Below the pieces are notes generated by a model. It made no database searches. It was not told the DNA's origin and saw only the letters and a program-made list of their open reading frames with translations. A stretch of DNA of 64,000 nt from an uncultured Flavobacteriaceae bacterium. Its GTDB lineage: Bacteria > Bacteroidota > Bacteroidia > Flavobacteriales > Flavobacteriaceae. The translations under genes were made by a program, and so were the position numbers. Below, one piece after another: positions 1-64,000 of the stretch (within the stretch, counting starts at the first letter, position 1; every line of letters starts with the position of its first letter). Location: the NCBI GenBank assembly GCA_947494325.1, contig CANLUS010000008.1, forward strand, positions 62,001 to 126,000. Reading direction: 5' to 3'.

Positions 1-1503
1 GGTAAAAAACTATTTAGAGATGGAGATGATAAGTTTTTAGGAGGTGTTGCTTCCGGAATTGCCTACTATTTCGATGTGGATGTTATTTGGATTAGAATTG
101 CATTGATAGTTGCCGTTTTTGCGGGGTTTGGTTCTGGACTCTTAATCTATATAATTTTATGGATACTATTACCAGAAGCTAAAACAACTGCAGATAAATT
201 GCAGATGGAAGGCGAACCTGTAAATATTAGCAATATAGAAAAACGTGTACGAGCTGAATTCGAAGATGCTTCTTCTCGCGTTAGAGATGCTGCCAATGAG
301 GTGAGCACGAAAGTAAAAGAAGGAATGGATAACGTATCAGATTCCTTAAAAAAAAAACGAGTAAGCAGTAGTTCAGCTAAATCAGGTATTCAAGAATTTG
401 TAGAAGTTATCGGCAATATCATTGTTACCTTTTTCAAAATTATCGGTAAGTTCATTGGAATTATCTTAGTCTTAACAGCAGTAGTAGCTTTAATAGCGCT
501 AATTATTAGTTTGTTTACAGCAGGAGCCGTCGATTTTATGGGCTTCGAGGGCTTTTTTGATGAAGATTTCTATATCATGAATCCTCTAGGGATATCTGGC
601 TGGTTAATTTCATTATTAGCACTTGTACTAGGTGGCATTCCATTACTGATGCTCTTCTTTTTAGGACTCTTTATTATTTCTGGCGATTCAAAAACGATTA
701 GCAGAACAGGTAAATTTGTGTTGCTAGGAATATGGTTAATTGCATTGCTATCAACAATTTATTTAGGATTAAGACAAGGAGCCGAATTTGCTAGAGAAGG
801 TACGGTGACCGAACAGAAAGATATGAACCTAATTGATTCAGATACCCTCAATATCAAGGTTATTGATGATCGTAATTTTTCAGGTGGAGATAGTATGCAT
901 AGTAAGTTCGGATTTAGATATGTATATGACGAAAACGACGATAGAAAGTTTTACTATACTGATGTTCGGTTCGATGTACGTGTATCGGATAGTACCGAAA
1001 CATACCTAAAAGTAAGAAAGCGAGGTCAAGGAAGAAATAGAAATAAAGCGAAAGAAAATGCGAGGAGAATTCACTATGATTTTAAAATTAAGGATAATAA
1101 TCTCTTGTTGAATGATTACTTTTTAACAGATACTAGATTCTCATTCATTGATAAAAAATTAGAGGTTATTATTTATGTTCCCAAGAGCAAAGTGGTGCGC
1201 TTCGATGAATCTACCAAAAATTTTATTAGTTATAGAATTAGAACATCCAACAACATGTACAATCGGAACATGGCTGATCAATTATTTGTAATGACAGAAG
1301 ACGGATTGAAATGTTTAGACTGTGAAAAAAATGAAAGCGAAAATGAATGGAAATATGAAGATAATAGTGACGTAAACAATGACGACGATGATGATGACAG
1401 TGATAATGATAATGAAAAAGAGGTTGAAGTCAAGAAGGAAGCGCCTCAAAGCGAAGAGGTACAAAGCGTAAAGGATAGCGTAACAATCGACACTATTAAC
1501 TAG
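1..1503 (+). CDS. PspC-domain membrane protein (5' end outside window)
   Basis: The reading frame is open from the first base, so the start lies upstream. A GTG at 76 is internal to the PspC domain and is not the start. The first residues (KKLFRDGDDKFLGGVASGIA) followed by a hydrophobic helix ending ILLPEA are typical of PspC, a domain named after phage-shock protein C. About four further hydrophobic segments follow (roughly codons 120-260 of the visible part), then a hydrophilic beta-rich domain and a very acidic tail with a run of Asp. In Flavobacteriaceae such proteins usually follow a PadR-type regulator, which would lie just outside the window. A role in envelope stress is family knowledge, not visible here. 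Confidence 0.85.
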   Translation, partial: GKKLFRDGDDKFLGGVASGIAYYFDVDVIWIRIALIVAVFAGFGSGLLIYIILWILLPEAKTTADKLQMEGEPVNISNIEKRVRAEFEDASSRVRDAANEVSTKVKEGMDNVSDSLKKKRVSSSSAKSGIQEFVEVIGNIIVTFFKIIGKFIGIILVLTAVVALIALIISLFTAGAVDFMGFEGFFDEDFYIMNPLGISGWLISLLALVLGGIPLLMLFFLGLFIISGDSKTISRTGKFVLLGIWLIALLSTIYLGLRQGAEFAREGTVTEQKDMNLIDSDTLNIKVIDDRNFSGGDSMHSKFGFRYVYDENDDRKFYYTDVRFDVRVSDSTETYLKVRKRGQGRNRNKAKENARRIHYDFKIKDNNLLLNDYFLTDTRFSFIDKKLEVIIYVPKSKVVRFDESTKNFISYRIRTSNNMYNRNMADQLFVMTEDGLKCLDCEKNESENEWKYEDNSDVNNDDDDDDSDNDNEKEVEVKKEAPQSEEVQSVKDSVTIDTIN

Positions 1504-1560
1504 AGATTAATGAAACGTGCAATAAAGAAGATGCGTCTAACTAGTCTAAAACTAAATCGA

Positions 1561-2322
1561 ATGAAAAGGATACTATTTATTTTTATGCTACTACCTTTTT
1601 TAAGTATGTCTCAAGTTGAGAAATCTTCTAAACTATACAAGATATTAAAGGTTAATGATAGCCTTATTTTTAATGCAAGTTTTAATACCTGTAATTTGGA
1701 TGAACTGAAAACTTTAATTAATGACGATTTGGAATTTTATCATGATAAGGCAGGGCTTATAGAGGGAAAAGATACTTTTATTGAAAACACAAAAAATGGT
1801 TTGTGTAAGTCTCCAAATGAACTTAGGAGAGAGCTGAAGAAAGAAAGTCTCGAGGTATTTGCAATGCATGATAATAAAGGCAAATTATATGCGGCTATTC
1901 AGAAAGGAGTACATAGTTTTTATGAAAATGATAAGAAAGGAAGTACGGCTAAATTTACGCACTTATGGATTTTAAAAAAGGATCGTTGGTTTTTGAAAAG
2001 AGTTTTAAGTTATGACCACAAACAACCATCGATCAATAGCGGCAAAAAAGAAATAAGCATTTCGGCCGATATTTTGATGAAATACGCAGGAGAATATGAA
2101 GCTCCACAAACAGGTAAGGTCATGGTGGCAGTAAAAAATTATTATCTAAATATCTATAATGACAAGATGCAGATGAATGTTTTTCCTGAATCGGAGACAA
2201 ATTTTTATAGTAAAGAAAAACCCTTGGTCTTCCAATTTATAAAAGATGTGAAAGGCAATGTACTTAAGATGGTCGTAGTTGAAAATGGTTCAATTGTAGA
2301 AGAGGCAAAAAAAATAAAATAG
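1561..2322 (+). CDS. Secreted DUF4440/NTF2-like protein
   Basis: I start the gene at the ATG at 1561 because it begins a clean signal peptide (MKRILFIFMLLPFLSMSQ). An in-frame ATG at 1510 would add 17 basic residues in front of it. The next ~125 residues (NDSLIFNASFNTCNLDEL, then a region ending in WILKKDRWFLKRVLSYDH) resemble the SnoaL/NTF2-like DUF4440 fold. About 75 residues follow that I do not recognise (VMVAVKNYYLNIYNDKMQMN), possibly a small beta domain. It lies closely downstream of the PspC gene and may be co-transcribed. No catalytic residues can be assigned, so the function is unknown. Confidence 0.7.
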   Translation: MKRILFIFMLLPFLSMSQVEKSSKLYKILKVNDSLIFNASFNTCNLDELKTLINDDLEFYHDKAGLIEGKDTFIENTKNGLCKSPNELRRELKKESLEVFAMHDNKGKLYAAIQKGVHSFYENDKKGSTAKFTHLWILKKDRWFLKRVLSYDHKQPSINSGKKEISISADILMKYAGEYEAPQTGKVMVAVKNYYLNIYNDKMQMNVFPESETNFYSKEKPLVFQFIKDVKGNVLKMVVVENGSIVEEAKKIK

Positions 2323-2466
2323 AACAATTCATCCTTTAAAATTGACAGTTGGGTCGTAAATAATTAGAAAGAAAGAGCTTATTGGTGACATTTGAATGAA
2401 AATTAACCAAAGAACGAAGAATCAACCAATACTAACATCCGAAACATCGGAATAAAACAACATATT

Positions 2467-3174
2467 ATGAACACATTTTTAAAATTTTCAACAGTTGCAG
2501 TACTTTTCTTACTCACTTCTTGTTTTTTAGATGGAGTGAAAGGGAATAGGAACGTAGTAACACAAGACCGAACTATTTCATCTGATTTTGACGCAATCCA
2601 TGTAAGTTATGGGATTCAGGTTGAATTAACAATGGGCTCATCGACCTCTTTAACCGTTGAGGCTGACGAAAATTTGCACGACATTATTCGAACAGAAGTA
2701 GAAGATGGAGTTTTAAGAATTTATGCTGAGAAAAATATATTTAGTTCGAAAAAGAGAACTGTATATCTAAGCGCAGAAAAAATGAATGAAATAAAAGCAA
2801 CAAGTGGTGCTTCTGTGCGCTCTGAAAATCGAATAAAATCGGAAGATATGGTTGTTAAAACGACTAGCGGCGCTAATGTAAATTTAAATCTTGAAGCTGT
2901 AAATGTTTCGTGTAGTTCGACCAGTGGCTCGAATATTCGATTAGAAGGTACTGCTGAAAAATTAATTGCATCTTCGACAAGTGGAGCAAATTTAAGAGCG
3001 AAAAACTTAGAAGTTAAAGTTTGTGAAGCAAAGGCTACAAGTGGATCAGTAATGTCTGTAAAAGCAACACAAGAACTTGATGCAAGGGCGACCAGCGGTG
3101 GAAACATTAGTTGTTCTGGAAATCCTGAGATTGTAAAAAAATCAAGTTCTTCTGGAGGAAGTATTAGAAGCTAA
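2467..3174 (+). CDS. GIN-domain (DUF2807) lipoprotein
   Basis: The N-terminus is a lipoprotein signal with lipobox LLTSC, Cys at residue 19. The rest matches the DUF2807 'head GIN' family of predicted right-handed beta-helix surface proteins: the opening 'FDAIHVSYGIQVELTMG' is characteristic. A TSGA/TSGS/SSGG motif recurs about seven times, roughly every 20 residues from residue ~115 to the C-terminus, as expected for turns of a beta solenoid. A strong terminator follows directly. The protein is probably anchored in the outer membrane. The family is often annotated as a putative auto-transporter adhesin, but no autotransporter barrel is present and the role is unknown. Confidence 0.85.
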   Translation: MNTFLKFSTVAVLFLLTSCFLDGVKGNRNVVTQDRTISSDFDAIHVSYGIQVELTMGSSTSLTVEADENLHDIIRTEVEDGVLRIYAEKNIFSSKKRTVYLSAEKMNEIKATSGASVRSENRIKSEDMVVKTTSGANVNLNLEAVNVSCSSTSGSNIRLEGTAEKLIASSTSGANLRAKNLEVKVCEAKATSGSVMSVKATQELDARATSGGNISCSGNPEIVKKSSSSGGSIRS

Positions 3175-3218
3175 AAATATTTAAAATTGAGTTGTTTTCC
3201 ATTTTTTTGTAAATGGTT

Positions 3219-3246
3219 GGGCTGCCTGGAGAGGCAGCCCTTTTTT
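3219..3246 (+). terminator. Rho-independent terminator after the GIN lipoprotein
   Basis: A perfect 8-bp GC-rich stem (GGGCTGCC at 3219-3226, GGCAGCCC at 3233-3240) with a TGGAGA loop is followed by six T. It ends the transcript of the DUF2807 lipoprotein. Confidence 0.92.
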
Positions 3247-3260
3247 ATGGATTTATTTTA

Positions 3261-3268
3261 TATTTTTG
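3261..3268 (+). promoter_or_regulatory. Candidate -7 box (TATTTTTG)
   Basis: This is an exact match to the Bacteroidetes -7 consensus TANNTTTG. It lies just after the preceding terminator and 20 bp before the ATG at 3289, where a promoter for that gene is expected. Confidence 0.5.
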
Positions 3269-3288
3269 AAATTGGAATACATAATGCT

Positions 3289-3969
3289 ATGAAAAATACA
3301 TTTTTAACCCTTGCAATGCTTGGGAATTTTCTGTTAATGAGTCTCCATGCACAAGACTTTAAGGTAAATATCAATAAGCTTACAGAACAAACTCAGAAAT
3401 TATCTGAATCGCCCGATAAAATGTGCTTAGTTTGGTGGATTCCCATCGAATTTTGGGAAACCATTTTTGACCAAGATCAATCGATTGATAAAAAACAGTC
3501 AGATGATATACTAATGGCATTCAGTCAGTATTCCATGTTCGTAATTATAGATGGTACCATTTTAGAAGATGGCAATATCACCTATAAGTCGCGCGATAAA
3601 ACCTTTGAAAATTTAGTGTTAACTGATGTAAGCAAAAAGAAATATGCACCTTTACTGGAAGATGAAATAGATGATAAAACCAAAGAATTAATAATAACAA
3701 TGAAGCCTATTCTTGGTAATACCTTAGGAAAGATAGGCGAAAATATGCACTTCTTTTTATTTCAAAAGAAAGGCAATCCATTAGATCCTATCATTAATGC
3801 TAAAGGAAAAGAAAACTTTACAGTTACAGTGAATAAGGAAGATTTTATTTGGAGTTTACCATTAGGAGCATTATTGAAACCTAAAAAATGTCCTGAAGAT
3901 GGTGCCCAAGTAGATGGCTCTTGGTCCTTTTGTCCTTACCATGGAAAAAAATTAGTTGCGGATAACTAA
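3289..3969 (+). CDS. Secreted protein with C-terminal zinc-ribbon-like motif
   Basis: The gene starts at the ATG at 3289, which gives a signal peptide (MKNTFLTLAMLGNFLLMSLHAQ). An upstream in-frame TTG lies inside the previous terminator and is rejected. The mature ~205 residues have no domain I recognise. They include a Trp-rich segment (LVWWIPIEFWE) near residue 45 and a C-terminal segment with two cysteine knuckles, CPEDGAQVDG and CPYHGKKL, resembling a one-domain zinc ribbon with C, C and H ligands visible. Zinc ribbons are unusual in exported proteins. The gene converges on the lipoprotein at 3971 with one base between stop codons. Function unknown. Confidence 0.7.
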   Translation: MKNTFLTLAMLGNFLLMSLHAQDFKVNINKLTEQTQKLSESPDKMCLVWWIPIEFWETIFDQDQSIDKKQSDDILMAFSQYSMFVIIDGTILEDGNITYKSRDKTFENLVLTDVSKKKYAPLLEDEIDDKTKELIITMKPILGNTLGKIGENMHFFLFQKKGNPLDPIINAKGKENFTVTVNKEDFIWSLPLGALLKPKKCPEDGAQVDGSWSFCPYHGKKLVADN

Positions 3970-3970
3970 A

Positions 3971-4444
3971 TTAGTAATTTTCTCTTTTCGTGAAAAATAA
4001 GGTAGTGCCGTTTTTTAGCATAATTGATATGGTATCTTTTTTTACCCCGTTGTTAATTTTTCGTTGACTTAAGCGTTTTAAAGAGAGACTATAATAAAGC
4101 GTATTCAAAGTATCATTTACGATATATCGATTTGGCTCTCGAGCATGACCTTTAGATAATTCCCCAAATTTAGTGGAGATAATTTTCTCTATATAAAACG
4201 TATGTTTAGTATCTACCTTGGAGATCACTTTTATAGTTGCTAAGAGGCCTTTCTCTTTTGAGCCAACAAATTCAACATAATTACCACAACTAATTTGTAA
4301 TTCAGTATCCTGATCAAAGTTGATACTGGTGTTTTGACTTTTCGAGGCATCAATACGCACATATTTATAGTAGTTTCCGGCTGGACATCCCATCAAAGTA
4401 AAGCTAACGAAGATTAAAAATAACAGATTAAAATATGTTTTCAT
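3971..4444 (-). CDS. Hypothetical lipoprotein
   Basis: The likely start is the ATG at 4444 (MKTYFNLL...), giving a lipoprotein signal with lipobox LMGC. An ATG three codons upstream at 4453 is also possible. The ~138-residue mature part is polar and beta-rich with no recognised domain. It is transcribed toward the zinc-ribbon gene and its stop is next to that gene's stop, with no room for a separate terminator. Function unknown. Confidence 0.65.
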   Translation of the reverse strand: MKTYFNLLFLIFVSFTLMGCPAGNYYKYVRIDASKSQNTSINFDQDTELQISCGNYVEFVGSKEKGLLATIKVISKVDTKHTFYIEKIISTKFGELSKGHAREPNRYIVNDTLNTLYYSLSLKRLSQRKINNGVKKDTISIMLKNGTTLFFTKRENY

Positions 4445-4574
4445 CGATACCATTACTTAAAGAGAAACGTATAGCCTAAAGATAGTGATTTTCGTCTTTT
4501 ATTGTTGTTTAAAAAAAGTTGAAAAGTAACCTAAATCTAATTGTTAAATATACAAGATAGATGTGCACAAAGTG

Positions 4575-4582
4575 TATATTTG
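4575..4582 (+). promoter_or_regulatory. Candidate -7 box (TATATTTG)
   Basis: This exact TANNTTTG match lies 17 bp before the ATG of the DnaQ-like exonuclease gene. The implied 5' leader is only about 10 bases. Confidence 0.5.
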
Positions 4583-4599
4583 AATATTAAATTATGTAA

Positions 4600-5376
4600 A
4601 TGGAATTAAAACTGACCAAGCCCATCGTGTTTTTCGATTTGGAAACTACGGGTATTAATATTGCTAATGATAGAATTGTAGAAATTTCGATTTTAAAAGT
4701 TTTTCCCAATGGAAACAAGGAAAGTAAAACTTGGTTGGTAAATCCTGAGATAGAAATTCCTGCTGAGGTTGTCGCAATTCATGGCATATCTAACGAAAAG
4801 GTAGTTACAGAGCCTACGTTTAAAGAATTGGCCGAGCAAGTAAATAATCTAATCGCGGGTTGTGATTTGGCAGGTTTTAATTCAAATCGTTTTGATATTC
4901 CGCTATTAGCGGAAGAAATGTTACGTGCAGGCATAGATTTTGATATGAAAAATAGAGTAGCGGTCGATGTACAAGTCATTTTTCATAAAAAAGAACAACG
5001 TACATTAAGCGCGGCATATAAATTTTACTGTGATAAAAATCTAGAAAATGCACATTCTGCAGAAGCAGATACGAATGCCACCTATGAAATATTGAAATCG
5101 CAGTTAGATAGATATGAAGATATAGAAAATGATATTAAGTATCTAAGTGAATTCTCATCTCATAAGAAGAGAGCTGATTTTGCAGGATTCATTATGTTTG
5201 ATGAAGATGGCGATGAAATATTTACTTTTGGAAAGTATAAAGGTCAAAAAGTATCTGTCATTTTAGAGCGGGATAAAGGCTATTATTCTTGGATTCAAAA
5301 AGCTGATTTTCCTTTGTATACTAAAAAGGTATTAACAGCAATAAAATTGAGAAGTTTTAATAATAAATTAAGTTAA
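4600..5376 (+). CDS. DnaQ-like 3'-5' exonuclease with ExoX-type C-terminus
   Basis: This is a DEDDh exonuclease. Motif I is VFFDLETTG (Asp13, Glu15), followed by HGIS, the Exo II region NSNRFDIPLL, and the Exo III region HSAEADTNAT. The family removes 3'-terminal nucleotides and includes the proofreading subunit of DNA polymerase III and several repair or RNA-trimming enzymes. The last ~60 residues (FTFGKYKGQKV... YYSWI) form a small extra domain like that at the end of exonuclease X/DUF3820-type proteins, so it is probably a stand-alone repair or scavenging exonuclease and not the replicative epsilon subunit. The next gene begins one base after its stop, so the two are probably co-expressed. 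Confidence 0.87.
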   Translation: MELKLTKPIVFFDLETTGINIANDRIVEISILKVFPNGNKESKTWLVNPEIEIPAEVVAIHGISNEKVVTEPTFKELAEQVNNLIAGCDLAGFNSNRFDIPLLAEEMLRAGIDFDMKNRVAVDVQVIFHKKEQRTLSAAYKFYCDKNLENAHSAEADTNATYEILKSQLDRYEDIENDIKYLSEFSSHKKRADFAGFIMFDEDGDEIFTFGKYKGQKVSVILERDKGYYSWIQKADFPLYTKKVLTAIKLRSFNNKLS

Positions 5377-5377
5377 T

Positions 5378-5863
5378 ATGTATGTAGATTTTAGTTTGTT
5401 ACCAGATAACTCCAGAGTATGGGTATATCAAGCTGATAGAAGTTTTACCGGTGATGAGGTACAGCAAATAACACAACAATTAATGCCGTTTGTAGAAAAT
5501 TGGAAACGTCATGGAGAGGATTTAAAAGCTTCATTTCAAATACGATACAATCAATTTATCATCCTTGCAGTGGATGAAAATGTTACGAATGTTTCGGGTT
5601 GTTCTATAGATGCTTCAGTTCATATCATTCAAGAACTCCAAAAGAAATTAGAGGTGGATTTATTAAATAAAATGAACGTTACCTTTAAAGATGGTGATAA
5701 TGTGAATATCGTCTCAATGGCAGCCTTTAAGGAGTTTGCTAAGCTGAATAAAATAACATCTAACACGTTGGTTTTTAATAATATGATTGCATCTAAGGCT
5801 GAATTGGAAGCTTCATGGGAAGTGAAAGCTAGTGAAAGTTGGCATGCTAAATTTTTAAAATAA
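5378..5863 (+). CDS. Conserved small protein, often mislabelled 'ABC transporter ATPase'
   Basis: This 161-residue soluble protein has no signal peptide or membrane segment. Homologues in Flavobacteriaceae are, as I recall, often named 'ABC transporter ATPase', but no Walker A, Walker B or ABC signature is present, so that name is not supported. Visible marks are an N-terminal VWVYQADRSFTGDEV segment and a conserved-looking central FQIRYNQFIILAVDE. It starts one base after the exonuclease gene and is very likely translated from the same mRNA. Function unknown. Confidence 0.75.
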   Translation: MYVDFSLLPDNSRVWVYQADRSFTGDEVQQITQQLMPFVENWKRHGEDLKASFQIRYNQFIILAVDENVTNVSGCSIDASVHIIQELQKKLEVDLLNKMNVTFKDGDNVNIVSMAAFKEFAKLNKITSNTLVFNNMIASKAELEASWEVKASESWHAKFLK

Positions 5864-5904
5864 TAATACCGCTTTTACGTTAAGCTTTGATGTAGTTCCC
5901 TTTT

Positions 5905-8823
5905 ATGAAAAAAAACATATTATTCTTTCTTTTTACAATACTCACGATTTTTACGAACGCTCAAAGTGTTGATCCTCTAATAAAAGTTGATAGTCGAGCG
6001 CAAGTACGTTGGGTCGATAGTATTTTAACTACGATGACGGTCGATCAAAAAGTAGGGCAATTGTTTATGATCAATGCTTATTCAAACAGAGACGCAAAGC
6101 ACGAACTATATATTGATAGACTGATCAAAAAATACAAAATTGGTGGCCTTATCTTTTTTCAAGGAACTCCAGAGAAGCAAGCGAAAATGACGAATCGCTT
6201 TCAAGCGATTTCTGAAATACCTTTAATGGTTGGTTTCGATGGAGAGTGGGGTTTAGACATGCGATTAGATAATACATATCGTTTTCCCTGGAATATGACC
6301 TTAGGAGCTATTCAAAATACGAATTTAATTAAATCCTTCGGGCAACGACTAGGAAAACATGCAAAACGATTAGGAATTCATATAAACTTTGCCCCTGTGG
6401 TCGATGTAAATATCAACCCTAAAAATCCGATTATTGGCAATCGATCATTTGGAGAGGTTCCAGATAATGTGGCCGAGAAAGCGATTGCTTTTACAAAAGG
6501 TATGCAGAGCGAGCAAGTGTTGGCGAGTGCAAAACATTTTCCGGGTCACGGTGATACCGATACTGATTCTCACGTCTCCTTACCTACGATACCTTTTTCA
6601 AAAGAGCGTTTAGATTCTATCGAATTATATCCTTATAAAAAACTGTTCGATAACGGATTGGCAAGTGTAATGGTTGGGCATTTGAGTGTACCACAATTAG
6701 AGTCAAATACAAGCTTACCATCATCACTATCTAAGAATATTGTAACGGGAGTACTCAAAAATGAATTGGGTTTTGAAGGGCTTATTTTTACAGATGCTTT
6801 AAATATGAAAGGAGCTTCAAATTTTTCTAGCGCAGCAGAGATAAATCTGGAAGTGATAAAGGCTGGCAATGATATCCTATTAATGCCAAATGATATCGAA
6901 GGTTCCTTTACCAAAATTAAAAAGGCTGTTTTGGACGGTAGCATCACTGAAGAGCGCTTAAATCATTCAGTACGAAAAATATTGAAGGCTAAATATTGGG
7001 CAGGCTTGTATAAAGTGGAACCTATCGCAATTGAAAATTTGAAGGAGGATTTGAATGCCGTAGAAGATGATATTTTACATCATCAATTAGTAAAGAATTC
7101 GATAACACTGATTAAGAATAAGCAATCGACATTTCCTGTGAAGGATTTAGACGGTCAAAGAATAGCCTATGTTAAATTGGGTGATGCTGAGAATACCACG
7201 TTTGTTGAACGTTTAAATGATTATGCTGAAGTAGATGTTGTGAAGGGAAAAACATTAGACATGTTACTCAAAAATTTGAAACCGTATAATTTGGTAATTA
7301 TTGGATATCATAAATCCAATGCTCATGCTTGGAAAGGCTATAAATTCAAAAATAAAGAATTGGTGTGGTTGCAAGAAATTGCAAGAAATAAACGTGTAAT
7401 TTTAGATGTTTTTGCGAGCCCGTATAGTTTATTAGATGTCAAAACATTCACGAATATAGAAGCCGCAATCGTATCTTATCAAAATAGTAAAATGGCTCAA
7501 GATGTTTCGGCTCAATTAATTTTTGGTGCAGGAGCAGCGAAAGGAAAATTACCCGTTTCAATCAACGAGAATTTTGTTGCTGGACACGGATTGGTATCTA
7601 CTAATTTGAAGCGGTTGGCGTACACCTTCCCTGAAAAAGTCGGAATGAGTAGTGAGAAATTAATGCGTGTTGATTCTATTGCCAAGATTATTCTTGCTGA
7701 GAAAATGGCTCCTGGAATGCAGATTTTAGTAGCCAGAAAAGGTGAGGTAGTGTATCGCAAAAGTTTCGGATATCATACCGCAGGTAAAAAAAGAGAAGTC
7801 AAAAATACAGACCTATATGATCTTGCTTCATTAACTAAAATACTAGGTGGAGTGCCTCCAATTATGAAGGCATATGAAGAAGAGAAGTTTGGTCTTGATA
7901 GCTATATTGGAGGATTGATGCCGGTGTTGAAAGGCACAGATAAAGACAGTATTACTATTAAAGAATCGTTGTCGCATTATGGCCGTTTTAAGGCATGGAT
8001 CCCCTATTATTTAACAACCTTAGATAGTGTGACTAGAGAGCCATTAAAAGAGTATTATAACGTTAGAAAAACGAAAAAACATGGTGTTCAAGTGGCTCGA
8101 AATATGTTTTTAACTACTAGCTTTAAGGATACCATCAATAAAATGATCGCCGAATCACCATTACGAGAAAAGAAAGGATATAAGTATAGTGGTCTAATTT
8201 TCTATTTGTTCAAGGATTATTTAGAAAAGCAATATGGTACGTCATTGGATAAGCATAATGCAACTCATTTTTATCAACCTTTAGGTGCGACTACATTGAC
8301 CTATAATCCTTTAAATAAATTTCCAGAAAATCGTATTGTTCCCACAGAAATAGATAAATTTTATCGTAAACAATTATTACACGGCTATGTGCATGATCAA
8401 GGTGCAGCAACACTTGGAGGTGTAAATGCTAATGCAGGTTTGTTTTCTAATTCGAATGATGTGGCTAAAATGATGCAGTTATATCTTCAGAAGGGGTTTT
8501 ATGGTGGGAAACGCTATTTTAACCAAGAAACATTAGAGGTGTTCAATAAACGTTATTACGAAACTGAAGGTGTTAGAAGAGGGCTCGGTTTTGACAAACC
8601 TCAATTAGATGCTGATGTAAAAGCGACTTGTGGATGTGTTTCTTCAAAAAGTTTTGGGCACAGCGGTTATACTGGCACCTACACATGGGCCGATCCAGAA
8701 ACCGAATTGGTCTATGTATTTTTATCCAACAGAGTTTATCCTACTGCTGATAATACAAAACTTGTGATGAAGAATATAAGAACCGAAGTGCAACGCCTTA
8801 TTCAAGAAGCTATTATTGAATAG
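5905..8823 (+). CDS. GH3 beta-N-acetylglucosaminidase (NagZ-like) fused to serine hydrolase
   Basis: A signal peptide (cleavage near TNAQ, residue 20) is followed by a glycoside hydrolase family 3 domain with the NagZ-type signature KHFPGHGDTDTDSH (residues 210-223) and a nucleophile Asp297 in FTDALNM. A GH3 C-terminal Rossmann-like domain follows (~400-570). The last ~370 residues are a class C beta-lactamase/transpeptidase-like domain with SLTK (Ser642, Lys645), a YSG segment in place of YxN, and HSGYTGT (919) in place of KTG. NagZ cleaves GlcNAc-anhydroMurNAc links in peptidoglycan recycling, so this fused, exported version probably trims cell-wall fragments in the periplasm. The serine hydrolase domain could act on peptide stems, but its substrate is not known. 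Confidence 0.9.
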   Translation: MKKNILFFLFTILTIFTNAQSVDPLIKVDSRAQVRWVDSILTTMTVDQKVGQLFMINAYSNRDAKHELYIDRLIKKYKIGGLIFFQGTPEKQAKMTNRFQAISEIPLMVGFDGEWGLDMRLDNTYRFPWNMTLGAIQNTNLIKSFGQRLGKHAKRLGIHINFAPVVDVNINPKNPIIGNRSFGEVPDNVAEKAIAFTKGMQSEQVLASAKHFPGHGDTDTDSHVSLPTIPFSKERLDSIELYPYKKLFDNGLASVMVGHLSVPQLESNTSLPSSLSKNIVTGVLKNELGFEGLIFTDALNMKGASNFSSAAEINLEVIKAGNDILLMPNDIEGSFTKIKKAVLDGSITEERLNHSVRKILKAKYWAGLYKVEPIAIENLKEDLNAVEDDILHHQLVKNSITLIKNKQSTFPVKDLDGQRIAYVKLGDAENTTFVERLNDYAEVDVVKGKTLDMLLKNLKPYNLVIIGYHKSNAHAWKGYKFKNKELVWLQEIARNKRVILDVFASPYSLLDVKTFTNIEAAIVSYQNSKMAQDVSAQLIFGAGAAKGKLPVSINENFVAGHGLVSTNLKRLAYTFPEKVGMSSEKLMRVDSIAKIILAEKMAPGMQILVARKGEVVYRKSFGYHTAGKKREVKNTDLYDLASLTKILGGVPPIMKAYEEEKFGLDSYIGGLMPVLKGTDKDSITIKESLSHYGRFKAWIPYYLTTLDSVTREPLKEYYNVRKTKKHGVQVARNMFLTTSFKDTINKMIAESPLREKKGYKYSGLIFYLFKDYLEKQYGTSLDKHNATHFYQPLGATTLTYNPLNKFPENRIVPTEIDKFYRKQLLHGYVHDQGAATLGGVNANAGLFSNSNDVAKMMQLYLQKGFYGGKRYFNQETLEVFNKRYYETEGVRRGLGFDKPQLDADVKATCGCVSSKSFGHSGYTGTYTWADPETELVYVFLSNRVYPTADNTKLVMKNIRTEVQRLIQEAIIE

Positions 8824-9568
8824 TTTAGTGTCAGAAATAAGGTATTTTTATACACTATTAACGCTTTTTATAGTGTTGCAGGCTACTGCGCAGAAGGATT
8901 CTATTGCTTTTAATAAAGAAAGAAAAAATCAACTAGTCAAAAAAATAATCATTCCCACTACACTGATTGTGGGCGGTTCTTTGTTTTCGGGTAGTAAGAG
9001 TGAAATCAATTTTCAAAATACTATTAGAAAAGGCCTTGGAAAGGGCGTGACCACATCATTAGATGACTATTTTAGATACGCTCCTATGGCCGAATTGGCG
9101 ATTGCAAACGTGATCGGTTTAAAGTCCAAAAATCATTGGTTTGATCAGACAAAAAATCTGTTTATCATTGATCTGGCTTCTTTTGTCACAGTGAGATCAT
9201 TAAAATCTATGACAAAGCGTTCACGACCTAATAATCAATATATTTATAATTCGTTTCCTTCAGGGCATACTACTTTGGCGTTTTCGAATGCTACGATGTT
9301 ATATTATGAGTATAAAGAACATCATCCTGTTTTCGCTTATAGCGGATATGCTTTTGCAGTAGCTACAGGAACTTTAAGGGTTTTAAACGATAGGCATTGG
9401 GTAGGTGATGTTTTAGTTGGTGCAGGAATTGGAATGTTGATAACACATCTTGTATACAAGTTGGAACCGTTAAAGAACTGGAACCCTTTTTTGCAAAAGA
9501 AACATGTAAGTTTTCGCCCAATTATTAATAGAGACGAATTCATGGTAGGTATAAATTGGAGGTTTTAG
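8816..9568 (+). CDS. PAP2-family phosphatase
   Basis: All three motifs of the phosphatidic-acid phosphatase 2 superfamily are present: KSMTKRSRPN, PSGHTTLAFSN and RVLNDRHWVGDVLVG. The last two supply the catalytic histidines. No ATG fits. TTG at 8816 or GTG at 8828 would start a protein with an N-terminal hydrophobic segment ending LQATAQ, which looks like a signal peptide or anchor. It overlaps the 3' end of the GH3 fusion gene by up to 8 bp and is presumably coupled to it. Likely substrates are lipid phosphates such as phosphatidic acid or undecaprenyl pyrophosphate. Next to a peptidoglycan-trimming enzyme, undecaprenyl recycling is attractive but unproven. Confidence 0.85.
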   Translation: MNSLVSEIRYFYTLLTLFIVLQATAQKDSIAFNKERKNQLVKKIIIPTTLIVGGSLFSGSKSEINFQNTIRKGLGKGVTTSLDDYFRYAPMAELAIANVIGLKSKNHWFDQTKNLFIIDLASFVTVRSLKSMTKRSRPNNQYIYNSFPSGHTTLAFSNATMLYYEYKEHHPVFAYSGYAFAVATGTLRVLNDRHWVGDVLVGAGIGMLITHLVYKLEPLKNWNPFLQKKHVSFRPIINRDEFMVGINWRF

Positions 9569-9597
9569 TAGCACCTTCGATGTGAATAGTATGAGTT

Positions 9598-10647
9598 CTA
9601 TTTTGAAGTTTTGGTTTTTGTTAAAACATAGAGAAGTAGAACACTCATAGCCAAATATAGTAAGGAAATCTGCCATCCAAAGAAATAATGTATCAATAAC
9701 GCTTGTAATCCATAGAACAACGGAAAGGCGGTAATACCAATGGCCAGTTTCGTGGTAGAAACGAACTCAGCTTCTTGAATGTTTGGTTCAATAAATTTAT
9801 AAATAAGTAATGGTATGAAACTATTGACGCCGATCACAATTTTTAATATTCGCCAGCTCGCAGTAGGTTTATTTCGATTATTATTACGAGGTGATATTGG
9901 ATTTTCGGTATCATGAGCTAATAAGGAATTCGTTGCTATTGGATCCAAAAAATTAGCAGTACCTAACTTTTTAATAATTATATCATAGTTTTCAATGTCA
10001 TCGACGTGAGTAGTCAATTCCTTCATTTTTTCATGTACGACAGTCTTTAGTTTCAGGGTTGAAGCATTTATATGGTTTGGATTATAGTACTGATTCACGG
10101 CAATAGGTTTTCCGTAAAGAATGGCAACAGATTCTCCATATTCATCCGCTTTGCTATAATTCAATCCAACTGGCACAATAGTTAAATCTAGTGTATCGTT
10201 CTGCTCTAAGGCACCAAAAGTAATTCTTGTAAATCCTTTGCTTAATGGACGCACCCATCTTCTAATATCATGGGTTCCTTCTGGAAAGATGAGCAAAGAC
10301 CTTTTTTTATTTAAGATGTGATAACATTTATTAAATATTTCATTATTCTTTGCTAAGGTTTCTTTACCATCTCGAAGTCGATAAATTGGCAACATATTTA
10401 CAGTAGAGAGAATCCATTTTACCAATGTAATTTTAAAAGCACTGGCACGGGTTAAAAAATGAATATTTCTTGTGGTAGTTGTTGCTATCAATAGTGGGTC
10501 TATAAGCGCATTTTTATGGTTCGAAACAAATAATAGAGCTCCTTTTTTAGGTATATTCTCCTTACCAATTATCTTAATTTCTTTAAAGTAAAAGTGAAGA
10601 CCGGTACGGATATAGATTTTTACTAGATGGTACCAAATACGTTTCAT
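9598..10647 (-). CDS. Lysophospholipid/glycerol-3-phosphate-type acyltransferase
   Basis: This PlsC-superfamily acyltransferase has acceptor/catalytic motif SNHKNALIDP (His44, Asp50, one residue longer than the classical HX4D spacing) and the phosphate-binding motif FPEGTHDIRRW. Such enzymes transfer an acyl chain to lysophosphatidate or related lipids at the inner membrane. The C-terminal ~90 residues hold two or three hydrophobic segments, probably membrane anchors. It is the last gene of a minus-strand set: the symporter gene stops 2 bp before its ATG. The exact acceptor cannot be read from sequence. Confidence 0.85.
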   Translation of the reverse strand: MKRIWYHLVKIYIRTGLHFYFKEIKIIGKENIPKKGALLFVSNHKNALIDPLLIATTTTRNIHFLTRASAFKITLVKWILSTVNMLPIYRLRDGKETLAKNNEIFNKCYHILNKKRSLLIFPEGTHDIRRWVRPLSKGFTRITFGALEQNDTLDLTIVPVGLNYSKADEYGESVAILYGKPIAVNQYYNPNHINASTLKLKTVVHEKMKELTTHVDDIENYDIIIKKLGTANFLDPIATNSLLAHDTENPISPRNNNRNKPTASWRILKIVIGVNSFIPLLIYKFIEPNIQEAEFVSTTKLAIGITAFPLFYGLQALLIHYFFGWQISLLYLAMSVLLLYVLTKTKTSK

Positions 10648-10649
10648 AA

Positions 10650-11579
10650 TTAAGCAATCACTTTAGTTGTTTTCTTAGACCAAAAATATGCTAATCCTAG
10701 GGCAGAAGCAATATCCCAAACACTCCAGAAGGCCAAACATAGAGCCATCCCACCCAATCCTTCAAAAAAAACGAAACATAAGAGTAAACCCAAACCAGAA
10801 TTTTGAATACCAGTTTCTATGGCCAATGTTTTTTGATTTTTAAAAGATAAGCCCATGAGTTTTGAAAAATAAAACCCAGTGAAGTAACCTAAAAAATTAA
10901 GTGTTATGACAGCCATAAATACATAGTGAACATAATCAATAAAAATTGTCCAATTTTCATAAAATGCTCCAATTATAAATACAACTAAAATTAAAATAGA
11001 AAGGGGACGTAAAATTTTCGAAAGAGAGTCAGCTATCGCGGGCTTGTAATAACGAATTAGCATTCCTAAAATTAATGGAATTCCTAAGATAAGACTTACT
11101 AATCGAATCAATACCAACGGGTCTAAAGCTACCGAACGCAAGATGTTAGCGGTAGGTTCGTATAAGCCACCCCAAAAGGCAAGGTTAAGTGGTGTCATGA
11201 ATATTGCGACAAGCGTAGCAAATGCAGTTAAACTTATTGATAAAGCCGAATTTCCTCCCGCTAAATGTGTAGCAAAGTTCGAAATATTTCCTCCAGGACA
11301 TGCCGCTACCATCATCATTCCAAGGGCAATACTCGGATATGGGTTCATAATTTGTACGAGTAAAAATGTAATAAAAGGAAATAATATAAACTGCAGAAGG
11401 ATACCGATAATTACCACCTTCGGATGTGCAAAAAGACGTTTGAAATCTTCAATTTTAATTCCTAGGGCAACACCAAACATAATAACTGCCAATATAACAT
11501 TGACTGCCCACAATTCTTCATTATTGAAGTTGATTTTAAGAGTGTCTAGCACTTCATTTGTGCTAATTTTTAAAAGCAT
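10650..11579 (-). CDS. Bile acid:sodium symporter family (BASS) transporter
   Basis: This polytopic protein has about nine to ten hydrophobic segments and the SBF/BASS family hallmark in VAACPGGNISNFATHLAGGN, the conserved Pro-Gly-Gly-Asn region at the crossover of the core domain. Family members carry organic anions such as bile acids, pantoate or keto-acids with sodium. No substrate can be assigned. The ATG at 11579 lies 17 bp inside the upstream DUF4159 gene, and the downstream acyltransferase follows within 2 bp, so all three are probably one operon. Confidence 0.85.
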   Translation of the reverse strand: MLLKISTNEVLDTLKINFNNEELWAVNVILAVIMFGVALGIKIEDFKRLFAHPKVVIIGILLQFILFPFITFLLVQIMNPYPSIALGMMMVAACPGGNISNFATHLAGGNSALSISLTAFATLVAIFMTPLNLAFWGGLYEPTANILRSVALDPLVLIRLVSLILGIPLILGMLIRYYKPAIADSLSKILRPLSILILVVFIIGAFYENWTIFIDYVHYVFMAVITLNFLGYFTGFYFSKLMGLSFKNQKTLAIETGIQNSGLGLLLCFVFFEGLGGMALCLAFWSVWDIASALGLAYFWSKKTTKVIA

Positions 11580-12195
11580 ATTCTATGATATTGGCGCCCA
11601 TTTTTAGCGCTTTTTCTCTAACTTCTTTTGAATTATTATGTGCTTCTTGATCTTCCCAACCATCACTTAAATCACTTTCATAATCATAAAAGCAAACCAA
11701 TCTTCCTTTATAAAAAATACCAAAACCTTGAGCTGGTTTTCCATCGTGTTCATGAATTTTCGGTAGTTTAGTAAAAGTATATGTTTGTTTATAAATTGCA
11801 TGTGAATAAGGTATCTCTTGAAAACTTAATTCTGGAAATACTTTTTTCATTTCTCTTCGAATATATCTATCTATTCCATAATTGTCTGAAACATGTAAGA
11901 ATCCCCCTGCCATTAAATAATCACGAATATTTTCAATAGCATCTTCGGAAAAGAAAACATTGCCATGACCGGTCATAAATACAATAGGGTAATTGAAAAT
12001 ATCGTTGCTATTTGAGGCTACCGTTTTTGGTGTTTTTGTTATCGTTGTTTTAATAGTTGTATTACAAAATTCTATCAAATTAGGCACTGCTGTCGGATTG
12101 GCGTACCAGTCACCACCACCGTCATATTTCAAAATTGCAACTTCTTGAGCAGAAATTGCACATGAAAAAAACAGAAATAAAAGGAATTTATACAC
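11563..12195 (-). CDS. Exported DUF4159 protein
   Basis: I start at the GTG at 12195, which gives signal peptide VYKFLLFLFFSCAISAQ. A TTG at 12219 would lie inside the -7 box at 12217-12224 and is unlikely. The mature protein matches DUF4159 (IVFMTGHGN, then LMAGGFLHVSDNYGID), a fold related to class I glutamine amidotransferase-like domains and common in Bacteroidota. The run IPYSHAIYKQTYTF and the WED near the end are typical of the family. Function unknown. It is first in the operon with the BASS symporter and acyltransferase. Confidence 0.8.
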   Translation of the reverse strand: MYKFLLFLFFSCAISAQEVAILKYDGGGDWYANPTAVPNLIEFCNTTIKTTITKTPKTVASNSNDIFNYPIVFMTGHGNVFFSEDAIENIRDYLMAGGFLHVSDNYGIDRYIRREMKKVFPELSFQEIPYSHAIYKQTYTFTKLPKIHEHDGKPAQGFGIFYKGRLVCFYDYESDLSDGWEDQEAHNNSKEVREKALKMGANIIEYAFKN

Positions 12196-12216
12196 AGTAA
12201 TTTTGGTTATAAAAAC

Positions 12217-12224
12217 CAAATATA
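12217..12224 (-). promoter_or_regulatory. Candidate -7 box (TATATTTG, minus strand)
   Basis: This exact TANNTTTG match on the minus strand lies about 21 bp before the GTG at 12195. It excludes the upstream TTG as a practical start for the DUF4159 gene. Confidence 0.5.
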
Positions 12225-12309
12225 AATGTTTAAACTTAAGAAGACAACGTTTGTATTCCTATATTTAAAATTAACATAAAATTAATAGTGTCGCCTTTAG
12301 GCTATTTTG

Positions 12310-12317
12310 TAAATTTG
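12310..12317 (+). promoter_or_regulatory. Candidate -7 box (TAAATTTG)
   Basis: An exact TANNTTTG match lies 26 bp before the ATG of the YceI lipoprotein, which is a single-gene unit with its own terminator. Confidence 0.55.
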
Positions 12318-12343
12318 CGTACTTAAACTTTAAATTAAAAAAA

Positions 12344-13000
12344 ATGAAAAATCAAATAATGAAAGTTGCTACCGTATTGTTTATCGGGTTAGCAATCGTA
12401 TCATGTAAAAAGGCTAAAAATGAAACAGAAGCGAAAGTTGCAGAAGAAGTAGTCGATGTGGCAGGAGCAGCTACGTATACTGCTGATGCTAGTGCTAGCA
12501 CAATCGCTTGGAAAGGTACTGCACCAACGAAATCTCATAACGGAACTATTAGTGTTTCTGAAGGTTCATTAGCAATGGATGGAGGTAAATTAACTGGAGG
12601 TAATTTCATAATCGATATGAACTCGATAGTTTGTTTAGATATAGAAAATGAGGAATATAATGGAAAATTAGTCGGGCACCTAAAAAGTGCAGATTTTTTT
12701 GATGTAGAAAATAATAGTTTTAGTGCCTTTGCGATTACTGGAGTAGAAGATAAGGAAGGTAAAACCATGGTAAAAGGTAATTTGACTATGAAAGGGATTA
12801 AGAAGAATATTGAATTCCCTGCGACACTTAGCGTAGACGGAGATGCTGTTTCTTTTACTAGTGAAGCTTTCACTATTGATAGAACAGAATGGGATATCAA
12901 ATACAATTCTGGGAAATTCTTTGAAGATTTGAAGGATAAATTAATTAATGATAATATTGAGTTATCATTTACTGTAAAAGCTACAAAAGCAGCGATGTAA
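12344..13000 (+). CDS. YceI-family lipoprotein
   Basis: The lipoprotein signal has lipobox IVSC (Cys at residue 21), then an Ala/Glu-rich linker and a YceI-like lipocalin-type domain (residues ~45-218). Visible marks are STIAWKGTAPTKSHNGTISV, a segment ending HLKSADFFDVE, and a GNLTMKGI turn. YceI proteins bind isoprenoid or other hydrophobic ligands in the periplasm. An inner 'DRTEWDIKYNSGKFF' is characteristic of the family. Flanked by its own -7 box and a strong terminator, it is monocistronic. The ligand is unknown. An ATG six codons downstream (12362) is possible but less likely. Confidence 0.9.
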   Translation: MKNQIMKVATVLFIGLAIVSCKKAKNETEAKVAEEVVDVAGAATYTADASASTIAWKGTAPTKSHNGTISVSEGSLAMDGGKLTGGNFIIDMNSIVCLDIENEEYNGKLVGHLKSADFFDVENNSFSAFAITGVEDKEGKTMVKGNLTMKGIKKNIEFPATLSVDGDAVSFTSEAFTIDRTEWDIKYNSGKFFEDLKDKLINDNIELSFTVKATKAAM

Positions 13001-13020
13001 TTACGTCGAATTTATTTTTA

Positions 13021-13046
13021 AAGCCGCCTTTGGGCGGCTTTTTTTA
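13021..13046 (+). terminator. Rho-independent terminator after YceI gene
   Basis: The 8-bp stem AAGCCGCC/GGCGGCTT (13021-13028 and 13033-13040) with a TTTG loop runs into a T tract. The T tract reaches the stop codon of the convergent rsmE gene. Confidence 0.92.
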
Positions 13047-13751
13047 TGCATTATGCAGAGCAGCCGTGTGTACAGCAACAATCCCGGCAGTCTCTGTACG
13101 CAATCTACTTTCACCTAAATGTATTGGAATATAACCACGTTCGATCGCTATTTTAATTTCAGTCAACGAAAAATCACCTTCTGGCCCGATTAAAATAGTG
13201 ATATCTGTTGCTCCGGTTAGCTGAGATAACAATGATTTTTTTTCTTGATCATCGCAATGAGCTATAAATAATTGGGGTGTTGAATGACCCTCGATAAATT
13301 CTTTAAAGGTCGAAGGCTTATGGAGTTTAGGGAAATGATATTTTAAAGATTGTTTGCAAGCAGATTCTATAATTTTTTGCATCCGCTCAATTTTTAAAAT
13401 TTTACGTTCAGAATGATCACAAATAATAGGGGTTATTTCATCAATTCCTATTTCGGTAGCCTTCTCTAAAAACCATTCAAATCTATCATTGTTTTTTGTT
13501 GGAGCAATGGCAATATGCAATTTATACAATCGAGTTTTGGGTTTCTCTATCACATGTATGATGGATACCGTGCACTTTTTTTCATGAGCTATATCAACCT
13601 TGGCTTTAAATAGAAATCCCTTGCCATTGGTGATTTGTAAGATATCACCTACTTTTTTACGCAATACTTTTACAATATGTTTGCTTTCAATTTTATCGAA
13701 AGTAAATTCATTGGCTGTGGCTGTTATATCTGAATTATAAAAAAGTTGCAT
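13044..13751 (-). CDS. rsmE: 16S rRNA (uracil-1498-N3)-methyltransferase RsmE
   Basis: RsmE is a SPOUT-class enzyme that methylates N3 of U1498 in 16S rRNA using S-adenosylmethionine. The C-terminal knotted SAM-binding region is clear: ILIGPEGDFSLTEI and then HLGESRLRTETAGIVAVHTA. The N-terminal ~70 residues form the PUA-like RNA-binding domain (HIVKVLRKKVGDILQITNGKG). The length of 235 aa is normal. Its ATG overlaps the stop of the upstream GNAT gene by one base, so the two are translationally coupled. Confidence 0.95.
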   Translation of the reverse strand: MQLFYNSDITATANEFTFDKIESKHIVKVLRKKVGDILQITNGKGFLFKAKVDIAHEKKCTVSIIHVIEKPKTRLYKLHIAIAPTKNNDRFEWFLEKATEIGIDEITPIICDHSERKILKIERMQKIIESACKQSLKYHFPKLHKPSTFKEFIEGHSTPQLFIAHCDDQEKKSLLSQLTGATDITILIGPEGDFSLTEIKIAIERGYIPIHLGESRLRTETAGIVAVHTAALHNA

Positions 13752-14869
13752 TATAAATCTTTACGGTAGGTTCGTCGTCTTTTGCATAGTGTTGGATCAA
13801 ATCGCTTCCAAATTTGCTGAATTGCCGTGTTATCTTCTAATTCGGGAGTTCTAATACAGTTTTCTATACCCAATTTATCAAAGGTGAGATAACATTCATT
13901 AAATAATATAGCATGAACACCTTTATTTTGGTAATCGGGATGTACTCCAATTAGGTAAAAAATAACATCTTTACTTTTCTTTTTCGCTTTCAATAAATGA
14001 AATATCCCAAAAGGAAAAAGCTTGCCTTTCGCTTTTTGTAAGGCTCTAGAGAAGGAAGGCATTGTCACTGCAAAAGCAACTAACTTATCATCTTTGTCGG
14101 CGACATATTTTATATACTCAGGGTTTATAAAACTGATGTATTTCTTTTTAAAATATTCTCGTTGTTTATTGGTGATTGGTGTAAATGTAGAGAGCTTCGC
14201 GTACGAATCATTAAATAAATCAAACATATTGTCGGCATAACGCATGACCTCTTTGGTGGTCTTAAAATTTAATGCCTTTAATTGATACCTTCTTTTTATT
14301 AAATCTTGTGCCTTTGCAAAATGTTCAAGTTTAATGTTTTTAAAAGGCATTCGCCATTCTAGATGCTCTTTCTCTTTAACAAAACCGAGCGTTTCTAAAT
14401 GTTCTTTATAATAGGGATGATTATACCAAGTAATCATGGTGCCTAAATGATCGAATCCCTCAATTAAAACGCCTACCTTGTCTAAATTAGAAAAGCCAAC
14501 GGGGCCTTCCATGTATTCTAACTTATGTTGTACCCCTATTTCTGCAACTTTTTTTAGTAAGACCTCAGATACAGCAACATCATCAATTACATCAAACCAT
14601 CCAAAGCGCATCTTTTTTATGTGCTGTTTGTTAACTTCGGTATAATTCACTATTGCAGCGATTCTACCCACTATGGTTGTGTCTTTAAAGGCTAAAAAAA
14701 AATGGGCATCTGCCGTGTCAAATGCAGGATTTGTTTCTCTGTCAAATACCGCCAATTCTTCATTGATGATAGGAGGCACCCAATTGGGATTGTTTTTGTA
14801 TAAACTAAACGGAAATTTTACAAACTGTTTTAATTCCTTTTTTGTTGTAATTTCCTTAATACTTATCAT
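13751..14869 (-). CDS. GNAT-fold N-acetyltransferase-like protein
   Basis: This 372-residue soluble protein has a C-terminal GNAT core: LIGVHPDYQNKGVHAILF is the acetyl-CoA pyrophosphate-binding segment, followed by NCIRTPELEDNTAIQQIW. The N-terminal ~200 residues (FPFSLYKNNPNWVPPII) are conserved in a Bacteroidota family of unknown substrate, sometimes carrying unrelated names. The ATG overlaps the stop of the outer-membrane protein gene by 4 bp, and its own stop overlaps the rsmE start. Function unknown beyond probable acyl transfer. Confidence 0.75.
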   Translation of the reverse strand: MISIKEITTKKELKQFVKFPFSLYKNNPNWVPPIINEELAVFDRETNPAFDTADAHFFLAFKDTTIVGRIAAIVNYTEVNKQHIKKMRFGWFDVIDDVAVSEVLLKKVAEIGVQHKLEYMEGPVGFSNLDKVGVLIEGFDHLGTMITWYNHPYYKEHLETLGFVKEKEHLEWRMPFKNIKLEHFAKAQDLIKRRYQLKALNFKTTKEVMRYADNMFDLFNDSYAKLSTFTPITNKQREYFKKKYISFINPEYIKYVADKDDKLVAFAVTMPSFSRALQKAKGKLFPFGIFHLLKAKKKSKDVIFYLIGVHPDYQNKGVHAILFNECYLTFDKLGIENCIRTPELEDNTAIQQIWKRFDPTLCKRRRTYRKDL

Positions 14870-16032
14870 GTATCAGAATCTTTTTTAGGGGGTTCATAGT
14901 TGTTCTTTTCCTTTTTCTTCTTCTTCTTACTTTCTTTTTGCTCTTTTTTTAATTTTTTCAATTCCTCCTTTTGTCTTCTTTTTTCAGCTTTACTTGTTTT
15001 AGGAGCAGCGATTTTCTTGATCTTTCTCTTTTTGGCTTTTACTTTTTTGACTTTACGGAGTTTCTCATTTTTATCTTTTTTACCGAAGAGTCTTTTGAAG
15101 AAGCCTTTTTTGTCCTCATCTTTAGCCACTTTCCCATCAGATCCTAATAATTTAAATTTATCCTGATGTTTATCTATTCGCCAAGCAAAACCGGCACTTA
15201 CTAAAAAGGCCGACCCATCACGATCACTGATACGCCTTAAAGAAAAGTCAACTTGTTTGTCTTTTGCCATTAAATAGGCTGTACCTAAACCGAATTGAAA
15301 GTCATTAGGGATATTGTCATCTTTAAAAATACCTTGATGTTCGCCAAATACAGATATTCTATCATTAATCGAATACGTTCCTGTTAGAATATAAGAATTC
15401 TCTTTTTGACCTGAGCCAATTTTATCCATCACAAGATTCATCAAAAAGACGAATCGATCAGAAAAGTCATTCTGAGTATAAATAGCAACGCGCGGACTAA
15501 ATTTGCCGTCTATAAACCCGGGTGTATTACCTCGAACATAGTTTTTAGTGACTGGAATATTCGCCCCAGCATATACGGCAACCGATGGTATTAGTCGTTT
15601 CCAATCGTACGCCATCTTTTTTTTCCAACTTTTAATTTCTTTACTCTTATCTTTATATTTTGGCATATAAACCAAGTACTTTCCACCAATAGTCAATTGG
15701 CTTAAGCCCAAGCGTGATAGATTATCAACTAAAGGATCATCAAATTTTATATTATCGTGTTGAAAAGCGAGATTCAAATTAATCTCTAATTTCTCAAAAA
15801 ACTTACCATAGCGCACCATGACGTCGGTACCAATAGAAGAAGCGTTTAAATTATTGGTGTTATCCTTTATTCTTTGATAAAATAAACCACTTTCAAATTG
15901 AAGCACATCGGTACCCACACTAAAAGGACTATCAGTAAAGCCAGGTCGCCTAGAATTAATAACTTCGGTATATTGTGCATAAGTAGTTTGAAATACTACT
16001 AGGAAAAGCAAAAGCAATAAAAAATTCTTCAT
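14866..16032 (-). CDS. Outer-membrane beta-barrel 'transporter' family protein with Lys-rich tail
   Basis: The start at 16032 gives signal peptide MKNFLLLLLFLVVFQTTYAQ. An in-frame ATG 63 bp upstream would place a hydrophilic extension ahead of it. The body (VINSRRPGFTDSPFSVGTDV, then alternating beta strands) looks like the phenol-degradation MetA/transporter-type outer-membrane barrel common in Bacteroidota. The last ~95 residues are extremely Lys-rich with little else, probably a disordered periplasmic tail. The tail sits after the barrel, so it would have to stay on the inner side. Cargo unknown. Confidence 0.75.
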   Translation of the reverse strand: MKNFLLLLLFLVVFQTTYAQYTEVINSRRPGFTDSPFSVGTDVLQFESGLFYQRIKDNTNNLNASSIGTDVMVRYGKFFEKLEINLNLAFQHDNIKFDDPLVDNLSRLGLSQLTIGGKYLVYMPKYKDKSKEIKSWKKKMAYDWKRLIPSVAVYAGANIPVTKNYVRGNTPGFIDGKFSPRVAIYTQNDFSDRFVFLMNLVMDKIGSGQKENSYILTGTYSINDRISVFGEHQGIFKDDNIPNDFQFGLGTAYLMAKDKQVDFSLRRISDRDGSAFLVSAGFAWRIDKHQDKFKLLGSDGKVAKDEDKKGFFKRLFGKKDKNEKLRKVKKVKAKKRKIKKIAAPKTSKAEKRRQKEELKKLKKEQKESKKKKKKEKNNYEPPKKDSDT

Positions 16033-16100
16033 AAATAATTTTCGAATATACAAATTAAAGATTTTATTATAATCAAACGTTTTAGTTGCCTGCAAATTGT

Positions 16101-16108
16101 TACTTTTG
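16101..16108 (+). promoter_or_regulatory. Candidate -7 box (TACTTTTG)
   Basis: An exact TANNTTTG match lies 18 bp before the DUF4834 ATG and would drive the polysaccharide-related set beginning there. Confidence 0.5.
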
Positions 16109-16126
16109 AATTAATATTTTAATTTT

Positions 16127-16402
16127 ATGCAAGAGGCCGGTCTCGTGAATGTTTTAAGAACTATACTTATAATTTTAGTGATCTATTACGGATTGAAGAT
16201 TATAATGCGTTTTGCCTTCCCATTACTGATGAAAAGATTTATGGGTAAAATGGAACGAAAATTTCAAGAACAACAGGGAGGTTATCGACCGTCTCAGCCA
16301 AGATCGAAGGTCGGAGAAACGATTATCGATAAAAAACCCACCTCAAATAGTAGAACAAATAATGATGTAGGTGAATATGTTGATTATGAGGATGTTGATT
16401 AA
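16127..16402 (+). CDS. DUF4834 small membrane protein
   Basis: This 91-residue protein has one N-terminal transmembrane helix (residues ~8-35, IILVIYYGLKIIMRFAFPLL) and a polar, partly disordered C-terminus ending in an acidic EDVD. It matches the DUF4834 family of Bacteroidota, which has no known function. It is 14 bp upstream of the YfhO gene and probably in the same operon. Confidence 0.8.
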   Translation: MQEAGLVNVLRTILIILVIYYGLKIIMRFAFPLLMKRFMGKMERKFQEQQGGYRPSQPRSKVGETIIDKKPTSNSRTNNDVGEYVDYEDVD

Positions 16403-16416
16403 TTTAATTTTAAAGA

Positions 16417-18843
16417 ATGATAGACATAGGTAAGAAGATATTCCCATACATTATTGCAATTTTAATTTTTACAATAGTTTCCTTAGCCTATTTTTCTCCA
16501 GTATTAAAAGGGAAGCAACTTTCACAAAGCGACATTAATCAATTTAAAGGATCTTCTAAAGAAATTGTAGAGCATCGAAAGACTTTTGATGAAGAACCCT
16601 ACTGGACAAATAGAACATTTGGAGGTATGCCTGCCTATCAAGTAAGTGCCTATTATCCTCATAATTATATTAAGAAAATCGACAATTTTTTACGTTTTTT
16701 ACCGAGACCTGCGGATTATTTATTCTTATATTTTTTAAGCTTTTTTATTCTGTTATCGGTGCTTAAAGTAGAATGGAAATTAGCCATACTAGGAGCGTTA
16801 TCCTTTGGGTTCTCAACATATCTAATTATTATTTTTATTCCTGGTCATAATGCGAAGGCGCATGCCATTGGTTATATGCCAATGGTATTAGCTGGTATTC
16901 TATTAGTATTTAAGCGAAATTATCTGACGGGGTTTGTGTTAACAGCTTTGGCGATGGCATTTGAAATTGCCGCAAATCACCCTCAAATGACTTATTATTT
17001 GTTATGGTCAGTCTTGATCTTAGGTGTGGTATTCTTGTTGGATGCACTAAAGGAAAAAGAACTTCCACACTTTTTTAAAAGTGTTATGATTTTATTGGTG
17101 GCTGTTATCCTGGGAGTTGGCGTTAATGCAACGAGTTTATTAGCCACAAAAGAATACGCCAGTGAAAGTACGCGAAGTAAAAGTGAATTGACCATTACAC
17201 CAAACGGTTCTCCTAAAGAAGAAATTTCCTCTGGTCTTTCAAAAGAATATATCACTCAATACAGTATTGAGATTCCCGAAACTTTTAATGTCATGATTCC
17301 GCGTTTCTATGGCGGCGGAAGTGGAGAAAATATTGGAAAAGATTCTGAAACATACGAATTTTTAAAGGGTAAAATTGGAAGGACACAGGCCAAGGGGTTC
17401 GCTGAAGGAGCACCCACATATTGGGGCGAACAAATAATTGTAGAAGCACCTGCATATATTGGTGTCGTCTTAATTTTTCTTTTTGTACTTGCATTATTTG
17501 TGGTAAAAGGGAAATTAAAGCAATGGTTACTTGCGGTTACTATCTTTTCGTTTGTTTTAAGTTGGGGAAGACATTTTTCGTTGGTTACCAATTTTTTCAT
17601 CGATTATGTTCCTATGTATAACAAGTTTCGGGCAGTATCTTCTATTCAGGTAATTGCCGAATTGGCAATTCCATTATTGGCAATTCTAGGATTACATCAA
17701 TTTTTGAAGAATTCAAGTACGAAAGAAGAAAAGTTAAGATACTTGAAATATAGTTTGATTGGCGTTGGTGGACTATCATTAGTATTTGTAGTGTTTGGAA
17801 CTAGCTTATTTGATTTCGAAAGTTTTAGAGATGCTGGATTAGAAAAACAATTACCTGGCTTTAGTGAGGTTATTAAGGCAGATAGAAAATCGATTTTCGT
17901 TGCCGATAGTTTTCGCGCGTTAATTTTGGTGTTACTTTCAGGAGGGGTTTTGTGGGCTTTTATTAAAGAGAAAATTAATGCGACTACTGTAACTATAGGG
18001 TTCGCAGTGCTTATTATATTCGATTTAGTTTCAGTAGACAGACGTTATGTGAATACTGATAATTTCGTATCTGCACGTCAGCAGAAAACCTCATTTCAAC
18101 CCTCACAGGCAGACACCGAAATATTAAAAGATAAATCTCATTACCGAGTGGCCAATTTTAGTGTGAATCCTATGCAAGACGGAAACACTTCCTATTTTCA
18201 TAATTCTATAGGTGGTTATCATGCTGCAAAACCGCGACGCTATGAAGAATTGTTTGATTACCAAATTGCTAAGAATAATACGGAGGTTTTGAATATGCTC
18301 AATACGAAGTACATTATGTTTCCTGATGAGCAGGGGAAAATAGGCATACAATTAAATCCAAATGCTAATGGTAATGCCTGGTTCGTGGAAGATGTCAATT
18401 TTGTAAATTCAGCCGATGAAGAAATCATTGCGCTCGATAGTTTGGACACAAAGAAGATGGCAGTTGTAAATGTAGATTTTAAAGATTCGTTAGAAAGTTT
18501 ATCTATTCAAAAAGATTCAACAGCGACAATTACATTGACCAGTTATAGAGCAAATGAAGTTGGTTACAAAACAAATACAAAATTTGAGCAGTTAGCGGTA
18601 TTTTCAGAAGTATATTACAAACATGGTTGGAACGCTTATATTGATGGAAACTTAACGCCACATTTAAGAGCTAATTATGTTTTACGAGCATTGAAGATAC
18701 CTGCAGGTCAACATGAAGTCGTATTTAAATTTGAACCAACAGTTATCAAAACTGGTAATACGATCACTTTAATGTCTTATGGCTTATTATGCTTGTTTCC
18801 GTTAGGATGGTTTTTTATAGAAAAAAGAAAGCGTAATGTATAA
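16417..18843 (+). CDS. YfhO-family polytopic membrane protein
   Basis: This 808-residue membrane protein has about twelve hydrophobic segments, a large extracytoplasmic C-terminal domain, and the YfhO pattern near the start (SPVLKGKQLSQSDINQFKG, then TNRTFGGMPAYQ). YfhO proteins belong to the GT-C-like superfamily and are tied to glycosylation of lipoteichoic acid or other surface polymers. Its stop overlaps the ATG of the following methyltransferase gene by 8 bp. Together with the glycosyltransferases behind it, this suggests a role in adding sugars to a surface glycan. Confidence 0.9.
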   Translation: MIDIGKKIFPYIIAILIFTIVSLAYFSPVLKGKQLSQSDINQFKGSSKEIVEHRKTFDEEPYWTNRTFGGMPAYQVSAYYPHNYIKKIDNFLRFLPRPADYLFLYFLSFFILLSVLKVEWKLAILGALSFGFSTYLIIIFIPGHNAKAHAIGYMPMVLAGILLVFKRNYLTGFVLTALAMAFEIAANHPQMTYYLLWSVLILGVVFLLDALKEKELPHFFKSVMILLVAVILGVGVNATSLLATKEYASESTRSKSELTITPNGSPKEEISSGLSKEYITQYSIEIPETFNVMIPRFYGGGSGENIGKDSETYEFLKGKIGRTQAKGFAEGAPTYWGEQIIVEAPAYIGVVLIFLFVLALFVVKGKLKQWLLAVTIFSFVLSWGRHFSLVTNFFIDYVPMYNKFRAVSSIQVIAELAIPLLAILGLHQFLKNSSTKEEKLRYLKYSLIGVGGLSLVFVVFGTSLFDFESFRDAGLEKQLPGFSEVIKADRKSIFVADSFRALILVLLSGGVLWAFIKEKINATTVTIGFAVLIIFDLVSVDRRYVNTDNFVSARQQKTSFQPSQADTEILKDKSHYRVANFSVNPMQDGNTSYFHNSIGGYHAAKPRRYEELFDYQIAKNNTEVLNMLNTKYIMFPDEQGKIGIQLNPNANGNAWFVEDVNFVNSADEEIIALDSLDTKKMAVVNVDFKDSLESLSIQKDSTATITLTSYRANEVGYKTNTKFEQLAVFSEVYYKHGWNAYIDGNLTPHLRANYVLRALKIPAGQHEVVFKFEPTVIKTGNTITLMSYGLLCLFPLGWFFIEKRKRNV

Positions 18844-19351
18844 CCATTTACCTAAAAGAAGATACGGTCATACCATCGAATTTTTGCAAAGTGTACTGCC
18901 GGCTCCGGCTACAATTTTAGATCTAGGTATTCGCAATCCATTTAGTGAAATTATGGAACAACATGGATATACAGTTCACAATACAAACGGGGAAGATTTA
19001 GATGAGTTACCAGAAATTGTTAAAGAATACAAAGTGGATGCCGTTACGGCATTTGAAATATTCGAACATTTATTGGCTCCTTTAAATGTTCTTAAAGCTA
19101 TCGAATCAACGAAATTAGTGGCCACGATTCCTTTGAATTTATGGTTTGCTAAGGCTTATCGAAGTAAGACTGACATGTGGGATAGGCACTATCACGAATT
19201 TGAAGATTGGCAATTTGATTGGCTACTGGAAAAATCTGGATGGAAACTCAATAAGACCGAAAAATGGACGAGTCCTATTAATAAAATTGGGTTTAGACCT
19301 ATATTGCGAAAATTTACTCCAAGATATTATGCGGTGTATGCTGAAAAATAA
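18836..19351 (+). CDS. Class I SAM-dependent methyltransferase
   Basis: This short (171 aa) Rossmann-fold methyltransferase has SAM-binding motif I in TILDLGIRNPFSEIM and a motif IV-like region in DAVTAFEIFEHLLAP. The C-terminal half (HYHEFEDWQFDWLLEKSGW) is typical of the Methyltransf_11/23 group. It is coupled to YfhO by overlap and followed with no gap by a glycosyltransferase, so it may methylate a sugar or lipid-linked glycan, but the substrate is unknown. Confidence 0.8.
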   Translation: MYNHLPKRRYGHTIEFLQSVLPAPATILDLGIRNPFSEIMEQHGYTVHNTNGEDLDELPEIVKEYKVDAVTAFEIFEHLLAPLNVLKAIESTKLVATIPLNLWFAKAYRSKTDMWDRHYHEFEDWQFDWLLEKSGWKLNKTEKWTSPINKIGFRPILRKFTPRYYAVYAEK

Positions 19352-20578
19352 ATGGTCATGAAGTATATCTGTATGCTTGTTGACGGTTCGTATCCGAATG
19401 ATATTCGGGTAAGAAAAGAAGCAGAAGCGCTCGTAGAAAATGGCAAGAAGGTAGTGGTAGTTTGCCCGATGAGAGCAAAGGAGTCGAAACAAGAAATTAT
19501 CAATGGTGTTAACATTTATAGAATAGGTAAGAACTATTCTCATACTAAAAAAGGTATCTATGATGTAGTGGAAAGTAGTATAAACATCAACCCTTTTTTT
19601 TATTTCGGATTAAAGCATGTATTTAAAAAGTATGATATCAGTGTGTTACATATTCATGATTTGCCTTTGGCCGGAACTGGCTATGCTTTTAAGTCGCGCG
19701 TGCAGCACCTAGTATTAGATTTACATGAGAACTTTCCTGAGGCTTTAAAAACTTGGTTTGAATGGAAAAAGAATCCGTTCATAAAATGGAAGAATAAAAT
19801 CTTCATGAATCCAAAAAAATGGTCAAAAAAAGAAGAGAAATATTGCCGAAAGTACGATACCATTGTATGTGTTGTTCAAGAAATGAAAGAGAAGTTACAT
19901 GCCAACTTTAATATTGATCTCCAAAAAATGTTCGTTGTTTCAAATCATGAGAAGAAAGAATTTGCTGATAATTTTAACAAGCAAGTTGCACAACATAGTA
20001 TAGATAAAAGTGCTTTTTCAATTACTTATGTAGGTGGTTTTGGTCCACATCGAGGGTTGGATATTGCAATTCAAGCTATGCCGAGTATTGTGGCTAAAAT
20101 TCCAAATGCAGTCCTCTATTTAGTTGGTAGAGGTAGTGTTGATGTTGAGAAAAGATTGAAAGCCTTAGTTAAAGAGTGTCAGGTTGAAGAAACGGTTAAA
20201 TTTGTAGGGTATAGGCCTTTTAATGAAGTAGCTACCATAATGCAATTGTCTAAGTTGAATATAATTCCACATAAAGCAAATGAACATACGAATAATACAA
20301 TTCCGCATAAATTATTCCAGATAATGATGAGTAAAAGTTTATTAGTCGTAAGTTCTTGTAAACCGCTAAAGAGAATTGTGGAGAAGTATGATGCAGGTTT
20401 GGTATTTGAGGCAGACAGTTCTGACGATTTTTCTTCAAAAGTAATTCATGCATATGATAACTTTGATCAACTCAAAACGTTAACTGAAAATGCCTTTGAT
20501 GCGGTAATGAAAAATGATGAAAATTGGGATTCAGAAAGTCTCAAATTAGTAGAATTGTATAATAATTTAATAGGTTGA
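19352..20578 (+). CDS. Glycosyltransferase family 4
   Basis: This GT-B fold protein has an N-terminal domain ending about residue 200 and a C-terminal nucleotide-sugar domain: ITYVGGFGPHRGLDIAIQAM, then LVGRGSVDVEKRLKALV, and NNTIPHKLFQIMMSKSLLVV, which contains the family-typical PxKLFEYM-like segment. It is 408 aa, normal for GT4. The start is immediately after the methyltransferase stop (ATG at 19352; 19358 also possible). Presumably it adds one sugar to a surface polysaccharide on the cytoplasmic side. The sugar is not determinable. Confidence 0.9.
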   Translation: MVMKYICMLVDGSYPNDIRVRKEAEALVENGKKVVVVCPMRAKESKQEIINGVNIYRIGKNYSHTKKGIYDVVESSININPFFYFGLKHVFKKYDISVLHIHDLPLAGTGYAFKSRVQHLVLDLHENFPEALKTWFEWKKNPFIKWKNKIFMNPKKWSKKEEKYCRKYDTIVCVVQEMKEKLHANFNIDLQKMFVVSNHEKKEFADNFNKQVAQHSIDKSAFSITYVGGFGPHRGLDIAIQAMPSIVAKIPNAVLYLVGRGSVDVEKRLKALVKECQVEETVKFVGYRPFNEVATIMQLSKLNIIPHKANEHTNNTIPHKLFQIMMSKSLLVVSSCKPLKRIVEKYDAGLVFEADSSDDFSSKVIHAYDNFDQLKTLTENAFDAVMKNDENWDSESLKLVELYNNLIG

Positions 20579-21852
20579 AGGTATTAATACTCACATATTA
20601 TTGGCCGCCGGCAGGTGGATCGGGAGTACAGCGATGGTTGAAATTTGTTAAGTATTTAAAAGATTTTGATATTGAACCTGTAGTGTATACAGTTCAAAAT
20701 CCTGAGTACGCTATTGTTGATGATCAACTAAAGAAAGATGTTCCTGATGGGATAGAAGTATTAAAAGCACCGATACGAGAACCGAATACTATTCTATCTT
20801 TTTTTGGCAATAAGAATAAAAAGACAAGTGCCGGATTTTTAAATCCGAACCCTTCTTTTTCTGGTAAGATATTGCAATATATTCGAGCAAATTATTTTAT
20901 ACCTGATGCTCGTAAACTTTGGGTTAAACCTTCGGTTAAGATACTTAGTTCTTACCTAGAAAAACATAAGATTGATGTTATTATTACTACCGGGCCACCA
21001 CATAGCTTACATCTAATAGGGTTGCGGTTAAAAGAGAAACTAAATATAAAATGGATCGCAGATTTTCGTGACCCTTGGACAGAAATTGATTATTTTCATC
21101 AATTACCATTAACAGAAAAATCAAAGAGAAAGCATCAAATGTTAGAGCAAAAAGTATTGAAAAATGCCGATACTGTTTTAGTTGTTGGTAAAACGATGAA
21201 AACAAACTTCGAAAAATTTGCTTCAAATGTAAAAGTTATAACGAACGGTTATGATACTGTTGCTTCAACACATGAAGTTGTGTTGGATACTAAATTTTCA
21301 TTGGTGCATATTGGATTGATGAATGCAGACCGGAATCATAATATGTTGTGGGAAGTGTTGCGAGATTTATGTCTTGAGAGCGCCGATTTTAAAGAGGATT
21401 TACAGTTGAAGTTTGTAGGTTCCTTGGCGAATGAAGTAAAGGATGCTATTGGTAAGTATCAACTCCTTGAGCATAGTGACTTTATCGAGTATGTACCGCA
21501 CCACGAAGTTTCAAAGTATCAACGATCTGCTCAAGTGTTATTATTGCCGGTTAATAGAGTGCCAAGTGCTAAAGGTATTCTTACAGGAAAAATATTTGAA
21601 TATTTACAAGCAAATAGGCCTATTTTAGCTATCGCTCCTTTCGACGGAGATTTGGCCGAAATAATTAATAAAACTGCAACCGGGATAGTTGTAGATTTTG
21701 ATGATGTAAAAACGCTAAAAGAATCCATACAAAAAATGTATCTTGATTTCAAAAATAAAAACTTGAATATTGCCTCAAGAAATATAGAGCAATACCATAG
21801 GAAACGACTTACGGAAGCGTTATCAGGTGTGATCAATGAATTAGTAGAATGA
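20575..21852 (+). CDS. Glycosyltransferase family 4
   Basis: This second GT-B fold glycosyltransferase begins with LTYYWPPAGGSGVQRWLKF, a glycine-rich N-terminal loop found in WcaI-like family 4 enzymes, and has a C-terminal segment GKIFEYLQANRPILAIAP that binds the nucleotide sugar. The start is TTG at 20575, overlapping the previous stop in TTGA, so translation is coupled. The stop overlaps the wecB start in ATGA. It is most likely part of the same glycan pathway. Confidence 0.9.
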   Translation: MKVLILTYYWPPAGGSGVQRWLKFVKYLKDFDIEPVVYTVQNPEYAIVDDQLKKDVPDGIEVLKAPIREPNTILSFFGNKNKKTSAGFLNPNPSFSGKILQYIRANYFIPDARKLWVKPSVKILSSYLEKHKIDVIITTGPPHSLHLIGLRLKEKLNIKWIADFRDPWTEIDYFHQLPLTEKSKRKHQMLEQKVLKNADTVLVVGKTMKTNFEKFASNVKVITNGYDTVASTHEVVLDTKFSLVHIGLMNADRNHNMLWEVLRDLCLESADFKEDLQLKFVGSLANEVKDAIGKYQLLEHSDFIEYVPHHEVSKYQRSAQVLLLPVNRVPSAKGILTGKIFEYLQANRPILAIAPFDGDLAEIINKTATGIVVDFDDVKTLKESIQKMYLDFKNKNLNIASRNIEQYHRKRLTEALSGVINELVE

Positions 21853-22931
21853 ACAAGATTGTAACGATATTAGGAGCTCGTCCTCAGTTTGTGAAAGCTG
21901 CGGTACTAAGCAGAATTATTAAAAAACATGGTCAGTTAGATGAAGTTATTGTGCATACTGGTCAACACTATGATGCTAATATGAGTGCTGTCTTTTTTGA
22001 TGAAATGGAAATACCAAAGCCCCAATATAATTTACATATTAATGAGATGAGTCATGGAGCAATGACGGGGCATATGTTTGAAGAAATTGAGAAAGTTCTT
22101 TTGAAGGAAAACCCTGATGCCGTTGTGGTATACGGAGATACAAATTCAACATTAGCTGGTGCCTTGGCTGCAAAAAAAATGAATATTAAAATTGTTCATA
22201 TCGAAGCAGGATTGCGTTCTTTTAATATGGAGATGCCAGAAGAAGTAAATCGAGTATTAACCGATAGGATATCTAACTTGTTGCTATGTCCTACAGAAAC
22301 TGCTATTGAAAATTTAGCAAATGAAGGTTTCGATAATTTCAATTGTAAAATATTGAAATGTGGTGATATAATGAAAGATGCAGTAGAGTTCTATGGTAAA
22401 ATTTCTACGGAAAAATCATCGGTTATTGGTGATTTGAAATTGAATATGGGTGATTTTGTTTTGGCAACGATTCATCGACAAGAGAATACCGATGATTTAG
22501 AAAAACTAAAATCTATTTTTGAAGGGTTAGAAGAAATCCATAAGGATACTCAAGTAGTATTACCATTACATCCGAGAACACGTGGAATATTAGAGCGACA
22601 TCAGCTCGAATATAATATCACAATGATCGATCCTGTTGGATATTTTGATATGCTAGAATTATTAAAATCATGTAAAATGGTTGTTACTGATAGCGGAGGA
22701 TTGCAGAAAGAAGCGTTTTTTAATAAGAAATATTGCCTTATTGCCAGAGAAGAAACCGAATGGGTAGAATTGGTGACGAATAATTTTGCCAAAATCGTGG
22801 GAAGTAATAAATCAAAGTTAATCAATGGTTTTAATAGCTTTAAGAATTATGATGCTGATTTTTCCTTGAGTCTATATGGGAATGAAGTAGGAGAGCGAAT
22901 TCATCAAGAAATACTTTCAATTTTAAAATGA
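21849..22931 (+). CDS. wecB: UDP-N-acetylglucosamine 2-epimerase (non-hydrolysing)
   Basis: The enzyme interconverts UDP-GlcNAc and UDP-ManNAc, feeding N-acetylmannosamine or its derivatives into surface glycans. Family motifs are all present: VYGDTNSTLAGALAA, HIEAGLRSFN, NRVLTDRISNLLLCPTE, ATIHRQENTDD, LPLHPRTRG and DSGGLQKEAFF. The length of 360 aa is typical. It overlaps the upstream glycosyltransferase by 4 bp. No UDP-ManNAc dehydrogenase is visible nearby, so the product may be used directly or oxidised by an enzyme encoded elsewhere. Confidence 0.95.
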   Translation: MNKIVTILGARPQFVKAAVLSRIIKKHGQLDEVIVHTGQHYDANMSAVFFDEMEIPKPQYNLHINEMSHGAMTGHMFEEIEKVLLKENPDAVVVYGDTNSTLAGALAAKKMNIKIVHIEAGLRSFNMEMPEEVNRVLTDRISNLLLCPTETAIENLANEGFDNFNCKILKCGDIMKDAVEFYGKISTEKSSVIGDLKLNMGDFVLATIHRQENTDDLEKLKSIFEGLEEIHKDTQVVLPLHPRTRGILERHQLEYNITMIDPVGYFDMLELLKSCKMVVTDSGGLQKEAFFNKKYCLIAREETEWVELVTNNFAKIVGSNKSKLINGFNSFKNYDADFSLSLYGNEVGERIHQEILSILK

Positions 22932-22938
22932 TATATAC

Positions 22939-23166
22939 ATGAAGTTACCAAAATTTTTGCTTGGCGATAATACAGATCACCCAGATGATATTTTTGTTAT
23001 TCATACAGGATTTCCACAATTTATTATCAATTTGGTTGATGATGAAATTGAATGGTTAGAAGATTTGAGTGGTGAAAATGAAGCGGAGTTGACAGAGGAG
23101 ATGAAAAATTTAGTCAAATTATCTTCTGAATTTTATGATAGAGAGATGAACCGCTATGAATCATAA
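22939..23166 (+). CDS. Small acidic conserved protein
   Basis: This 75-residue protein starts with ATG at 22939, 7 bp after wecB, and ends at a bidirectional terminator, so it closes the polysaccharide operon. It is strongly acidic with no membrane segment; LGDNTDHPDDIFVIHTGFPQ is its most distinctive stretch. I recognise no domain. Its place after wecB may be incidental. Confidence 0.7.
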   Translation: MKLPKFLLGDNTDHPDDIFVIHTGFPQFIINLVDDEIEWLEDLSGENEAELTEEMKNLVKLSSEFYDREMNRYES

Positions 23167-23167
23167 A

Positions 23168-23194
23168 AAAAAGCTACTTAAAAGTAGCTTTTCT
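23168..23194. terminator. Bidirectional terminator between wecB operon and HhH gene
   Basis: A 9-bp inverted repeat (AAGCTACTT at 23171-23179, AAGTAGCTT at 23182-23190) is flanked by an A tract and a T tract. It can stop transcription from both converging units. Confidence 0.85.
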
Positions 23195-23196
23195 AT

Positions 23197-23733
23197 TTAA
23201 TTTTCGCGGCCTCCTTTATGGTTATCTTGCCATTCTTTAAGTTCGTCCCATCTATTTTCATGGGCCATGAGTGCTTGTTTGGGCCAAGTTTTTGGTGAAT
23301 GAACTCGATATCTGGGCCCCGCTTGTTCTAAGATTTTTTCTAATCTACTCACTGCTGTTTCAGAAAGTTGTTTGAAACTCCAAATACTTTCATCGTTCAA
23401 TAAACCTTTAATTTTTGGACCAATGCCTTCTATTTTTGTTAAATCATCTTTTACAGAATCATCCACTTTTGCAACACCATCAACGAAATTCGCAGCCGCA
23501 ATTGTACTTACACCTGGAGCAGATACTTTTTTCACTTTCATTGTAGTGTCGTCCTTCGTTGCTGTATTGTGTAACTCGTCATATTTTGCTTTCCAGGTAC
23601 TTATTTCGTTACTACATTTATTTTTATACCACCAGCGCCAAAAAAACCAACCAATAAGAAAAGCACCGAGCATCCATAAAAAAAGCTCGATTAGGTGCCA
23701 CGTATTTTGATTTGAAAATATTGATAATGTCAT
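23197..23733 (-). CDS. Membrane-anchored helix-hairpin-helix protein
   Basis: One N-terminal transmembrane helix (residues ~12-30, LIELFLWMLGAFLIGWFFW) precedes a cytoplasmic-type domain with a helix-hairpin-helix segment DDLTKIEGIGPKIKGLL near residue 97 and a second conserved block GPRYRVHSPKTWPKQA. Such HhH domains resemble those in ribosomal or DNA-binding proteins. It lies 5 bp downstream of the OmpA gene, so the two are probably co-transcribed. The role is not known. It could be a DNA-binding or scaffold protein at the inner membrane. Confidence 0.75.
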   Translation of the reverse strand: MTLSIFSNQNTWHLIELFLWMLGAFLIGWFFWRWWYKNKCSNEISTWKAKYDELHNTATKDDTTMKVKKVSAPGVSTIAAANFVDGVAKVDDSVKDDLTKIEGIGPKIKGLLNDESIWSFKQLSETAVSRLEKILEQAGPRYRVHSPKTWPKQALMAHENRWDELKEWQDNHKGGREN

Positions 23734-23738
23734 AGTTA

Positions 23739-24659
23739 TTATTTTATAGTTATTTCTATTCTTCTATTTTTTGCTCGGCCTTCTTCAGTAGTATTTGTTG
23801 CAACTGGTTCGTCTTCCCCTTTTGAAGAGGCTTTGATAATAGACGCAGAAATGCCTTGAGAAATTAAATAGTCTTTTACATTATTAGCTCTCCCTAATCC
23901 AAAAGCATAATTATTTGTTCCAACGCTATCAGTATGCCCCTCGACATATACTTTTTTATTAGGATATTTTTTTAGATAATTTTTAAGTTCTAAGGTATAT
24001 GCAACTAACTCTTTATCTGGTAAAAATGAACGTACCGCAAAGTTGGAATATAAAGTTTTATTAGCAATACTTTTTTCTACCTGAACAATGCGCTCGTTAC
24101 TTATTTCTTTAAACTGGAATGTAATTGCTTCGTAATTATTGTTTTTCGTGTCATACTCATACGTAGATTCAATAATTTCGGTGGTAATTCTCTTCGGATT
24201 GATACCAGCATCAATACAATATTTCTCAAGAGCTCTTGCTCTTAAAATACCAAGATGGTTTCCATTGATATTTGCTTCTGAAACTAAGTGTTTTATAGAA
24301 ATTAACAATTCCTTATCTTGATTGTCATTCAAATAGGTATACATAGAATCTTTTAAACTAGTTAATTCTTCCGGAACGTTCACACTTCCATTCAAGGAAG
24401 TAATTTCAAATCCTTTATTAAAACTAAAAACTGAAGTACCATCATCAGCGGTTACTGAAAAAGTGCTTTCAATTGGTTTTTCGGCTTTTAAAATTTTCGA
24501 AGTGCCTTGGGGAGGTTGTTCTTTAGTCGTGCTATTTTTGATTTCTGTGTGAGCAATTGCACAATCACCAAGTAGGCTATTGCCCAAATATTCGTGAATT
24601 ATAAGTGCAAAACATGCCCATAACAAAAAAGCGCCTAATGCAGGCCAAAATTTCGTCAT
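23739..24659 (-). CDS. OmpA-family peptidoglycan-binding protein
   Basis: An N-terminal hydrophobic anchor (ALGAFLLWACFALIIHEYLG) precedes a ~170-residue region of unknown fold and a C-terminal OmpA domain (residues ~200-306): YVEGHTDSVGTNNYAFGLGR, then GEDEPVATNTTEEGRAKNRR. The conserved Asp and Arg that bind diaminopimelate are in these blocks. The anchor is not cleaved in any obvious way, so it may span the inner membrane. It is the first gene before the HhH gene at 23197 and has a -7 box about 60 bp upstream. Confidence 0.85.
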   Translation of the reverse strand: MTKFWPALGAFLLWACFALIIHEYLGNSLLGDCAIAHTEIKNSTTKEQPPQGTSKILKAEKPIESTFSVTADDGTSVFSFNKGFEITSLNGSVNVPEELTSLKDSMYTYLNDNQDKELLISIKHLVSEANINGNHLGILRARALEKYCIDAGINPKRITTEIIESTYEYDTKNNNYEAITFQFKEISNERIVQVEKSIANKTLYSNFAVRSFLPDKELVAYTLELKNYLKKYPNKKVYVEGHTDSVGTNNYAFGLGRANNVKDYLISQGISASIIKASSKGEDEPVATNTTEEGRAKNRRIEITIK

Positions 24660-24716
24660 ATATTTTAGGTTTGGTTGGTTTTTCGATTTAAAAGTAATGA
24701 AAAGTTTTTTTTAAAA

Positions 24717-24724
24717 CAAATGTA
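24717..24724 (-). promoter_or_regulatory. Candidate -7 box (TACATTTG, minus strand)
   Basis: An exact TANNTTTG match on the minus strand lies about 57 bp before the OmpA-family gene. The rest of the 24660-24853 gap shows nothing else. Confidence 0.4.
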
Positions 24725-24853
24725 TCTCTTTATAAACGAATTAATTAAGTCGTTCACAATGCTAACACTCTATAATTTCATTAACGATAAAAATGTATAT
24801 ATCAGTAAGACACAGCGATTCTTGTTAGGTCACAAAAATCTTTAAAGAAAGAA

Positions 24854-27055
24854 TTATTTTTTTGCAGCTTCTACTAGTTCTAATTTGTCAAGTGTTGTTT
24901 TAGTGGTAAAAAGACCGTAATTAATGACTACTTTTTTTCTTTCTATTTTTTCTATGGTACCTACAGAATCACTGTCCATAATGCGAACGCGATCATTGAT
25001 TTTATAGACATAATTAGATTTTTGTTGTTCAATCTTTTTCGTCACGGCTTGTTTTCGCTGACGTACTTTTTTTACTTCAACCAGCACTTCTTTTTTGACA
25101 ACTTCTAATTTCTCTTGTCGCTTTTTCTCAACAACTTTAGCCCTTTTTTTAGCTGCCTTCGTTTTAGGAGCTATTTTTTTAGAATACTTAGATTTTTCAA
25201 TTGTTACCCATTTCATTAAATCTGATAAAAATTGTTTCTTATTATTTGTTTGAAAGTATTTATTCAAGAGTTCATTTACCTTCCTTCCAGTAGAAATCAT
25301 TTTTTGATTACTATCATAAAGCTCTTGAAAACTTTCTAGCTTCTCTTTAATTTTTCCTTCCTTATCGGATAAACTTTCTGAATGTTCTTTTGCTTTTGTT
25401 TGTGCTCTTTCAAGACTCTCAGATGTCTTTTGTAACTTGTTTCTTTCTTTTTGAAGTTTAGAAATGGTTTTATCTAACCGTATTTTTTCACCTTCTACTT
25501 TCTTTTTCGCTCTATTAATTAAACTAAAAGGAATACCATTTTTTTGAGCTACTTCAAAAGTAAACGAACTTCCAGCTTGACCTACATATAACTTAAATAA
25601 GGGTTCTAAAGTGCGTTCGTCAAATTGCATATTTGCGTTGGTAACATGTTCTAATTCGTTGGCCAAAACTTTTAGATTCGCATAATGCGTTGTGATAATA
25701 CCAAAGGCTTGTTTCGCATAGAATTCTTCTAAAAAAATTTCTGCTAATGCACCACCCAATTCGGGGTCACTACCTGTACCAAATTCATCAATTAAAAACA
25801 AGGTATTGGCGTTGCACTTTTTAAGAAACGTTCGCATGTTTTTTAACCTATAACTATAAGTGCTTAACTGATTTTCGATCGATTGATTATCACCAATATC
25901 GGTTAAAATGGTGTCAAAAAAGTACACTTCACTTCTTTCGTGCACCGGAATTAAAATAGCACTCTGAATCATCACCTGCAATAAACCAATAGTTTTAAGG
26001 GTAATACTTTTACCACCTGCATTTGGACCCGAAATAACAATGATTTGTTGTTTTTCGTTGAGTTCTAGAGTTTGCGGTACGGTTTCTATATTTTGGTCTT
26101 TGTTCGTCTTTAATAAAATAGGGTGGTAGGCATCACGTAAAAAGATACGTTTTGTTTTAGCGATGTTTGGTAAAATAGCTCCGAGTGATTGTGCATACTT
26201 AGCTTTGGCTCCAATAAAATCTAAACGTGTTAGCAAATCTTGATATTGCTTTAATAAGCCAATGTATGGCCTAATATCGTTAGTTAACTGTTTTAAAATT
26301 CGTACAACTTCTTCTTGCTCTTCGGCAATTAGATTTTGTAATTCTCTATTAAGCCGCAGGGTAGATTCGGGAGCGATATAGGCAATGCTTCCAGTTTTTG
26401 AATTGCCTAAAATTGAACCTTTAACTTTACGACGGTGCATTGCTTGTACTGCGAGTACACGTTGATTTTCTATGACCGACTCTCTGATATCATCTAAATA
26501 CCCAGCACTTGCATAGCGATTTAAAGCAGACGTAAAACTACTGCCTATTTTACCGCGAACACTATTCATTTCTTTACGGATACTTTTTAATTGGGAAGAG
26601 GCGTTATTATCTACTTCACCAAAGTCATTAATGATTTTCTTAGTAGTATCTGATATAATATGGGTAAATTCAATAGCATTTGTTACGTTGAATAGCGTTG
26701 GATAGTACTCCTTAAATTTTTTAAAGAAAACTAGTAAGGTATTAGAAGTGTTTGATATTGAAACAATATCTTGAAAAGCTGCGGCCTCCAAAAAACTATC
26801 ATTGATGCCTAACAGATGTAGTTGTGTTGTGATTTCTTCGAAATGATGATTGGGTACTTTATTTTCGTTTTCAAACGAGGCTACATATTCATTGACTAAA
26901 TTCAATTCGTCTAGTAGTGTTAACTTTGCCGAAATAGGTGTAATTTTTAACACCGATTGTCTACCCAAATTCGAACTACAGTAGTCACTAATACTGTTAA
27001 TAACAGTATCGAACTCTAGATCATTTAAGGTTTTTTGGGTTATTTTACTACTCAA
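24854..27055 (-). CDS. MutS2-like ATPase lacking the Smr domain
   Basis: This is a MutS-superfamily protein. The Walker A motif is ISGPNAGGKSITL (343-350), followed by the Walker B segment TLFLIDEFGTGSDPELGG. The clamp and lever regions precede it, and a long Lys/Glu-rich coiled coil (~520-660) follows. MutS2 proteins act on recombination intermediates or collided ribosomes and normally end in an Smr nuclease domain. Here the C-terminus is a short beta-barrel-like KOW-type segment (DRVRIMDSDSVGTIEKI) with no Smr residues. ATP-driven DNA or ribosome binding is likely, nuclease action is not supported. Confidence 0.85.
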   Translation of the reverse strand: MSSKITQKTLNDLEFDTVINSISDYCSSNLGRQSVLKITPISAKLTLLDELNLVNEYVASFENENKVPNHHFEEITTQLHLLGINDSFLEAAAFQDIVSISNTSNTLLVFFKKFKEYYPTLFNVTNAIEFTHIISDTTKKIINDFGEVDNNASSQLKSIRKEMNSVRGKIGSSFTSALNRYASAGYLDDIRESVIENQRVLAVQAMHRRKVKGSILGNSKTGSIAYIAPESTLRLNRELQNLIAEEQEEVVRILKQLTNDIRPYIGLLKQYQDLLTRLDFIGAKAKYAQSLGAILPNIAKTKRIFLRDAYHPILLKTNKDQNIETVPQTLELNEKQQIIVISGPNAGGKSITLKTIGLLQVMIQSAILIPVHERSEVYFFDTILTDIGDNQSIENQLSTYSYRLKNMRTFLKKCNANTLFLIDEFGTGSDPELGGALAEIFLEEFYAKQAFGIITTHYANLKVLANELEHVTNANMQFDERTLEPLFKLYVGQAGSSFTFEVAQKNGIPFSLINRAKKKVEGEKIRLDKTISKLQKERNKLQKTSESLERAQTKAKEHSESLSDKEGKIKEKLESFQELYDSNQKMISTGRKVNELLNKYFQTNNKKQFLSDLMKWVTIEKSKYSKKIAPKTKAAKKRAKVVEKKRQEKLEVVKKEVLVEVKKVRQRKQAVTKKIEQQKSNYVYKINDRVRIMDSDSVGTIEKIERKKVVINYGLFTTKTTLDKLELVEAAKK

Positions 27056-27060
27056 AATTG

Positions 27061-27068
27061 TATTTTTG
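27061..27068 (+). promoter_or_regulatory. Candidate -7 box (TATTTTTG) for ung
   Basis: An exact TANNTTTG match lies 36 bp before the ung ATG at 27105 and 6 bp from the divergently transcribed MutS2-like gene. Confidence 0.5.
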
Positions 27069-27104
27069 AAATCGAATGCAAAGTAACTATTTTTAGTGAG
27101 TATT

Positions 27105-27770
27105 ATGACGGTAAAAATTGCAGATAGTTGGAAGCCAATTTTAGAGGAAGAGTTTGATAAACCATATTTTAAAGACTTAACAGATTTTGTTAGAACCGAA
27201 TATGAAAGACATACTTGTTTTCCTAAGGGGCGAGATATTTTCGCCGCTTTCGATTATTGTAATTTTAATAAGTTGAAGGTTGTGATTATTGGTCAAGATC
27301 CATATCATGGTATCGGTCAAGCTAACGGATTGTGCTTTTCTGTAAATGATGAAGTGGCCCATCCACCGTCACTTGTAAATATATTTAAAGAATTAGAAAC
27401 TGATGTAGGGTTATCGATACCGTCAAGCGGAAATTTAGAGCGTTGGGCGAAACAAGGAGTATTATTACTCAATGCAACCTTGACCGTTCGTGCACATGAT
27501 GCAGGTTCACATCAAAAGCAAGGTTGGGAGCAATTTACCGATGCTGTGATTCACCACATTTCACAAGAAAAGGAAAACGTAGTGTTTTTATTATGGGGAG
27601 GTTTTGCTAAGAAAAAAGGAGCAAAAATTGATGCTAAAAAACATTACATATTGACGAGTGGTCATCCATCTCCGTTGAGCGCGAATCGTGGTTATTGGTT
27701 CGGAAACAAACATTTTAGTAAGACAAATGTTTTTATAGAAACTAAAGGTCTTGAGAAGATACATTGGTGA
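27105..27770 (+). CDS. ung: Uracil-DNA glycosylase
   Basis: This family 1 UDG removes uracil from DNA to start base excision repair. The catalytic water-activating motif GQDPYHG (63-69, Asp65) and the minor-groove loop HPSPLSANRG (His187) are both intact. The length of 221 aa is standard. The ATG at 27105 was chosen over a GTG at 27096 because family members start with short polar leaders. It is divergent from the MutS2-like gene, making a small DNA-maintenance neighbourhood. Confidence 0.95.
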   Translation: MTVKIADSWKPILEEEFDKPYFKDLTDFVRTEYERHTCFPKGRDIFAAFDYCNFNKLKVVIIGQDPYHGIGQANGLCFSVNDEVAHPPSLVNIFKELETDVGLSIPSSGNLERWAKQGVLLLNATLTVRAHDAGSHQKQGWEQFTDAVIHHISQEKENVVFLLWGGFAKKKGAKIDAKKHYILTSGHPSPLSANRGYWFGNKHFSKTNVFIETKGLEKIHW

Positions 27771-27836
27771 TAGTTATGACAGTTCCATTTCTCTCCGAGT
27801 TGATATTATACATAGATGTCGCAATATGTGACAATT

Positions 27837-28211
27837 TTAAAGTTGTATAGAACCAATGCTCCATGGCTTTTCAGTATTTTTTCTGTAATCTCTTAGAAAA
27901 CCACAATTATTAATATCGAAAGTAGTACCGAAGTTTTTTGCGACCCCTTTATAACCATCATTACAATCAACTATTAAATTTAAGTTTTTCACCTTACCAC
28001 TACTATAAAATTTAGATTCAGAAAAATCAATATCAATATTTTTTACAAGTTTAAATTCTTCAGCGATCTTTGTTAGCTCATCTTTAGTAGTATTTTCTGT
28101 AATAATTAAGAATACCTTTTCTGAATCGGTCGAGTATCGGGTTTGACCAGCTTCAGTAGTTGCGCAACTTATACTCGAGATACATAGTATCAATAAAATT
28201 ATATTTTTCAT
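27837..28211 (-). CDS. Hypothetical lipoprotein
   Basis: The ATG at 28211 gives a lipoprotein signal (MKNIILLILCISSISC). An in-frame ATG 54 bp upstream would place a hydrophilic stretch ahead of it. The mature ~108 residues contain two cysteines (VDCNDGYKG, INNCGFLRD) that could form a disulfide. No domain recognised. It converges on ung. Function unknown. Confidence 0.65.
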   Translation of the reverse strand: MKNIILLILCISSISCATTEAGQTRYSTDSEKVFLIITENTTKDELTKIAEEFKLVKNIDIDFSESKFYSSGKVKNLNLIVDCNDGYKGVAKNFGTTFDINNCGFLRDYRKNTEKPWSIGSIQL

Positions 28212-28332
28212 TAATTGTTGTTTTGGAATTAGTATCATTTTTCCGATGTTCGTTACACATTTCATAAATTACTTAAAATATAATATAAAATAAATGACGA
28301 TTATTGTCGAAATGAAACACTAGAAAAGTAAA

Positions 28333-28364
28333 AACCGTTCTATCTATGTATAGACAAAACGGTT
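28333..28364 (-). terminator. Terminator of the 49-aa lipoprotein gene
   Basis: On the minus strand AACCGTT (28364-28358) pairs with AACGGTT (28339-28333), extended by an inner TCTAT/ATAGA pairing. The next minus-strand bases are TTTAC and TTTTC, a weak T tract. This supports transcription of the small upstream gene at 28387-28536. Confidence 0.65.
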
Positions 28365-28386
28365 CTTGGTTGGTTGTTGATAAAAA

Positions 28387-28536
28387 TTAAGCTACTTCGG
28401 TTTGGTGTAAAGTAACTCCGGTTAAGGTTGGGTTTGTTTCAGTGTCAGTAGATGCAGAACAGTTGCGAGTCGATCTGCACGAAATTAATAGTGCACATGC
28501 AATTGCAAAAATTAATAATGATATTGCTTTTCTCAT
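28387..28536 (-). CDS. 49-residue small lipoprotein
   Basis: A short frame reads MRKAISLLIFAIACALLISC, a textbook lipoprotein signal with Cys20 after LLIS, then a 29-residue Thr-rich mature tail (RSTRNCSAS...) ending TLHQTEVA. The sequence ends in TAA and is followed by its own hairpin terminator. It sits 21 bp downstream of the substrate-binding protein gene's stop codon region in the opposite order (its ATG is at 28536, the neighbour's stop is at 28558), so it may be the last gene of that operon or a separate unit. No homology recognised; entericidin-like small lipoproteins are a loose analogy only. Confidence 0.6.
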   Translation of the reverse strand: MRKAISLLIFAIACALLISCRSTRNCSASTDTETNPTLTGVTLHQTEVA

Positions 28537-28557
28537 AAACTTTTGATTTGATGATCA

Positions 28558-29424
28558 TTAGTTTATCTTTTTCAATAGCATTTTTACATTTACTTCCTCG
28601 CTTATAACGTTAAACTTTATTAATTTATTTTGGATGGAGCGAATTAATTTTTTCGAAATGCTTTTTTTTCTGTTCCATTTGGTGATCGAAAGCCACTCTT
28701 TTATATCATCTAATTGCTGCTCATAGCGGGTGGCTAAGAGTTTATCTAAATTGTCAATTTTATAAGGTGGCTCGAATTTTTTTAGTTGCTTATTGATGAC
28801 CTTAATGATGGTGTTGATTGCCTCTGAATCCTGTTCGAGAATTTCATCGCGTACTGCAATGACGAAGCAGGGCCAAGGTGTTGTAATACTATCTACGCGT
28901 CTAAAAACACCTTTATCAACCAGAGGTTTCGTAGTGAAATGTTCCCACATAAAATAATCGGCATCGCCATTGGTTAGCGCCGCAACGCCTCCGTCGAGGT
29001 TCTTTACTATTTCATATTGAAGGTTATTAGTATCATAACCATTTTTGTGTGCATTAACAATGGCCATTAATTGAGATCCAGATCCAATTCTACTAATGGC
29101 AATAGTGGCCTCCTTTAGATCTCCAACAGTTTGAAAATCAGAATTAGCACCGACATGAATGCCCCATAACAATGGAGATTCTACATAAATTTTTACAATT
29201 TTACTTGGATTGCCGTTAATAATATCTTTGATAATGCCTTCTGTAAGTACGACGGCCATATCAATACTTCCATCACGCAATGACTTACACATAGCACCAG
29301 TACCTCCATGAAAATCTTGCCATTGTAAATCAATTCCTTTTTTCGAAAATTTACCCGCTTCCATGGCGAGATGCCAAGGTAAATTGAAATGTTCTGGTAC
29401 CCCACCAATTTTAATTGTTTTCAT
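28558..29424 (-). CDS. Cytosolic type 2 periplasmic-binding-fold protein (NMT1/SsuA-like)
   Basis: This 288-residue protein has the fold of ABC-transporter substrate-binding proteins of the NMT1/THI5/TauA type: IKIGGVPEHFNLPWHLAMEA, GTGAMCKSLRDGSIDMAVV, AISRIGSGSQLMA and ALTNGDADYFMWEHF. It has no signal peptide or lipobox, and no permease or ATPase gene is nearby, so it is probably a cytoplasmic binding protein or enzyme. The ATG is immediately next to the stop of the nucleoside phosphorylase gene. That arrangement hints at a shared nucleoside- or pyrimidine-type substrate, but this is inference. Ca3427-like or MqnA/D-like relatives are alternative readings. Confidence 0.8.
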   Translation of the reverse strand: MKTIKIGGVPEHFNLPWHLAMEAGKFSKKGIDLQWQDFHGGTGAMCKSLRDGSIDMAVVLTEGIIKDIINGNPSKIVKIYVESPLLWGIHVGANSDFQTVGDLKEATIAISRIGSGSQLMAIVNAHKNGYDTNNLQYEIVKNLDGGVAALTNGDADYFMWEHFTTKPLVDKGVFRRVDSITTPWPCFVIAVRDEILEQDSEAINTIIKVINKQLKKFEPPYKIDNLDKLLATRYEQQLDDIKEWLSITKWNRKKSISKKLIRSIQNKLIKFNVISEEVNVKMLLKKIN

Positions 29425-30297
29425 TTATTCTACTAACTTTTGCAACGTATATGTTATCAATTTTTCAACAGTTCCTTTAGGGTCATCACTAAAAGTTCCT
29501 TGTGCTCTATTGGCAATAATGGCATTCATCGATAAGGCATTATGGCCTAGTAATTTAGACATTCCGTAGATTGCAGATGTTTCCATTTCTAAATTGGTAA
29601 TTGTGGATCCTTGATAGTTGAAACTATCCATTTTTGAATTTAAATCGACATTTTTAATGGGCAAACGTAAGACTCTTCCTTGCGGACCATAAAACCCTAC
29701 GGCAGTTGCTGTAAAACCTAAAACAGTAAGGTCGCTCTTGAGCTTTGCCTCTAATTCACTACTGTTTTTTACGACATAAGGTCTCGCTTTACGCGGATTC
29801 CAATTAGTGTGTTGGATGAAGGCATCTTCAATGTTCTTTTCTAATATATGTTCGCAATCATATGCATGTAACATTCCGTCTAAACCAAGTCCGAATTTAG
29901 AAATTAAAAAGCTGTTTACGGGTATATTACTTTGAATTGAACCAGAAGTTCCAATTCTAATGATATCGAGTTTGGTAAATGTTTCTTTAACAGTTCTTGT
30001 GTTCAAATTGATATTGACCAAAGCGTCTAATTCATTGAATACAATATCTATATTATCTGGTCCAATACCTGTAGAAATCACAGAAATTCTTTTGCCTTGA
30101 TATGTACCAGTTGCTGTTTTAAATTCACGTTTATGCGTAGTAAATTCAATAGTGTCAAAATGTTTAGTCACGGTATCTACACGATCGGGATCACCAACTG
30201 TAATGATTGTATTAGCGATATGTTCGGGTCTTAAATTTAAATGATAGATACTACCATCTGGATTTAAAATGAGCTCAGAGGCTGCTATTTTTGTCAT
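29425..30297 (-). CDS. Nucleoside phosphorylase (uridine phosphorylase-like)
   Basis: This PNP/UDP-family phosphorylase cleaves a nucleoside with phosphate to base and ribose-1-phosphate. Family marks are TVGDPDRVD near the N-terminus, STGIGPDNIDI, RIGTSGSIQ and NLEMETSAIYGM, where the Glu-Met-Glu binds ribose. The length of 290 aa is a little above the ~255 of E. coli Udp because of a central insertion around residues 140-185. It sits between SUI1 (12 bp upstream) and the cytosolic binding protein. Base specificity cannot be read. Confidence 0.88.
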   Translation of the reverse strand: MTKIAASELILNPDGSIYHLNLRPEHIANTIITVGDPDRVDTVTKHFDTIEFTTHKREFKTATGTYQGKRISVISTGIGPDNIDIVFNELDALVNINLNTRTVKETFTKLDIIRIGTSGSIQSNIPVNSFLISKFGLGLDGMLHAYDCEHILEKNIEDAFIQHTNWNPRKARPYVVKNSSELEAKLKSDLTVLGFTATAVGFYGPQGRVLRLPIKNVDLNSKMDSFNYQGSTITNLEMETSAIYGMSKLLGHNALSMNAIIANRAQGTFSDDPKGTVEKLITYTLQKLVE

Positions 30298-30308
30298 TAA
30301 AATATATT

Positions 30309-30635
30309 TTATCCTCCAACACGTTTAACATTGAATCCTTTTTCTTTTAGAAGGATCATAATTTTATCGCGATAGTCTCCTTGTATAATAATCTTATCAT
30401 CTTTAAAACTTCCACCAACACTTAGCTTGGTTTTTAGTTCTTTCGCCAATTTTTTAAAATCGGAATCCGCACCGGCATAACCTTCTAAAATTGTGATGGG
30501 CTTGCCCTTACGTTTTTCGTATTTACAAATGATAGGATCATCTTGCATCCAAATAGTACTTTTTGCGACTGGCTTTTCTTCCTTTTCTGGTTTGTGATCA
30601 GGAAAGAGATTTTTTAATTGATCTTGTAAATCCAT
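30309..30635 (-). CDS. SUI1/YciH-family translation factor
   Basis: This 108-residue protein has the SUI1 (eIF1-like) fold in its last ~75 residues: RKGKPITILEGYAGADSDFK, then GGSFKDDKIIIQGDYRDKIM. Bacterial YciH proteins bind the 30S subunit and affect start-codon selection. The N-terminus is polar and variable. Its ATG abuts the stop of the 2OG oxygenase gene. Confidence 0.88.
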   Translation of the reverse strand: MDLQDQLKNLFPDHKPEKEEKPVAKSTIWMQDDPIICKYEKRKGKPITILEGYAGADSDFKKLAKELKTKLSVGGSFKDDKIIIQGDYRDKIMILLKEKGFNVKRVGG

Positions 30636-31586
30636 TTATTTTTTGATTAAACCCAATTCAATTAAGCGCTCATTCAAAAAGTCTCCTGCAGTGATATCTT
30701 CATACAATTTAGGGTTATCTGCATTCACACAATTTTCTAAACAATCTAATGGCATTTCGCTAATTGGATGCATAAAGAACGGAATTGAATAACGTGAGGT
30801 TCCCCATTTTTCTCTCGGTGGATTCACAACCCTATGGATGGTAGATTTTAGGCGATTGTTAGAATGACGGGATAGCATATCACCTACGTTGATGACTACT
30901 TCATCAGCTTCCGCCATAGCGTCTAACCATTCTCCTTTATGATTTTGTACCTGCAAGCCTTTTCCTTGTGCTCCCATGAGCAAAGTGATCAAGTTAATAT
31001 CACCGTGTGCTGCCGCCCTCACAGCATTTTTCGGTTCAGAGGTAATCGGTGGATAATGAATTGGGCGTAAAATACTATTCCCATTTTTTGCATACTTGTC
31101 AAAATAAAACTCATCTAAATCCAAAAATAGTGCAAGGGCTCGTAGAACGTAAATGCCCGTTTTTTCTAACATTTTGTAAGTTTCTTTCCCTACTTCATTG
31201 AAAGTTGGCAACTCATTTACCATAACATTATCAGGATATTCTGCTTCTAATTTTGGATCATCTTCGACATACTGGCCGAAATGCCAAAACTCCTTCAGGT
31301 CTCCTTCTTTTTTGCCTTTAGCGCTTTCTTTTCCAAAAGATACATAACCTCTTTGGCCACCAATACCTTCAATTTCATACGACCGTTTGGTTTCTAGTGG
31401 TAATCCAAAAAAGTTTTTTATTTCTGTATATAAATTTTCAACGAGGCTATCACTTAAGAAATGACCTTTCAAGGCAACAAATCCTATTTCTTCATATGCC
31501 TTACCAATCTCTGCAACAAATTTCTGTTTTCTTTGTGGATCATCAGACAAAAAATCTGAAAGATCAACACTCGGTATGTTCTTCAT
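30636..31586 (-). CDS. Isopenicillin N synthase-type 2OG-Fe(II) oxygenase
   Basis: This non-haem iron dioxygenase of 316 aa has an N-terminal DIOX_N domain (IPSVDLSDFLS...) and the jelly-roll core with the His-X-Asp...His iron triad: AAHGDINLITLL (HxD) and STIHRVVNPP, then the co-substrate-binding RYSIPFF (RxS). Family members hydroxylate or desaturate small molecules, and the bacterial group is diverse. The gene heads a tight set with SUI1, a nucleoside phosphorylase and a binding protein. No substrate is suggested by sequence alone. Confidence 0.9.
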   Translation of the reverse strand: MKNIPSVDLSDFLSDDPQRKQKFVAEIGKAYEEIGFVALKGHFLSDSLVENLYTEIKNFFGLPLETKRSYEIEGIGGQRGYVSFGKESAKGKKEGDLKEFWHFGQYVEDDPKLEAEYPDNVMVNELPTFNEVGKETYKMLEKTGIYVLRALALFLDLDEFYFDKYAKNGNSILRPIHYPPITSEPKNAVRAAAHGDINLITLLMGAQGKGLQVQNHKGEWLDAMAEADEVVINVGDMLSRHSNNRLKSTIHRVVNPPREKWGTSRYSIPFFMHPISEMPLDCLENCVNADNPKLYEDITAGDFLNERLIELGLIKK

Positions 31587-31627
31587 AATATGTAACGTTT
31601 AAGAGATATAAAATTAAGTAAAAAATA

Positions 31628-32323
31628 TTACTTTTTCTTTTTATATAGAGGGATTAAATAAGAAACTGTGTAGTTCAATCCGAAGCCAGAATTGTTTAGA
31701 AATACCCGATTAAAACCTGGAACGAACAAGTTTTTGAAATTATCTGGTTCTTTTGTGCTAATCATTTTTTTTCCACTAAAGCTAAATCCCATAAAGACGT
31801 TATGCAGAACTTCAGCCTTAATACCTACAACAAATTCAGCCCATTGAGCATTTAGGTTATCATATTTTATAGGTGTCTCCACATCTTGAGTAGGAAAAAA
31901 GGAATCATTATTGACTGAAGCACTATTTAATGTTTGATTAAAAGTGGCATATCCGTAACGGAAACCGATATAAATAAGGTTTTCCATGTCAAGCCAATTT
32001 TCATAAGCATTGTAGTCGACACCTGCCTTTATATACTGCCCATTGGTTGTGAAATTGATAAAATCTTCTTCTCTGGTATTTTCAAGATACCCAAGTTCCG
32101 CTGCAACATACCATTTCTTTGAAATTCTATAATCACCAACTAATTCTAAGCCTTTACGGTTATCATCAATGAATGTACTTATAGGATTGTATAAGTCGAC
32201 ACCTACACGTAACCCATAACTATCTTTGTAGACAATACTATCATTTGTTTGAGCAAATGAATTCATAGCGAGGAGTATACCTAAAAAGCTAGTGTAATAT
32301 TTTAAGATGTGCTTGAGTTTCAT
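31628..32323 (-). CDS. DUF6048 outer-membrane-type protein
   Basis: A signal peptide ending NSFAQ is followed by a ~205-residue beta-rich sequence with a C-terminal hydrophobic strand (GFGLNYTVSYLIPLYKK), consistent with a small outer-membrane barrel. It matches DUF6048 of Bacteroidota. It overlaps the DUF6452 gene by 35 bp, and both follow rlmD. Function unknown. Confidence 0.8.
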   Translation of the reverse strand: MKLKHILKYYTSFLGILLAMNSFAQTNDSIVYKDSYGLRVGVDLYNPISTFIDDNRKGLELVGDYRISKKWYVAAELGYLENTREEDFINFTTNGQYIKAGVDYNAYENWLDMENLIYIGFRYGYATFNQTLNSASVNNDSFFPTQDVETPIKYDNLNAQWAEFVVGIKAEVLHNVFMGFSFSGKKMISTKEPDNFKNLFVPGFNRVFLNNSGFGLNYTVSYLIPLYKKKK

Positions 32324-32786
32324 TTTCTATTTGATCTGTTACGACTTCAATTCCTTGAATCCAATTATCACTATCAACCGTTACATCATAAGTAACATTG
32401 TTAAAAATACTTTTAAATCCGCACGAACGCCCTACAAAAATATCTTGAGCGACATAAGTTATTGTAAGAGTGTCTCTATTTAAGGTGCTAGCATCATTAC
32501 TATTTATGGTAATTATATATTGCGTGCTGTTTGTTGTTGTATTTACGGGGATCGAGATAGAATCGACGCTTGAAAATAAAAGAGAATCACCTGCAGTAAT
32601 CGAAGTGGTTGATTTTATCGATAATTGATTGATCGTTTTAAAATCCGTTGGATCATCATTATCGAAAAAGCGCAGTACGAAATTTGGAGTTGTATCATCG
32701 ATGCATATATCATCACGTTCACAACTGCTAAGAACAATCGCACCTATGAATAATAGTACGAAATAGATTAACTGTTTTTTCATCAA
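32289..32786 (-). CDS. DUF6452 lipoprotein
   Basis: The lipoprotein signal has lipobox LSSC (Cys at about residue 22) followed by ERDDICIDDTTPNFVLRFF, typical of DUF6452. The rest is beta-rich, with a second cysteine in GRSCGFKSIF. It starts right after the rlmD stop and overlaps the DUF6048 gene, so the two are probably made together and may form an outer-membrane pair. Function unknown. Confidence 0.8.
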   Translation of the reverse strand: MMKKQLIYFVLLFIGAIVLSSCERDDICIDDTTPNFVLRFFDNDDPTDFKTINQLSIKSTTSITAGDSLLFSSVDSISIPVNTTTNSTQYIITINSNDASTLNRDTLTITYVAQDIFVGRSCGFKSIFNNVTYDVTVDSDNWIQGIEVVTDQIENETQAHLKILH

Positions 32787-34199
32787 TTATTTTTTCAGTT
32801 TCAAAAGTACAACATTTTCGACATGATGTGTTTGCGGAAACATATCTACTGCTTGTGTTTTTACAATTTCATATTTCTCATTTAAAATTGCAAGATCTCT
32901 TGCTTGTGTAGCAGAATTGCAACTAACATATACAATCTTTTCTGCTGCAATGTTTAATAGTTGCTCTACCACTTTTTTATGCATTCCATCTCTCGGTGGG
33001 TCGGTAATTACCACATCTGGTTTCCCGTGTTGTGCTAAAAATTCATGATCAAATACTTTTGCCATATCGCCCACATAAAATTCTGTATTCTCAATATTAT
33101 TTCTTTCAGCATTTTCTTTAGCTGCCAAGATAGCGTCAGGCACTGCTTCAACACCGATAACCTTTTTCGCCTTTTTTGCAACGAATTGCGCAATGGTTCC
33201 TGTTCCTGTATATAAATCGTAGACAACTTCATTGCCCGATAAGGAGGCAAAATCTCTAGTTATTTTATAGAGTTCATATGCTTGCTCGGAATTCGTTTGA
33301 TAGAAAGATTTTGCATTAATTTTAAACTGTAAACCCTCCATTTCTTCAAAAATATGGTCTCTACCATGATAACAAATCACTTCTTGATCGTAAATAGTGT
33401 CATTTCCTTTCGAGTTAATCACATATTGCAATGAGGTAATTCCAGGAAAGGTTTCTTTTAAATGTTCGAGTAATAGTTCACGTTTCTCTTTGGCGTCACT
33501 AAAAAATTGAATGAGAACCATGATCTCTCCAGTAGAAGAAGTACGAATCATTAAGGTTCGTAACAAGCCTGATTGATTTCTAGTATTAAAAAACGGCAAG
33601 TCATTTTTAAGGGCAAAATCTTTTACTTCAAGACGAATAGCGTTGCTAGGATCTGCTTGTAAATGACATTTTTTGACATCCAATATTTTGTCCCACATTC
33701 CAGGAATATGAAACCCTAAAGCATTCTTGTCTCCTAAATCGCGATCGCTTTGAATTTCCTCTACAGTTAACCATCGACTGTTGCTAAAAGAAAATTCCAT
33801 TTTATTTCTATAAAAATATTGTTTTTTAGAACCCAATATTGGTGTGATTTCGGGTAATTCTAAATGACCAATTCGAGTAAGATTGTTTGTTACTTCTTTT
33901 TGTTTAAAGAAGAGTTGATCTTCATATTTCATATGCTGCCATTTGCAGCCACCACAAGTTCCAAAATGTTCACATTTAGGTTCCGTTCTTTTTTCCGATA
34001 AGGTGTGGAAATTAATGGCTTTTCCTTCATAAAACGCCTTTCTTTTTTTAAACGTTTGAATATCTACTACATCTCCAGGCACAGCATTCGTTAAAAAAAT
34101 AACTCTCCCATCTGGTGCTTTTGCGACTGTTTTTCCTTTCGCGCCGGCATCTATAACTTCAATAGTTGTAAAAACTTGATTTCTCTTTTTTCTCGACAT
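32787..34199 (-). CDS. rlmD: 23S rRNA (uracil-1939-C5)-methyltransferase RlmD
   Basis: RlmD/RumA uses SAM to methylate C5 of uracil in 23S rRNA. The TRAM domain begins at the N-terminus (EVIDAGAKGKTVAKAPDGRV), then a 4Fe-4S motif CEHFGTCGGCKW, a Rossmann core with motif I VYDLYTGTGTIAQFVA, DPPRDGMHKK, and the nucleophile Cys in YVSCNSATQARD. The start is the ATG at 34199. A longer start at 34256 would include the -7 box and terminator DNA. The -7 box lies only 4 bp upstream, so the transcript may be leaderless. Confidence 0.95.
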   Translation of the reverse strand: MSRKKRNQVFTTIEVIDAGAKGKTVAKAPDGRVIFLTNAVPGDVVDIQTFKKRKAFYEGKAINFHTLSEKRTEPKCEHFGTCGGCKWQHMKYEDQLFFKQKEVTNNLTRIGHLELPEITPILGSKKQYFYRNKMEFSFSNSRWLTVEEIQSDRDLGDKNALGFHIPGMWDKILDVKKCHLQADPSNAIRLEVKDFALKNDLPFFNTRNQSGLLRTLMIRTSSTGEIMVLIQFFSDAKEKRELLLEHLKETFPGITSLQYVINSKGNDTIYDQEVICYHGRDHIFEEMEGLQFKINAKSFYQTNSEQAYELYKITRDFASLSGNEVVYDLYTGTGTIAQFVAKKAKKVIGVEAVPDAILAAKENAERNNIENTEFYVGDMAKVFDHEFLAQHGKPDVVITDPPRDGMHKKVVEQLLNIAAEKIVYVSCNSATQARDLAILNEKYEIVKTQAVDMFPQTHHVENVVLLKLKK

Positions 34200-34203
34200 G
34201 CGA

Positions 34204-34211
34204 CAAAGGTA
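34204..34211 (-). promoter_or_regulatory. Candidate -7 box (TACCTTTG) for rlmD
   Basis: This exact TANNTTTG match on the minus strand ends 4 bp before the rlmD ATG. Transcription would begin at or next to the start codon. Confidence 0.5.
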
Positions 34212-34228
34212 CTTATATATAACATAAA

Positions 34229-34258
34229 AAGTGCTCTTTAAATTCTTAAAGAGCACTT
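34229..34258 (-). terminator. Terminator of the mechanosensitive-channel gene
   Basis: A 13-bp perfect stem (AAGTGCTCTTTAA at 34229-34241 and its complement at 34246-34258) with loop ATTC is followed on the minus strand by TTTTTATG. It ends the transcript of the gene at 34279-35448. Confidence 0.9.
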
Positions 34259-34278
34259 AAAATTAGTGGATTTTTTTG

Positions 34279-35448
34279 TTAATTTTTATTGAACTTGTCT
34301 AGAATTTTTTCCATTTGCTTCCCAGCAGGAGCTCTACCACCAAGACCAAAAGATAAAACAACTGTTAGCGCTATTGCACCTAATGTAATTCCAAATGCCA
34401 AATTGATTATGTCGTCTGCGATACCCATTGTTCTTAGGCCTATGGCTAAGAACATTGCGATAATCGCCACTTTAACAATGCTGCCAACGAAAGCGTTGTC
34501 ATTCTTTTTAAAGAAATTGTCAGAGACTAATTTTGCTAACCAGTTTCCAATGATTAAGATAACCAGTCCGAATAATATGTTACCACCTAACGCTATTATA
34601 GTGTTCAAGATTTCAGACAGCTTAGTAAACTCTAGTTTTTCAACGGCAGTAATGATTCCAAAAAGTAAGATAAAAAAGTAAGCGATATTCCCAATGAGTT
34701 TTTCAATATTTGCTTTACCAAACATGCTGCTCATGTTAGCGTCTTCCAAAACCTTATTTAAATGAAGGTTTCCTAATAAGTCTTTGATTAAAACACTTAA
34801 GAATCTTCCTCCAACAACGAACAATATTAATATTAATGTAGCTACTAATATTTTAGGAATCGCTTCGAAAAAGCTTTGAAGCATAGAAGTAGCAGGTTCT
34901 GAAATTGCATCCAGATTAAGAATATTCAATGCGGCGATCAAAAGTGGGATGAAAACAAAGATAAATACGACCTTTTTTAAAACTTGTACGACGTTGATCG
35001 TATCTGGTATGTGTAGTTTCGGAACGAATCTTTGTATGGTATCCCCTGAAAGACCAACAAGCTCAGAAATAATAGTGGCTAACATATAGCCAATATAGCC
35101 GACTAAACCGGCACCTACTAAATTAGGAATAAAACTTAAGAAACCATTAAGTAGTCCTTTGACCGGTTCTAATACACTGGTCATACCAAGTTTTTCTAAG
35201 GCTAGAATGAATACAAATATCATCACTAAGAAGTATACTAGTTTACCGATGAAACCAGATAGTTTTATTTTTGAAGTATTCATTTTTTTATCAACGCCTG
35301 ATTTTTCTATTAACTTTATACTAAGTTTTTTGAGCATTTTGGCGATGAAGAAGCCTATGATAAGTAATAGTATGACTCCTAATATGTTAGGTAGGTATCC
35401 TCCGATACTGTTTGAAAAATTTTGTAATACATTCGATAAATAGTCCAT
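34279..35448 (-). CDS. Mechanosensitive channel-like protein (TM-helix repeat)
   Basis: This is a ~390-residue membrane protein with repeated conserved transmembrane helices: LPNILGVILLLIIGFFIAKM, IPNLVGAGLVGYIGYMLAT, IPKILVATLILILFVVG and GNILFGLVILIIGNWLA, each followed by a basic stretch. This is the TM_helix (mechanosensitive ion channel) pattern with four repeats, without the MscS C-terminal beta domain. It probably protects against osmotic shock, but channel activity is inferred. Start: ATG at 35448; ATG at 35478 or 35505 would add up to 19 residues. The C-terminus ends in a Gly-rich GLGGRAPAGKQM segment. Confidence 0.8.
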   Translation of the reverse strand: MDYLSNVLQNFSNSIGGYLPNILGVILLLIIGFFIAKMLKKLSIKLIEKSGVDKKMNTSKIKLSGFIGKLVYFLVMIFVFILALEKLGMTSVLEPVKGLLNGFLSFIPNLVGAGLVGYIGYMLATIISELVGLSGDTIQRFVPKLHIPDTINVVQVLKKVVFIFVFIPLLIAALNILNLDAISEPATSMLQSFFEAIPKILVATLILILFVVGGRFLSVLIKDLLGNLHLNKVLEDANMSSMFGKANIEKLIGNIAYFFILLFGIITAVEKLEFTKLSEILNTIIALGGNILFGLVILIIGNWLAKLVSDNFFKKNDNAFVGSIVKVAIIAMFLAIGLRTMGIADDIINLAFGITLGAIALTVVLSFGLGGRAPAGKQMEKILDKFNKN

Positions 35449-35567
35449 TGTTATAGATTTTTGATTAGTACTACTCATTACGACCCAATTAATTATGAAA
35501 GTCACTATTTAGAGAATTGTTTATTGAACCTTTTTAAGAATTGTTCGTCTTTATAGTAGCACCGATT

Positions 35568-36161
35568 ATGACTAAACCAGAGAAAATATTTGATGGCCTA
35601 TTAGTATTGCAATATCGAAATGGTAATGAAAAGGCCTTATCGTTATTGGTGAATCGATGGCACACTAAATTATGTAAACATGCTTATTGGTATGTCAAGG
35701 ATTCTGAAGTGGCCAAAGATGTAGCTCAAGAAAGTTGGCGAGTCATATTAGGAAAAATTGATCGTTTAAACGATGTAAATAGTTTTGGGAGTTGGGCACT
35801 AATCATTGTGCATAGAAAGGCTCTCGACCATCTGCGACGGGAGCAACGATCTGAAAGAAAATTACGTCAAATCCATCAAGAAATAAAAAGAGATGATACA
35901 GCCTCAAAAACTACTATTATTAGTGATAATTCTTATGATTCTATTGTTGCTTTTGCTCCTAATATTGTTTTGAACAGTATCAATGAATTACCAAATAATC
36001 AACAAATAGTTTTAAGACTATTTTATGTAGAAGCATATTCAATACTTGAAATATCTAATATTCTTGAGATTTCAAAAGGCACGGTAAAATCAAGATTATA
36101 TTATGCTAGAGAAAAATTAAAATCAATATTTAAAAATAAAAATAAAAATCATGAAGAATAA
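35568..36161 (+). CDS. ECF-type RNA polymerase sigma factor
   Basis: Region 2 (LLVNRWHTKLCKHAYWYV, VAQESWRVILGKID, SFGSWALIIVHRKALDHLRR) and region 4 (LPNNQQIVLRLFYVEAYSI, SILEISNILEISKGTVKSRL) are intact. The ATG at 35568 gives MTKPEKIFDG; an earlier in-frame ATG at 35541 is less likely. Total length is about 197 aa. The DUF6768 membrane protein overlaps its 3' end by 11 bp, as expected of a sigma factor and a membrane regulator pair. The regulon cannot be predicted. Confidence 0.93.
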   Translation: MTKPEKIFDGLLVLQYRNGNEKALSLLVNRWHTKLCKHAYWYVKDSEVAKDVAQESWRVILGKIDRLNDVNSFGSWALIIVHRKALDHLRREQRSERKLRQIHQEIKRDDTASKTTIISDNSYDSIVAFAPNIVLNSINELPNNQQIVLRLFYVEAYSILEISNILEISKGTVKSRLYYAREKLKSIFKNKNKNHEE

Positions 36162-36540
36162 AAATGAAGAAATAGATCAAATTATCAAGGATAGTTTGTC
36201 TAAAGAAGAAGCACAATTCTATAATGAATTGGAAGAACAGAATTTAATCGGTAAAATTGGAGGTGTGTTTAAGGGAAAGTTGGGTTGGTTGATTGCTATT
36301 ATGAACATATTAAGCTTAGTGGCTTTTGCCATTTTTGTTTATTGCTCCATACAATTTATAGAATCAGATACAATTAACGAACTTATACGATGGGGGATAG
36401 GTGGATTTTATAGTATGCTCTTTATTTGTATGATAAAAATTTATTTTTGGCAAGAAATGCATAAAAATGCCTTGCTTAGAGAGTTGAAGAGACTCGAATT
36501 ACAAATTGCTCTAAATTCGAGTAAGTACGTAGAAAAATAA
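36151..36540 (+). CDS. DUF6768 membrane protein, candidate sigma-factor regulator
   Basis: This 129-residue protein has a short cytoplasmic N-terminus (KNEEIDQIIKDSLSKEE), two transmembrane helices (~50-70 and ~80-98) and a C-terminal amphipathic helix (LLRELKRLELQIALNSSKY). It matches DUF6768. Overlapping the ECF sigma gene by 11 bp and lacking other partners, it may be an anti-sigma-type regulator, but it has no zinc-binding anti-sigma motif. Confidence 0.75.
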   Translation: MKNKNEEIDQIIKDSLSKEEAQFYNELEEQNLIGKIGGVFKGKLGWLIAIMNILSLVAFAIFVYCSIQFIESDTINELIRWGIGGFYSMLFICMIKIYFWQEMHKNALLRELKRLELQIALNSSKYVEK

Positions 36541-36541
36541 A

Positions 36542-36569
36542 AAAAGCGCTCTAAGAATAGAGCGCTTTT
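36542..36569. terminator. Terminator after sigma/DUF6768 unit
   Basis: A 12-bp perfect stem (AAAAGCGCTCTA at 36542-36553, TAGAGCGCTTTT at 36558-36569) with an AGAA loop can act on both the sigma-factor unit and the convergent azurin gene. Confidence 0.9.
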
Positions 36570-36587
36570 CATTTGTTTTTTAAGAAA

Positions 36588-37100
36588 TTATTTCACTACG
36601 AATTTTCCTTTCATAATCGCATAATGCGAAGGAAATGAACATAAGAAATCGTATTCACCCGCTTCTGGCGCATCAAACTCTATTGTTGTTTCATCACCGC
36701 CACCAATCATTTTTGTGTAAGCAACAATATCATTTTCGCTTCCTGCAGGAATATAATCGTTGTCTTTGGCTGCATTTGCTTTTTGGGCAAAATCATTCAT
36801 TTTCACACCTTTTTTCAAAATCACCAAATTATGTCCCATTAAATCTATTGACATTTTGCCAACGTGTTTTAAAGTAATTTTTACTTTCTGTCCACCGTTA
36901 ACAACTATTCTTTTTACATTGAAACGCATATTGTCAGTTGCTTCTACAACAACATCATTATTAGCCTCTTCTTCTTCGACTGCTGGTTTTTTCACTTCTT
37001 CTTTTGGAGCTTCGACTTGCTTAGTTTCTTCTTTTTTTGTCTCACCACAACTTACTAATGTAAACGCGATTACGCTTAAAACCATTACTACTTTTTTCAT
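36588..37100 (-). CDS. Azurin-type cupredoxin lipoprotein
   Basis: A lipoprotein signal with LVSC (Cys18) precedes a Lys/Glu-rich linker (~20-50) and an azurin domain. Copper ligands fit azurin: His90 in MGHNLVI, Cys154, His159 in the FLCSFPSHYAIMKG segment, and axial Met163, with C-x4-H-x3-M spacing. Azurins are one-electron carriers in the periplasm, here probably tethered to a membrane. A promoter box lies at 37129-37136. Confidence 0.92.
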   Translation of the reverse strand: MKKVVMVLSVIAFTLVSCGETKKEETKQVEAPKEEVKKPAVEEEEANNDVVVEATDNMRFNVKRIVVNGGQKVKITLKHVGKMSIDLMGHNLVILKKGVKMNDFAQKANAAKDNDYIPAGSENDIVAYTKMIGGGDETTIEFDAPEAGEYDFLCSFPSHYAIMKGKFVVK

Positions 37101-37128
37101 TGTTTAATCTTTTAAAAATTTTATTAAA

Positions 37129-37136
37129 CAAAGATA
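37129..37136 (-). promoter_or_regulatory. Candidate -7 box (TATCTTTG) for azurin gene
   Basis: An exact TANNTTTG match on the minus strand, about 28 bp before the azurin ATG. Confidence 0.5.
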
Positions 37137-37193
37137 CGAAATTTATAGCTGATAAATAAATTTTTTAGTGATAAAAAATGCTATAAAAATCAT

Positions 37194-37201
37194 TAAATTT
37201 G
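37194..37201 (+). promoter_or_regulatory. Candidate -7 box (TAAATTTG) for prfA
   Basis: An exact TANNTTTG match 19 bp before the prfA ATG. Confidence 0.5.
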
Positions 37202-37220
37202 CTGGACTTAAAAATTAACA

Positions 37221-38297
37221 ATGTTAGAAAGATTACGTATAGTAAAGCAGCGATTTGATGAAGTTTCAGATTTGATAATTCAACCCGATATTATTTCTGA
37301 TCAGAAGCGATATGTAAAACTAAATAAGGAATATAAAGACTTAAAAGAATTAGTCGATAAAGGTGTAGAATATAAAACCTTTTCTGATAATATTTCTGAG
37401 GCAAAAGAGATCATAGCGAATGAATCTGATTCGGAAATGATAGAAATGGCGCAGATGGAATTAGATGAAGCGTCTGGGAAATTAACATTGTTAGAGGAAG
37501 AAATAAAATATCTATTAATACCGAAAGATCCTGAAGATGCTAAAAATGTAATGGTCGAAATACGTGCTGGTACTGGTGGTGATGAAGCAAGTATTTTCGC
37601 AGGAGATTTATATAGGATGTATACAAAATATTGTTCTGATAAAGGCTGGAAGACTGAACTTGTTGATGTCAGCGATGGAACTTCAGGTGGTTTTAAAGAA
37701 GTTATTTTTAGCGTGACAGGTGAAGATGTATATGGCGATATGAAATTTGAAGCTGGAGTGCATCGTGTTCAACGTGTTCCTCAAACAGAAACGCAAGGAC
37801 GTGTGCATACTTCGGCAGCGACAGTAATGGTGTTACCTGAGGCTGAGGAATTTGACGTTGAACTAGATATGAAAGACGTTAAAATCATTAGAACGACTTC
37901 TACAGGTCCAGGAGGGCAAAGTGTGAACACTACCTATTCGGCCATTCAGTTAAAACATATCCCTACCGGAATTGAGGCGAAGTGTCAAGATCAGAAATCA
38001 CAACATAAAAATCTTGAAAAAGCGATAAAAGTATTGAGGTCTCGTTTGTATGAAGCTGAATTGGCTAAAAAACAAGCTGAGGATTCTGCACGTCGCAAAA
38101 GTATGGTGTCTAGCGGTGATAGATCTGCTAAGATTAGAACTTATAACTATCCGCAAGGACGAGTGACCGAACACCGTATAGGATTGACTTTGTATGATTT
38201 AAGTAATATCATAAATGGTGATATTCACAAGATTATTGAAGAATTAAAACTTGCCGAAAATGCCGAAAAGTTAAAAGAATCTGGTGAGGTACTTTGA
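37221..38297 (+). CDS. prfA: Peptide chain release factor 1
   Basis: RF1 reads UAA and UAG stop codons and triggers hydrolysis of the finished peptide. The tripeptide anticodon PxT is at residues 187-189 ([14 protein letters not shown]) and the catalytic GGQ at 231-233 ([14 protein letters not shown]). The length of 358 aa is typical. Its stop codon directly abuts the convergent GNAT gene stop at 38298 with no intergenic space. Confidence 0.97.
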
Positions 38298-38834
38298 TTA
38301 TTCGTTGACTAACTTATAAGCAACGCACCTGCATAAGGGGTCATTTGAATCAATTTTAGGATGTTCGAAATGAGCACATTCATGCATCCCGATTTTATGC
38401 ATGACATTACGTGATTTCTTATTTAATATAGGAGCGACAGCGTAGACTTCTGTTAATCTTAATTCGTTAAAAGCATAGTCTAAACAAGCCAAGGCACCCT
38501 CGGTAGCATAACCATTTCCCCATGCTTCAGGAAGTAGTCGCCATCCGATATCAATGAAAGGAGAGAATGGTGTGTGATAGGATTGTTTCATTAGACCGAT
38601 AAAACCGATAAAGGTGTTAGTATCCAATCGATCAACAGCAAAATAACAAAACCCATATGTTGTAAAATGATCCTTCATTCTATCTATGAAATTTTGAGTT
38701 TCCGCTAACGTCAAACAGCGAGGAAAGAATTCCATAACCTGTTTATCTGAGCACATTTTATATGACGGCGTAAGATCATTTTCTTTCCAATTCCTTAGCC
38801 CTAAACGTTTAGTTCGAATCGTGTATTCTGACAT
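38298..38834 (-). CDS. GNAT acetyltransferase (RimJ/RimL-like)
   Basis: This 178-residue N-acetyltransferase has the RimJ/RimL opening (YTIRTKRLGLRNWKENDL), a core strand FIGFIGL, and the acetyl-CoA segment ending GNGYATEGALACLDYAF, then NKKSRNVMHKIGM. Substrate unknown. Its ATG overlaps the stop of the upstream GNAT gene by one base. Confidence 0.87.
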   Translation of the reverse strand: MSEYTIRTKRLGLRNWKENDLTPSYKMCSDKQVMEFFPRCLTLAETQNFIDRMKDHFTTYGFCYFAVDRLDTNTFIGFIGLMKQSYHTPFSPFIDIGWRLLPEAWGNGYATEGALACLDYAFNELRLTEVYAVAPILNKKSRNVMHKIGMHECAHFEHPKIDSNDPLCRCVAYKLVNE

Positions 38835-39304
38835 TATTGTTCGTCTAAATAGTGAATCATTTCTACTAGATTTTCCTTGAAACCTACTTTCTGATACGCT
38901 TTTATTGCCTGTGGATTGTTAGGGTATACTTGTAATCGAGTCTCACGAATTTGACGTTTCTTGAACCAATTAAATATGGCATCCAATACTAATTTGCTAA
39001 CACCCTGTCCACGATATTCTGGTTTGACAAACATAAAGCCAACATGCCCAAATTTTCGTTCAGAAAAGTATGGTTTATTTTCTTTTATAAGTCCGTAACC
39101 CGATCCCACAATTTCAGCACCTTTAACAGCAACGAACACTTCAGCTAGCTTTGAAGTGATGAATTCACCAATATCATAATAACTAATTTTTCTCTCTTGT
39201 TCGAGAGAAATATCCATAGGACGTTCAACCGCTATTAATTGTTGTTCGAATTCCAGTAGAATCGGTAAATCTTCTAAGGTGGCAACTCTCGTAATTATAT
39301 TCAT
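38834..39304 (-). CDS. GNAT acetyltransferase
   Basis: This 156-residue GNAT protein has the acetyl-CoA binding motif FVKPEYRGQGVSKLVLD and the C-terminal VYPNNPQAIKAYQKVGFKE. It is upstream of and coupled to a second GNAT gene. The substrate is not known. Confidence 0.88.
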   Translation of the reverse strand: MNIITRVATLEDLPILLEFEQQLIAVERPMDISLEQERKISYYDIGEFITSKLAEVFVAVKGAEIVGSGYGLIKENKPYFSERKFGHVGFMFVKPEYRGQGVSKLVLDAIFNWFKKRQIRETRLQVYPNNPQAIKAYQKVGFKENLVEMIHYLDEQ

Positions 39305-39430
39305 TGCTATTCAATTAATTTGATAAGTGTTGAAATACTAACGCTTATGAAGTTTTCGTTTAATTTTCTTATCTATGGTATCTGAATCAGCAGTTTTTAA
39401 CTAATTTTACCATGTAATCGTAAAGATACT

Positions 39431-39958
39431 ATGAATTTCACAAGTCTTAAAAAAAATACAGCTTTAAAGTTCAATCAAAAAGAACTCAAAAAAATAGTAA
39501 AGTCTAATCGACAAAAGCCTGAAAAGATTGAAACTATTGGAGTATTAGCGAGTTCTAGATTGTTTGGGAGTTATGATATTTCAAGGAATCTTAGTCAAAA
39601 GTTGAATAAACCACATAAAAATTTGGAAATAATCATTTTTGAAAACCTCAAAGATGATTTTGTGACACAACATTACAATACATTTTCAGAAAAAGATTTT
39701 GGGATGTTTGCCAAGCCGAAAGCTCAAAATTTAATTGATTTTATCAATACAAAGTATGATTTGTTAATTAATTATTGTCATCCCGAGAGTGTTTTTGGAA
39801 ATGCAGTGACAATTCGGTCTCAATCGAATTTTAAAGTGAGTTTTGCTAATGAAGAATTTATGGATCTGTACGATTTTACGATTGAGGTTGACGCAAACAA
39901 AGTCGATATTTTTAATGATGAGTTGGCAAAATACTTACAGATTTTAGAATTGATTTAA
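39431..39958 (+). CDS. DUF6913-family protein
   Basis: This 175-residue soluble protein matches the DUF6913 family, which I recall lying upstream of dapA in Flavobacteriaceae. The clearest part is [18 protein letters not shown], then [19 protein letters not shown]. It has no signal peptide. It is 11 bp upstream of dapA and probably co-transcribed. Function unknown. Confidence 0.75.
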
Positions 39959-39969
39959 TTATATACTTA

Positions 39970-40845
39970 ATGAAAGAATTTATAGGAACAGGTGTAGCAT
40001 TAGTAACGCCGTTCGATACGCAAAATAATGTTGATTTTGATGCCTTAGAGCGTTTAGTGAATCATCAGATAGAAAATGGCATCGATTACTTGGTTATTCA
40101 AGGAACCACGGGCGAACCTGCCACATTAAGTGTCGAAGAAAGAGCAAAAGTAAGAGAGGCTATTATTAAAATAAATAATGGTAGGCTATCGTTGGTTTTG
40201 GGTATTGGAGGAAACAATACTCAAGGAATCATAGATGAAATAAAAGCCGTTGATTTATCATCTTTTGATGCCATATTATCTGTGGCGCCTTATTACAACA
40301 AACCTACGCAAGAAGGTTTTTATCAGCACTTTAAAGCGATTGCAGAAGTAAGTCCTAAGCCTATTATACTTTACAACGTACCGGGAAGAACGGCTAAAAA
40401 CATGGACCCGAAAACTGTTTTTAGATTGGCATCTGATTGTAATAATATTATTGGCATAAAGGAAGCAGGTAATGATGTGCATCAGTATTTAGAATTAATT
40501 AAAAACAAGCCAGAAGACTTTTTAATAATTTCTGGAGATGATGATTTGGTCATCGGAGTGGTCTTAGCGGGGGGTGCAGGTGTGATTTCGGTATTAGGTC
40601 AAGCGTATCCCAAAGAATTTTCGGATATGATCCGGTTAGGGTTAAAGGGTGATGCAAAAGAGGCGTATAAAATTCATTATCAATTAATGGATATGATAGG
40701 ATTAATTTTCGAAGAAAACAATCCTGCTGGGGTGAAGGCGCTTATGAATACGATGGGTATTTGTCAAAAAAATGTACGCTTACCTTTAGTGGAAGCTTCG
40801 GCTGAGTTACAAGAAAAAATCAATACCTTTATCGAGAATTACTAA
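39970..40845 (+). CDS. dapA: 4-hydroxy-tetrahydrodipicolinate synthase
   Basis: DapA condenses pyruvate with aspartate semialdehyde in lysine and diaminopimelate synthesis. Schiff-base Lys164 is in IIGIKEAG, with [20 protein letters not shown] and YNVPGR (Tyr135) all present. The length of 291 aa is normal for the (beta/alpha)8 barrel. It precedes the ferritin gene by 16 bp. Confidence 0.96.
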
Positions 40846-40861
40846 CTAAAAAAAACAGACA

Positions 40862-41377
40862 ATGCTAAGTAAAGAAATTGAAAAAGCACTTAATAGTCAA
40901 ATTACCATTGAAGCAGAATCTTCTCAAATTTATTTAGCCATGGCATCTTGGGCAGAAACACAAGGATTCGAAGGAGTTGCCGCTTTTATGTATGCACATT
41001 CTGATGAAGAACGAATGCACATGTTAAAATTAGTGAAGTTTATTAACGAAAGAGGAGGACATGCGCAAATAGCTACGTTAAAAGCACCACCTATTTCTTT
41101 TGGTTCTTTTAAAGAAATGTTCCAGACCTTATTCGATCATGAAGTGATGGTATCTGCAAGTATCAATGACTTGGTACATATTTCTTTGCAGGAAAGAGAT
41201 TATGCAACTCATAATTTTTTGCAATGGTATGTGGCAGAGCAAATTGAAGAGGAAGCATTGGCACGTACTATTTTAGATAAGATTAATCTTATCGGTGATG
41301 ATAAAGGAGGGTTGTATCTGTTCGACAATGACGTGAAACTATTAACGGTAACTTCATCTGTTGATCCGAATGCCTAG
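40862..41377 (+). CDS. Ferritin
   Basis: This 171-residue bacterial non-haem ferritin stores iron inside a 24-subunit shell. The four-helix bundle carries ferroxidase residues in QITIEAESSQIYLAMASWAE (Glu17), HSDEERMHMLKLVKF and YVAEQIEEEALARTI. Its 16-bp spacing after dapA suggests co-transcription, but its own promoter is possible. Confidence 0.93.
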   Translation: MLSKEIEKALNSQITIEAESSQIYLAMASWAETQGFEGVAAFMYAHSDEERMHMLKLVKFINERGGHAQIATLKAPPISFGSFKEMFQTLFDHEVMVSASINDLVHISLQERDYATHNFLQWYVAEQIEEEALARTILDKINLIGDDKGGLYLFDNDVKLLTVTSSVDPNA

Positions 41378-41403
41378 CTTATTAACATATTTTTAGCACA
41401 GAA

Positions 41404-41421
41404 TTCGACGTAGTTGTCGAA
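41404..41421 (+). terminator. Weak hairpin after ferritin gene
   Basis: A 6-bp stem TTCGAC/GTCGAA (41404-41409 and 41416-41421) with a GTAGTT loop is followed by ATCACGCTTATTTTT, so the T tract is displaced by about nine bases. A weak terminator is possible. Confidence 0.35.
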
Positions 41422-41483
41422 ATCACGCTTATTTTTGCAATGTTTAAAGCTAAAAAATAGTTTCATAATCCATATTAAATAAG

Positions 41484-41491
41484 TAATTTTG
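41484..41491 (+). promoter_or_regulatory. Candidate -7 box (TAATTTTG) for bamD
   Basis: This exact TANNTTTG match ends 4 bp before the bamD ATG at 41496. Transcription from it would begin at about the first base of the start codon. Confidence 0.55.
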
Positions 41492-41495
41492 CAAA

Positions 41496-42338
41496 ATGCT
41501 AAAATTTGAAAAAATAGTTGTGCTATTCTTTATGGTTATTACCTTAACTGCTTGTAGTGAGTATCAAAAGGTATTAAATAAAGGAAAAGTTGATGCTAGG
41601 TATAAAATGGCAACCGAGTTATTTGAACAGAAAAAATACTCAAAATCTATTGCCCTGTTTGAAAAAGTAATACCCGCTTATGAGAGAAAACCTCAAATGC
41701 AGCGTATTATGTATATGGTAGCGGAGTCTTATTATTTTTCAAAAGACTACGATTTAGCAGCCTACTATTTCAACAGATTTATAGCGAATTATCCAAACAG
41801 TTCTAAAATTGAAGAAGCTGCATATTTGGTAGCACATAGTTACTATTTGGCTTCGCCTAAGTATAGTCGTGATCAAAAAGATACTGAAAAAGCATTGATT
41901 GCTTTTCAAGAATATATTGATAAATATCCAACAAGTGAAAGGTTGACAGATGCAAATAAGTTTTATGATGAATTAACGTTTCGTTTGGAAAAGAAATCAT
42001 TTGAAATTGCAAGACAATATTACCATGTAGAGGACTATAATGCTGCAGTAGCTGGATTTGAGAATTTTTTACAAGAACATATTGGTTCTAGTTTAAAGGA
42101 AGAAGCATTATATTTCAAGTTTAAAGCGGCAAATGACTTGGCGGTAAAAAGTATACTTGAAAAAAAGGAAGGGCGTATTAAAAATGCCATTTCGATTCAT
42201 GACAAGTTTATGAAGAGCTTTCCTGAATCTAAACGAACTAAAGAAGTTGTTAGTTTGCACGAGAACTTGACAAAAGAATTGAAACAAACAAAAGAATTGA
42301 TAGAACAATATACAAACAATACAAATAATGGATTATAA
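41496..42338 (+). CDS. bamD: Outer-membrane protein assembly factor BamD
   Basis: The lipoprotein signal has LTACSEYQKVLNKG (lipobox LTAC) followed by TPR-type repeats: ATELFEQKKYSKSIALFEKV, YYFSKDYDLAAYYFNRF, YPTSERLTDANKFYDELTF. BamD helps the BAM complex fold outer-membrane beta-barrels. The length of 280 aa is normal for Bacteroidota. The gene leads a run with rpoZ, coaBC and DUF4835, and its stop overlaps the rpoZ ATG by 11 bp. Confidence 0.95.
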   Translation: MLKFEKIVVLFFMVITLTACSEYQKVLNKGKVDARYKMATELFEQKKYSKSIALFEKVIPAYERKPQMQRIMYMVAESYYFSKDYDLAAYYFNRFIANYPNSSKIEEAAYLVAHSYYLASPKYSRDQKDTEKALIAFQEYIDKYPTSERLTDANKFYDELTFRLEKKSFEIARQYYHVEDYNAAVAGFENFLQEHIGSSLKEEALYFKFKAANDLAVKSILEKKEGRIKNAISIHDKFMKSFPESKRTKEVVSLHENLTKELKQTKELIEQYTNNTNNGL

Positions 42339-42660
42339 AAACACTGATGCGGCGTTGACCACAGTAACTTACGATAAGGTAAGAATTGAAGAGCCAACAG
42401 AGAATATTTACCAATCTATTGCAATTATGGCGAAAAGAGCTTCTCAGATTAGCGAGGATTTAAAGCGTGAATTGGTAGATAAATTGGAAGAGTTTGCTAC
42501 ACATAATGATAGCCTAGAGGAAGTTTTCGAAAATAAAGAGCAGATAGAAGTATCTCGTTTTTACGAAAAACTTCCAAAATCTACTGCTATTGCCGTACAG
42601 GAATGGTTAGAAGATAAAATATACTACAGAGATCCTAAAGAAGCTGATAGCAACGAATAG
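42328..42660 (+). CDS. rpoZ: RNA polymerase omega subunit
   Basis: This is the Bacteroidota form of omega (110 aa), with ENIYQSIAIMAKRASQISED matching the conserved block that clamps the beta-prime C-terminus. The extension after it (KLEEFATHNDSLEEVF) is typical of the group. It overlaps bamD by 11 bp and abuts the coaBC ATG. Confidence 0.92.
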   Translation: MDYKNTDAALTTVTYDKVRIEEPTENIYQSIAIMAKRASQISEDLKRELVDKLEEFATHNDSLEEVFENKEQIEVSRFYEKLPKSTAIAVQEWLEDKIYYRDPKEADSNE

Positions 42661-43872
42661 ATGTCAGTTTTAAGCGGTAAAAATGTATTGGTGGGTGTTA
42701 CCGCCGGAATTGCTGCTTATAAAACGGCAAATCTCGTACGACTTTTTATAAAAGCAGGAGCGAATGTTCAAGTAATCATGACTCCTGCTTCTAAAGATTT
42801 TGTCACCCCCTTAACACTTTCTACACTTTCGAAAAATCCAGTTCATTCAACTTTTTACAACAAAGATGAAGAGAATGAATTGTGGAATAACCATGTTGAA
42901 TTAGGACTTTGGGCCGATTTATTGGTCGTTGCTCCAGCAACGGCGAATACCTTATCTAAAATGGCTAATGGTACCTGCGATAATTTACTTCTAGCTACAT
43001 ACCTGTCTGCCAAAAGCACCGTCTATTTTGCGCCTGCAATGGATTTAGATATGTACAAACATCCTTCCACAAAGAATACCTTAGAAAAACTCCAAGAATT
43101 TGGTAATATTATGATACCTGCTGAAAGCGGAGAGCTAGCAAGTGGATTGGTAGGAGAAGGTAGAATGGCCGAGCCATCAACGATTATTTCATTTATTGAA
43201 CAAGATATTTTAAGTGGTTTACCCTTAAACGGAAAAAAAGTCCTTATTACAGCTGGTCCAACGTATGAAGCGATAGATCCAGTGCGTTTTATTGGAAATC
43301 ATTCCTCTGGAAAAATGGGATTTGAATTGGCTAAATGTGCTGCAAATCTAGGAGCCAATGTTTATTTAATTACGGGCCCAACCAATGAAAAAGTTCAACA
43401 TACCTTGATAAAAGTGATCGATGTGATTTCTGCTCAAGATATGTATAACGCCACGCATACTTATTTCGCTGAGGTTGATATAGCTATTGCTGCTGCTGCG
43501 GTGGCAGATTACAAGCCTTTGAAAGCCGAGAATCAAAAAATTAAAAAGAAGAATGATGCAATGTCTTTAGAAATGATTAAGACAAAAGACATTTTAGCAT
43601 CTATGGGAGCATCAAAGGAACAACAATTTCTCGTTGGCTTTGCCCTTGAAACGACGAATGAAATTGAAAATGCAACTGGAAAGCTAGAAAGAAAAAATTT
43701 AGATTTAATTGTCTTAAATTCCTTGCAAGATAAGGGGGCAGGATTTAAGAATACTACCAATAAAGTTACTATTATTGATAAATCTAAAGACCAAATAGCG
43801 TTCACCTTGAAGTCGAAAACTGAAGTAGCATCTGATATTTTTAATGAAATTATAAAAAGAACGAATGCGTAA
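42661..43872 (+). CDS. coaBC: Phosphopantothenoylcysteine decarboxylase/phosphopantothenate-cysteine ligase
   Basis: This bifunctional enzyme of coenzyme A synthesis adds cysteine to phosphopantothenate and decarboxylates it. The CoaC domain (1-~180) has VGVTAGIAAYKTANLVR, the catalytic His in NNHVELGLWADLLVV, PATANTLSKMANG, and the substrate motif as APAMDLDMYKHP, with Asp where the classical PXMNXXMW motif has Asn. The CoaB domain follows with VLITAGPTYEAIDPVRFIGN and AAAAVADYKP. The DUF4835 gene overlaps its end by 8 bp. Confidence 0.95.
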   Translation: MSVLSGKNVLVGVTAGIAAYKTANLVRLFIKAGANVQVIMTPASKDFVTPLTLSTLSKNPVHSTFYNKDEENELWNNHVELGLWADLLVVAPATANTLSKMANGTCDNLLLATYLSAKSTVYFAPAMDLDMYKHPSTKNTLEKLQEFGNIMIPAESGELASGLVGEGRMAEPSTIISFIEQDILSGLPLNGKKVLITAGPTYEAIDPVRFIGNHSSGKMGFELAKCAANLGANVYLITGPTNEKVQHTLIKVIDVISAQDMYNATHTYFAEVDIAIAAAAVADYKPLKAENQKIKKKNDAMSLEMIKTKDILASMGASKEQQFLVGFALETTNEIENATGKLERKNLDLIVLNSLQDKGAGFKNTTNKVTIIDKSKDQIAFTLKSKTEVASDIFNEIIKRTNA

Positions 43873-44755
43873 ATTGATATTGATATGGTGTTGTTTCATT
43901 ACGATGCAAGTTGCGTCGCAAGAATTAAATTGTTCAGTAACTGTCAATGCTAGTCAAATTCAAAATTCTAATAGTCAGGTATATAAAACCCTTGAAGGCG
44001 CGATTAATGAGTATTTAAATAATACAAAATGGACAAATAAAAATTATAAGCCTCAAGAAAAAATAAAATGTGCTATTATATTTAATATTTTGGAACAACC
44101 GTCGTCAAATCAGTTTAGAGGAAATATTCAGGTTCAAGTATCGAGACCCGTTTTTAATTCTACCTATCAAACACCAATTTTTAATTTCCAAGACGATAAT
44201 TTGTCATTCACGTACACCGAATTTCAACCCTTAAATTTTAATGAAAATAGTTTTGATTCCAATTTATTGTCCATTTTAACATTTTATGCGTACACAATTT
44301 TAGGAGTTGATGGTGATACTTTTGGATTAAATGGAGGGCAAGAGTTTCATGTAAAAGCTGAAAAAGTTGTTAATTTAGCTCAGCAAGGAGGATCGAAAGG
44401 ATGGAATAGAAAAGATGGCAATGGAACACGATATCAAGTCAATGAAAATTTACTATCTCCGGTTTTTAAGGAATATAGAATCGCGATGTATGAATATCAT
44501 ATAAACGGACTAGATAAAATGTCAATCAATAAAAAGGAATCTAAAAAGATTATTTCTGACGCGGTTAAAATGATGCAAAACTTATACAATAGGCGTATTA
44601 ATGCTTCCTTATTGCGTTTGTTTATGGATACAAAATCTGATGAAATTGTAGATATATTTTCTGGTGGACCAAGAACTAATAATGGGAAACTAAAAGAAAT
44701 GTTATTAAAAATATATCCATCTTATGGTACAAAATGGGATAAAATTAAAATCTAG
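43865..44755 (+). CDS. DUF4835 exported protein
   Basis: A signal peptide (LILIWCCFITMQVASQ) precedes a 280-residue domain matching DUF4835: LNCSVTVNASQIQNSNSQVY at the start, then YTEFQPLNFNENSFDSNLLS. The family accompanies coaBC in Flavobacteriaceae and is likely periplasmic. Function unknown. A strong terminator at 44794-44820 ends the bamD operon here. Confidence 0.85.
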   Translation: MRKLILIWCCFITMQVASQELNCSVTVNASQIQNSNSQVYKTLEGAINEYLNNTKWTNKNYKPQEKIKCAIIFNILEQPSSNQFRGNIQVQVSRPVFNSTYQTPIFNFQDDNLSFTYTEFQPLNFNENSFDSNLLSILTFYAYTILGVDGDTFGLNGGQEFHVKAEKVVNLAQQGGSKGWNRKDGNGTRYQVNENLLSPVFKEYRIAMYEYHINGLDKMSINKKESKKIISDAVKMMQNLYNRRINASLLRLFMDTKSDEIVDIFSGGPRTNNGKLKEMLLKIYPSYGTKWDKIKI

Positions 44756-44793
44756 AATTATAGAATAATTTTAAACAATTTATTTTAAGTTTG

Positions 44794-44820
44794 ATGAGTG
44801 TTATAGGCACTCATTTTTTG
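44794..44820 (+). terminator. Terminator of the bamD-rpoZ-coaBC-DUF4835 operon
   Basis: A 7-bp stem ATGAGTG/CACTCAT (44794-44800 and 44808-44814) with loop TTATAGG is followed by six T. It separates the operon from recN. Confidence 0.85.
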
Positions 44821-44845
44821 TTTAAATCATACATACGGTTTTACT

Positions 44846-46498
44846 ATGCTCCAAAAGCTTACTATAAAGAACTTTGCCTTAATAGATCATCTCGAAATGA
44901 ATTTTAACGAGGGCTTCAGCATTATTACTGGAGAAACGGGTGCTGGCAAATCCATTCTTCTAGGAGGATTGTCTCTAATTTTAGGAAAAAGGGCTGATTT
45001 GTCTTCCTTAAAGAACAAAGAAAAAAAATGTGTTATTGAGGGTGAATTTTTATTAGAGAAGTACAAATTGGCAACTTTTTTCGAAGAAAATGATATGGAT
45101 TATGAGGAGTTGTCTATAATTAGAAGAGAAATTTTGCCTAGTGGAAAGTCTAGAGCTTTTGTAAATGATACTCCGGTTGTTTTGAGTAAGTTAAATGAAT
45201 TGAGTGATAAACTAGTGGATTTACATTCTCAACATGAAACTTTACAACTTGCCAATGTGAACTTCCAGTTTAAAATAATTGATGCGCTAGCTAAAAACGA
45301 ACCTTATCTTGAGTCCTATAAAAAAGAGATGGCTGTTTATAAGGATCGTACGAAAGCTCTTAGTCAATTGATAGAATCCCAAAAAGAAGCAAAGCAACAA
45401 TATGATTACAACCTCTTTTTGTTTCAAGAATTAGAACAAGCCAATTTTAAAGATGGAGAGCAAGAAGTCTTGGAAGAAACATTAGAAAAGTTAAATAATG
45501 TGGAGGCTATTAAGCAGTCATTTGCTGAGGCTATAAATTTGACCAGTAATGAAGAGTTTGGATTAAAAACAAACTTAAATGCCCTCAAAAATACGATCAA
45601 TAGAATCGCTTCATATAGTAAAGACTATGAAAGTTTAGCACAAAGAATTACAAGTCTTGATATTGAACTCGATGATATATTTAACGAGTTAGAAATTGCC
45701 GACGAAACTATTGACATTAGTCCACAAGAAATAGAAACATTTGATGATCGTTTGAAGCTTATACATACTATTCAAAAGAAACATTCAGTTGCGTCAATTT
45801 CCGAGTTGCTTGAGATCAAAGATTCTCTCGCAATTAAATTAGAATATGTTGATAATGAAGGCGAGATTATTGAGAAAATGAAAAGTGATATCAAAGAAGT
45901 TGAAGGGAAGTTAAATAAGTTAGCTTTACAGATACATAAAGCAAGAATTAAAGTCATACCAGCGCTGAAGGAAAATCTCGAAACAAGTCTATCAAATTTA
46001 GCGATGAAAAATACACAGTTTCAATTCAATTTAGTACAAGGAGATGCTTTTTATCACAATGGAAAAGATGAATTAGAATTATTATTCTCAGCAAATAAAG
46101 GAGTTGACTTTAAAAGTCTTAAAAAGGTAGCTTCTGGAGGTGAAATGTCAAGAATAATGTTATCCGTAAAGTATTTATTAAGTCAACATACAAATTTGCC
46201 GACAATTCTTTTTGATGAAATAGATACTGGTGTTTCTGGAGAAGTTTCTAATAAAATGGCGGCTATTATGAAAGAAATGAGTGGACATATGCAAGTAATA
46301 TCAATTACCCATTTGCCTCAGATCGCAGCGAAAGGTGATCATCATTTTAAAGTATTCAAAGAAGATGTTAGCGGCAAAACGATGACAGATGTTAAAACAT
46401 TACAGAATGAAGAAAGAGTTAATGAATTAGCCGAAATGTTGGGAGGCAAAGAATTAGCAAACTCTGCAATAGAACATGCAAAACAATTATTGAGTTAG
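44846..46498 (+). CDS. recN: DNA repair protein RecN
   Basis: This SMC-like ATPase acts in double-strand-break repair. Walker A is ITGETGAGKSILLGG near the N-terminus, followed by a coiled-coil region, the signature KKVASGGEMSRIMLSVKYLL, Walker B TILFDEIDTGVSGEV and ISITHLPQIAAKGDHHF. The length of 550 aa is typical. Confidence 0.96.
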   Translation: MLQKLTIKNFALIDHLEMNFNEGFSIITGETGAGKSILLGGLSLILGKRADLSSLKNKEKKCVIEGEFLLEKYKLATFFEENDMDYEELSIIRREILPSGKSRAFVNDTPVVLSKLNELSDKLVDLHSQHETLQLANVNFQFKIIDALAKNEPYLESYKKEMAVYKDRTKALSQLIESQKEAKQQYDYNLFLFQELEQANFKDGEQEVLEETLEKLNNVEAIKQSFAEAINLTSNEEFGLKTNLNALKNTINRIASYSKDYESLAQRITSLDIELDDIFNELEIADETIDISPQEIETFDDRLKLIHTIQKKHSVASISELLEIKDSLAIKLEYVDNEGEIIEKMKSDIKEVEGKLNKLALQIHKARIKVIPALKENLETSLSNLAMKNTQFQFNLVQGDAFYHNGKDELELLFSANKGVDFKSLKKVASGGEMSRIMLSVKYLLSQHTNLPTILFDEIDTGVSGEVSNKMAAIMKEMSGHMQVISITHLPQIAAKGDHHFKVFKEDVSGKTMTDVKTLQNEERVNELAEMLGGKELANSAIEHAKQLLS

Positions 46499-46522
46499 GC
46501 ATTTATATTTAAATTATTGACT

Positions 46523-46530
46523 TAAATTTG
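46523..46530 (+). promoter_or_regulatory. Candidate -7 box (TAAATTTG) for fabI
   Basis: An exact TANNTTTG match 28 bp before the fabI ATG at 46559. Confidence 0.5.
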
Positions 46531-46558
46531 TAGAATCAAAAGATAAATTACGAGAACT

Positions 46559-47371
46559 ATGTACAATTTACTTAAAGGAAAACGAGGAATAATATTTGGA
46601 GCTTTAGATGCTAATTCAATTGCATGGAAAACTGCTGAAAGAGCGCATGAAGAAGGAGCAAAGTTTGTATTGACAAATGCGCCAATTGCGATGAGAATGG
46701 GAGCTATTAAAGAGCTGGCTGAAAAAACAGGATCAGAAATTATTCCTGCAGATGCAACTTCAATAGACGATTTGAATAATTTAGTTGAGAAAGCAACCGA
46801 AATTCTAGGAGGTAAATTAGATTTTGTATTACATTCTATTGGAATGTCCGTAAATGTTCGAAAAGGTAAGCATTATACCGAATCAAATTACGATTTTACA
46901 ACGAAAGGCTGGGATGTATCGGCAGTTTCGTTTCATAAAGTAATGAATGTACTATACAAGCAAGATGCTATGAACGAATGGGGGTCAATTGTAGCTTTAA
47001 CCTATATGGCCGCTCAACGCGTATTTCCAGATTACAATGATATGGCAGACAATAAAGCCTATTTAGAGTCAATTGCCAGAAGCTTTGGATACTTTTTTGG
47101 TGCCGATAAAAAAGTACGTGTGAATACTATTTCGCAGTCTCCTACACCTACGACAGCAGGACAAGGAGTTAAAGGATTTGACGGGTTTTTAGCGTACGCA
47201 GATAAAATGTCTCCACTAGGAAATGCAACAGCGCAAGAATGCGCTGATTATACGATTACATTGTTTTCTGATTTGACGAAAAAGGTGACATTGCAAAATT
47301 TATTTCATGATGGAGGGTTCTCAAATATGGGAGTAAGTCAATCAGTTATGGACTATTTTGTTGATAATTAG
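46559..47371 (+). CDS. fabI: Enoyl-[acyl-carrier-protein] reductase FabI
   Basis: FabI reduces trans-2-enoyl-ACP with NAD(P)H in the last step of each fatty-acid elongation cycle. The N-terminal Rossmann segment is GIIFGALDANSIAWKTAE. The catalytic Tyr-x6-Lys is in PDYNDMADNKAYLE, and SQSPTPTTAGQGVKGFDGF forms the lid region. The length of 270 aa is normal for this short-chain dehydrogenase type. Confidence 0.95.
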   Translation: MYNLLKGKRGIIFGALDANSIAWKTAERAHEEGAKFVLTNAPIAMRMGAIKELAEKTGSEIIPADATSIDDLNNLVEKATEILGGKLDFVLHSIGMSVNVRKGKHYTESNYDFTTKGWDVSAVSFHKVMNVLYKQDAMNEWGSIVALTYMAAQRVFPDYNDMADNKAYLESIARSFGYFFGADKKVRVNTISQSPTPTTAGQGVKGFDGFLAYADKMSPLGNATAQECADYTITLFSDLTKKVTLQNLFHDGGFSNMGVSQSVMDYFVDN

Positions 47372-47504
47372 TGGGATAAAATGATGTCAGGACATATTTT
47401 TCGAGCTTAATAATTATTTAAATTAGTATAATTTTTTGTGCGAATTAGCGTTCTAGGTATTGTGATTGTCGCTAAGAAGTACCCATTTATAAAAAAATTA
47501 ACTG

Positions 47505-48686
47505 ATGAAAGAAAAAATTACTTTAACATTTTTACTATTTTTTGCATTGTTTTCTATAACAGCAAATGCAGAAAATAAGGGCGAAAATTTTATTGCCCCA
47601 CCTGCTAATGATGATTGCGCTAATGCAACTACATTAACAGTGAACTCTGACTTTTTATGTACTGCAACCGCTTCCGGCACAGTGGCCGAGGCGACGGCTT
47701 CAAGTACAGTGAATGCTTGTCCAGGTTCTGCAACAAATGCTAATAATGATGTTTGGTTTAAATTTGTAGCAACGAGTAACGAGCACAGAATAGAACTTTT
47801 AAATGTTACAGGGTCTCAAACAAACTTGTATCATTCTGTATTTGATGCAGGAGCTACCGGAGATTGTTCTACCTTAACGGCAGGTGACGCTGTTTTTTGT
47901 AGTGATCCTAATACTAGTAATCTTACCGCATTAACCATTGGTAATATGTATTATATTCGAGTTTTTGCTAACGATACAGGTACACATGATACAACGTTTG
48001 ATATATGTGTTGGTACCACACCATTACCTCCGGCAAATGATGATTGCGTTGATGCAGTTATAGCTTCTTCTTTTCCATTTAACTTAGCAGTGGATGCGTC
48101 TACTGCAACTAATAATGGTGGTTTTGTAGATGTTGCAGGTTGTGGAGGAGCAATGAATGATGGGGTTTGGTACGAGATGGTAGGAGATGGTAGTAATGTT
48201 ACAATTACCGTGAATCCATCCGGATGGGACGCTAAGATTGCGGTTTATTCAGGTTCATGCGGTACGTTTACATGCATTGCTGAATCAAATACAGGAACAG
48301 TAGGGGATGTAGAAACAGAAACATTCACTTCTACTGCTGGTGTAACTTATTACATAAATATTGGCCATCCTAGTGGAGCTTCTGACTTTGCTGAAGGGCC
48401 ATTTAATATAGAAATATCATTATCAGGCTTATCTATAGAAGACTTAGTTTCTAAAGGATTTTCATACTTTCCAAATCCAATAAGAGGAGGAGAGTTGAAG
48501 ATGAACGCTAAGGAAAATATTAAAAGCGTGAATGTGTATAATATGATTGGTCAGGAAGTTAAAAGAATTGTCTTATCGAATGTATTTTCTTATAAATTGG
48601 ATATGTCTGATTTATCTGATGGTGTATATTTTATAAGAGCTGAAGTTGGTGATAGTACTGGTACCTTTAAAGTGATTAAAAAATAG
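47505..48686 (+). CDS. T9SS-secreted protein with PPANDDC repeats
   Basis: A signal peptide (MKEKITLTFLLFFALFSITANA) precedes two similar ~140-residue beta-sandwich units that start PPANDDCANA and PPANDDCVDA, with GVWYEM and VWFKF near the cores. The last ~80 residues (SIEDLVSKGFSYFPNPIRGG to GTFKVIKK) are the type A C-terminal domain that guides export across the outer membrane by the type IX system. The function of the repeats (binding or adhesion) is not known. A terminator follows the gene. Confidence 0.92.
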   Translation: MKEKITLTFLLFFALFSITANAENKGENFIAPPANDDCANATTLTVNSDFLCTATASGTVAEATASSTVNACPGSATNANNDVWFKFVATSNEHRIELLNVTGSQTNLYHSVFDAGATGDCSTLTAGDAVFCSDPNTSNLTALTIGNMYYIRVFANDTGTHDTTFDICVGTTPLPPANDDCVDAVIASSFPFNLAVDASTATNNGGFVDVAGCGGAMNDGVWYEMVGDGSNVTITVNPSGWDAKIAVYSGSCGTFTCIAESNTGTVGDVETETFTSTAGVTYYINIGHPSGASDFAEGPFNIEISLSGLSIEDLVSKGFSYFPNPIRGGELKMNAKENIKSVNVYNMIGQEVKRIVLSNVFSYKLDMSDLSDGVYFIRAEVGDSTGTFKVIKK

Positions 48687-48703
48687 ATAATTTATATTTT
48701 CTT

Positions 48704-48733
48704 AAAAGCCCTCTTATGTAGAGGGCTTTTTTT
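48704..48733 (+). terminator. Terminator after the T9SS-secreted protein gene
   Basis: A 10-bp perfect stem AAAAGCCCTC/GAGGGCTTTT (48704-48713 and 48721-48730) with loop TTATGTA runs into seven T. It stands directly ahead of the glycosyltransferase gene. Confidence 0.92.
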
Positions 48734-48766
48734 ATTTTTGAAAGTATATATTTAAATCCAAGAACC

Positions 48767-49759
48767 ATTTACTATTCCGTTGTCATACCTGTATTTAATA
48801 GACCTGATGAGCTAGAGGAACTTTTAGAAAGTCTAGCTAATCAAACTTTTACGTCTGATTTTGAAGTCATAGTTGTGGAAGACGGTTCTGAAGTGACATC
48901 GCAACATATCGTTGATCTTTATTCGAATCGTTTAGATATCCGTTATTTTATGAAAACTAATTCGGGTCCAGGACTTACAAGAAACTATGGCATGGAGCAG
49001 GCTAAAGGTGATTATTTTATCATACTTGATTCTGATTGTATTTTGCCTAAAGAATATTTAAATGAAGTTGATATTGCTCTTACCTCAAACTTTACCGATG
49101 CTTATGGTGGTGCAGATGCTTCTCATGAGTCATTCACGTCAATTCAGAAAGCAATAAATTTCGCAATGACATCAATCCTCACAACAGGTGGCATTCGTGG
49201 CAGTGAAAAGCTGAAAAGTAAATTTCAGCCACGTAGTTTTAATATGGGATTGTCTAAAAAAGCTTATGAAAGTACTAAAGGATTCAGTGCCCAGCGATTT
49301 GGCGAGGATATTGAATTAACCTTTAGACTTTGGAGTGCTAATTTTGAAACACAATTTATTGAGAAAGCTTTTGTATTTCATAAAAGAAGAACGAACTGGC
49401 GAAGCTTTTTTAGGCAGGTGTTTAATTTTGGCGCAGCTCGACCCGTTTTGAGTCAATTATATCCACATACTTCTAAATTAACATATTGGTTTCCTAGTCT
49501 ATTTATAGTGGGGCTCCTTGTTGCTGTAATAGCTTTTATACTAGGATTCAAATGGTTAATGGCTGGTTATTTACTCTACTTCATATTAATTATATTCGAT
49601 AGTTGGCTTAAAAATAAAAATCTTGACGTAGCCTTATTAAGTATTTTTGCCACATTTCTTCAATTTTGTGGCTATGGCCTTGGATTCTTACGCTCTTTTT
49701 TGAGAATACATATTTTACAGAAATCTAGCGAGGATTCTTTCCCTAGAATGTTTTCATAA
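48767..49759 (+). CDS. Family 2 glycosyltransferase lacking a canonical start codon
   Basis: A GT-A fold glycosyltransferase. In the frame that continues to the stop at 49759 the conserved first strand is YYSVVIPVFNRPDELEELLE, followed by EVIVVEDGSE and the metal-binding DSD at LDSDCILP. Two or three membrane helices close the protein (~residues 240-300). No ATG, GTG or TTG lies between an in-frame TAG at 48719 and this strand. The first GTG (48875) falls after it and would delete the nucleotide-binding strand. I place the start at the ATT at 48767 as the best of several non-standard codons (ATA at 48746 is another). It may also be a sequencing error or an inactivated start. Confidence 0.7.
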   Translation: MYYSVVIPVFNRPDELEELLESLANQTFTSDFEVIVVEDGSEVTSQHIVDLYSNRLDIRYFMKTNSGPGLTRNYGMEQAKGDYFIILDSDCILPKEYLNEVDIALTSNFTDAYGGADASHESFTSIQKAINFAMTSILTTGGIRGSEKLKSKFQPRSFNMGLSKKAYESTKGFSAQRFGEDIELTFRLWSANFETQFIEKAFVFHKRRTNWRSFFRQVFNFGAARPVLSQLYPHTSKLTYWFPSLFIVGLLVAVIAFILGFKWLMAGYLLYFILIIFDSWLKNKNLDVALLSIFATFLQFCGYGLGFLRSFLRIHILQKSSEDSFPRMFS

Positions 49760-49785
49760 ATCGTATAATTATTATAGACATTCAC

Positions 49786-49793
49786 TATTTTTG
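49786..49793 (+). promoter_or_regulatory. Candidate -7 box (TATTTTTG) for cystathionine beta-synthase gene
   Basis: An exact TANNTTTG match 17 bp before the ATG at 49811. Confidence 0.5.
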
Positions 49794-49810
49794 CACTCTA
49801 AAATAGCATA

Positions 49811-51172
49811 ATGGAATACGCGAAAAATATCTTAGCAACAATTGGTAACACACCACTCGTTAAATTAAATACTATTGTGGATAGTATGGATGCCTTAGTA
49901 TTAGCAAAGGTCGAAACATTCAATCCAGGGAACTCTGTGAAAGATCGAATGGCTTTGAAAATGGTTGAGGATGCAGAAGCAGATGGTCGATTAAAACCCG
50001 GTGGCACTATTATCGAGGGGACATCAGGAAATACAGGTATGGGATTGGCATTAGCAGCTATCGTAAAAGGTTACAAGTGTATTTTTGTTATTACTGATAA
50101 ACAGTCTAAAGAGAAAATGGATATTTTACGTGCTGTAGGAGCTGAAGTAATTGTATGCCCAACAAATGTAGAACCTGAAGATGAAAGATCATATTATTCT
50201 GTTTCGAAAAGACTAGGTGAAGAAACGCCAAATTCTTGGTACGTTAATCAATACGATAATCCTTCAAACGCTATTGCTCACTACGAGCAAACAGGGCCTG
50301 AGATATGGAAACAAACTGACGGTAAGGTTACACATTTTGTCGTGGGAGTAGGTACTGGAGGTACTATTTCTGGGGTAGGTAAATATTTAAAGGAAAAGAA
50401 TCCTGCTATTAAAATTTGGGGTGTAGATACTTATGGAAGTGTATTTAAAAAATACCATGAAACAGGTATTTTCGATGAAAATGAAATCTATCCATATATC
50501 ACTGAAGGTATTGGAGAAGACATTTTACCAGAAAATGTTGATTTTAGTGTTATTGATGGTTTTACGAAAGTTACGGATAAGGATGCGGCAGTTTACACTC
50601 GAAAATTGGCGAAGGAGGAAGGAATATTTGTAGGTAATTCGGCAGGATCTGCTATTAAAGGAACTCTTCAATTACAAGAGAAATTTTCGAAAGATGACGT
50701 TGTAGTTGTGTTGTTTCATGATCATGGTAGTCGTTATGTGGGTAAAATGTTCAACGATGATTGGATGCGTGATAGAGGTTTCTTAGATGCAGAGATAACC
50801 GTTGCCAATGATTTAATTAAAAATCACGTAGATAAACCTTTGGTTACTGTAAAAACCGAAGAACTTGTTTCTCATGCTCTTGACAGAATGAGACAGTATA
50901 ATATTTCGCAAATTCCTGTAGTTGATAATAGTGGATTTGTAGGTTCGGTAGATGAAAGTGACTTATTTAGAGGATATTTTGAAGATAAAAATATTGCAGA
51001 CAAACCAATCAAAGAAGTGATGCGCGCCCCTTTTCCGATTGTTTCTAAGGATGCTTCTGTAGAACAGGTTTCTAAACTTATTAATAAAGAAAATGAAGCT
51101 GTTTTGGTAGATTTAGAAAATGGAGATTTCCATATAATTACCAAGCATGATGTGATTAATGTAATTAACTAG
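49811..51172 (+). CDS. Cystathionine beta-synthase (PLP enzyme with CBS pair)
   Basis: This pyridoxal-phosphate enzyme joins homocysteine or a serine derivative with serine/cysteine-type substrates. The PLP-binding Lys is in NSVKDRMALKMVEDAE, with GTSGNTGMGLALAA and GVGTGGTISGVGKYL as phosphate-binding loops. The last ~120 residues form a CBS-domain pair (SQIPVVDNSGFVGSVDESDL) that may bind adenine nucleotides. No haem-binding N-terminus is present. Cysteine synthase activity is possible because the catalytic domain is shared. Confidence 0.9.
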   Translation: MEYAKNILATIGNTPLVKLNTIVDSMDALVLAKVETFNPGNSVKDRMALKMVEDAEADGRLKPGGTIIEGTSGNTGMGLALAAIVKGYKCIFVITDKQSKEKMDILRAVGAEVIVCPTNVEPEDERSYYSVSKRLGEETPNSWYVNQYDNPSNAIAHYEQTGPEIWKQTDGKVTHFVVGVGTGGTISGVGKYLKEKNPAIKIWGVDTYGSVFKKYHETGIFDENEIYPYITEGIGEDILPENVDFSVIDGFTKVTDKDAAVYTRKLAKEEGIFVGNSAGSAIKGTLQLQEKFSKDDVVVVLFHDHGSRYVGKMFNDDWMRDRGFLDAEITVANDLIKNHVDKPLVTVKTEELVSHALDRMRQYNISQIPVVDNSGFVGSVDESDLFRGYFEDKNIADKPIKEVMRAPFPIVSKDASVEQVSKLINKENEAVLVDLENGDFHIITKHDVINVIN

Positions 51173-51244
51173 AGATTATTATTGTAGTGTTTAGTTTATT
51201 TAATACTGCTATTCTTTGGCGGGCAGATTATATATTTTTCCTGA

Positions 51245-52519
51245 ATGAGGGAAGATTTGATTTCGTTTTTATGGAAGTTTCAATATTTTAATAAGAATGT
51301 TCTAACCACAACTACATTAGATAGTATAAGCATCTTGTCTGTAGGCCAAGAGAATTTTAATGCAGGCCCCGACTTTTTTAATGCGAGAATTACAGTTGAT
51401 AAACAAGAATGGGCTGGTAATGTAGAGGTTCATGTGAAAGCTTCTGATTGGTATGTTCATGGTCATGAAAAAGACGCTAATTACGAAAATGTCATTTTGC
51501 ATGTTGTCTGGGAAGACGATGTACCTATATTTAGAAATGATAACACGCATATCGCTACCCTGGAACTAAAAGATAAAGTGAATCCTCATGTGGTTGTAAA
51601 TTATCAAAAGTTAATCGGTGCTCAAAACAAATGGATTAATTGTGGCAATAGTATTCAGAGAGTTGATAATTTTACTTGGTCTAATTGGTTAGAAAGGTTA
51701 TATATCGAGCGTCTCGAGGAAAAATCTGTACTAATCTCGGAATTACTCGAACAGTCAAAGAACGATTGGGAAGCCGTTTTGTTTAAATTATTACTAAAGA
51801 ATTTTGGATTAAAAGTAAATGGCGATGCTTTTTTTACCTTATCCAATAGTATAGAATTCTCCGTAGTTAGAAAAGAACACACCAAATTATCTAATATGGA
51901 AGCTCTATTATTTGGAGTAGCGGGATTATTAGAAAATTCGAGCGAACATCCTCATGTGATGTTCTTAAAAAAAGAGTTTAATTTTTTAAAATCGAAATAT
52001 AGTTTAACAACATTGAAAAATTCATTACAATTTTTTAGACTTAGACCTAATAATTTTCCAACTATTCGCTTGGCCCAATTTGCAAGTTTGTATCACAAAA
52101 AGCCTGCATTATTTTTAAAATTAATGCGTATTGATAATTTACCTGATTTGTACGACATATTCTACGTTGAAGTAGATGCATTTTGGGATACACATTATAC
52201 TTTTAAGACGTCTTCTAAATATAGAAAGAAAAGATTGTCTAAGTCGTTTATAGATCTTTTATTGATCAATACAATTATCCCTTTAAAGTTTATGTATTTG
52301 CATCATATCGGAAGACCAAATAATGAATTGATATTAGGTTTTATGAATGAAATTAGTCCCGAAAAGAACACTACAATAACGAAATTTTCTAAATTGGGAA
52401 TTCTGTGCAATTCAGCCGCAAAATCTCAAGCGTTATTACAATTAAAGACGACCTACTGTAGTAGGCATCATTGTTTACGATGTGCCGTTGGTAAAAAAAT
52501 TTTAACGAATGCAACTTAG
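51245..52519 (+). CDS. DUF2851-family protein
   Basis: This 424-residue soluble protein matches DUF2851. Visible blocks are ILSVGQENFNAGPDFFNARI, GNVEVHVKASDWYVHGH, NVILHVVWEDDVP and a final cysteine cluster CSRHHCLRCAVGKKIL. The final Cys/His cluster could bind zinc. It starts 72 bp after the cystathionine beta-synthase gene. Function unknown, common in Bacteroidota. Confidence 0.85.
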   Translation: MREDLISFLWKFQYFNKNVLTTTTLDSISILSVGQENFNAGPDFFNARITVDKQEWAGNVEVHVKASDWYVHGHEKDANYENVILHVVWEDDVPIFRNDNTHIATLELKDKVNPHVVVNYQKLIGAQNKWINCGNSIQRVDNFTWSNWLERLYIERLEEKSVLISELLEQSKNDWEAVLFKLLLKNFGLKVNGDAFFTLSNSIEFSVVRKEHTKLSNMEALLFGVAGLLENSSEHPHVMFLKKEFNFLKSKYSLTTLKNSLQFFRLRPNNFPTIRLAQFASLYHKKPALFLKLMRIDNLPDLYDIFYVEVDAFWDTHYTFKTSSKYRKKRLSKSFIDLLLINTIIPLKFMYLHHIGRPNNELILGFMNEISPEKNTTITKFSKLGILCNSAAKSQALLQLKTTYCSRHHCLRCAVGKKILTNAT

Positions 52520-52574
52520 AAGCGAGCTTTTTCATATCTTTAAAATTCTCCTTTTATAGGATGGATGCTACGTT

Positions 52575-54254
52575 ATGAAGAGAATCTTACTAAGTTTATA
52601 CACATGCTGTATACTCTTTTCTTGCAACAATACGTCAAAAAAAGAGGTAGTGTCAATTAAGCAGGTGAATTTTAAAAAGGAAATGCAAAGCCATTTTAAA
52701 AATCATTACGCTTCACTTTATAATTCTACTCAATTAAAAAAACTTCAATTAGATAGTTTACAATGGAGCAATACTTTTTATAGGAATAATGGATATGAGC
52801 CTATTTGGATTAATGATTCAATTGATATTTCGAGTAAGGCAAATGCTCTAATTAAAGAGTTTTCGAATGCAAATTTATATGGATTACATGCAAGTCGATA
52901 TCACTTTTCAATTATTAAAGAGCTTGGTCATAGTTTGCATAAAATAGGTGATAAATCTTCACGTTATGAGCTAGCCTCCAAATTGGAAGTGCTATTAACA
53001 AATTCTTATTTTACTTATGGAAAGCATCTAAATTATGGTGTTCTAGATTCTATTGATTCTATCACGGTATTACCCCGAAAGAGATTTAATATAGATATGC
53101 CAACATATTTAGCTAAAGCTCAAAAAAGTGATAGTTTATTAGAAAAATTACTTGAGTTACAACCTAATATTCCACAGTATAGAACCTTGCAAAATGGATT
53201 AACTAAGTATCTTAAAAATGCTTCATTGAGTACCAATAGTGTTTTAGTTAAAAATTTTCGGGCTGATTCTATCAAGGCTATAAAACAAGCTAAACAAGCG
53301 CTTGTACTTCATCAATACTTAGACTCGATTCCAACGGATTCATTATATATTATTGCTCTTAAAAAGTTTCAGCGTGATCACGCTTTAAAACCAGATGGTT
53401 TAATTGGTAAGAACACTGCAAAAGCCTTGTCTATGAGTCCTTATGACTATTATTTAAAAATAGTAGCAAACCTAGAAATGTGGCGTTGGAAAGAGCCTTT
53501 AGAGGAGAATCGCATTTTTGTGAATGTACCCGCATATGAACTAAAATTATATGAAAATGACTCACTCACATTCGAATCTAAAATAGTAGTTGGTAAGAAG
53601 AAAACAGCTACTCCCGAGATTAAAGATTCCTTGCAATACATTATTGCCTATCCTTATTGGAACGTACCTAGAAAAATATCATTAGAAGAAATTATTTTAA
53701 AGGCACAAAAAGACTCGACTTATTTTGACAGGAATAATTATGAGTTACTTACCTATAGGAAGGATACAGTGAATATGAATACAATAGATTGGAACAAAAT
53801 GAATGAGGATACATTTACTTATCTTATTAGGCAGAAAGGAGGCGGTGCTAATTCTCTTGGATATGTTAAATTTATTTTCCCAAATAAATATGCCATTTAT
53901 TTACACGATACTCCCGCCAAAAGCTTATTTAATCGAGAACTAAGATCCTTTAGTCATGGCTGCGTGAGAGTCGAAAAAGCATTGTCAATGGCAAGTCATA
54001 TACTTAAATCAGATAGGAATAGGTACACGCCCGATAGTATGTACGCCTACATTAAAAAGAGAAAAGAAAAATCAATAAAACTCAATAGTACTTTGCCAGT
54101 GTATATTTATTACTTTACAGTAAAAGGTAGTGATGAAGGAGAATTAGTTTTTTACAACGATTTATATGGAACCGACAGGAAGCTTACACATCTTTTAATT
54201 CAACAAAGAAATAAGTTTAATAAAAGATTAAGTAAGAATATTATAGCTAATTAA
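52575..54254 (+). CDS. L,D-transpeptidase (YkuD/YcbB-like) lipoprotein
   Basis: A lipoprotein signal (ILFSC, Cys17) is followed by a ~240-residue N-terminal domain, a peptidoglycan-binding repeat LKKFQRDHALKPDGLIGKNT, and the catalytic YkuD domain with SHGCVRVEKAL (Cys463). Such enzymes make 3-3 or lipoprotein crosslinks in peptidoglycan through an active-site Cys. The family is related to E. coli YcbB. The convergent neighbour at 54247 is a second L,D-transpeptidase and overlaps by 8 bp. Confidence 0.92.
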   Translation: MKRILLSLYTCCILFSCNNTSKKEVVSIKQVNFKKEMQSHFKNHYASLYNSTQLKKLQLDSLQWSNTFYRNNGYEPIWINDSIDISSKANALIKEFSNANLYGLHASRYHFSIIKELGHSLHKIGDKSSRYELASKLEVLLTNSYFTYGKHLNYGVLDSIDSITVLPRKRFNIDMPTYLAKAQKSDSLLEKLLELQPNIPQYRTLQNGLTKYLKNASLSTNSVLVKNFRADSIKAIKQAKQALVLHQYLDSIPTDSLYIIALKKFQRDHALKPDGLIGKNTAKALSMSPYDYYLKIVANLEMWRWKEPLEENRIFVNVPAYELKLYENDSLTFESKIVVGKKKTATPEIKDSLQYIIAYPYWNVPRKISLEEIILKAQKDSTYFDRNNYELLTYRKDTVNMNTIDWNKMNEDTFTYLIRQKGGGANSLGYVKFIFPNKYAIYLHDTPAKSLFNRELRSFSHGCVRVEKALSMASHILKSDRNRYTPDSMYAYIKKRKEKSIKLNSTLPVYIYYFTVKGSDEGELVFYNDLYGTDRKLTHLLIQQRNKFNKRLSKNIIAN

Positions 54255-54969
54255 TAGCGAGTGTCGCGTTATCAATTAATTTTGATTTACTCAAATAAGT
54301 ATCTTTTTTAGAATAAATAAAGAGGCAAGTACCATTTTTTATGGTATTAATAATTTGTTTGTAGTTCTTTTTTGGTAAAGAAGGACAGCCGAGGCTTCTT
54401 CCTAATTTTCCATTTTTTCGGATAAAATCTTTGCTAACATAATCTGCTCCGTGAATTACAATGGCTCTAGTTCTTGCGTTGCTATTAGAATATTCTAATC
54501 CGTCAAGACGTAATGAGAATCCATGCTTACCACTATATGTTTCAGCCGTTTTATAAAAACCAAGACTGCTTTGATAACTACTTATTTTGTTCGAAAATCG
54601 TGTTGCAAATTCATATCCAGAATTTCGACCATGAGCCACTAAGCTCTTATAAACTATTTTTTTCGTTTTAATATCTATAACGAACAACCGGTTTTCGTTC
54701 GAAGATTTGCTAAAATCTATAACCGTTAAGAGTTCTTTATTCTTAATTTTATCAGTATCTGTTAACTTTACATATCCTTGTAATGCAGCCTGAAAGGCAT
54801 CAAATTTTAACTCTTTTTCATTGAGTGCAGTGTAGAAGTCTATCGAATACTTTTTAAAAGAAATATGGGTTTCTTCTTTTGGTAACGGCTTACTTGGAAT
54901 AGCCTCCCATGCATAAATTGGAAATATCAATAAAATGATAATAGATAATAATAATGATCTTTTTTTCAT
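54247..54969 (-). CDS. Murein L,D-transpeptidase catalytic domain-family protein
   Basis: A signal peptide (MKKRSLLLSIIILLIFPIYA) precedes a domain with AIVIHGADYVSKDFIRK (His174) and KLGRSLGCPSLPKKNYKQ (Cys195), the active-site pair of the YkuD-2 (murein L,D-transpeptidase catalytic) family. The length of 240 aa is typical. It converges with a larger L,D-transpeptidase gene, the two stops overlapping by 8 bp. Substrate specificity is unknown. Confidence 0.88.
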   Translation of the reverse strand: MKKRSLLLSIIILLIFPIYAWEAIPSKPLPKEETHISFKKYSIDFYTALNEKELKFDAFQAALQGYVKLTDTDKIKNKELLTVIDFSKSSNENRLFVIDIKTKKIVYKSLVAHGRNSGYEFATRFSNKISSYQSSLGFYKTAETYSGKHGFSLRLDGLEYSNSNARTRAIVIHGADYVSKDFIRKNGKLGRSLGCPSLPKKNYKQIINTIKNGTCLFIYSKKDTYLSKSKLIDNATLAIN

Positions 54970-55117
54970 TCGATGATTAATGTAACGATACCTTAAGTAC
55001 GAGGGGAGCTTGTTAATAAAACAATTTGATGTATATACACCGACTCTAATAACTAATATGAATTCAATTTATTGTGTTGAAAAAGAAACTTTTAACGATA
55101 AAAGTGTTAAAAAATAA

Positions 55118-55141
55118 AAAGGTCCTTTTAAAAGGACCTTT
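55118..55141 (-). terminator. Terminator of the coiled-coil membrane-protein gene
   Basis: A near-perfect inverted repeat (AAAGGTCCTTT at 55118-55128, AAAGGACCTTT at 55131-55141) is followed on the minus strand by TTTATTTTTT. The rest of the 54970-55164 gap shows only AT-rich DNA. Confidence 0.85.
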
Positions 55142-55164
55142 CACTTTATTATTTTTAAAACAAA

Positions 55165-55812
55165 TTATTTCTTTTTCGAAGTCTCTTTTGCATACTTCTG
55201 CTTGTTAATTTCATCTTGTAATTCACGTCTCAATTTTTGTTCACGTTCGATAGAGCGCTGTCTATAACTTTCAAATTCTTCTTCTATTTCAGCTTTGTCT
55301 TTTTTTGCATCGACTGTAACAATATTACTTCGTTTGAATTTTCCAATAAACAAGGCTGTTGCAGCAGCTAATACACCAATAATTGACCATAAAATTGTGT
55401 TGTATCCTGATTTGCTCATAGGCAAGCCTAAAAATTTTATTTCATCTTTTTCTTTCGTAACTGAAGAAAGATTATCATTGGTTTTTCCTAAGTCAGTTTT
55501 TAATGTTTCTATTTCACTTTTTTGACTAGCAATCGTTGCGTTCGCGGCAGCATATTGCTCCTTTACAAGTTTAATAGAGTCACTTACGTTTTCTTTAAAT
55601 TTAAAGAGGTTATTGACTTTAACTGTCTTATATCGTTGTCCAGTTCGAGGATCCGTCCATTTCGGTGATTTCTTATATAAAAAATCAAATTGACTATCAA
55701 TGGTTCCAGAATTTAAAGAAGCCTTAACCTCAGTCGGATTATCCTGAGCAGCAACACTGAATGAAAATAATAGTAGGGTAAGAAATGAGATTATTACTTT
55801 AATTAATTTCAT
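55165..55812 (-). CDS. Exported coiled-coil membrane protein
   Basis: A signal peptide ending SVAAQ is followed by a periplasmic part (WTDPRTGQRYKTVKVNNLF), a coiled coil (residues ~75-125), one transmembrane helix (~140-160, YNTILWSIIGVLAAATALFIG) and a highly charged cytoplasmic tail with a second coiled coil (EEFESYRQRSIEREQKLRRE). I recall homologues carrying the name tRNA (guanine-N1)-methyltransferase; no SAM-binding motif is visible, so I do not support that. Function unknown. Confidence 0.7.
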   Translation of the reverse strand: MKLIKVIISFLTLLLFSFSVAAQDNPTEVKASLNSGTIDSQFDFLYKKSPKWTDPRTGQRYKTVKVNNLFKFKENVSDSIKLVKEQYAAANATIASQKSEIETLKTDLGKTNDNLSSVTKEKDEIKFLGLPMSKSGYNTILWSIIGVLAAATALFIGKFKRSNIVTVDAKKDKAEIEEEFESYRQRSIEREQKLRRELQDEINKQKYAKETSKKK

Positions 55813-55840
55813 TTTTTAAAGAGTTTAGTTTAATAAAGGT

Positions 55841-55848
55841 CAAAAGTA
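55841..55848 (-). promoter_or_regulatory. Candidate -7 box (TACTTTTG)
   Basis: An exact TANNTTTG match on the minus strand, 28 bp before the ATG at 55812. Confidence 0.5.
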
Positions 55849-55888
55849 AAAAATTACTTCTAATTATATAACGACTACTACACTTTAT

Positions 55889-58303
55889 TTAATAAAGATT
55901 TTTGTACTTCGCAGGATTTACTTCATGCATTAAACCGTAAATGCGCTCAAATATATCTTCAATTGAAGGTTTAGAAAAATAGTCTCCATCAGTGCCGTAA
56001 GCAGCCCTATGATCTTTTGCCGCAATTGTAATAGGTTGACTATCCAAAAACTGATATCCTTTTTGTTTATTCAATATTTGGTCAAGTAAATAACCCGAAG
56101 CACCACCAGAAACATCTTCATCTATAATAGCAAGTCTGTTCGTTTTTTCAAGGCTTTTTACTGTATCATGATTTAAATCAAAAGGTAACAGACATTGTGC
56201 ATCAATAATTTCAATATCTATCGACACTTTGGCCAATTCTATTGCAGCTTCTTCTACTAGTTTCAGCGTAGATCCGTATGATACTACTGTAATATCGGTA
56301 CCTTCTTTTACGGTTTCAACAAGGCCAATAGGAGTTAGGAACTCTCCCATATTAGTTGGTAACTTTTCTTTAAGTCGATATCCGTTTAAATTTTCTACGA
56401 TTAACGCGGGTTCATCACTTTTGAGCAATGTATTATAAAAACCTGCCGCTTTCGTCATGTTTCTTGGAACAAGGATATACATACCTCTCAGCAAATGAAT
56501 AATCGCACCCATATGAGATCCAGAATGCCAAATACCTTCTAATCTATGTCCACGTGTTCTAACTATCAAAGGCGCTTTTTGCTTTCCAAAAGTACGATAC
56601 CTTAAAGTCGCCAAGTCATCACTTAAAATTTGCAATCCGTATAATAAATAATCTAGATATTGGATTTCTGCAATGGGTCGTAACCCGCGCATCGCCATTC
56701 CAATACCTTGCCCCATAATTGTGGCCTCTCTAATACCAGTATCGGCTATTCTATATTCGCCATATTTATCCTGTAAGCCTTCGAGTCCTTGATTGACATC
56801 ACCAATTTTACCAGCGTCTTCTCCAAAAATTAAAACATCATCATTATTCGACAAAATGTTGTCAAAATTCTCTCGAAGAACGATGCGAGCATCTACAAGT
56901 TTTTCTTCTTCTGAGTAGGTTGGTAACACTTCCTTAATCGCAGTAGCTTTTGTTAAGTTTTCACTGTAAAGGTGACTACTATAGTTGACATATTCTTCTT
57001 GAGTGTAGTCCTTAATCCACTGCTGTAACGAGCTCTTTTTAGGAAATTGCTCATCTTTTATAAAAACCAAAACTTTTCTTGCAGTAGACAAGATATCTTT
57101 TTTAAGAGGTTCTTTAATCGCCTCTAAATCTGATTTTAATTTTGCGATAAATACGCCGTTACTGCTTTGTTCGCTAATTTGCTCAATCAAGGAAATTAGT
57201 TCTTTGCTTTTATGCTGAATAGGCTCTAAATAAGCACTCCAAGCTTCTCTTTTTGCTAAGCTTACTTCTTTTTTTGCAGCCCTTTCGATTTCTCGGATTT
57301 CCTCTTCATTTTCAAAAATACTAAGCATCCATTCTCGCATTTTTACGATACAATCATGGTCTCTTTCCCATTGTAAACGTTCGGGAGTTTTATAGCGTTC
57401 ATGAGACCCAGAAGTCGAATGACCTTGAGGTTGTGTTAATTCTTTCACATGAATTAAAACTGGAACATGCTCTTTACGTGAAATTGTTGATGCTTGGTTA
57501 TATACGTCAATCAATTTAGAGTAATCCCACCCTTCAACTACGAAAATTTCATATCCTAGATTATCTTCATCACGCTGAAATCCTTTCAAGATTTCAGAAA
57601 TATTCTCCTTTGTTGTTTGATGTTTAGCATGAACAGAAATACCATATTCATCATCCCAAACGCTAATCACCATAGGTACTTGAAGAACACCAGCTGCGTT
57701 AATCGTTTCAAAAAACAAACCTTCCGAAGTACTAGCATTTCCAATTGTACCCCAAGCAATTTCATTACCATTATTTGATAAATTTGTTTTGACTTTCAAT
57801 TGTTCTTCACGTCTGAAAATTTTAGATGCCTGGGCTAAACCAAGTAGTCTAGGCATTTGACCTGCCGTTGGAGAAATGTCGGCACTTACATTTTTTTGCG
57901 CCATTAAATTTTTGAAACTACCATCTTCGTTCAACGAATGTGTAGAAAAATGACCTCCCATTTGTCTACCAGCCGAATACGGTTCTGCTACAATATCTGT
58001 ATGTGCATATAATCCGGCAAAAAACTGCTTTGGAGTCAATTCGTCAATGGCCATCATAAAAGTTTGGTCACGATAATATCCAGATCTCCAATCTCCATCT
58101 CTAAACGCTTTTGCTAACGCCAATTGGGGTACTTCTTTTCCATCACCAAAAATACCAAACTTCGCTTTACCAGTTAGTACTTCTCGGCGTCCTAATAGAC
58201 TACATTCTCTACTAATAACAGCAGTTCTATAATCATTTAAAATTTCTCTTTTAAAATCTTCATACGATAGTTTCTGTTGAGAATCGATCAGTTTTTCCGA
58301 CAT
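55889..58303 (-). CDS. Fused alpha-keto acid dehydrogenase E1 alpha/beta
   Basis: This 804-residue protein joins the E1 alpha and beta parts of a branched-chain-type 2-oxo acid dehydrogenase. The alpha half (1-~430) has HGHSTSGSHERY-like QGHSTSGSHERYKTPERLQW, a phosphorylation-loop-type region. The beta half begins near LVDARIVLRENFDNILS, with VLIFGEDAGKIGDVNQG, AEIQYLDYLLYGLQ and GHRLEGIWHSGSHMGAI. The thiamine-diphosphate motif reads GTIGNASTSEG (GNAS at 188-191) where E1 alpha usually has GDG, with WDDEYGIS downstream. An ATG 27 bp upstream was rejected for the ATG at 58303. The E2 and E3 partners are not in the window. Confidence 0.9.
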   Translation of the reverse strand: MSEKLIDSQQKLSYEDFKREILNDYRTAVISRECSLLGRREVLTGKAKFGIFGDGKEVPQLALAKAFRDGDWRSGYYRDQTFMMAIDELTPKQFFAGLYAHTDIVAEPYSAGRQMGGHFSTHSLNEDGSFKNLMAQKNVSADISPTAGQMPRLLGLAQASKIFRREEQLKVKTNLSNNGNEIAWGTIGNASTSEGLFFETINAAGVLQVPMVISVWDDEYGISVHAKHQTTKENISEILKGFQRDEDNLGYEIFVVEGWDYSKLIDVYNQASTISRKEHVPVLIHVKELTQPQGHSTSGSHERYKTPERLQWERDHDCIVKMREWMLSIFENEEEIREIERAAKKEVSLAKREAWSAYLEPIQHKSKELISLIEQISEQSSNGVFIAKLKSDLEAIKEPLKKDILSTARKVLVFIKDEQFPKKSSLQQWIKDYTQEEYVNYSSHLYSENLTKATAIKEVLPTYSEEEKLVDARIVLRENFDNILSNNDDVLIFGEDAGKIGDVNQGLEGLQDKYGEYRIADTGIREATIMGQGIGMAMRGLRPIAEIQYLDYLLYGLQILSDDLATLRYRTFGKQKAPLIVRTRGHRLEGIWHSGSHMGAIIHLLRGMYILVPRNMTKAAGFYNTLLKSDEPALIVENLNGYRLKEKLPTNMGEFLTPIGLVETVKEGTDITVVSYGSTLKLVEEAAIELAKVSIDIEIIDAQCLLPFDLNHDTVKSLEKTNRLAIIDEDVSGGASGYLLDQILNKQKGYQFLDSQPITIAAKDHRAAYGTDGDYFSKPSIEDIFERIYGLMHEVNPAKYKNLY

Positions 58304-58327
58304 ATATAGGTGTTGTTTGGGGTTGTG

Positions 58328-58335
58328 CAAAGGTA
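58328..58335 (-). promoter_or_regulatory. Candidate -7 box (TACCTTTG)
   Basis: An exact TANNTTTG match on the minus strand, about 24 bp before the E1 ATG at 58303. It also supports that start over the upstream ATG at 58330, which would lie inside the box. Confidence 0.5.
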
Positions 58336-58396
58336 GTTTTTTTGAATTAAAATCAGAAATTTTCCCGAAACATTAATAAAAACAGCGTAAAAGTCT

Positions 58397-61210
58397 CTAA
58401 AAGAAGCCTCTTTTTACAAAATTGATAATTGCTCCAGGATCTAATGTTAATACAAAACGGATTTTTTGATCATAGTTATTAAGGGAAGGTTCAAGACCTA
58501 AACTAGATTGTAAAGGAAAGTACACTTCAAAAATATTATGTACTAAATTTAGACGAATGCCTGTGTCATATTTAAATTGAACCTCTTGATTTCGACTTTT
58601 GTAATATCCGGCGTCTGCATACGCTTCGATCCAACGCCAAATACTTACACTCCCATTTGCACTAATCATCCATTGATTGGCAAATCTATTTTCAAATTGT
58701 GATTTAAATCCACCCTCCGAAATGATAATCTGCTGACTTAAAAATCCAGCTTCTTCAGATCTACCTAAATAATTGTAATCGAAAAGATAGTCAGATGGAC
58801 GATCTAATGAAAAGCTGAAAAAATTGCCCGAATTTTTGGTGTTATTGTATAGAAAAGCACCTGCAAAGAAGCGTAGGTCATATTGACGATTCTTATCAGT
58901 AAGTTTACGATATCGAAAATCAAGAGCAGCTTTACCAAAATTCTTTGAAACCTGAAGGTCCGTTGAATATCGAACATCCTTAATAATGTCTGGTTTAGAC
59001 GATGAAAAACGTACATTAAAAACGTTATAGGCATCGGATTCTAATGTTGGGGTTCCAGGTGCAGTTTCTCTATTAACAAGAACATATCTTGCCGAAAGTG
59101 ACTTCCCCCCAACATCTCTGAGACTTTTTCTTTTGAATAAGATTGTCGCAAATGGAGTAAATCTAGTATATGATAAGTTGGGGGCATATTGAAAGGTGCT
59201 GCCACCAATTCCGAAGCGGTACCTATAAACACTTGTTTTTTCAGGAAGCTGTTCATATAATAAAGAAAATGATCCAGAGAATTTGTTGCTTTTTAATCCG
59301 TACGTAGGTGTTATTTTATACAACCATTTCTTTTTAAAAATTGCTTCATTATACAATCTGGGTCCAATTAAAAAGCCATCATAAAAATTATAATCTGTGT
59401 AGACATTATAAAATACTTGATTGTAATAAGGATTTTCAAGATCTTTAAAAAAACGGAATTGAATAGGTTTGTTAAAAAGCCCATTTAAATTTTTCCAATT
59501 GTCCCGTAAATTCAATTCGGGGTATAAAAATTCATAATTTAAAGAAAGCTTATTATAATCTCCTTTTGGAATTGTTATGCTCGCTGTAGTATCGATGTTG
59601 GTTAGCCATTTTTTAAATTTCACCTCTTTCTTGTTTACCCCGTAAAGAGCAATAGGTGCCGTAAAGTTTCTCTTATTTTTTATGAAAACAGTTACAGAAT
59701 CTTTGGTTTTTTTAACCTTACTTATTGTGTAATCTATTTTCTTTTTTGATTGGATATAGTCCTTGAAAAACCAATTTAGGTCTTTGTTTGTTTTATTTGC
59801 AACGATGGATTGAAAGACACGACTATTCGTTTCTTTTAATTTATTTCTTTTATAAAACTCTATTATACTTTTTGGAATGATACTATCTTGTAAGTATTCA
59901 TCTAAATAGCGAAGTCCTAACCCTGCCTTATATTTATTTACTATTTTTCTATTAAAATTTGATAACGAATCGGCCCTTGTACTCAGTGATTGATCTAAAT
60001 TTTTACGTGCCGCAAATTGATACACAAAAGGATATTTACCATTAAAATCGAGTTTCGCGATATTAAAACTGCGAACTCCCCAAATTTTTGAGATATTACC
60101 CATGGCTTTAATTTCTGGATAAAATTTCTCCACATATTGCATTAATAAATAGGTCTGTAAACCATCGACCAACCAATAATCATGTCTTCTGTTCACAACT
60201 AAGGTGTTCTCAATATATTTCTTGGTAAGTACTTTAAACATTTTTATATCCCATTCAAATACTCCCGAAAAAGGGTTGAATATTTTAGGTAGTTGATTTA
60301 AACCATAAATGGGATTTTTATTATAGGATATTTTATTTATTAATATTTTTTCGTGTGGATAAGGACCCAAATGTTTATGGATAAATGCCAGTTGTCTATT
60401 CACAACATCTGTTTTTACCTGTTTGTTGAGAGTAGTACCATTTAAGTTGGAGATGACTTCTAATGAATCCGTTTTTAAGATATTAAAATCATTAAAGAAG
60501 CTAATACTTAATTCAATATCTACTCTATTTTCACCAGTCAATTTATGAACCGTAAAAGGTGCATCTAAGATCTTTTGAGAATTTAAATCACTGTTTAATG
60601 AAACACCTTCGGGTAATTTTAACTCAATATCATAATTTGTCGGACTCATATAAAAATCATCCATATTTAAATTATTCATTGTATTCCATTTCGTATCAAA
60701 AACGGCTGGCACCAAATGCCAATATCTTAGATTATAGTTGGTGCCATTCTTACCATATTTGGTGAACTTGTCTTGAGGAATTTTAATACTATAAGTTGCA
60801 CTAATTACGGTAGAGTCTTTCGGTTTTAAAGATTTGTTTAATATAACTCTAAGAATATCGGGATCATCGCTAGATACATCCCATTTTAAAAATTGATAAT
60901 TTTCTGAAATAGCTCTTATAGCTGATCTACCTCGATTTTTACGACTAGAAAAATAAAGACTCTTATCATAATCTTCAATGAGTCTTCTTGATAAAGGTGA
61001 GCGCCTATTTCTAAAGCTATTCGCCCAATTATGAAAGTATATGGTATCTAAGTTCTGTTTACTTTTATTGATAAAAGTAGTATGCTGCAATATTTGAAAA
61101 GTTGAAGTTTCAAAATCAAAAGAAGCATTTATTTTTATCGTGTTATTTTGAGCTTTTAACCCAGCGCTACAACATAAAAAGAAAAATAATATGAATTTTA
61201 ATCTAATCAA
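58397..61210 (-). CDS. M1 aminopeptidase-like protein fused to an outer-membrane barrel, zinc site absent
   Basis: A signal peptide (~1-20) precedes an M1-type N-terminal beta domain (IKINASFDFETSTFQILQHT, YFHNWANSF) and a catalytic-domain-like region around 250-480. Where M1 enzymes have HEXXH about 18 residues before the WLxEGF segment, this protein has TKKYIEN (329-335) before WLVDGLQTYL (346-355), so the zinc ligands are gone. The exopeptidase GxMEN loop is replaced by PIYGLNQLP. The C-terminal ~370 residues are repeated amphipathic strands ending in a terminal Phe (FVKRGFF), consistent with a beta-barrel. It is probably a non-catalytic surface protein. No partner is visible. Confidence 0.8.
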   Translation of the reverse strand: MIRLKFILFFFLCCSAGLKAQNNTIKINASFDFETSTFQILQHTTFINKSKQNLDTIYFHNWANSFRNRRSPLSRRLIEDYDKSLYFSSRKNRGRSAIRAISENYQFLKWDVSSDDPDILRVILNKSLKPKDSTVISATYSIKIPQDKFTKYGKNGTNYNLRYWHLVPAVFDTKWNTMNNLNMDDFYMSPTNYDIELKLPEGVSLNSDLNSQKILDAPFTVHKLTGENRVDIELSISFFNDFNILKTDSLEVISNLNGTTLNKQVKTDVVNRQLAFIHKHLGPYPHEKILINKISYNKNPIYGLNQLPKIFNPFSGVFEWDIKMFKVLTKKYIENTLVVNRRHDYWLVDGLQTYLLMQYVEKFYPEIKAMGNISKIWGVRSFNIAKLDFNGKYPFVYQFAARKNLDQSLSTRADSLSNFNRKIVNKYKAGLGLRYLDEYLQDSIIPKSIIEFYKRNKLKETNSRVFQSIVANKTNKDLNWFFKDYIQSKKKIDYTISKVKKTKDSVTVFIKNKRNFTAPIALYGVNKKEVKFKKWLTNIDTTASITIPKGDYNKLSLNYEFLYPELNLRDNWKNLNGLFNKPIQFRFFKDLENPYYNQVFYNVYTDYNFYDGFLIGPRLYNEAIFKKKWLYKITPTYGLKSNKFSGSFSLLYEQLPEKTSVYRYRFGIGGSTFQYAPNLSYTRFTPFATILFKRKSLRDVGGKSLSARYVLVNRETAPGTPTLESDAYNVFNVRFSSSKPDIIKDVRYSTDLQVSKNFGKAALDFRYRKLTDKNRQYDLRFFAGAFLYNNTKNSGNFFSFSLDRPSDYLFDYNYLGRSEEAGFLSQQIIISEGGFKSQFENRFANQWMISANGSVSIWRWIEAYADAGYYKSRNQEVQFKYDTGIRLNLVHNIFEVYFPLQSSLGLEPSLNNYDQKIRFVLTLDPGAIINFVKRGFF

Positions 61211-61349
61211 TATACTCTTGTAAATTTTATAGGCTGGGAATGTTCGAATTGATTACTATGTACATGATAGATTCGAAGACTCCAATTAGTTGCGTCTATA
61301 TCTAAAACTATTCGCTCATTAAATTTTCGAATAAATGTAAAAAAGAAAT

Positions 61350-62075
61350 TTAGAAATTTGGTTTTAAGCTATACTTAGAATAGAATTTATTAAAATGTTC
61401 AACAGCTTCATCTGCTGTATCGACTACTCTAAATAACTTTAGATCACCGGGGCTTACATTCCCATATTTTTTAATAAGTGTCTGCTCAACCCAATCCAAT
61501 AAACCACTCCAAAATTCTCGACCAACTAGAATAATTGGAAAGCGACCGATTTTTTTGGTTTGAATTAATGTCATAGCTTCAAAAAGTTCATCGAGTGTGC
61601 CGAAACCACCTGGCATTACTACAAAACCTTGAGAATACTTTACAAACATTACTTTGCGGACGAAGAAATAGTCAAATTCTAAGTTTTTATCGCGGTCGAT
61701 CCATGGATTATCATGCTGCTCGAAAGGAAGTTCAATATTCAATCCAACCGATGTTCCTTTACCGCGATTTGCTCCTTTATTTCCGGCTTCCATAATACCT
61801 GGTCCACCACCTGTAATTACACCAAAACCGCTTTGAGTTAATTTATAGGCAACTTCTTCTGCTAACTTATAATATTCGTGGTCTGGGCTCGTGCGCGCAG
61901 ATCCAAAAATGGATACGCAAGGCCCAATTTTACTTAATTTTTCATAGCCATCAACAAATTCAGACATAATCTTGAATATTGCCCAAGAATCATTAGTTTT
62001 TATTTCATTCCAAGTTTTTTGTTGAAGTTTTTCTATGATTTTTCTTTCTTCACTTTGATTTGTATCGTTCGTCAT
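61350..62075 (-). CDS. LOG-family (TIGR00730) Rossmann protein
   Basis: This 241-residue protein has the two LOG motifs: GVITGGGPGIMEAGNKGANR and VMPGGFGTLDELFEAMTLIQ. LOG enzymes release cytokinin bases or hydrolyse nucleoside 5'-monophosphates to base and ribose 5-phosphate. The extended N-terminus (SEERKIIEKLQQKTWNEIKT) marks the larger bacterial subgroup. It is 27 bp downstream of uvrA and may share its transcript. Confidence 0.9.
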   Translation of the reverse strand: MTNDTNQSEERKIIEKLQQKTWNEIKTNDSWAIFKIMSEFVDGYEKLSKIGPCVSIFGSARTSPDHEYYKLAEEVAYKLTQSGFGVITGGGPGIMEAGNKGANRGKGTSVGLNIELPFEQHDNPWIDRDKNLEFDYFFVRKVMFVKYSQGFVVMPGGFGTLDELFEAMTLIQTKKIGRFPIILVGREFWSGLLDWVEQTLIKKYGNVSPGDLKLFRVVDTADEAVEHFNKFYSKYSLKPNF

Positions 62076-62102
62076 TTTTCTATTTTATTTGTATTCAAAC
62101 AA

Positions 62103-64000
62103 CTAAATTAGTTCTTTTTTTAAGAATTTAGCTGTATAACTATTTTTGTTCTTTATAATATCCTCAGGTAATCCCGAACATAAAACGGTACCACCATTCT
62201 TTCCACCTTCTGGACCAATATCAATAATATGATCAGTTAGTTTGATCACGTCGAGGTTATGTTCAATAATCAGTACTGTATTTCCCTTATTTGTAAGTTT
62301 ATTTAAAACGTCCATTAAAACTCTAATATCTTCAAAATGCAATCCTGTAGTAGGCTCGTCTAGAATATAAAAGGTATTTCCAGTATCTTTTTTTGATAGT
62401 TCAGTAGCTAATTTTATACGCTGCGCTTCTCCACCTGAGAGGGTAGTAGATTGTTGACCTAGTGTAATATACCCTAATCCAACATCTTGAATCGTTTTTA
62501 GTTTACGATATATTTTGGGTACATTTTCGAAAAAAGGAACGCTCTCGTTAATCGTCATATTCAGAACGTCGGAGATCGACTTTCCCTTATACCTAATTTC
62601 GAGTGTTTCCCTATTAAATCGTTTTCCTTGGCAAGTTTCACATTCTACATACACATCTGGTAAAAAGTTCATTTCAATAACTCGCACTCCGCCACCTTCG
62701 CAAGTTGGGCACCTTCCTTCTTTTACATTAAATGAAAACCTTCCAGGTTTATAACCTCTAATCATTGCCTCTGGAGTCTTTGTAAACAAAGCTCTAATTT
62801 CACTAAATACACCAGTATAAGTTGCAGGGTTTGAACGAGGTGTTCTCCCAATAGGTGATTGATTTATATCAATAATTTTATCAATATGCTCTAGTCCTTT
62901 TATAGAAGAATAGGGCATAGGTTTCTTAACAGCTTTATAAATGTGTTGGTTTATTATTGGATAAAGTGTTTCGTTAATTAATGTTGATTTTCCGCTACCA
63001 GAAACACCTGTTACGCAAATCATTTTTCCTAACGGAAATGTAACCGAGACATTTTTTAAATTATTTCCAGTTGCACCTTTCAGAAGGATCTGCTTTCCAT
63101 TACCCTTTCGCCGTTCCTTCGGAACCTCAATTTCTTTTGTTCCATTCAGATAACTGGCAGTAAGGGTATTTGTTGCGAGTAACTCTTTTGCGGTTCCGTT
63201 GCTGATAATTTCTCCTCCATGTCTACCAGCTCTCGGACCAATATCAATAATACAATCAGCTTTCTCAATCATATCCTTGTCATGCTCTACAACTAATACA
63301 GAGTTACCAATATCTCGTAATTTTTGAAGAGAATCGATTAATTTTTCATTGTCACGTTGATGCAAGCCAATACTTGGTTCATCTAAAATATAAAGAACAC
63401 CTACTAATTGTGAACCGATTTGAGTTGCCAAACGGATGCGTTGCGCTTCTCCACCAGACAATGTCTTCGAACTTCTATTGAGGGTTAAATAATCTAAACC
63501 AACATTCAATAAAAATTGAATTCTCGTTTCGATTTCTTTTAAAATTTCAGTAGCTATTTTTTGCTGTTTTTCAGTCAGTTTTAGTTTTGATTCTTTAAAC
63601 CATTCTGCTAATTGGATGATATCCATATCTACAAGATCCGCTATATTTTTTCCTTGTATTTTAAAGTAGAGTGCTTCTTTTCGTAGTCGAGAGCCGTTAC
63701 ATTCTGAACAGACTTTCTCATCCATATATTCTTTTGCCCAACGCTTGATTGAAGTAGAATTAGATTCTTTAAATTGATTTGAAATAAAACTTATAATACC
63801 TTCAAAATCAATTTCATAATTTCGTGTTACTCCTGCGTTTTTTGAAACTACATTAAACTTTTCATTTCCACCATACAAAATTACATCCAATGCATCTTTG
63901 GGGATCTTAGAAATGGGCGTTGCGAGGGTAAACTTGAATCGCTCAGCAATTAATTCTAGTTGCTTAAACATCCAAGAGCTCTTATGTTCTCCTAATGGTG
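62103..64000 (-). CDS. uvrA: Excinuclease ABC subunit UvrA (5' end outside window)
   Basis: UvrA finds bulky DNA lesions in nucleotide excision repair. The frame is open to the window edge (GEHKSSWMFKQLELIAERF), so the ATG at 63971 is internal. Visible: ABC signature LSGGEAQRIRLATQIGSQL and Walker B YILDEPSIGLHQRD of the first ATPase, Walker A GVSGSGKSTLINETLYP, the zinc finger CPTCEGGG and CETCQGKRFN, and the second LSGGEAQRIKLATELS with ILDEPTTGLHFEDI. About 630 C-terminal residues are present. An N-terminal ~310 residues with the first Walker A are missing from the window. Confidence 0.97.
   Translation of the reverse strand, partial: PLGEHKSSWMFKQLELIAERFKFTLATPISKIPKDALDVILYGGNEKFNVVSKNAGVTRNYEIDFEGIISFISNQFKESNSTSIKRWAKEYMDEKVCSECNGSRLRKEALYFKIQGKNIADLVDMDIIQLAEWFKESKLKLTEKQQKIATEILKEIETRIQFLLNVGLDYLTLNRSSKTLSGGEAQRIRLATQIGSQLVGVLYILDEPSIGLHQRDNEKLIDSLQKLRDIGNSVLVVEHDKDMIEKADCIIDIGPRAGRHGGEIISNGTAKELLATNTLTASYLNGTKEIEVPKERRKGNGKQILLKGATGNNLKNVSVTFPLGKMICVTGVSGSGKSTLINETLYPIINQHIYKAVKKPMPYSSIKGLEHIDKIIDINQSPIGRTPRSNPATYTGVFSEIRALFTKTPEAMIRGYKPGRFSFNVKEGRCPTCEGGGVRVIEMNFLPDVYVECETCQGKRFNRETLEIRYKGKSISDVLNMTINESVPFFENVPKIYRKLKTIQDVGLGYITLGQQSTTLSGGEAQRIKLATELSKKDTGNTFYILDEPTTGLHFEDIRVLMDVLNKLTNKGNTVLIIEHNLDVIKLTDHIIDIGPEGGKNGGTVLCSGLPEDIIKNKNSYTAKFLKKELI

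Follow-up and report, generated by a model that had tools for sequence, protein, structure and literature searches.

M1 (gluzincin) aminopeptidases such as ERAP1, puromycin-sensitive aminopeptidase and the Deinococcus radiodurans enzyme (6koy) combine an N-terminal beta domain with a catalytic helical fold. Both parts recur in the protein described here, which, unlike these enzymes, has neither HEXXH nor the third Glu nor GxMEN and carries an additional C-terminal outer-membrane barrel. The same full-length architecture is found in catalytic M1-barrel proteins from other families of the class and order (L040-L062 and others), which keep HE[VILT]GH, the third Glu and GMEYP where our protein does not. 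Likeness as a pseudo-M1 protein is found in Tma108, a yeast translation-associated factor that is not known to carry a barrel. This M1 member is discussed among the pseudometallopeptidases and is reported to interact with nascent proteins (PMC11266112). With the Omp85/TpsB superfamily (BamA, TamA/TamL, Sam50, PlpD) our protein shares a barrel of about 16 strands, in which strands 11 and 12 are linked by a long conserved loop, and the possession of an N-terminal module, but it is without POTRA and without RG[FY]. Heinz and Lithgow (2014) distinguished ten Omp85 subfamilies (PMC4104836); the N-terminal modules covered in section 10 of that survey do not include an M1 domain, no word beginning with "peptidase" occurs in its main text, and its "Metallo" group has PF00149, a domain different from M1. 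In Flavobacterium johnsoniae, BamG, BamH, BamM and BamP take part in outer-membrane biogenesis, BamM being a metal-containing surface lipoprotein with bound calcium (PMC12611786). Among the titles and abstract openings listed in searches of the open-licence literature, none dealt with a barrel protein of the M1-Omp85 or pseudo-M1 kind.

The protein is encoded in a 64,000-nucleotide stretch of DNA from an uncultured Flavobacteriaceae bacterium, called the window in the following (Table 1). The analysed span covered 58397-61207, and residue numbers of the model and of alignment A3 equal ORF numbers minus 1. AlphaFold modelled the whole chain with a pLDDT of 88.7 and a pTM of 0.86 as an M1 fold followed by a C-terminal outer-membrane barrel, in line with the original prediction. 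The window protein alone had no match in Pfam, NCBIfam or PDB. Judged by its sequence, the upstream neighbour is presumably a LOG-type protein, and the downstream one a branched-chain 2-oxo acid dehydrogenase E1-type alpha/beta fusion. Conserved gene neighbours look metabolic or related to DNA repair and give no hint on function, and the window's neighbour genes were not seen within the 1.5 kb flanks of the catalytic M1-barrel loci.

Table 1. Features of the pseudo-M1 barrel gene and its neighbours in window coordinates.
Feature	Coordinates	Strand	Basis
Whole gene, pseudo-M1 peptidase and Omp85-like barrel, 937 aa	58397..61210	minus	TTG start, intact ORF, AlphaFold model
Signal peptide, ORF residues 1-21, cleavage about ...LKA/QN	61148..61210	minus	assigned by eye from sequence; N-terminal helix in model
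M1 N-terminal beta domain, model residues 21-255	60443..61147	minus	AlphaFold model, VIA; limits set by eye from modelled strands and helices
Catalytic-like helical domain of M1 fold (model residues 256-487), without its zinc site	59747..60442	minus	model, Foldseek, VIA, alignment
YGLNQLP, conserved replacement of GxMEN/GMEYP loop, model residues 301-307	60287..60307	minus	alignments
KVLTK (model residues 325-329), HEXXH equivalent aligned without gaps	60221..60235	minus	alignments
WLVDG, equivalent of WMDEG, third zinc ligand Glu to Asp	60161..60175	minus	alignments
Small all-beta linker domain, model residues 488-560	59528..59746	minus	model
C-terminal outer-membrane barrel, Omp85-like, about 16 strands from model residue 596	58400..59527	minus	model, Foldseek, VIA
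Long loop joining strands 11 and 12, at the position of L6 in Omp85, ...DYLFDYNYLGRSE...GGFKS	58673..58843	minus	model, alignment
C-terminal tail beyond last strand, low model confidence	58400..58444	minus	model, alignments
Upstream neighbour, same strand	61350..62075	minus	ORF
Downstream neighbour, same strand	55889..58330	minus	ORF

Model residues 20-597 followed M1 structures in VIA, with the best score for 8sw0 (Z 22.5, rmsd 3.5, 468 residues aligned) and a Z of 21.4 over 374 residues for the two-domain M1 structure 6koy. The top Foldseek matches of the model were M1 peptidases as well (best E 3.3e-17), and the M1 fold extends through residues 250-480, where it had been predicted together with two landmarks, FHNWANSF and WLVDG, both of which the ORF contains as described. 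From the window sequence alone the homology is not visible, with no match and no PF01433. The window protein could, however, be aligned over its full length with 23 class-level loci carrying HExGH, and the nine catalytic M1-barrel proteins in alignment A1 are 22-26% identical to it. PF01433 was present at E ≤ 1 in 17 of the 23 members of A1, only nine of these 17 being catalytic, and above cut-off in all six catalytic homologues scanned. M1 descent was therefore accepted on the basis of catalytic homologues, PF01433 in relatives and the fold, not of a single-sequence search, and the window protein is very probably a zinc-less M1 pseudo-peptidase.

The window ORF contains no HExxH. The four positions of the zinc site (HEXXH-x18-E) are occupied by K, V, K and D, and the gapless equivalent of HEXXH is KVLTK, ORF residues 326-330, which is helical in the model. 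The loss thus agrees with the original prediction, whereas the replacement it had named, TKKYIEN, only overlaps this gapless equivalent, which begins three residues earlier. GxMEN is gone from the window protein, also as predicted, but the loop, thought to be absent, is represented by YGLNQLP, conserved in A3 with Tyr, Gly and the last Pro in 58/58 rows each and Asn in 55/58, its residue-by-residue alignment to GMEYP being ambiguous. The zinc ligands are missing in orthologues too: HExGH is kept in all 23 best-scoring class-level loci (L040-L062), and HExxH is absent from all 36 family and order loci (L004-L039, window included). Both His and both Glu are present in 28/28 catalytic rows and both His in 0/44 zinc-less rows; two of the three ligands survive in a single zinc-less row (L224), and lone ligand residues in three rows at the first His, four at the second His and seven at the third-ligand Glu. 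Lys takes the first His position in 58/58 rows of A3 but in 20/44 of the wider zinc-less set. A conserved zinc site built from other residues is not visible in A3. Across residues 21-487 every His, Cys and Glu stays below 90% conservation; 90% or more is reached by D117, D184 and D413 only, of which D413 alone lies in the catalytic-like half. Columns with His in at least half of the rows, within residues 256-487, are 285 (41/58) and 382 (34/58; Asn in the window protein). Conservation in four blocks of the former site, picked by us, exceeded that of blocks drawn at random, only 81 of 5000 such draws scoring as high. In a comparison with locus L063, dN was 0.086 in the M1 half and 72% of synonymous sites had changed, so that dS is saturated and omega rough; computation supports that purifying selection acts on the protein.

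Of 120 genomes from Flavobacteriaceae, the family of the window, 115 gave a long match at E ≤ 2e-92, its own included, and the gene is therefore not a chance ORF. One genome (G023; 99% complete, one contig) is without the protein, which is thus not universally essential. A tree was calculated from 72 hand-chosen rows (the window protein, 11 other family or order loci, 39 order regions, 12 later regions and nine of the 23 class-level loci), of which 28 have retained the catalytic residues and the other 44 are without them; one branch separates the two groups with an SH-aLRT of 100 (unrooted). A second tree, rooted on soluble M1 proteins, gave the same separating branch with an SH-aLRT of 99, the outgroup not forming one clade, with two of its eight rows elsewhere. 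Both are quick trees whose support values are SH-aLRT only, and composition is uneven in many of their rows. They leave out L174, which is the same gene as L039, and L218, a fragment of 496 residues that contains HEVGH; for the rooted tree L221 was exchanged for L293 and L294, and L295 was omitted. In four genomes from a different family within the order, the catalytic and the zinc-less form occur together. Most simply, the catalytic residues would have been lost in one old event, within a protein family that has remained intact on its other branch. The age of the protein and its wide distribution among the Flavobacteriaceae had been overlooked in the original prediction.

The strand-rich C-terminus, already predicted to be an outer-membrane barrel, has about 16 strands in the predicted models, as counted by us, the last one being short, and strands 11 and 12 are joined by a long loop. 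All 50 matches listed by Foldseek for the barrel were Omp85 proteins (Sam50, TamA, BamA), loosely superposed with TM scores by query of 0.32-0.47 and rmsd values of 7.4-14 Å. In VIA, ranks 1-36 belonged to the Omp85 superfamily (Z 16.6 to 13.9, rmsd 4.5-8.1 Å), the lowest of them tying with other barrels, the best of which had a Z of 13.9. The loop between strands 11 and 12 is better conserved than the rest of the barrel (3.38 vs 2.78) and partly modelled at low confidence (residues 822-828 under 50). We conclude that the barrel is probably of the Omp85 type, and so resembles the machineries by which outer-membrane proteins are inserted or exported. This likeness had not been noticed in the original prediction. 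The chain does end in the Phe that was predicted, yet as the end of a low-confidence tail past the last modelled strand and hence not clearly as a terminal-strand residue; an aromatic residue closes this tail in the zinc-less rows shown. A DUF5686 identity of the barrel was rejected: one of 58 barrels matched at E 0.0013, but the profile comparison reached at most 8.1%.

The POTRA fold has two helices, and L6 of Omp85 proteins carries the motif [VIL]RG[FY]. N-terminal POTRA domains are common in the superfamily, though some members do without them. No POTRA domain was found in the window protein, where residues 20-597 follow M1 structures, the linker at 488-560 is modelled as all beta and has neither of those two helices, and there is no Pfam match of any kind. 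Of the L6 motif, VRGF/Y and LRGY are named as forms (PMC12611786). At the corresponding place RG[FY] is absent, the window protein having DYLFDY..LGRSE and the other rows shown lacking it as well (the row of f72, from the same order, ends before the motif). This absence, the lack of PF01103 in all 58 barrels, the weak profile comparison (hhalign 0.3-53% against Omp85 sets, with at most 1.1% for the reversed control and 3.8% for the PorP control) and the Z of 13.9 reached by non-Omp85 barrels would suit a common outer-membrane channel or anchor that does not descend from Omp85. Its dead M1 domain would then act as a scaffold in the periplasm, for instance as an anchor to the cell wall or to a partner, and have no part in outer-membrane biogenesis. 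We consider this doubtful in view of the Foldseek places and VIA ranks filled by Omp85, of the long conserved loop placed, as in Omp85, between strands 11 and 12, and of M1-barrel proteins in the same order that do have the motif, although these may be of separate origin. All three f72 M1-barrel proteins have LRGY at the L6 place. PF01103 was found in one of the three when searched as a 300-residue piece and in none as 430-residue pieces or whole; a search of five f72 genomes found it in the M1 frame of G322 only. With profiles made without f72, the three sequences gave a best E of 0.67 (not significant) for bar_cat and 0.0012 for bar_pse; a match to the bar_all profile was dropped as circular, because that profile contained part of an f72 protein. 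The rooted M1 tree placed f72 outside the pseudo-M1/catalytic family at a position without resolution, so that the f72 protein may be an independent fusion; a shortened f72 sequence fell among the catalytic rows of the 72-row tree.

With an even number of strands, about 16, the N-terminal domain is expected to face the periplasm as POTRA domains do, except in the case of its translocation. The model thus does not support the display of the peptidase-like domain on the outer membrane that had been proposed, and the domain is likely to be periplasmic. An alternative is surface delivery as in PlpD (type Vd), an Omp85 protein by which an enzyme domain reaches the cell surface (PMC4104836, section 10). 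The window protein shares the order of an enzyme-like domain followed by a barrel, and an Omp85-like barrel exporting its own N-terminal domain would turn the pseudo-peptidase into an external binding protein, close to the idea of the original prediction. We regard this as quite unlikely, since in the model a folded linker domain joins the M1 domain to strand 1 and the even strand number makes the periplasm the default. In the place of the patatin passenger of PlpD the window protein has an M1 fold. Very unlikely is an M1 domain that is still enzymatic without zinc, or with another metal or cofactor, a possibility to which the old site, strongly conserved in A3 with an invariant Lys and Tyr and a nearly invariant Asn, would lend itself. 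The window protein has other residues at the general-base, zinc-ligand and exopeptidase positions, and A3 has no His, Cys or Glu conserved at 90% or more, D413 being the one Asp at that level in the catalytic-like half.

We therefore favour, with a probability of about 0.4, a reading in which the inactivated M1 domain replaces POTRA in front of a 16-stranded Omp85-like barrel and binds clients or partners in outer-membrane biogenesis. The pseudo-peptidase domain would sit in the periplasm, where the old substrate groove, its rim lined with the new set of conserved residues, may bind a peptide segment or a partner protein; this could then be presented to the barrel, or coupled with it, to be assembled into the outer membrane or carried across it. 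A putative binding or chaperone function is plausible, and assigning it to outer-membrane biogenesis, through binding and not catalysis, is tentative. That the protein is a subunit of the BAM complex was rejected, as neither the single protein nor the A3 profile had a PDB sequence match at E ≤ 10, in a sequence copy that may lack BAM chains; the structure library compared includes the BAM entries 9n2d, 9n2e and 9n2f. Dependence on type IX secretion was set aside as well: SprA_N was found in 39 of 44 selected genomes, whichever form of the protein they have, but likewise in G016, G023 and G055, which are without the protein, and it therefore does not discriminate.

Recent work has shown that unexpected subunits take part in outer-membrane biogenesis in Bacteroidota (PMC12611786). 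The protein described here, widespread and unmatched in Pfam and NCBIfam, combines a dead peptidase with an Omp85-like barrel and is thereby a candidate for a further factor of this kind. It is rather unlikely, though conceivable, that it represents a new Omp85-type subfamily of Bacteroidota with M1 in place of POTRA, in which a duplicate became a zinc-less receptor that takes up outer-membrane or surface-bound clients in the dead groove and feeds them to the barrel, and a quality-control peptidase would thus have evolved into an assembly or export factor common to the Flavobacteriaceae. The conversion from enzyme to pseudoenzyme is clear, and the active sister form persists in some genomes, which makes the change of function directly testable. 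The data suggest that a former enzyme has been taken over as a binding part of the cell envelope.

The gene belongs to a genome assembled to 3.64 Mb in 43 contigs, and the features located here are collected in the table. Of 579 confirmed stretches related to it, the top 80 make up the named-loci set; these include loci from Aureibaculum luteum (64%), from an uncultured Flavobacteriaceae bacterium (90%) and from many further named members of the Flavobacteriaceae. On this basis the window's family, f1, was taken to be Flavobacteriaceae. Alone, the window protein matched no Pfam family, NCBIfam family or PDB sequence, even at E <= 10.

Coordinates and locus lists of the features discussed
Feature	Position	Strand	Remarks
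Pseudo-M1/barrel ORF	58397-61210	minus	937 codons, TTG start
Convergent ORF 1	52575-54254	plus	slight overlap with ORF 2; presumably L,D-transpeptidase-type cell-wall protein
Convergent ORF 2	54247-54969	minus	presumably L,D-transpeptidase-type cell-wall protein
Full-length match in G049	C19:499753-502557		
Full-length match in G049	C11:7563-10361		
PF01103 match in G140	C1:65009-65755		frame of 1241 aa
PF01103 match in G285	C45:80350-80748		frame of 1106 aa
PF01103 match in G485	C82:114165-114593		frame of 1093 aa
Loci with the 417-442 aa insert protein			L065, L072, L088, L102, L103, L106, L107, L114, L116, L118, L119, L122, L136, L142

Whole-genome searches revealed full-length homologues outside the window's family, and in the alignment with these the N-terminal half was collinear with M1 proteins bearing GMEYP, HE[VILT]GH and W[ML]DEG. 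PF01433 was detected at E <= 1 in 17 of the 23 members of the alignment of both forms, just nine of which are catalytic; the profile built from this alignment retrieved ERAP, PSA, F3 and other M1 chains from the PDB with a best E of 6e-11. No M1 chains were found in the PDB with the profile of the zinc-less forms only (A3, made up of the window protein plus 57 named loci out of 80). AlphaFold with A3 gave a model with pLDDT 88.7 and pTM 0.86, for which M1 peptidases ranked top in both Foldseek and VIA (model and A3 numbering begins at the second codon, the ORF number being the model number plus one). On the model and the alignments, the N-terminal part of the window protein is assigned an M1 fold.

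Each of the 28 catalytic rows in the tree set had both His together with the catalytic and the third Glu. None of the 44 zinc-less rows had both His; a single one, L224, retained two of the three ligands, and isolated ligand residues remained in a few further rows. The string HExxH occurred in one ORF of the 80 named loci (77 ORFs >850 aa), that of L084, where it sits at about position 98, in the N-terminal portion of the frame and distant from the former site. Full-length regions taken from the order (n = 40) comprised 17 catalytic and 23 non-catalytic ones. As judged from the alignments, the zinc site is absent in the orthologues examined.

In a first, unrooted tree (72 rows, 856 columns, active-site columns excluded) a single branch with an SH-aLRT of 100 split catalytic from zinc-less forms. 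In a second tree, calculated from 398 M1-region columns of 81 rows with soluble M1 proteins as outgroup, the 44 zinc-less rows formed one clade (SH-aLRT 99). In order family f71, both forms were found together in four genomes (G407, G476, G485 and G549), so the loss of the zinc site came after or along with a duplication. The zinc-less L189 (G364:C33), from a genome assigned to f79, nested within the window's family in both trees, a placement that may reflect transfer or contamination.

Lys replaces the first His in 58/58 sequences of A3 and in 20/44 of the wider zinc-less set. In the A3 motif YGLNQLP, Tyr, Gly and the last Pro are each present in 58/58 and Asn in 55/58. Four blocks at the former site, with limits chosen after inspection of the alignment, outscored random blocks of the same domain in conservation (46 rows left once the set was thinned at 80% identity), 81 of 5000 draws being as high. 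Compared with the 90% relative, dN was 0.086 for the M1 half and 0.030 for the barrel; synonymous sites were close to saturated. By these sequence measures the dead site is conserved within the window's family, and the gene looks like that of a working protein, not a decaying one.

The barrel modelled alone gave pLDDT 79.5 and pTM 0.75. The strand count was about 16, with a short final strand, in the whole-protein and barrel-only models, and in both a single long loop joins strands 11 and 12, the position of L6 in Omp85 proteins. This loop, modelled with low confidence in part, is common to catalytic and zinc-less forms and reached a conservation of 3.38 bits, compared to 2.78 for the remaining barrel. 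All 50 Foldseek matches listed for the barrel were Omp85 proteins (E 4.1e-6 to 2.6e-4; TM-scores by query 0.32-0.47). In VIA, rows 1-36 belonged to the Omp85 superfamily with Z from 16.6 to 13.9, including FhaC and, presumably, Toc75, and the first other barrel followed at Z 13.9. Counting against an Omp85 identity, the RG[FY] motif is missing from the barrel, PF01103 was detected in 0/58 barrels and profile-profile comparison with Omp85 gave weak scores.

Three proteins of order family f72 (L293, L294, L295) combine an M1 domain bearing HEIGH with a barrel bearing LRGY. PF01433 was detected in 3/3; PF01103 rose above cut-off in 1/3 when searched as a 300-residue fragment and in 0/3 whole proteins. 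Their sequences indicate that M1-Omp85 fusions exist, and this fusion may have arisen separately. PF01103 was also found in frames of G140, G285 and G485, which may represent other Omp85 fusions.

Within the window's family, 115 of 120 genomes, counting the source genome, had a match at E <= 2e-92, which was partial in a few cases. For the other five, G016, G023, G055, G081 and G089, all frames from the profile search measured 617-760 aa, as soluble M1 proteins do. Loss of the gene is possible, since the one-contig, 99% complete genome G023 lacks a full-length copy. In the order, 183 of 246 genomes had a profile match at 1e-40, a count that takes in soluble M1 proteins. G049 has two full-length matches, which share 41% and 43% identity with the window protein.

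At least 72 of the 80 named loci have a LOG-type gene upstream, at least 72 an E1 dehydrogenase gene and at least 70 uvrA, in each listed case on the same strand; these neighbours, named from their sequences, are counted as lower bounds because some loci sit on short contigs. Other arrangements occur, for example in L008 and L038. Within the 1.5 kb flank of catalytic homologues none of the three was seen. Fourteen of the 72 LOG-containing named loci have, between the LOG-type and pseudo-M1 genes, a 417-442 aa protein that to the eye is presumably of the endonuclease/exonuclease/phosphatase type; those compared were homologous, and the window has no such protein at this place. The proteins at this place in L005, L006 and L018, the three scanned, carry the type IX secretion tail PF18962. 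A PF00149 calcineurin-like phosphoesterase gene of about 250 aa adjoins the catalytic gene in L040, L043 and L045 (3/3 scanned), and similar-sized genes occupy the same place in many other catalytic loci; in L055 the scanned neighbour is a histidine kinase, not a phosphoesterase.

Omp85 proteins with non-POTRA modules have been described by Heinz and Lithgow and proposed to act in assembly or translocation (PMC4104836); the main text of that survey contains no word starting with 'peptidase'. Another study describes TamL, TamL2 and the TamA homologue of F. johnsoniae as TAM members (PMC12045153). Tma108, an M1 member discussed among pseudometallopeptidases, is reported to interact with nascent proteins, which by analogy makes a binding role for a pseudo-M1 domain conceivable (PMC11266112). 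No description of an M1-Omp85 or pseudo-M1 barrel protein was found in the open-licence papers searched. In Omp85-type barrels the N-terminal module is periplasmic, as established for BamA and TamA. The sister proteins that keep the catalytic site may work in the periplasm as peptidases for quality control or trimming. In the zinc-less form, the module in front of the Omp85-type barrel would be an M1 domain without catalysis, the former substrate groove would hold a peptide or partner instead, and the protein would act at the outer membrane as an aid to assembly or export.
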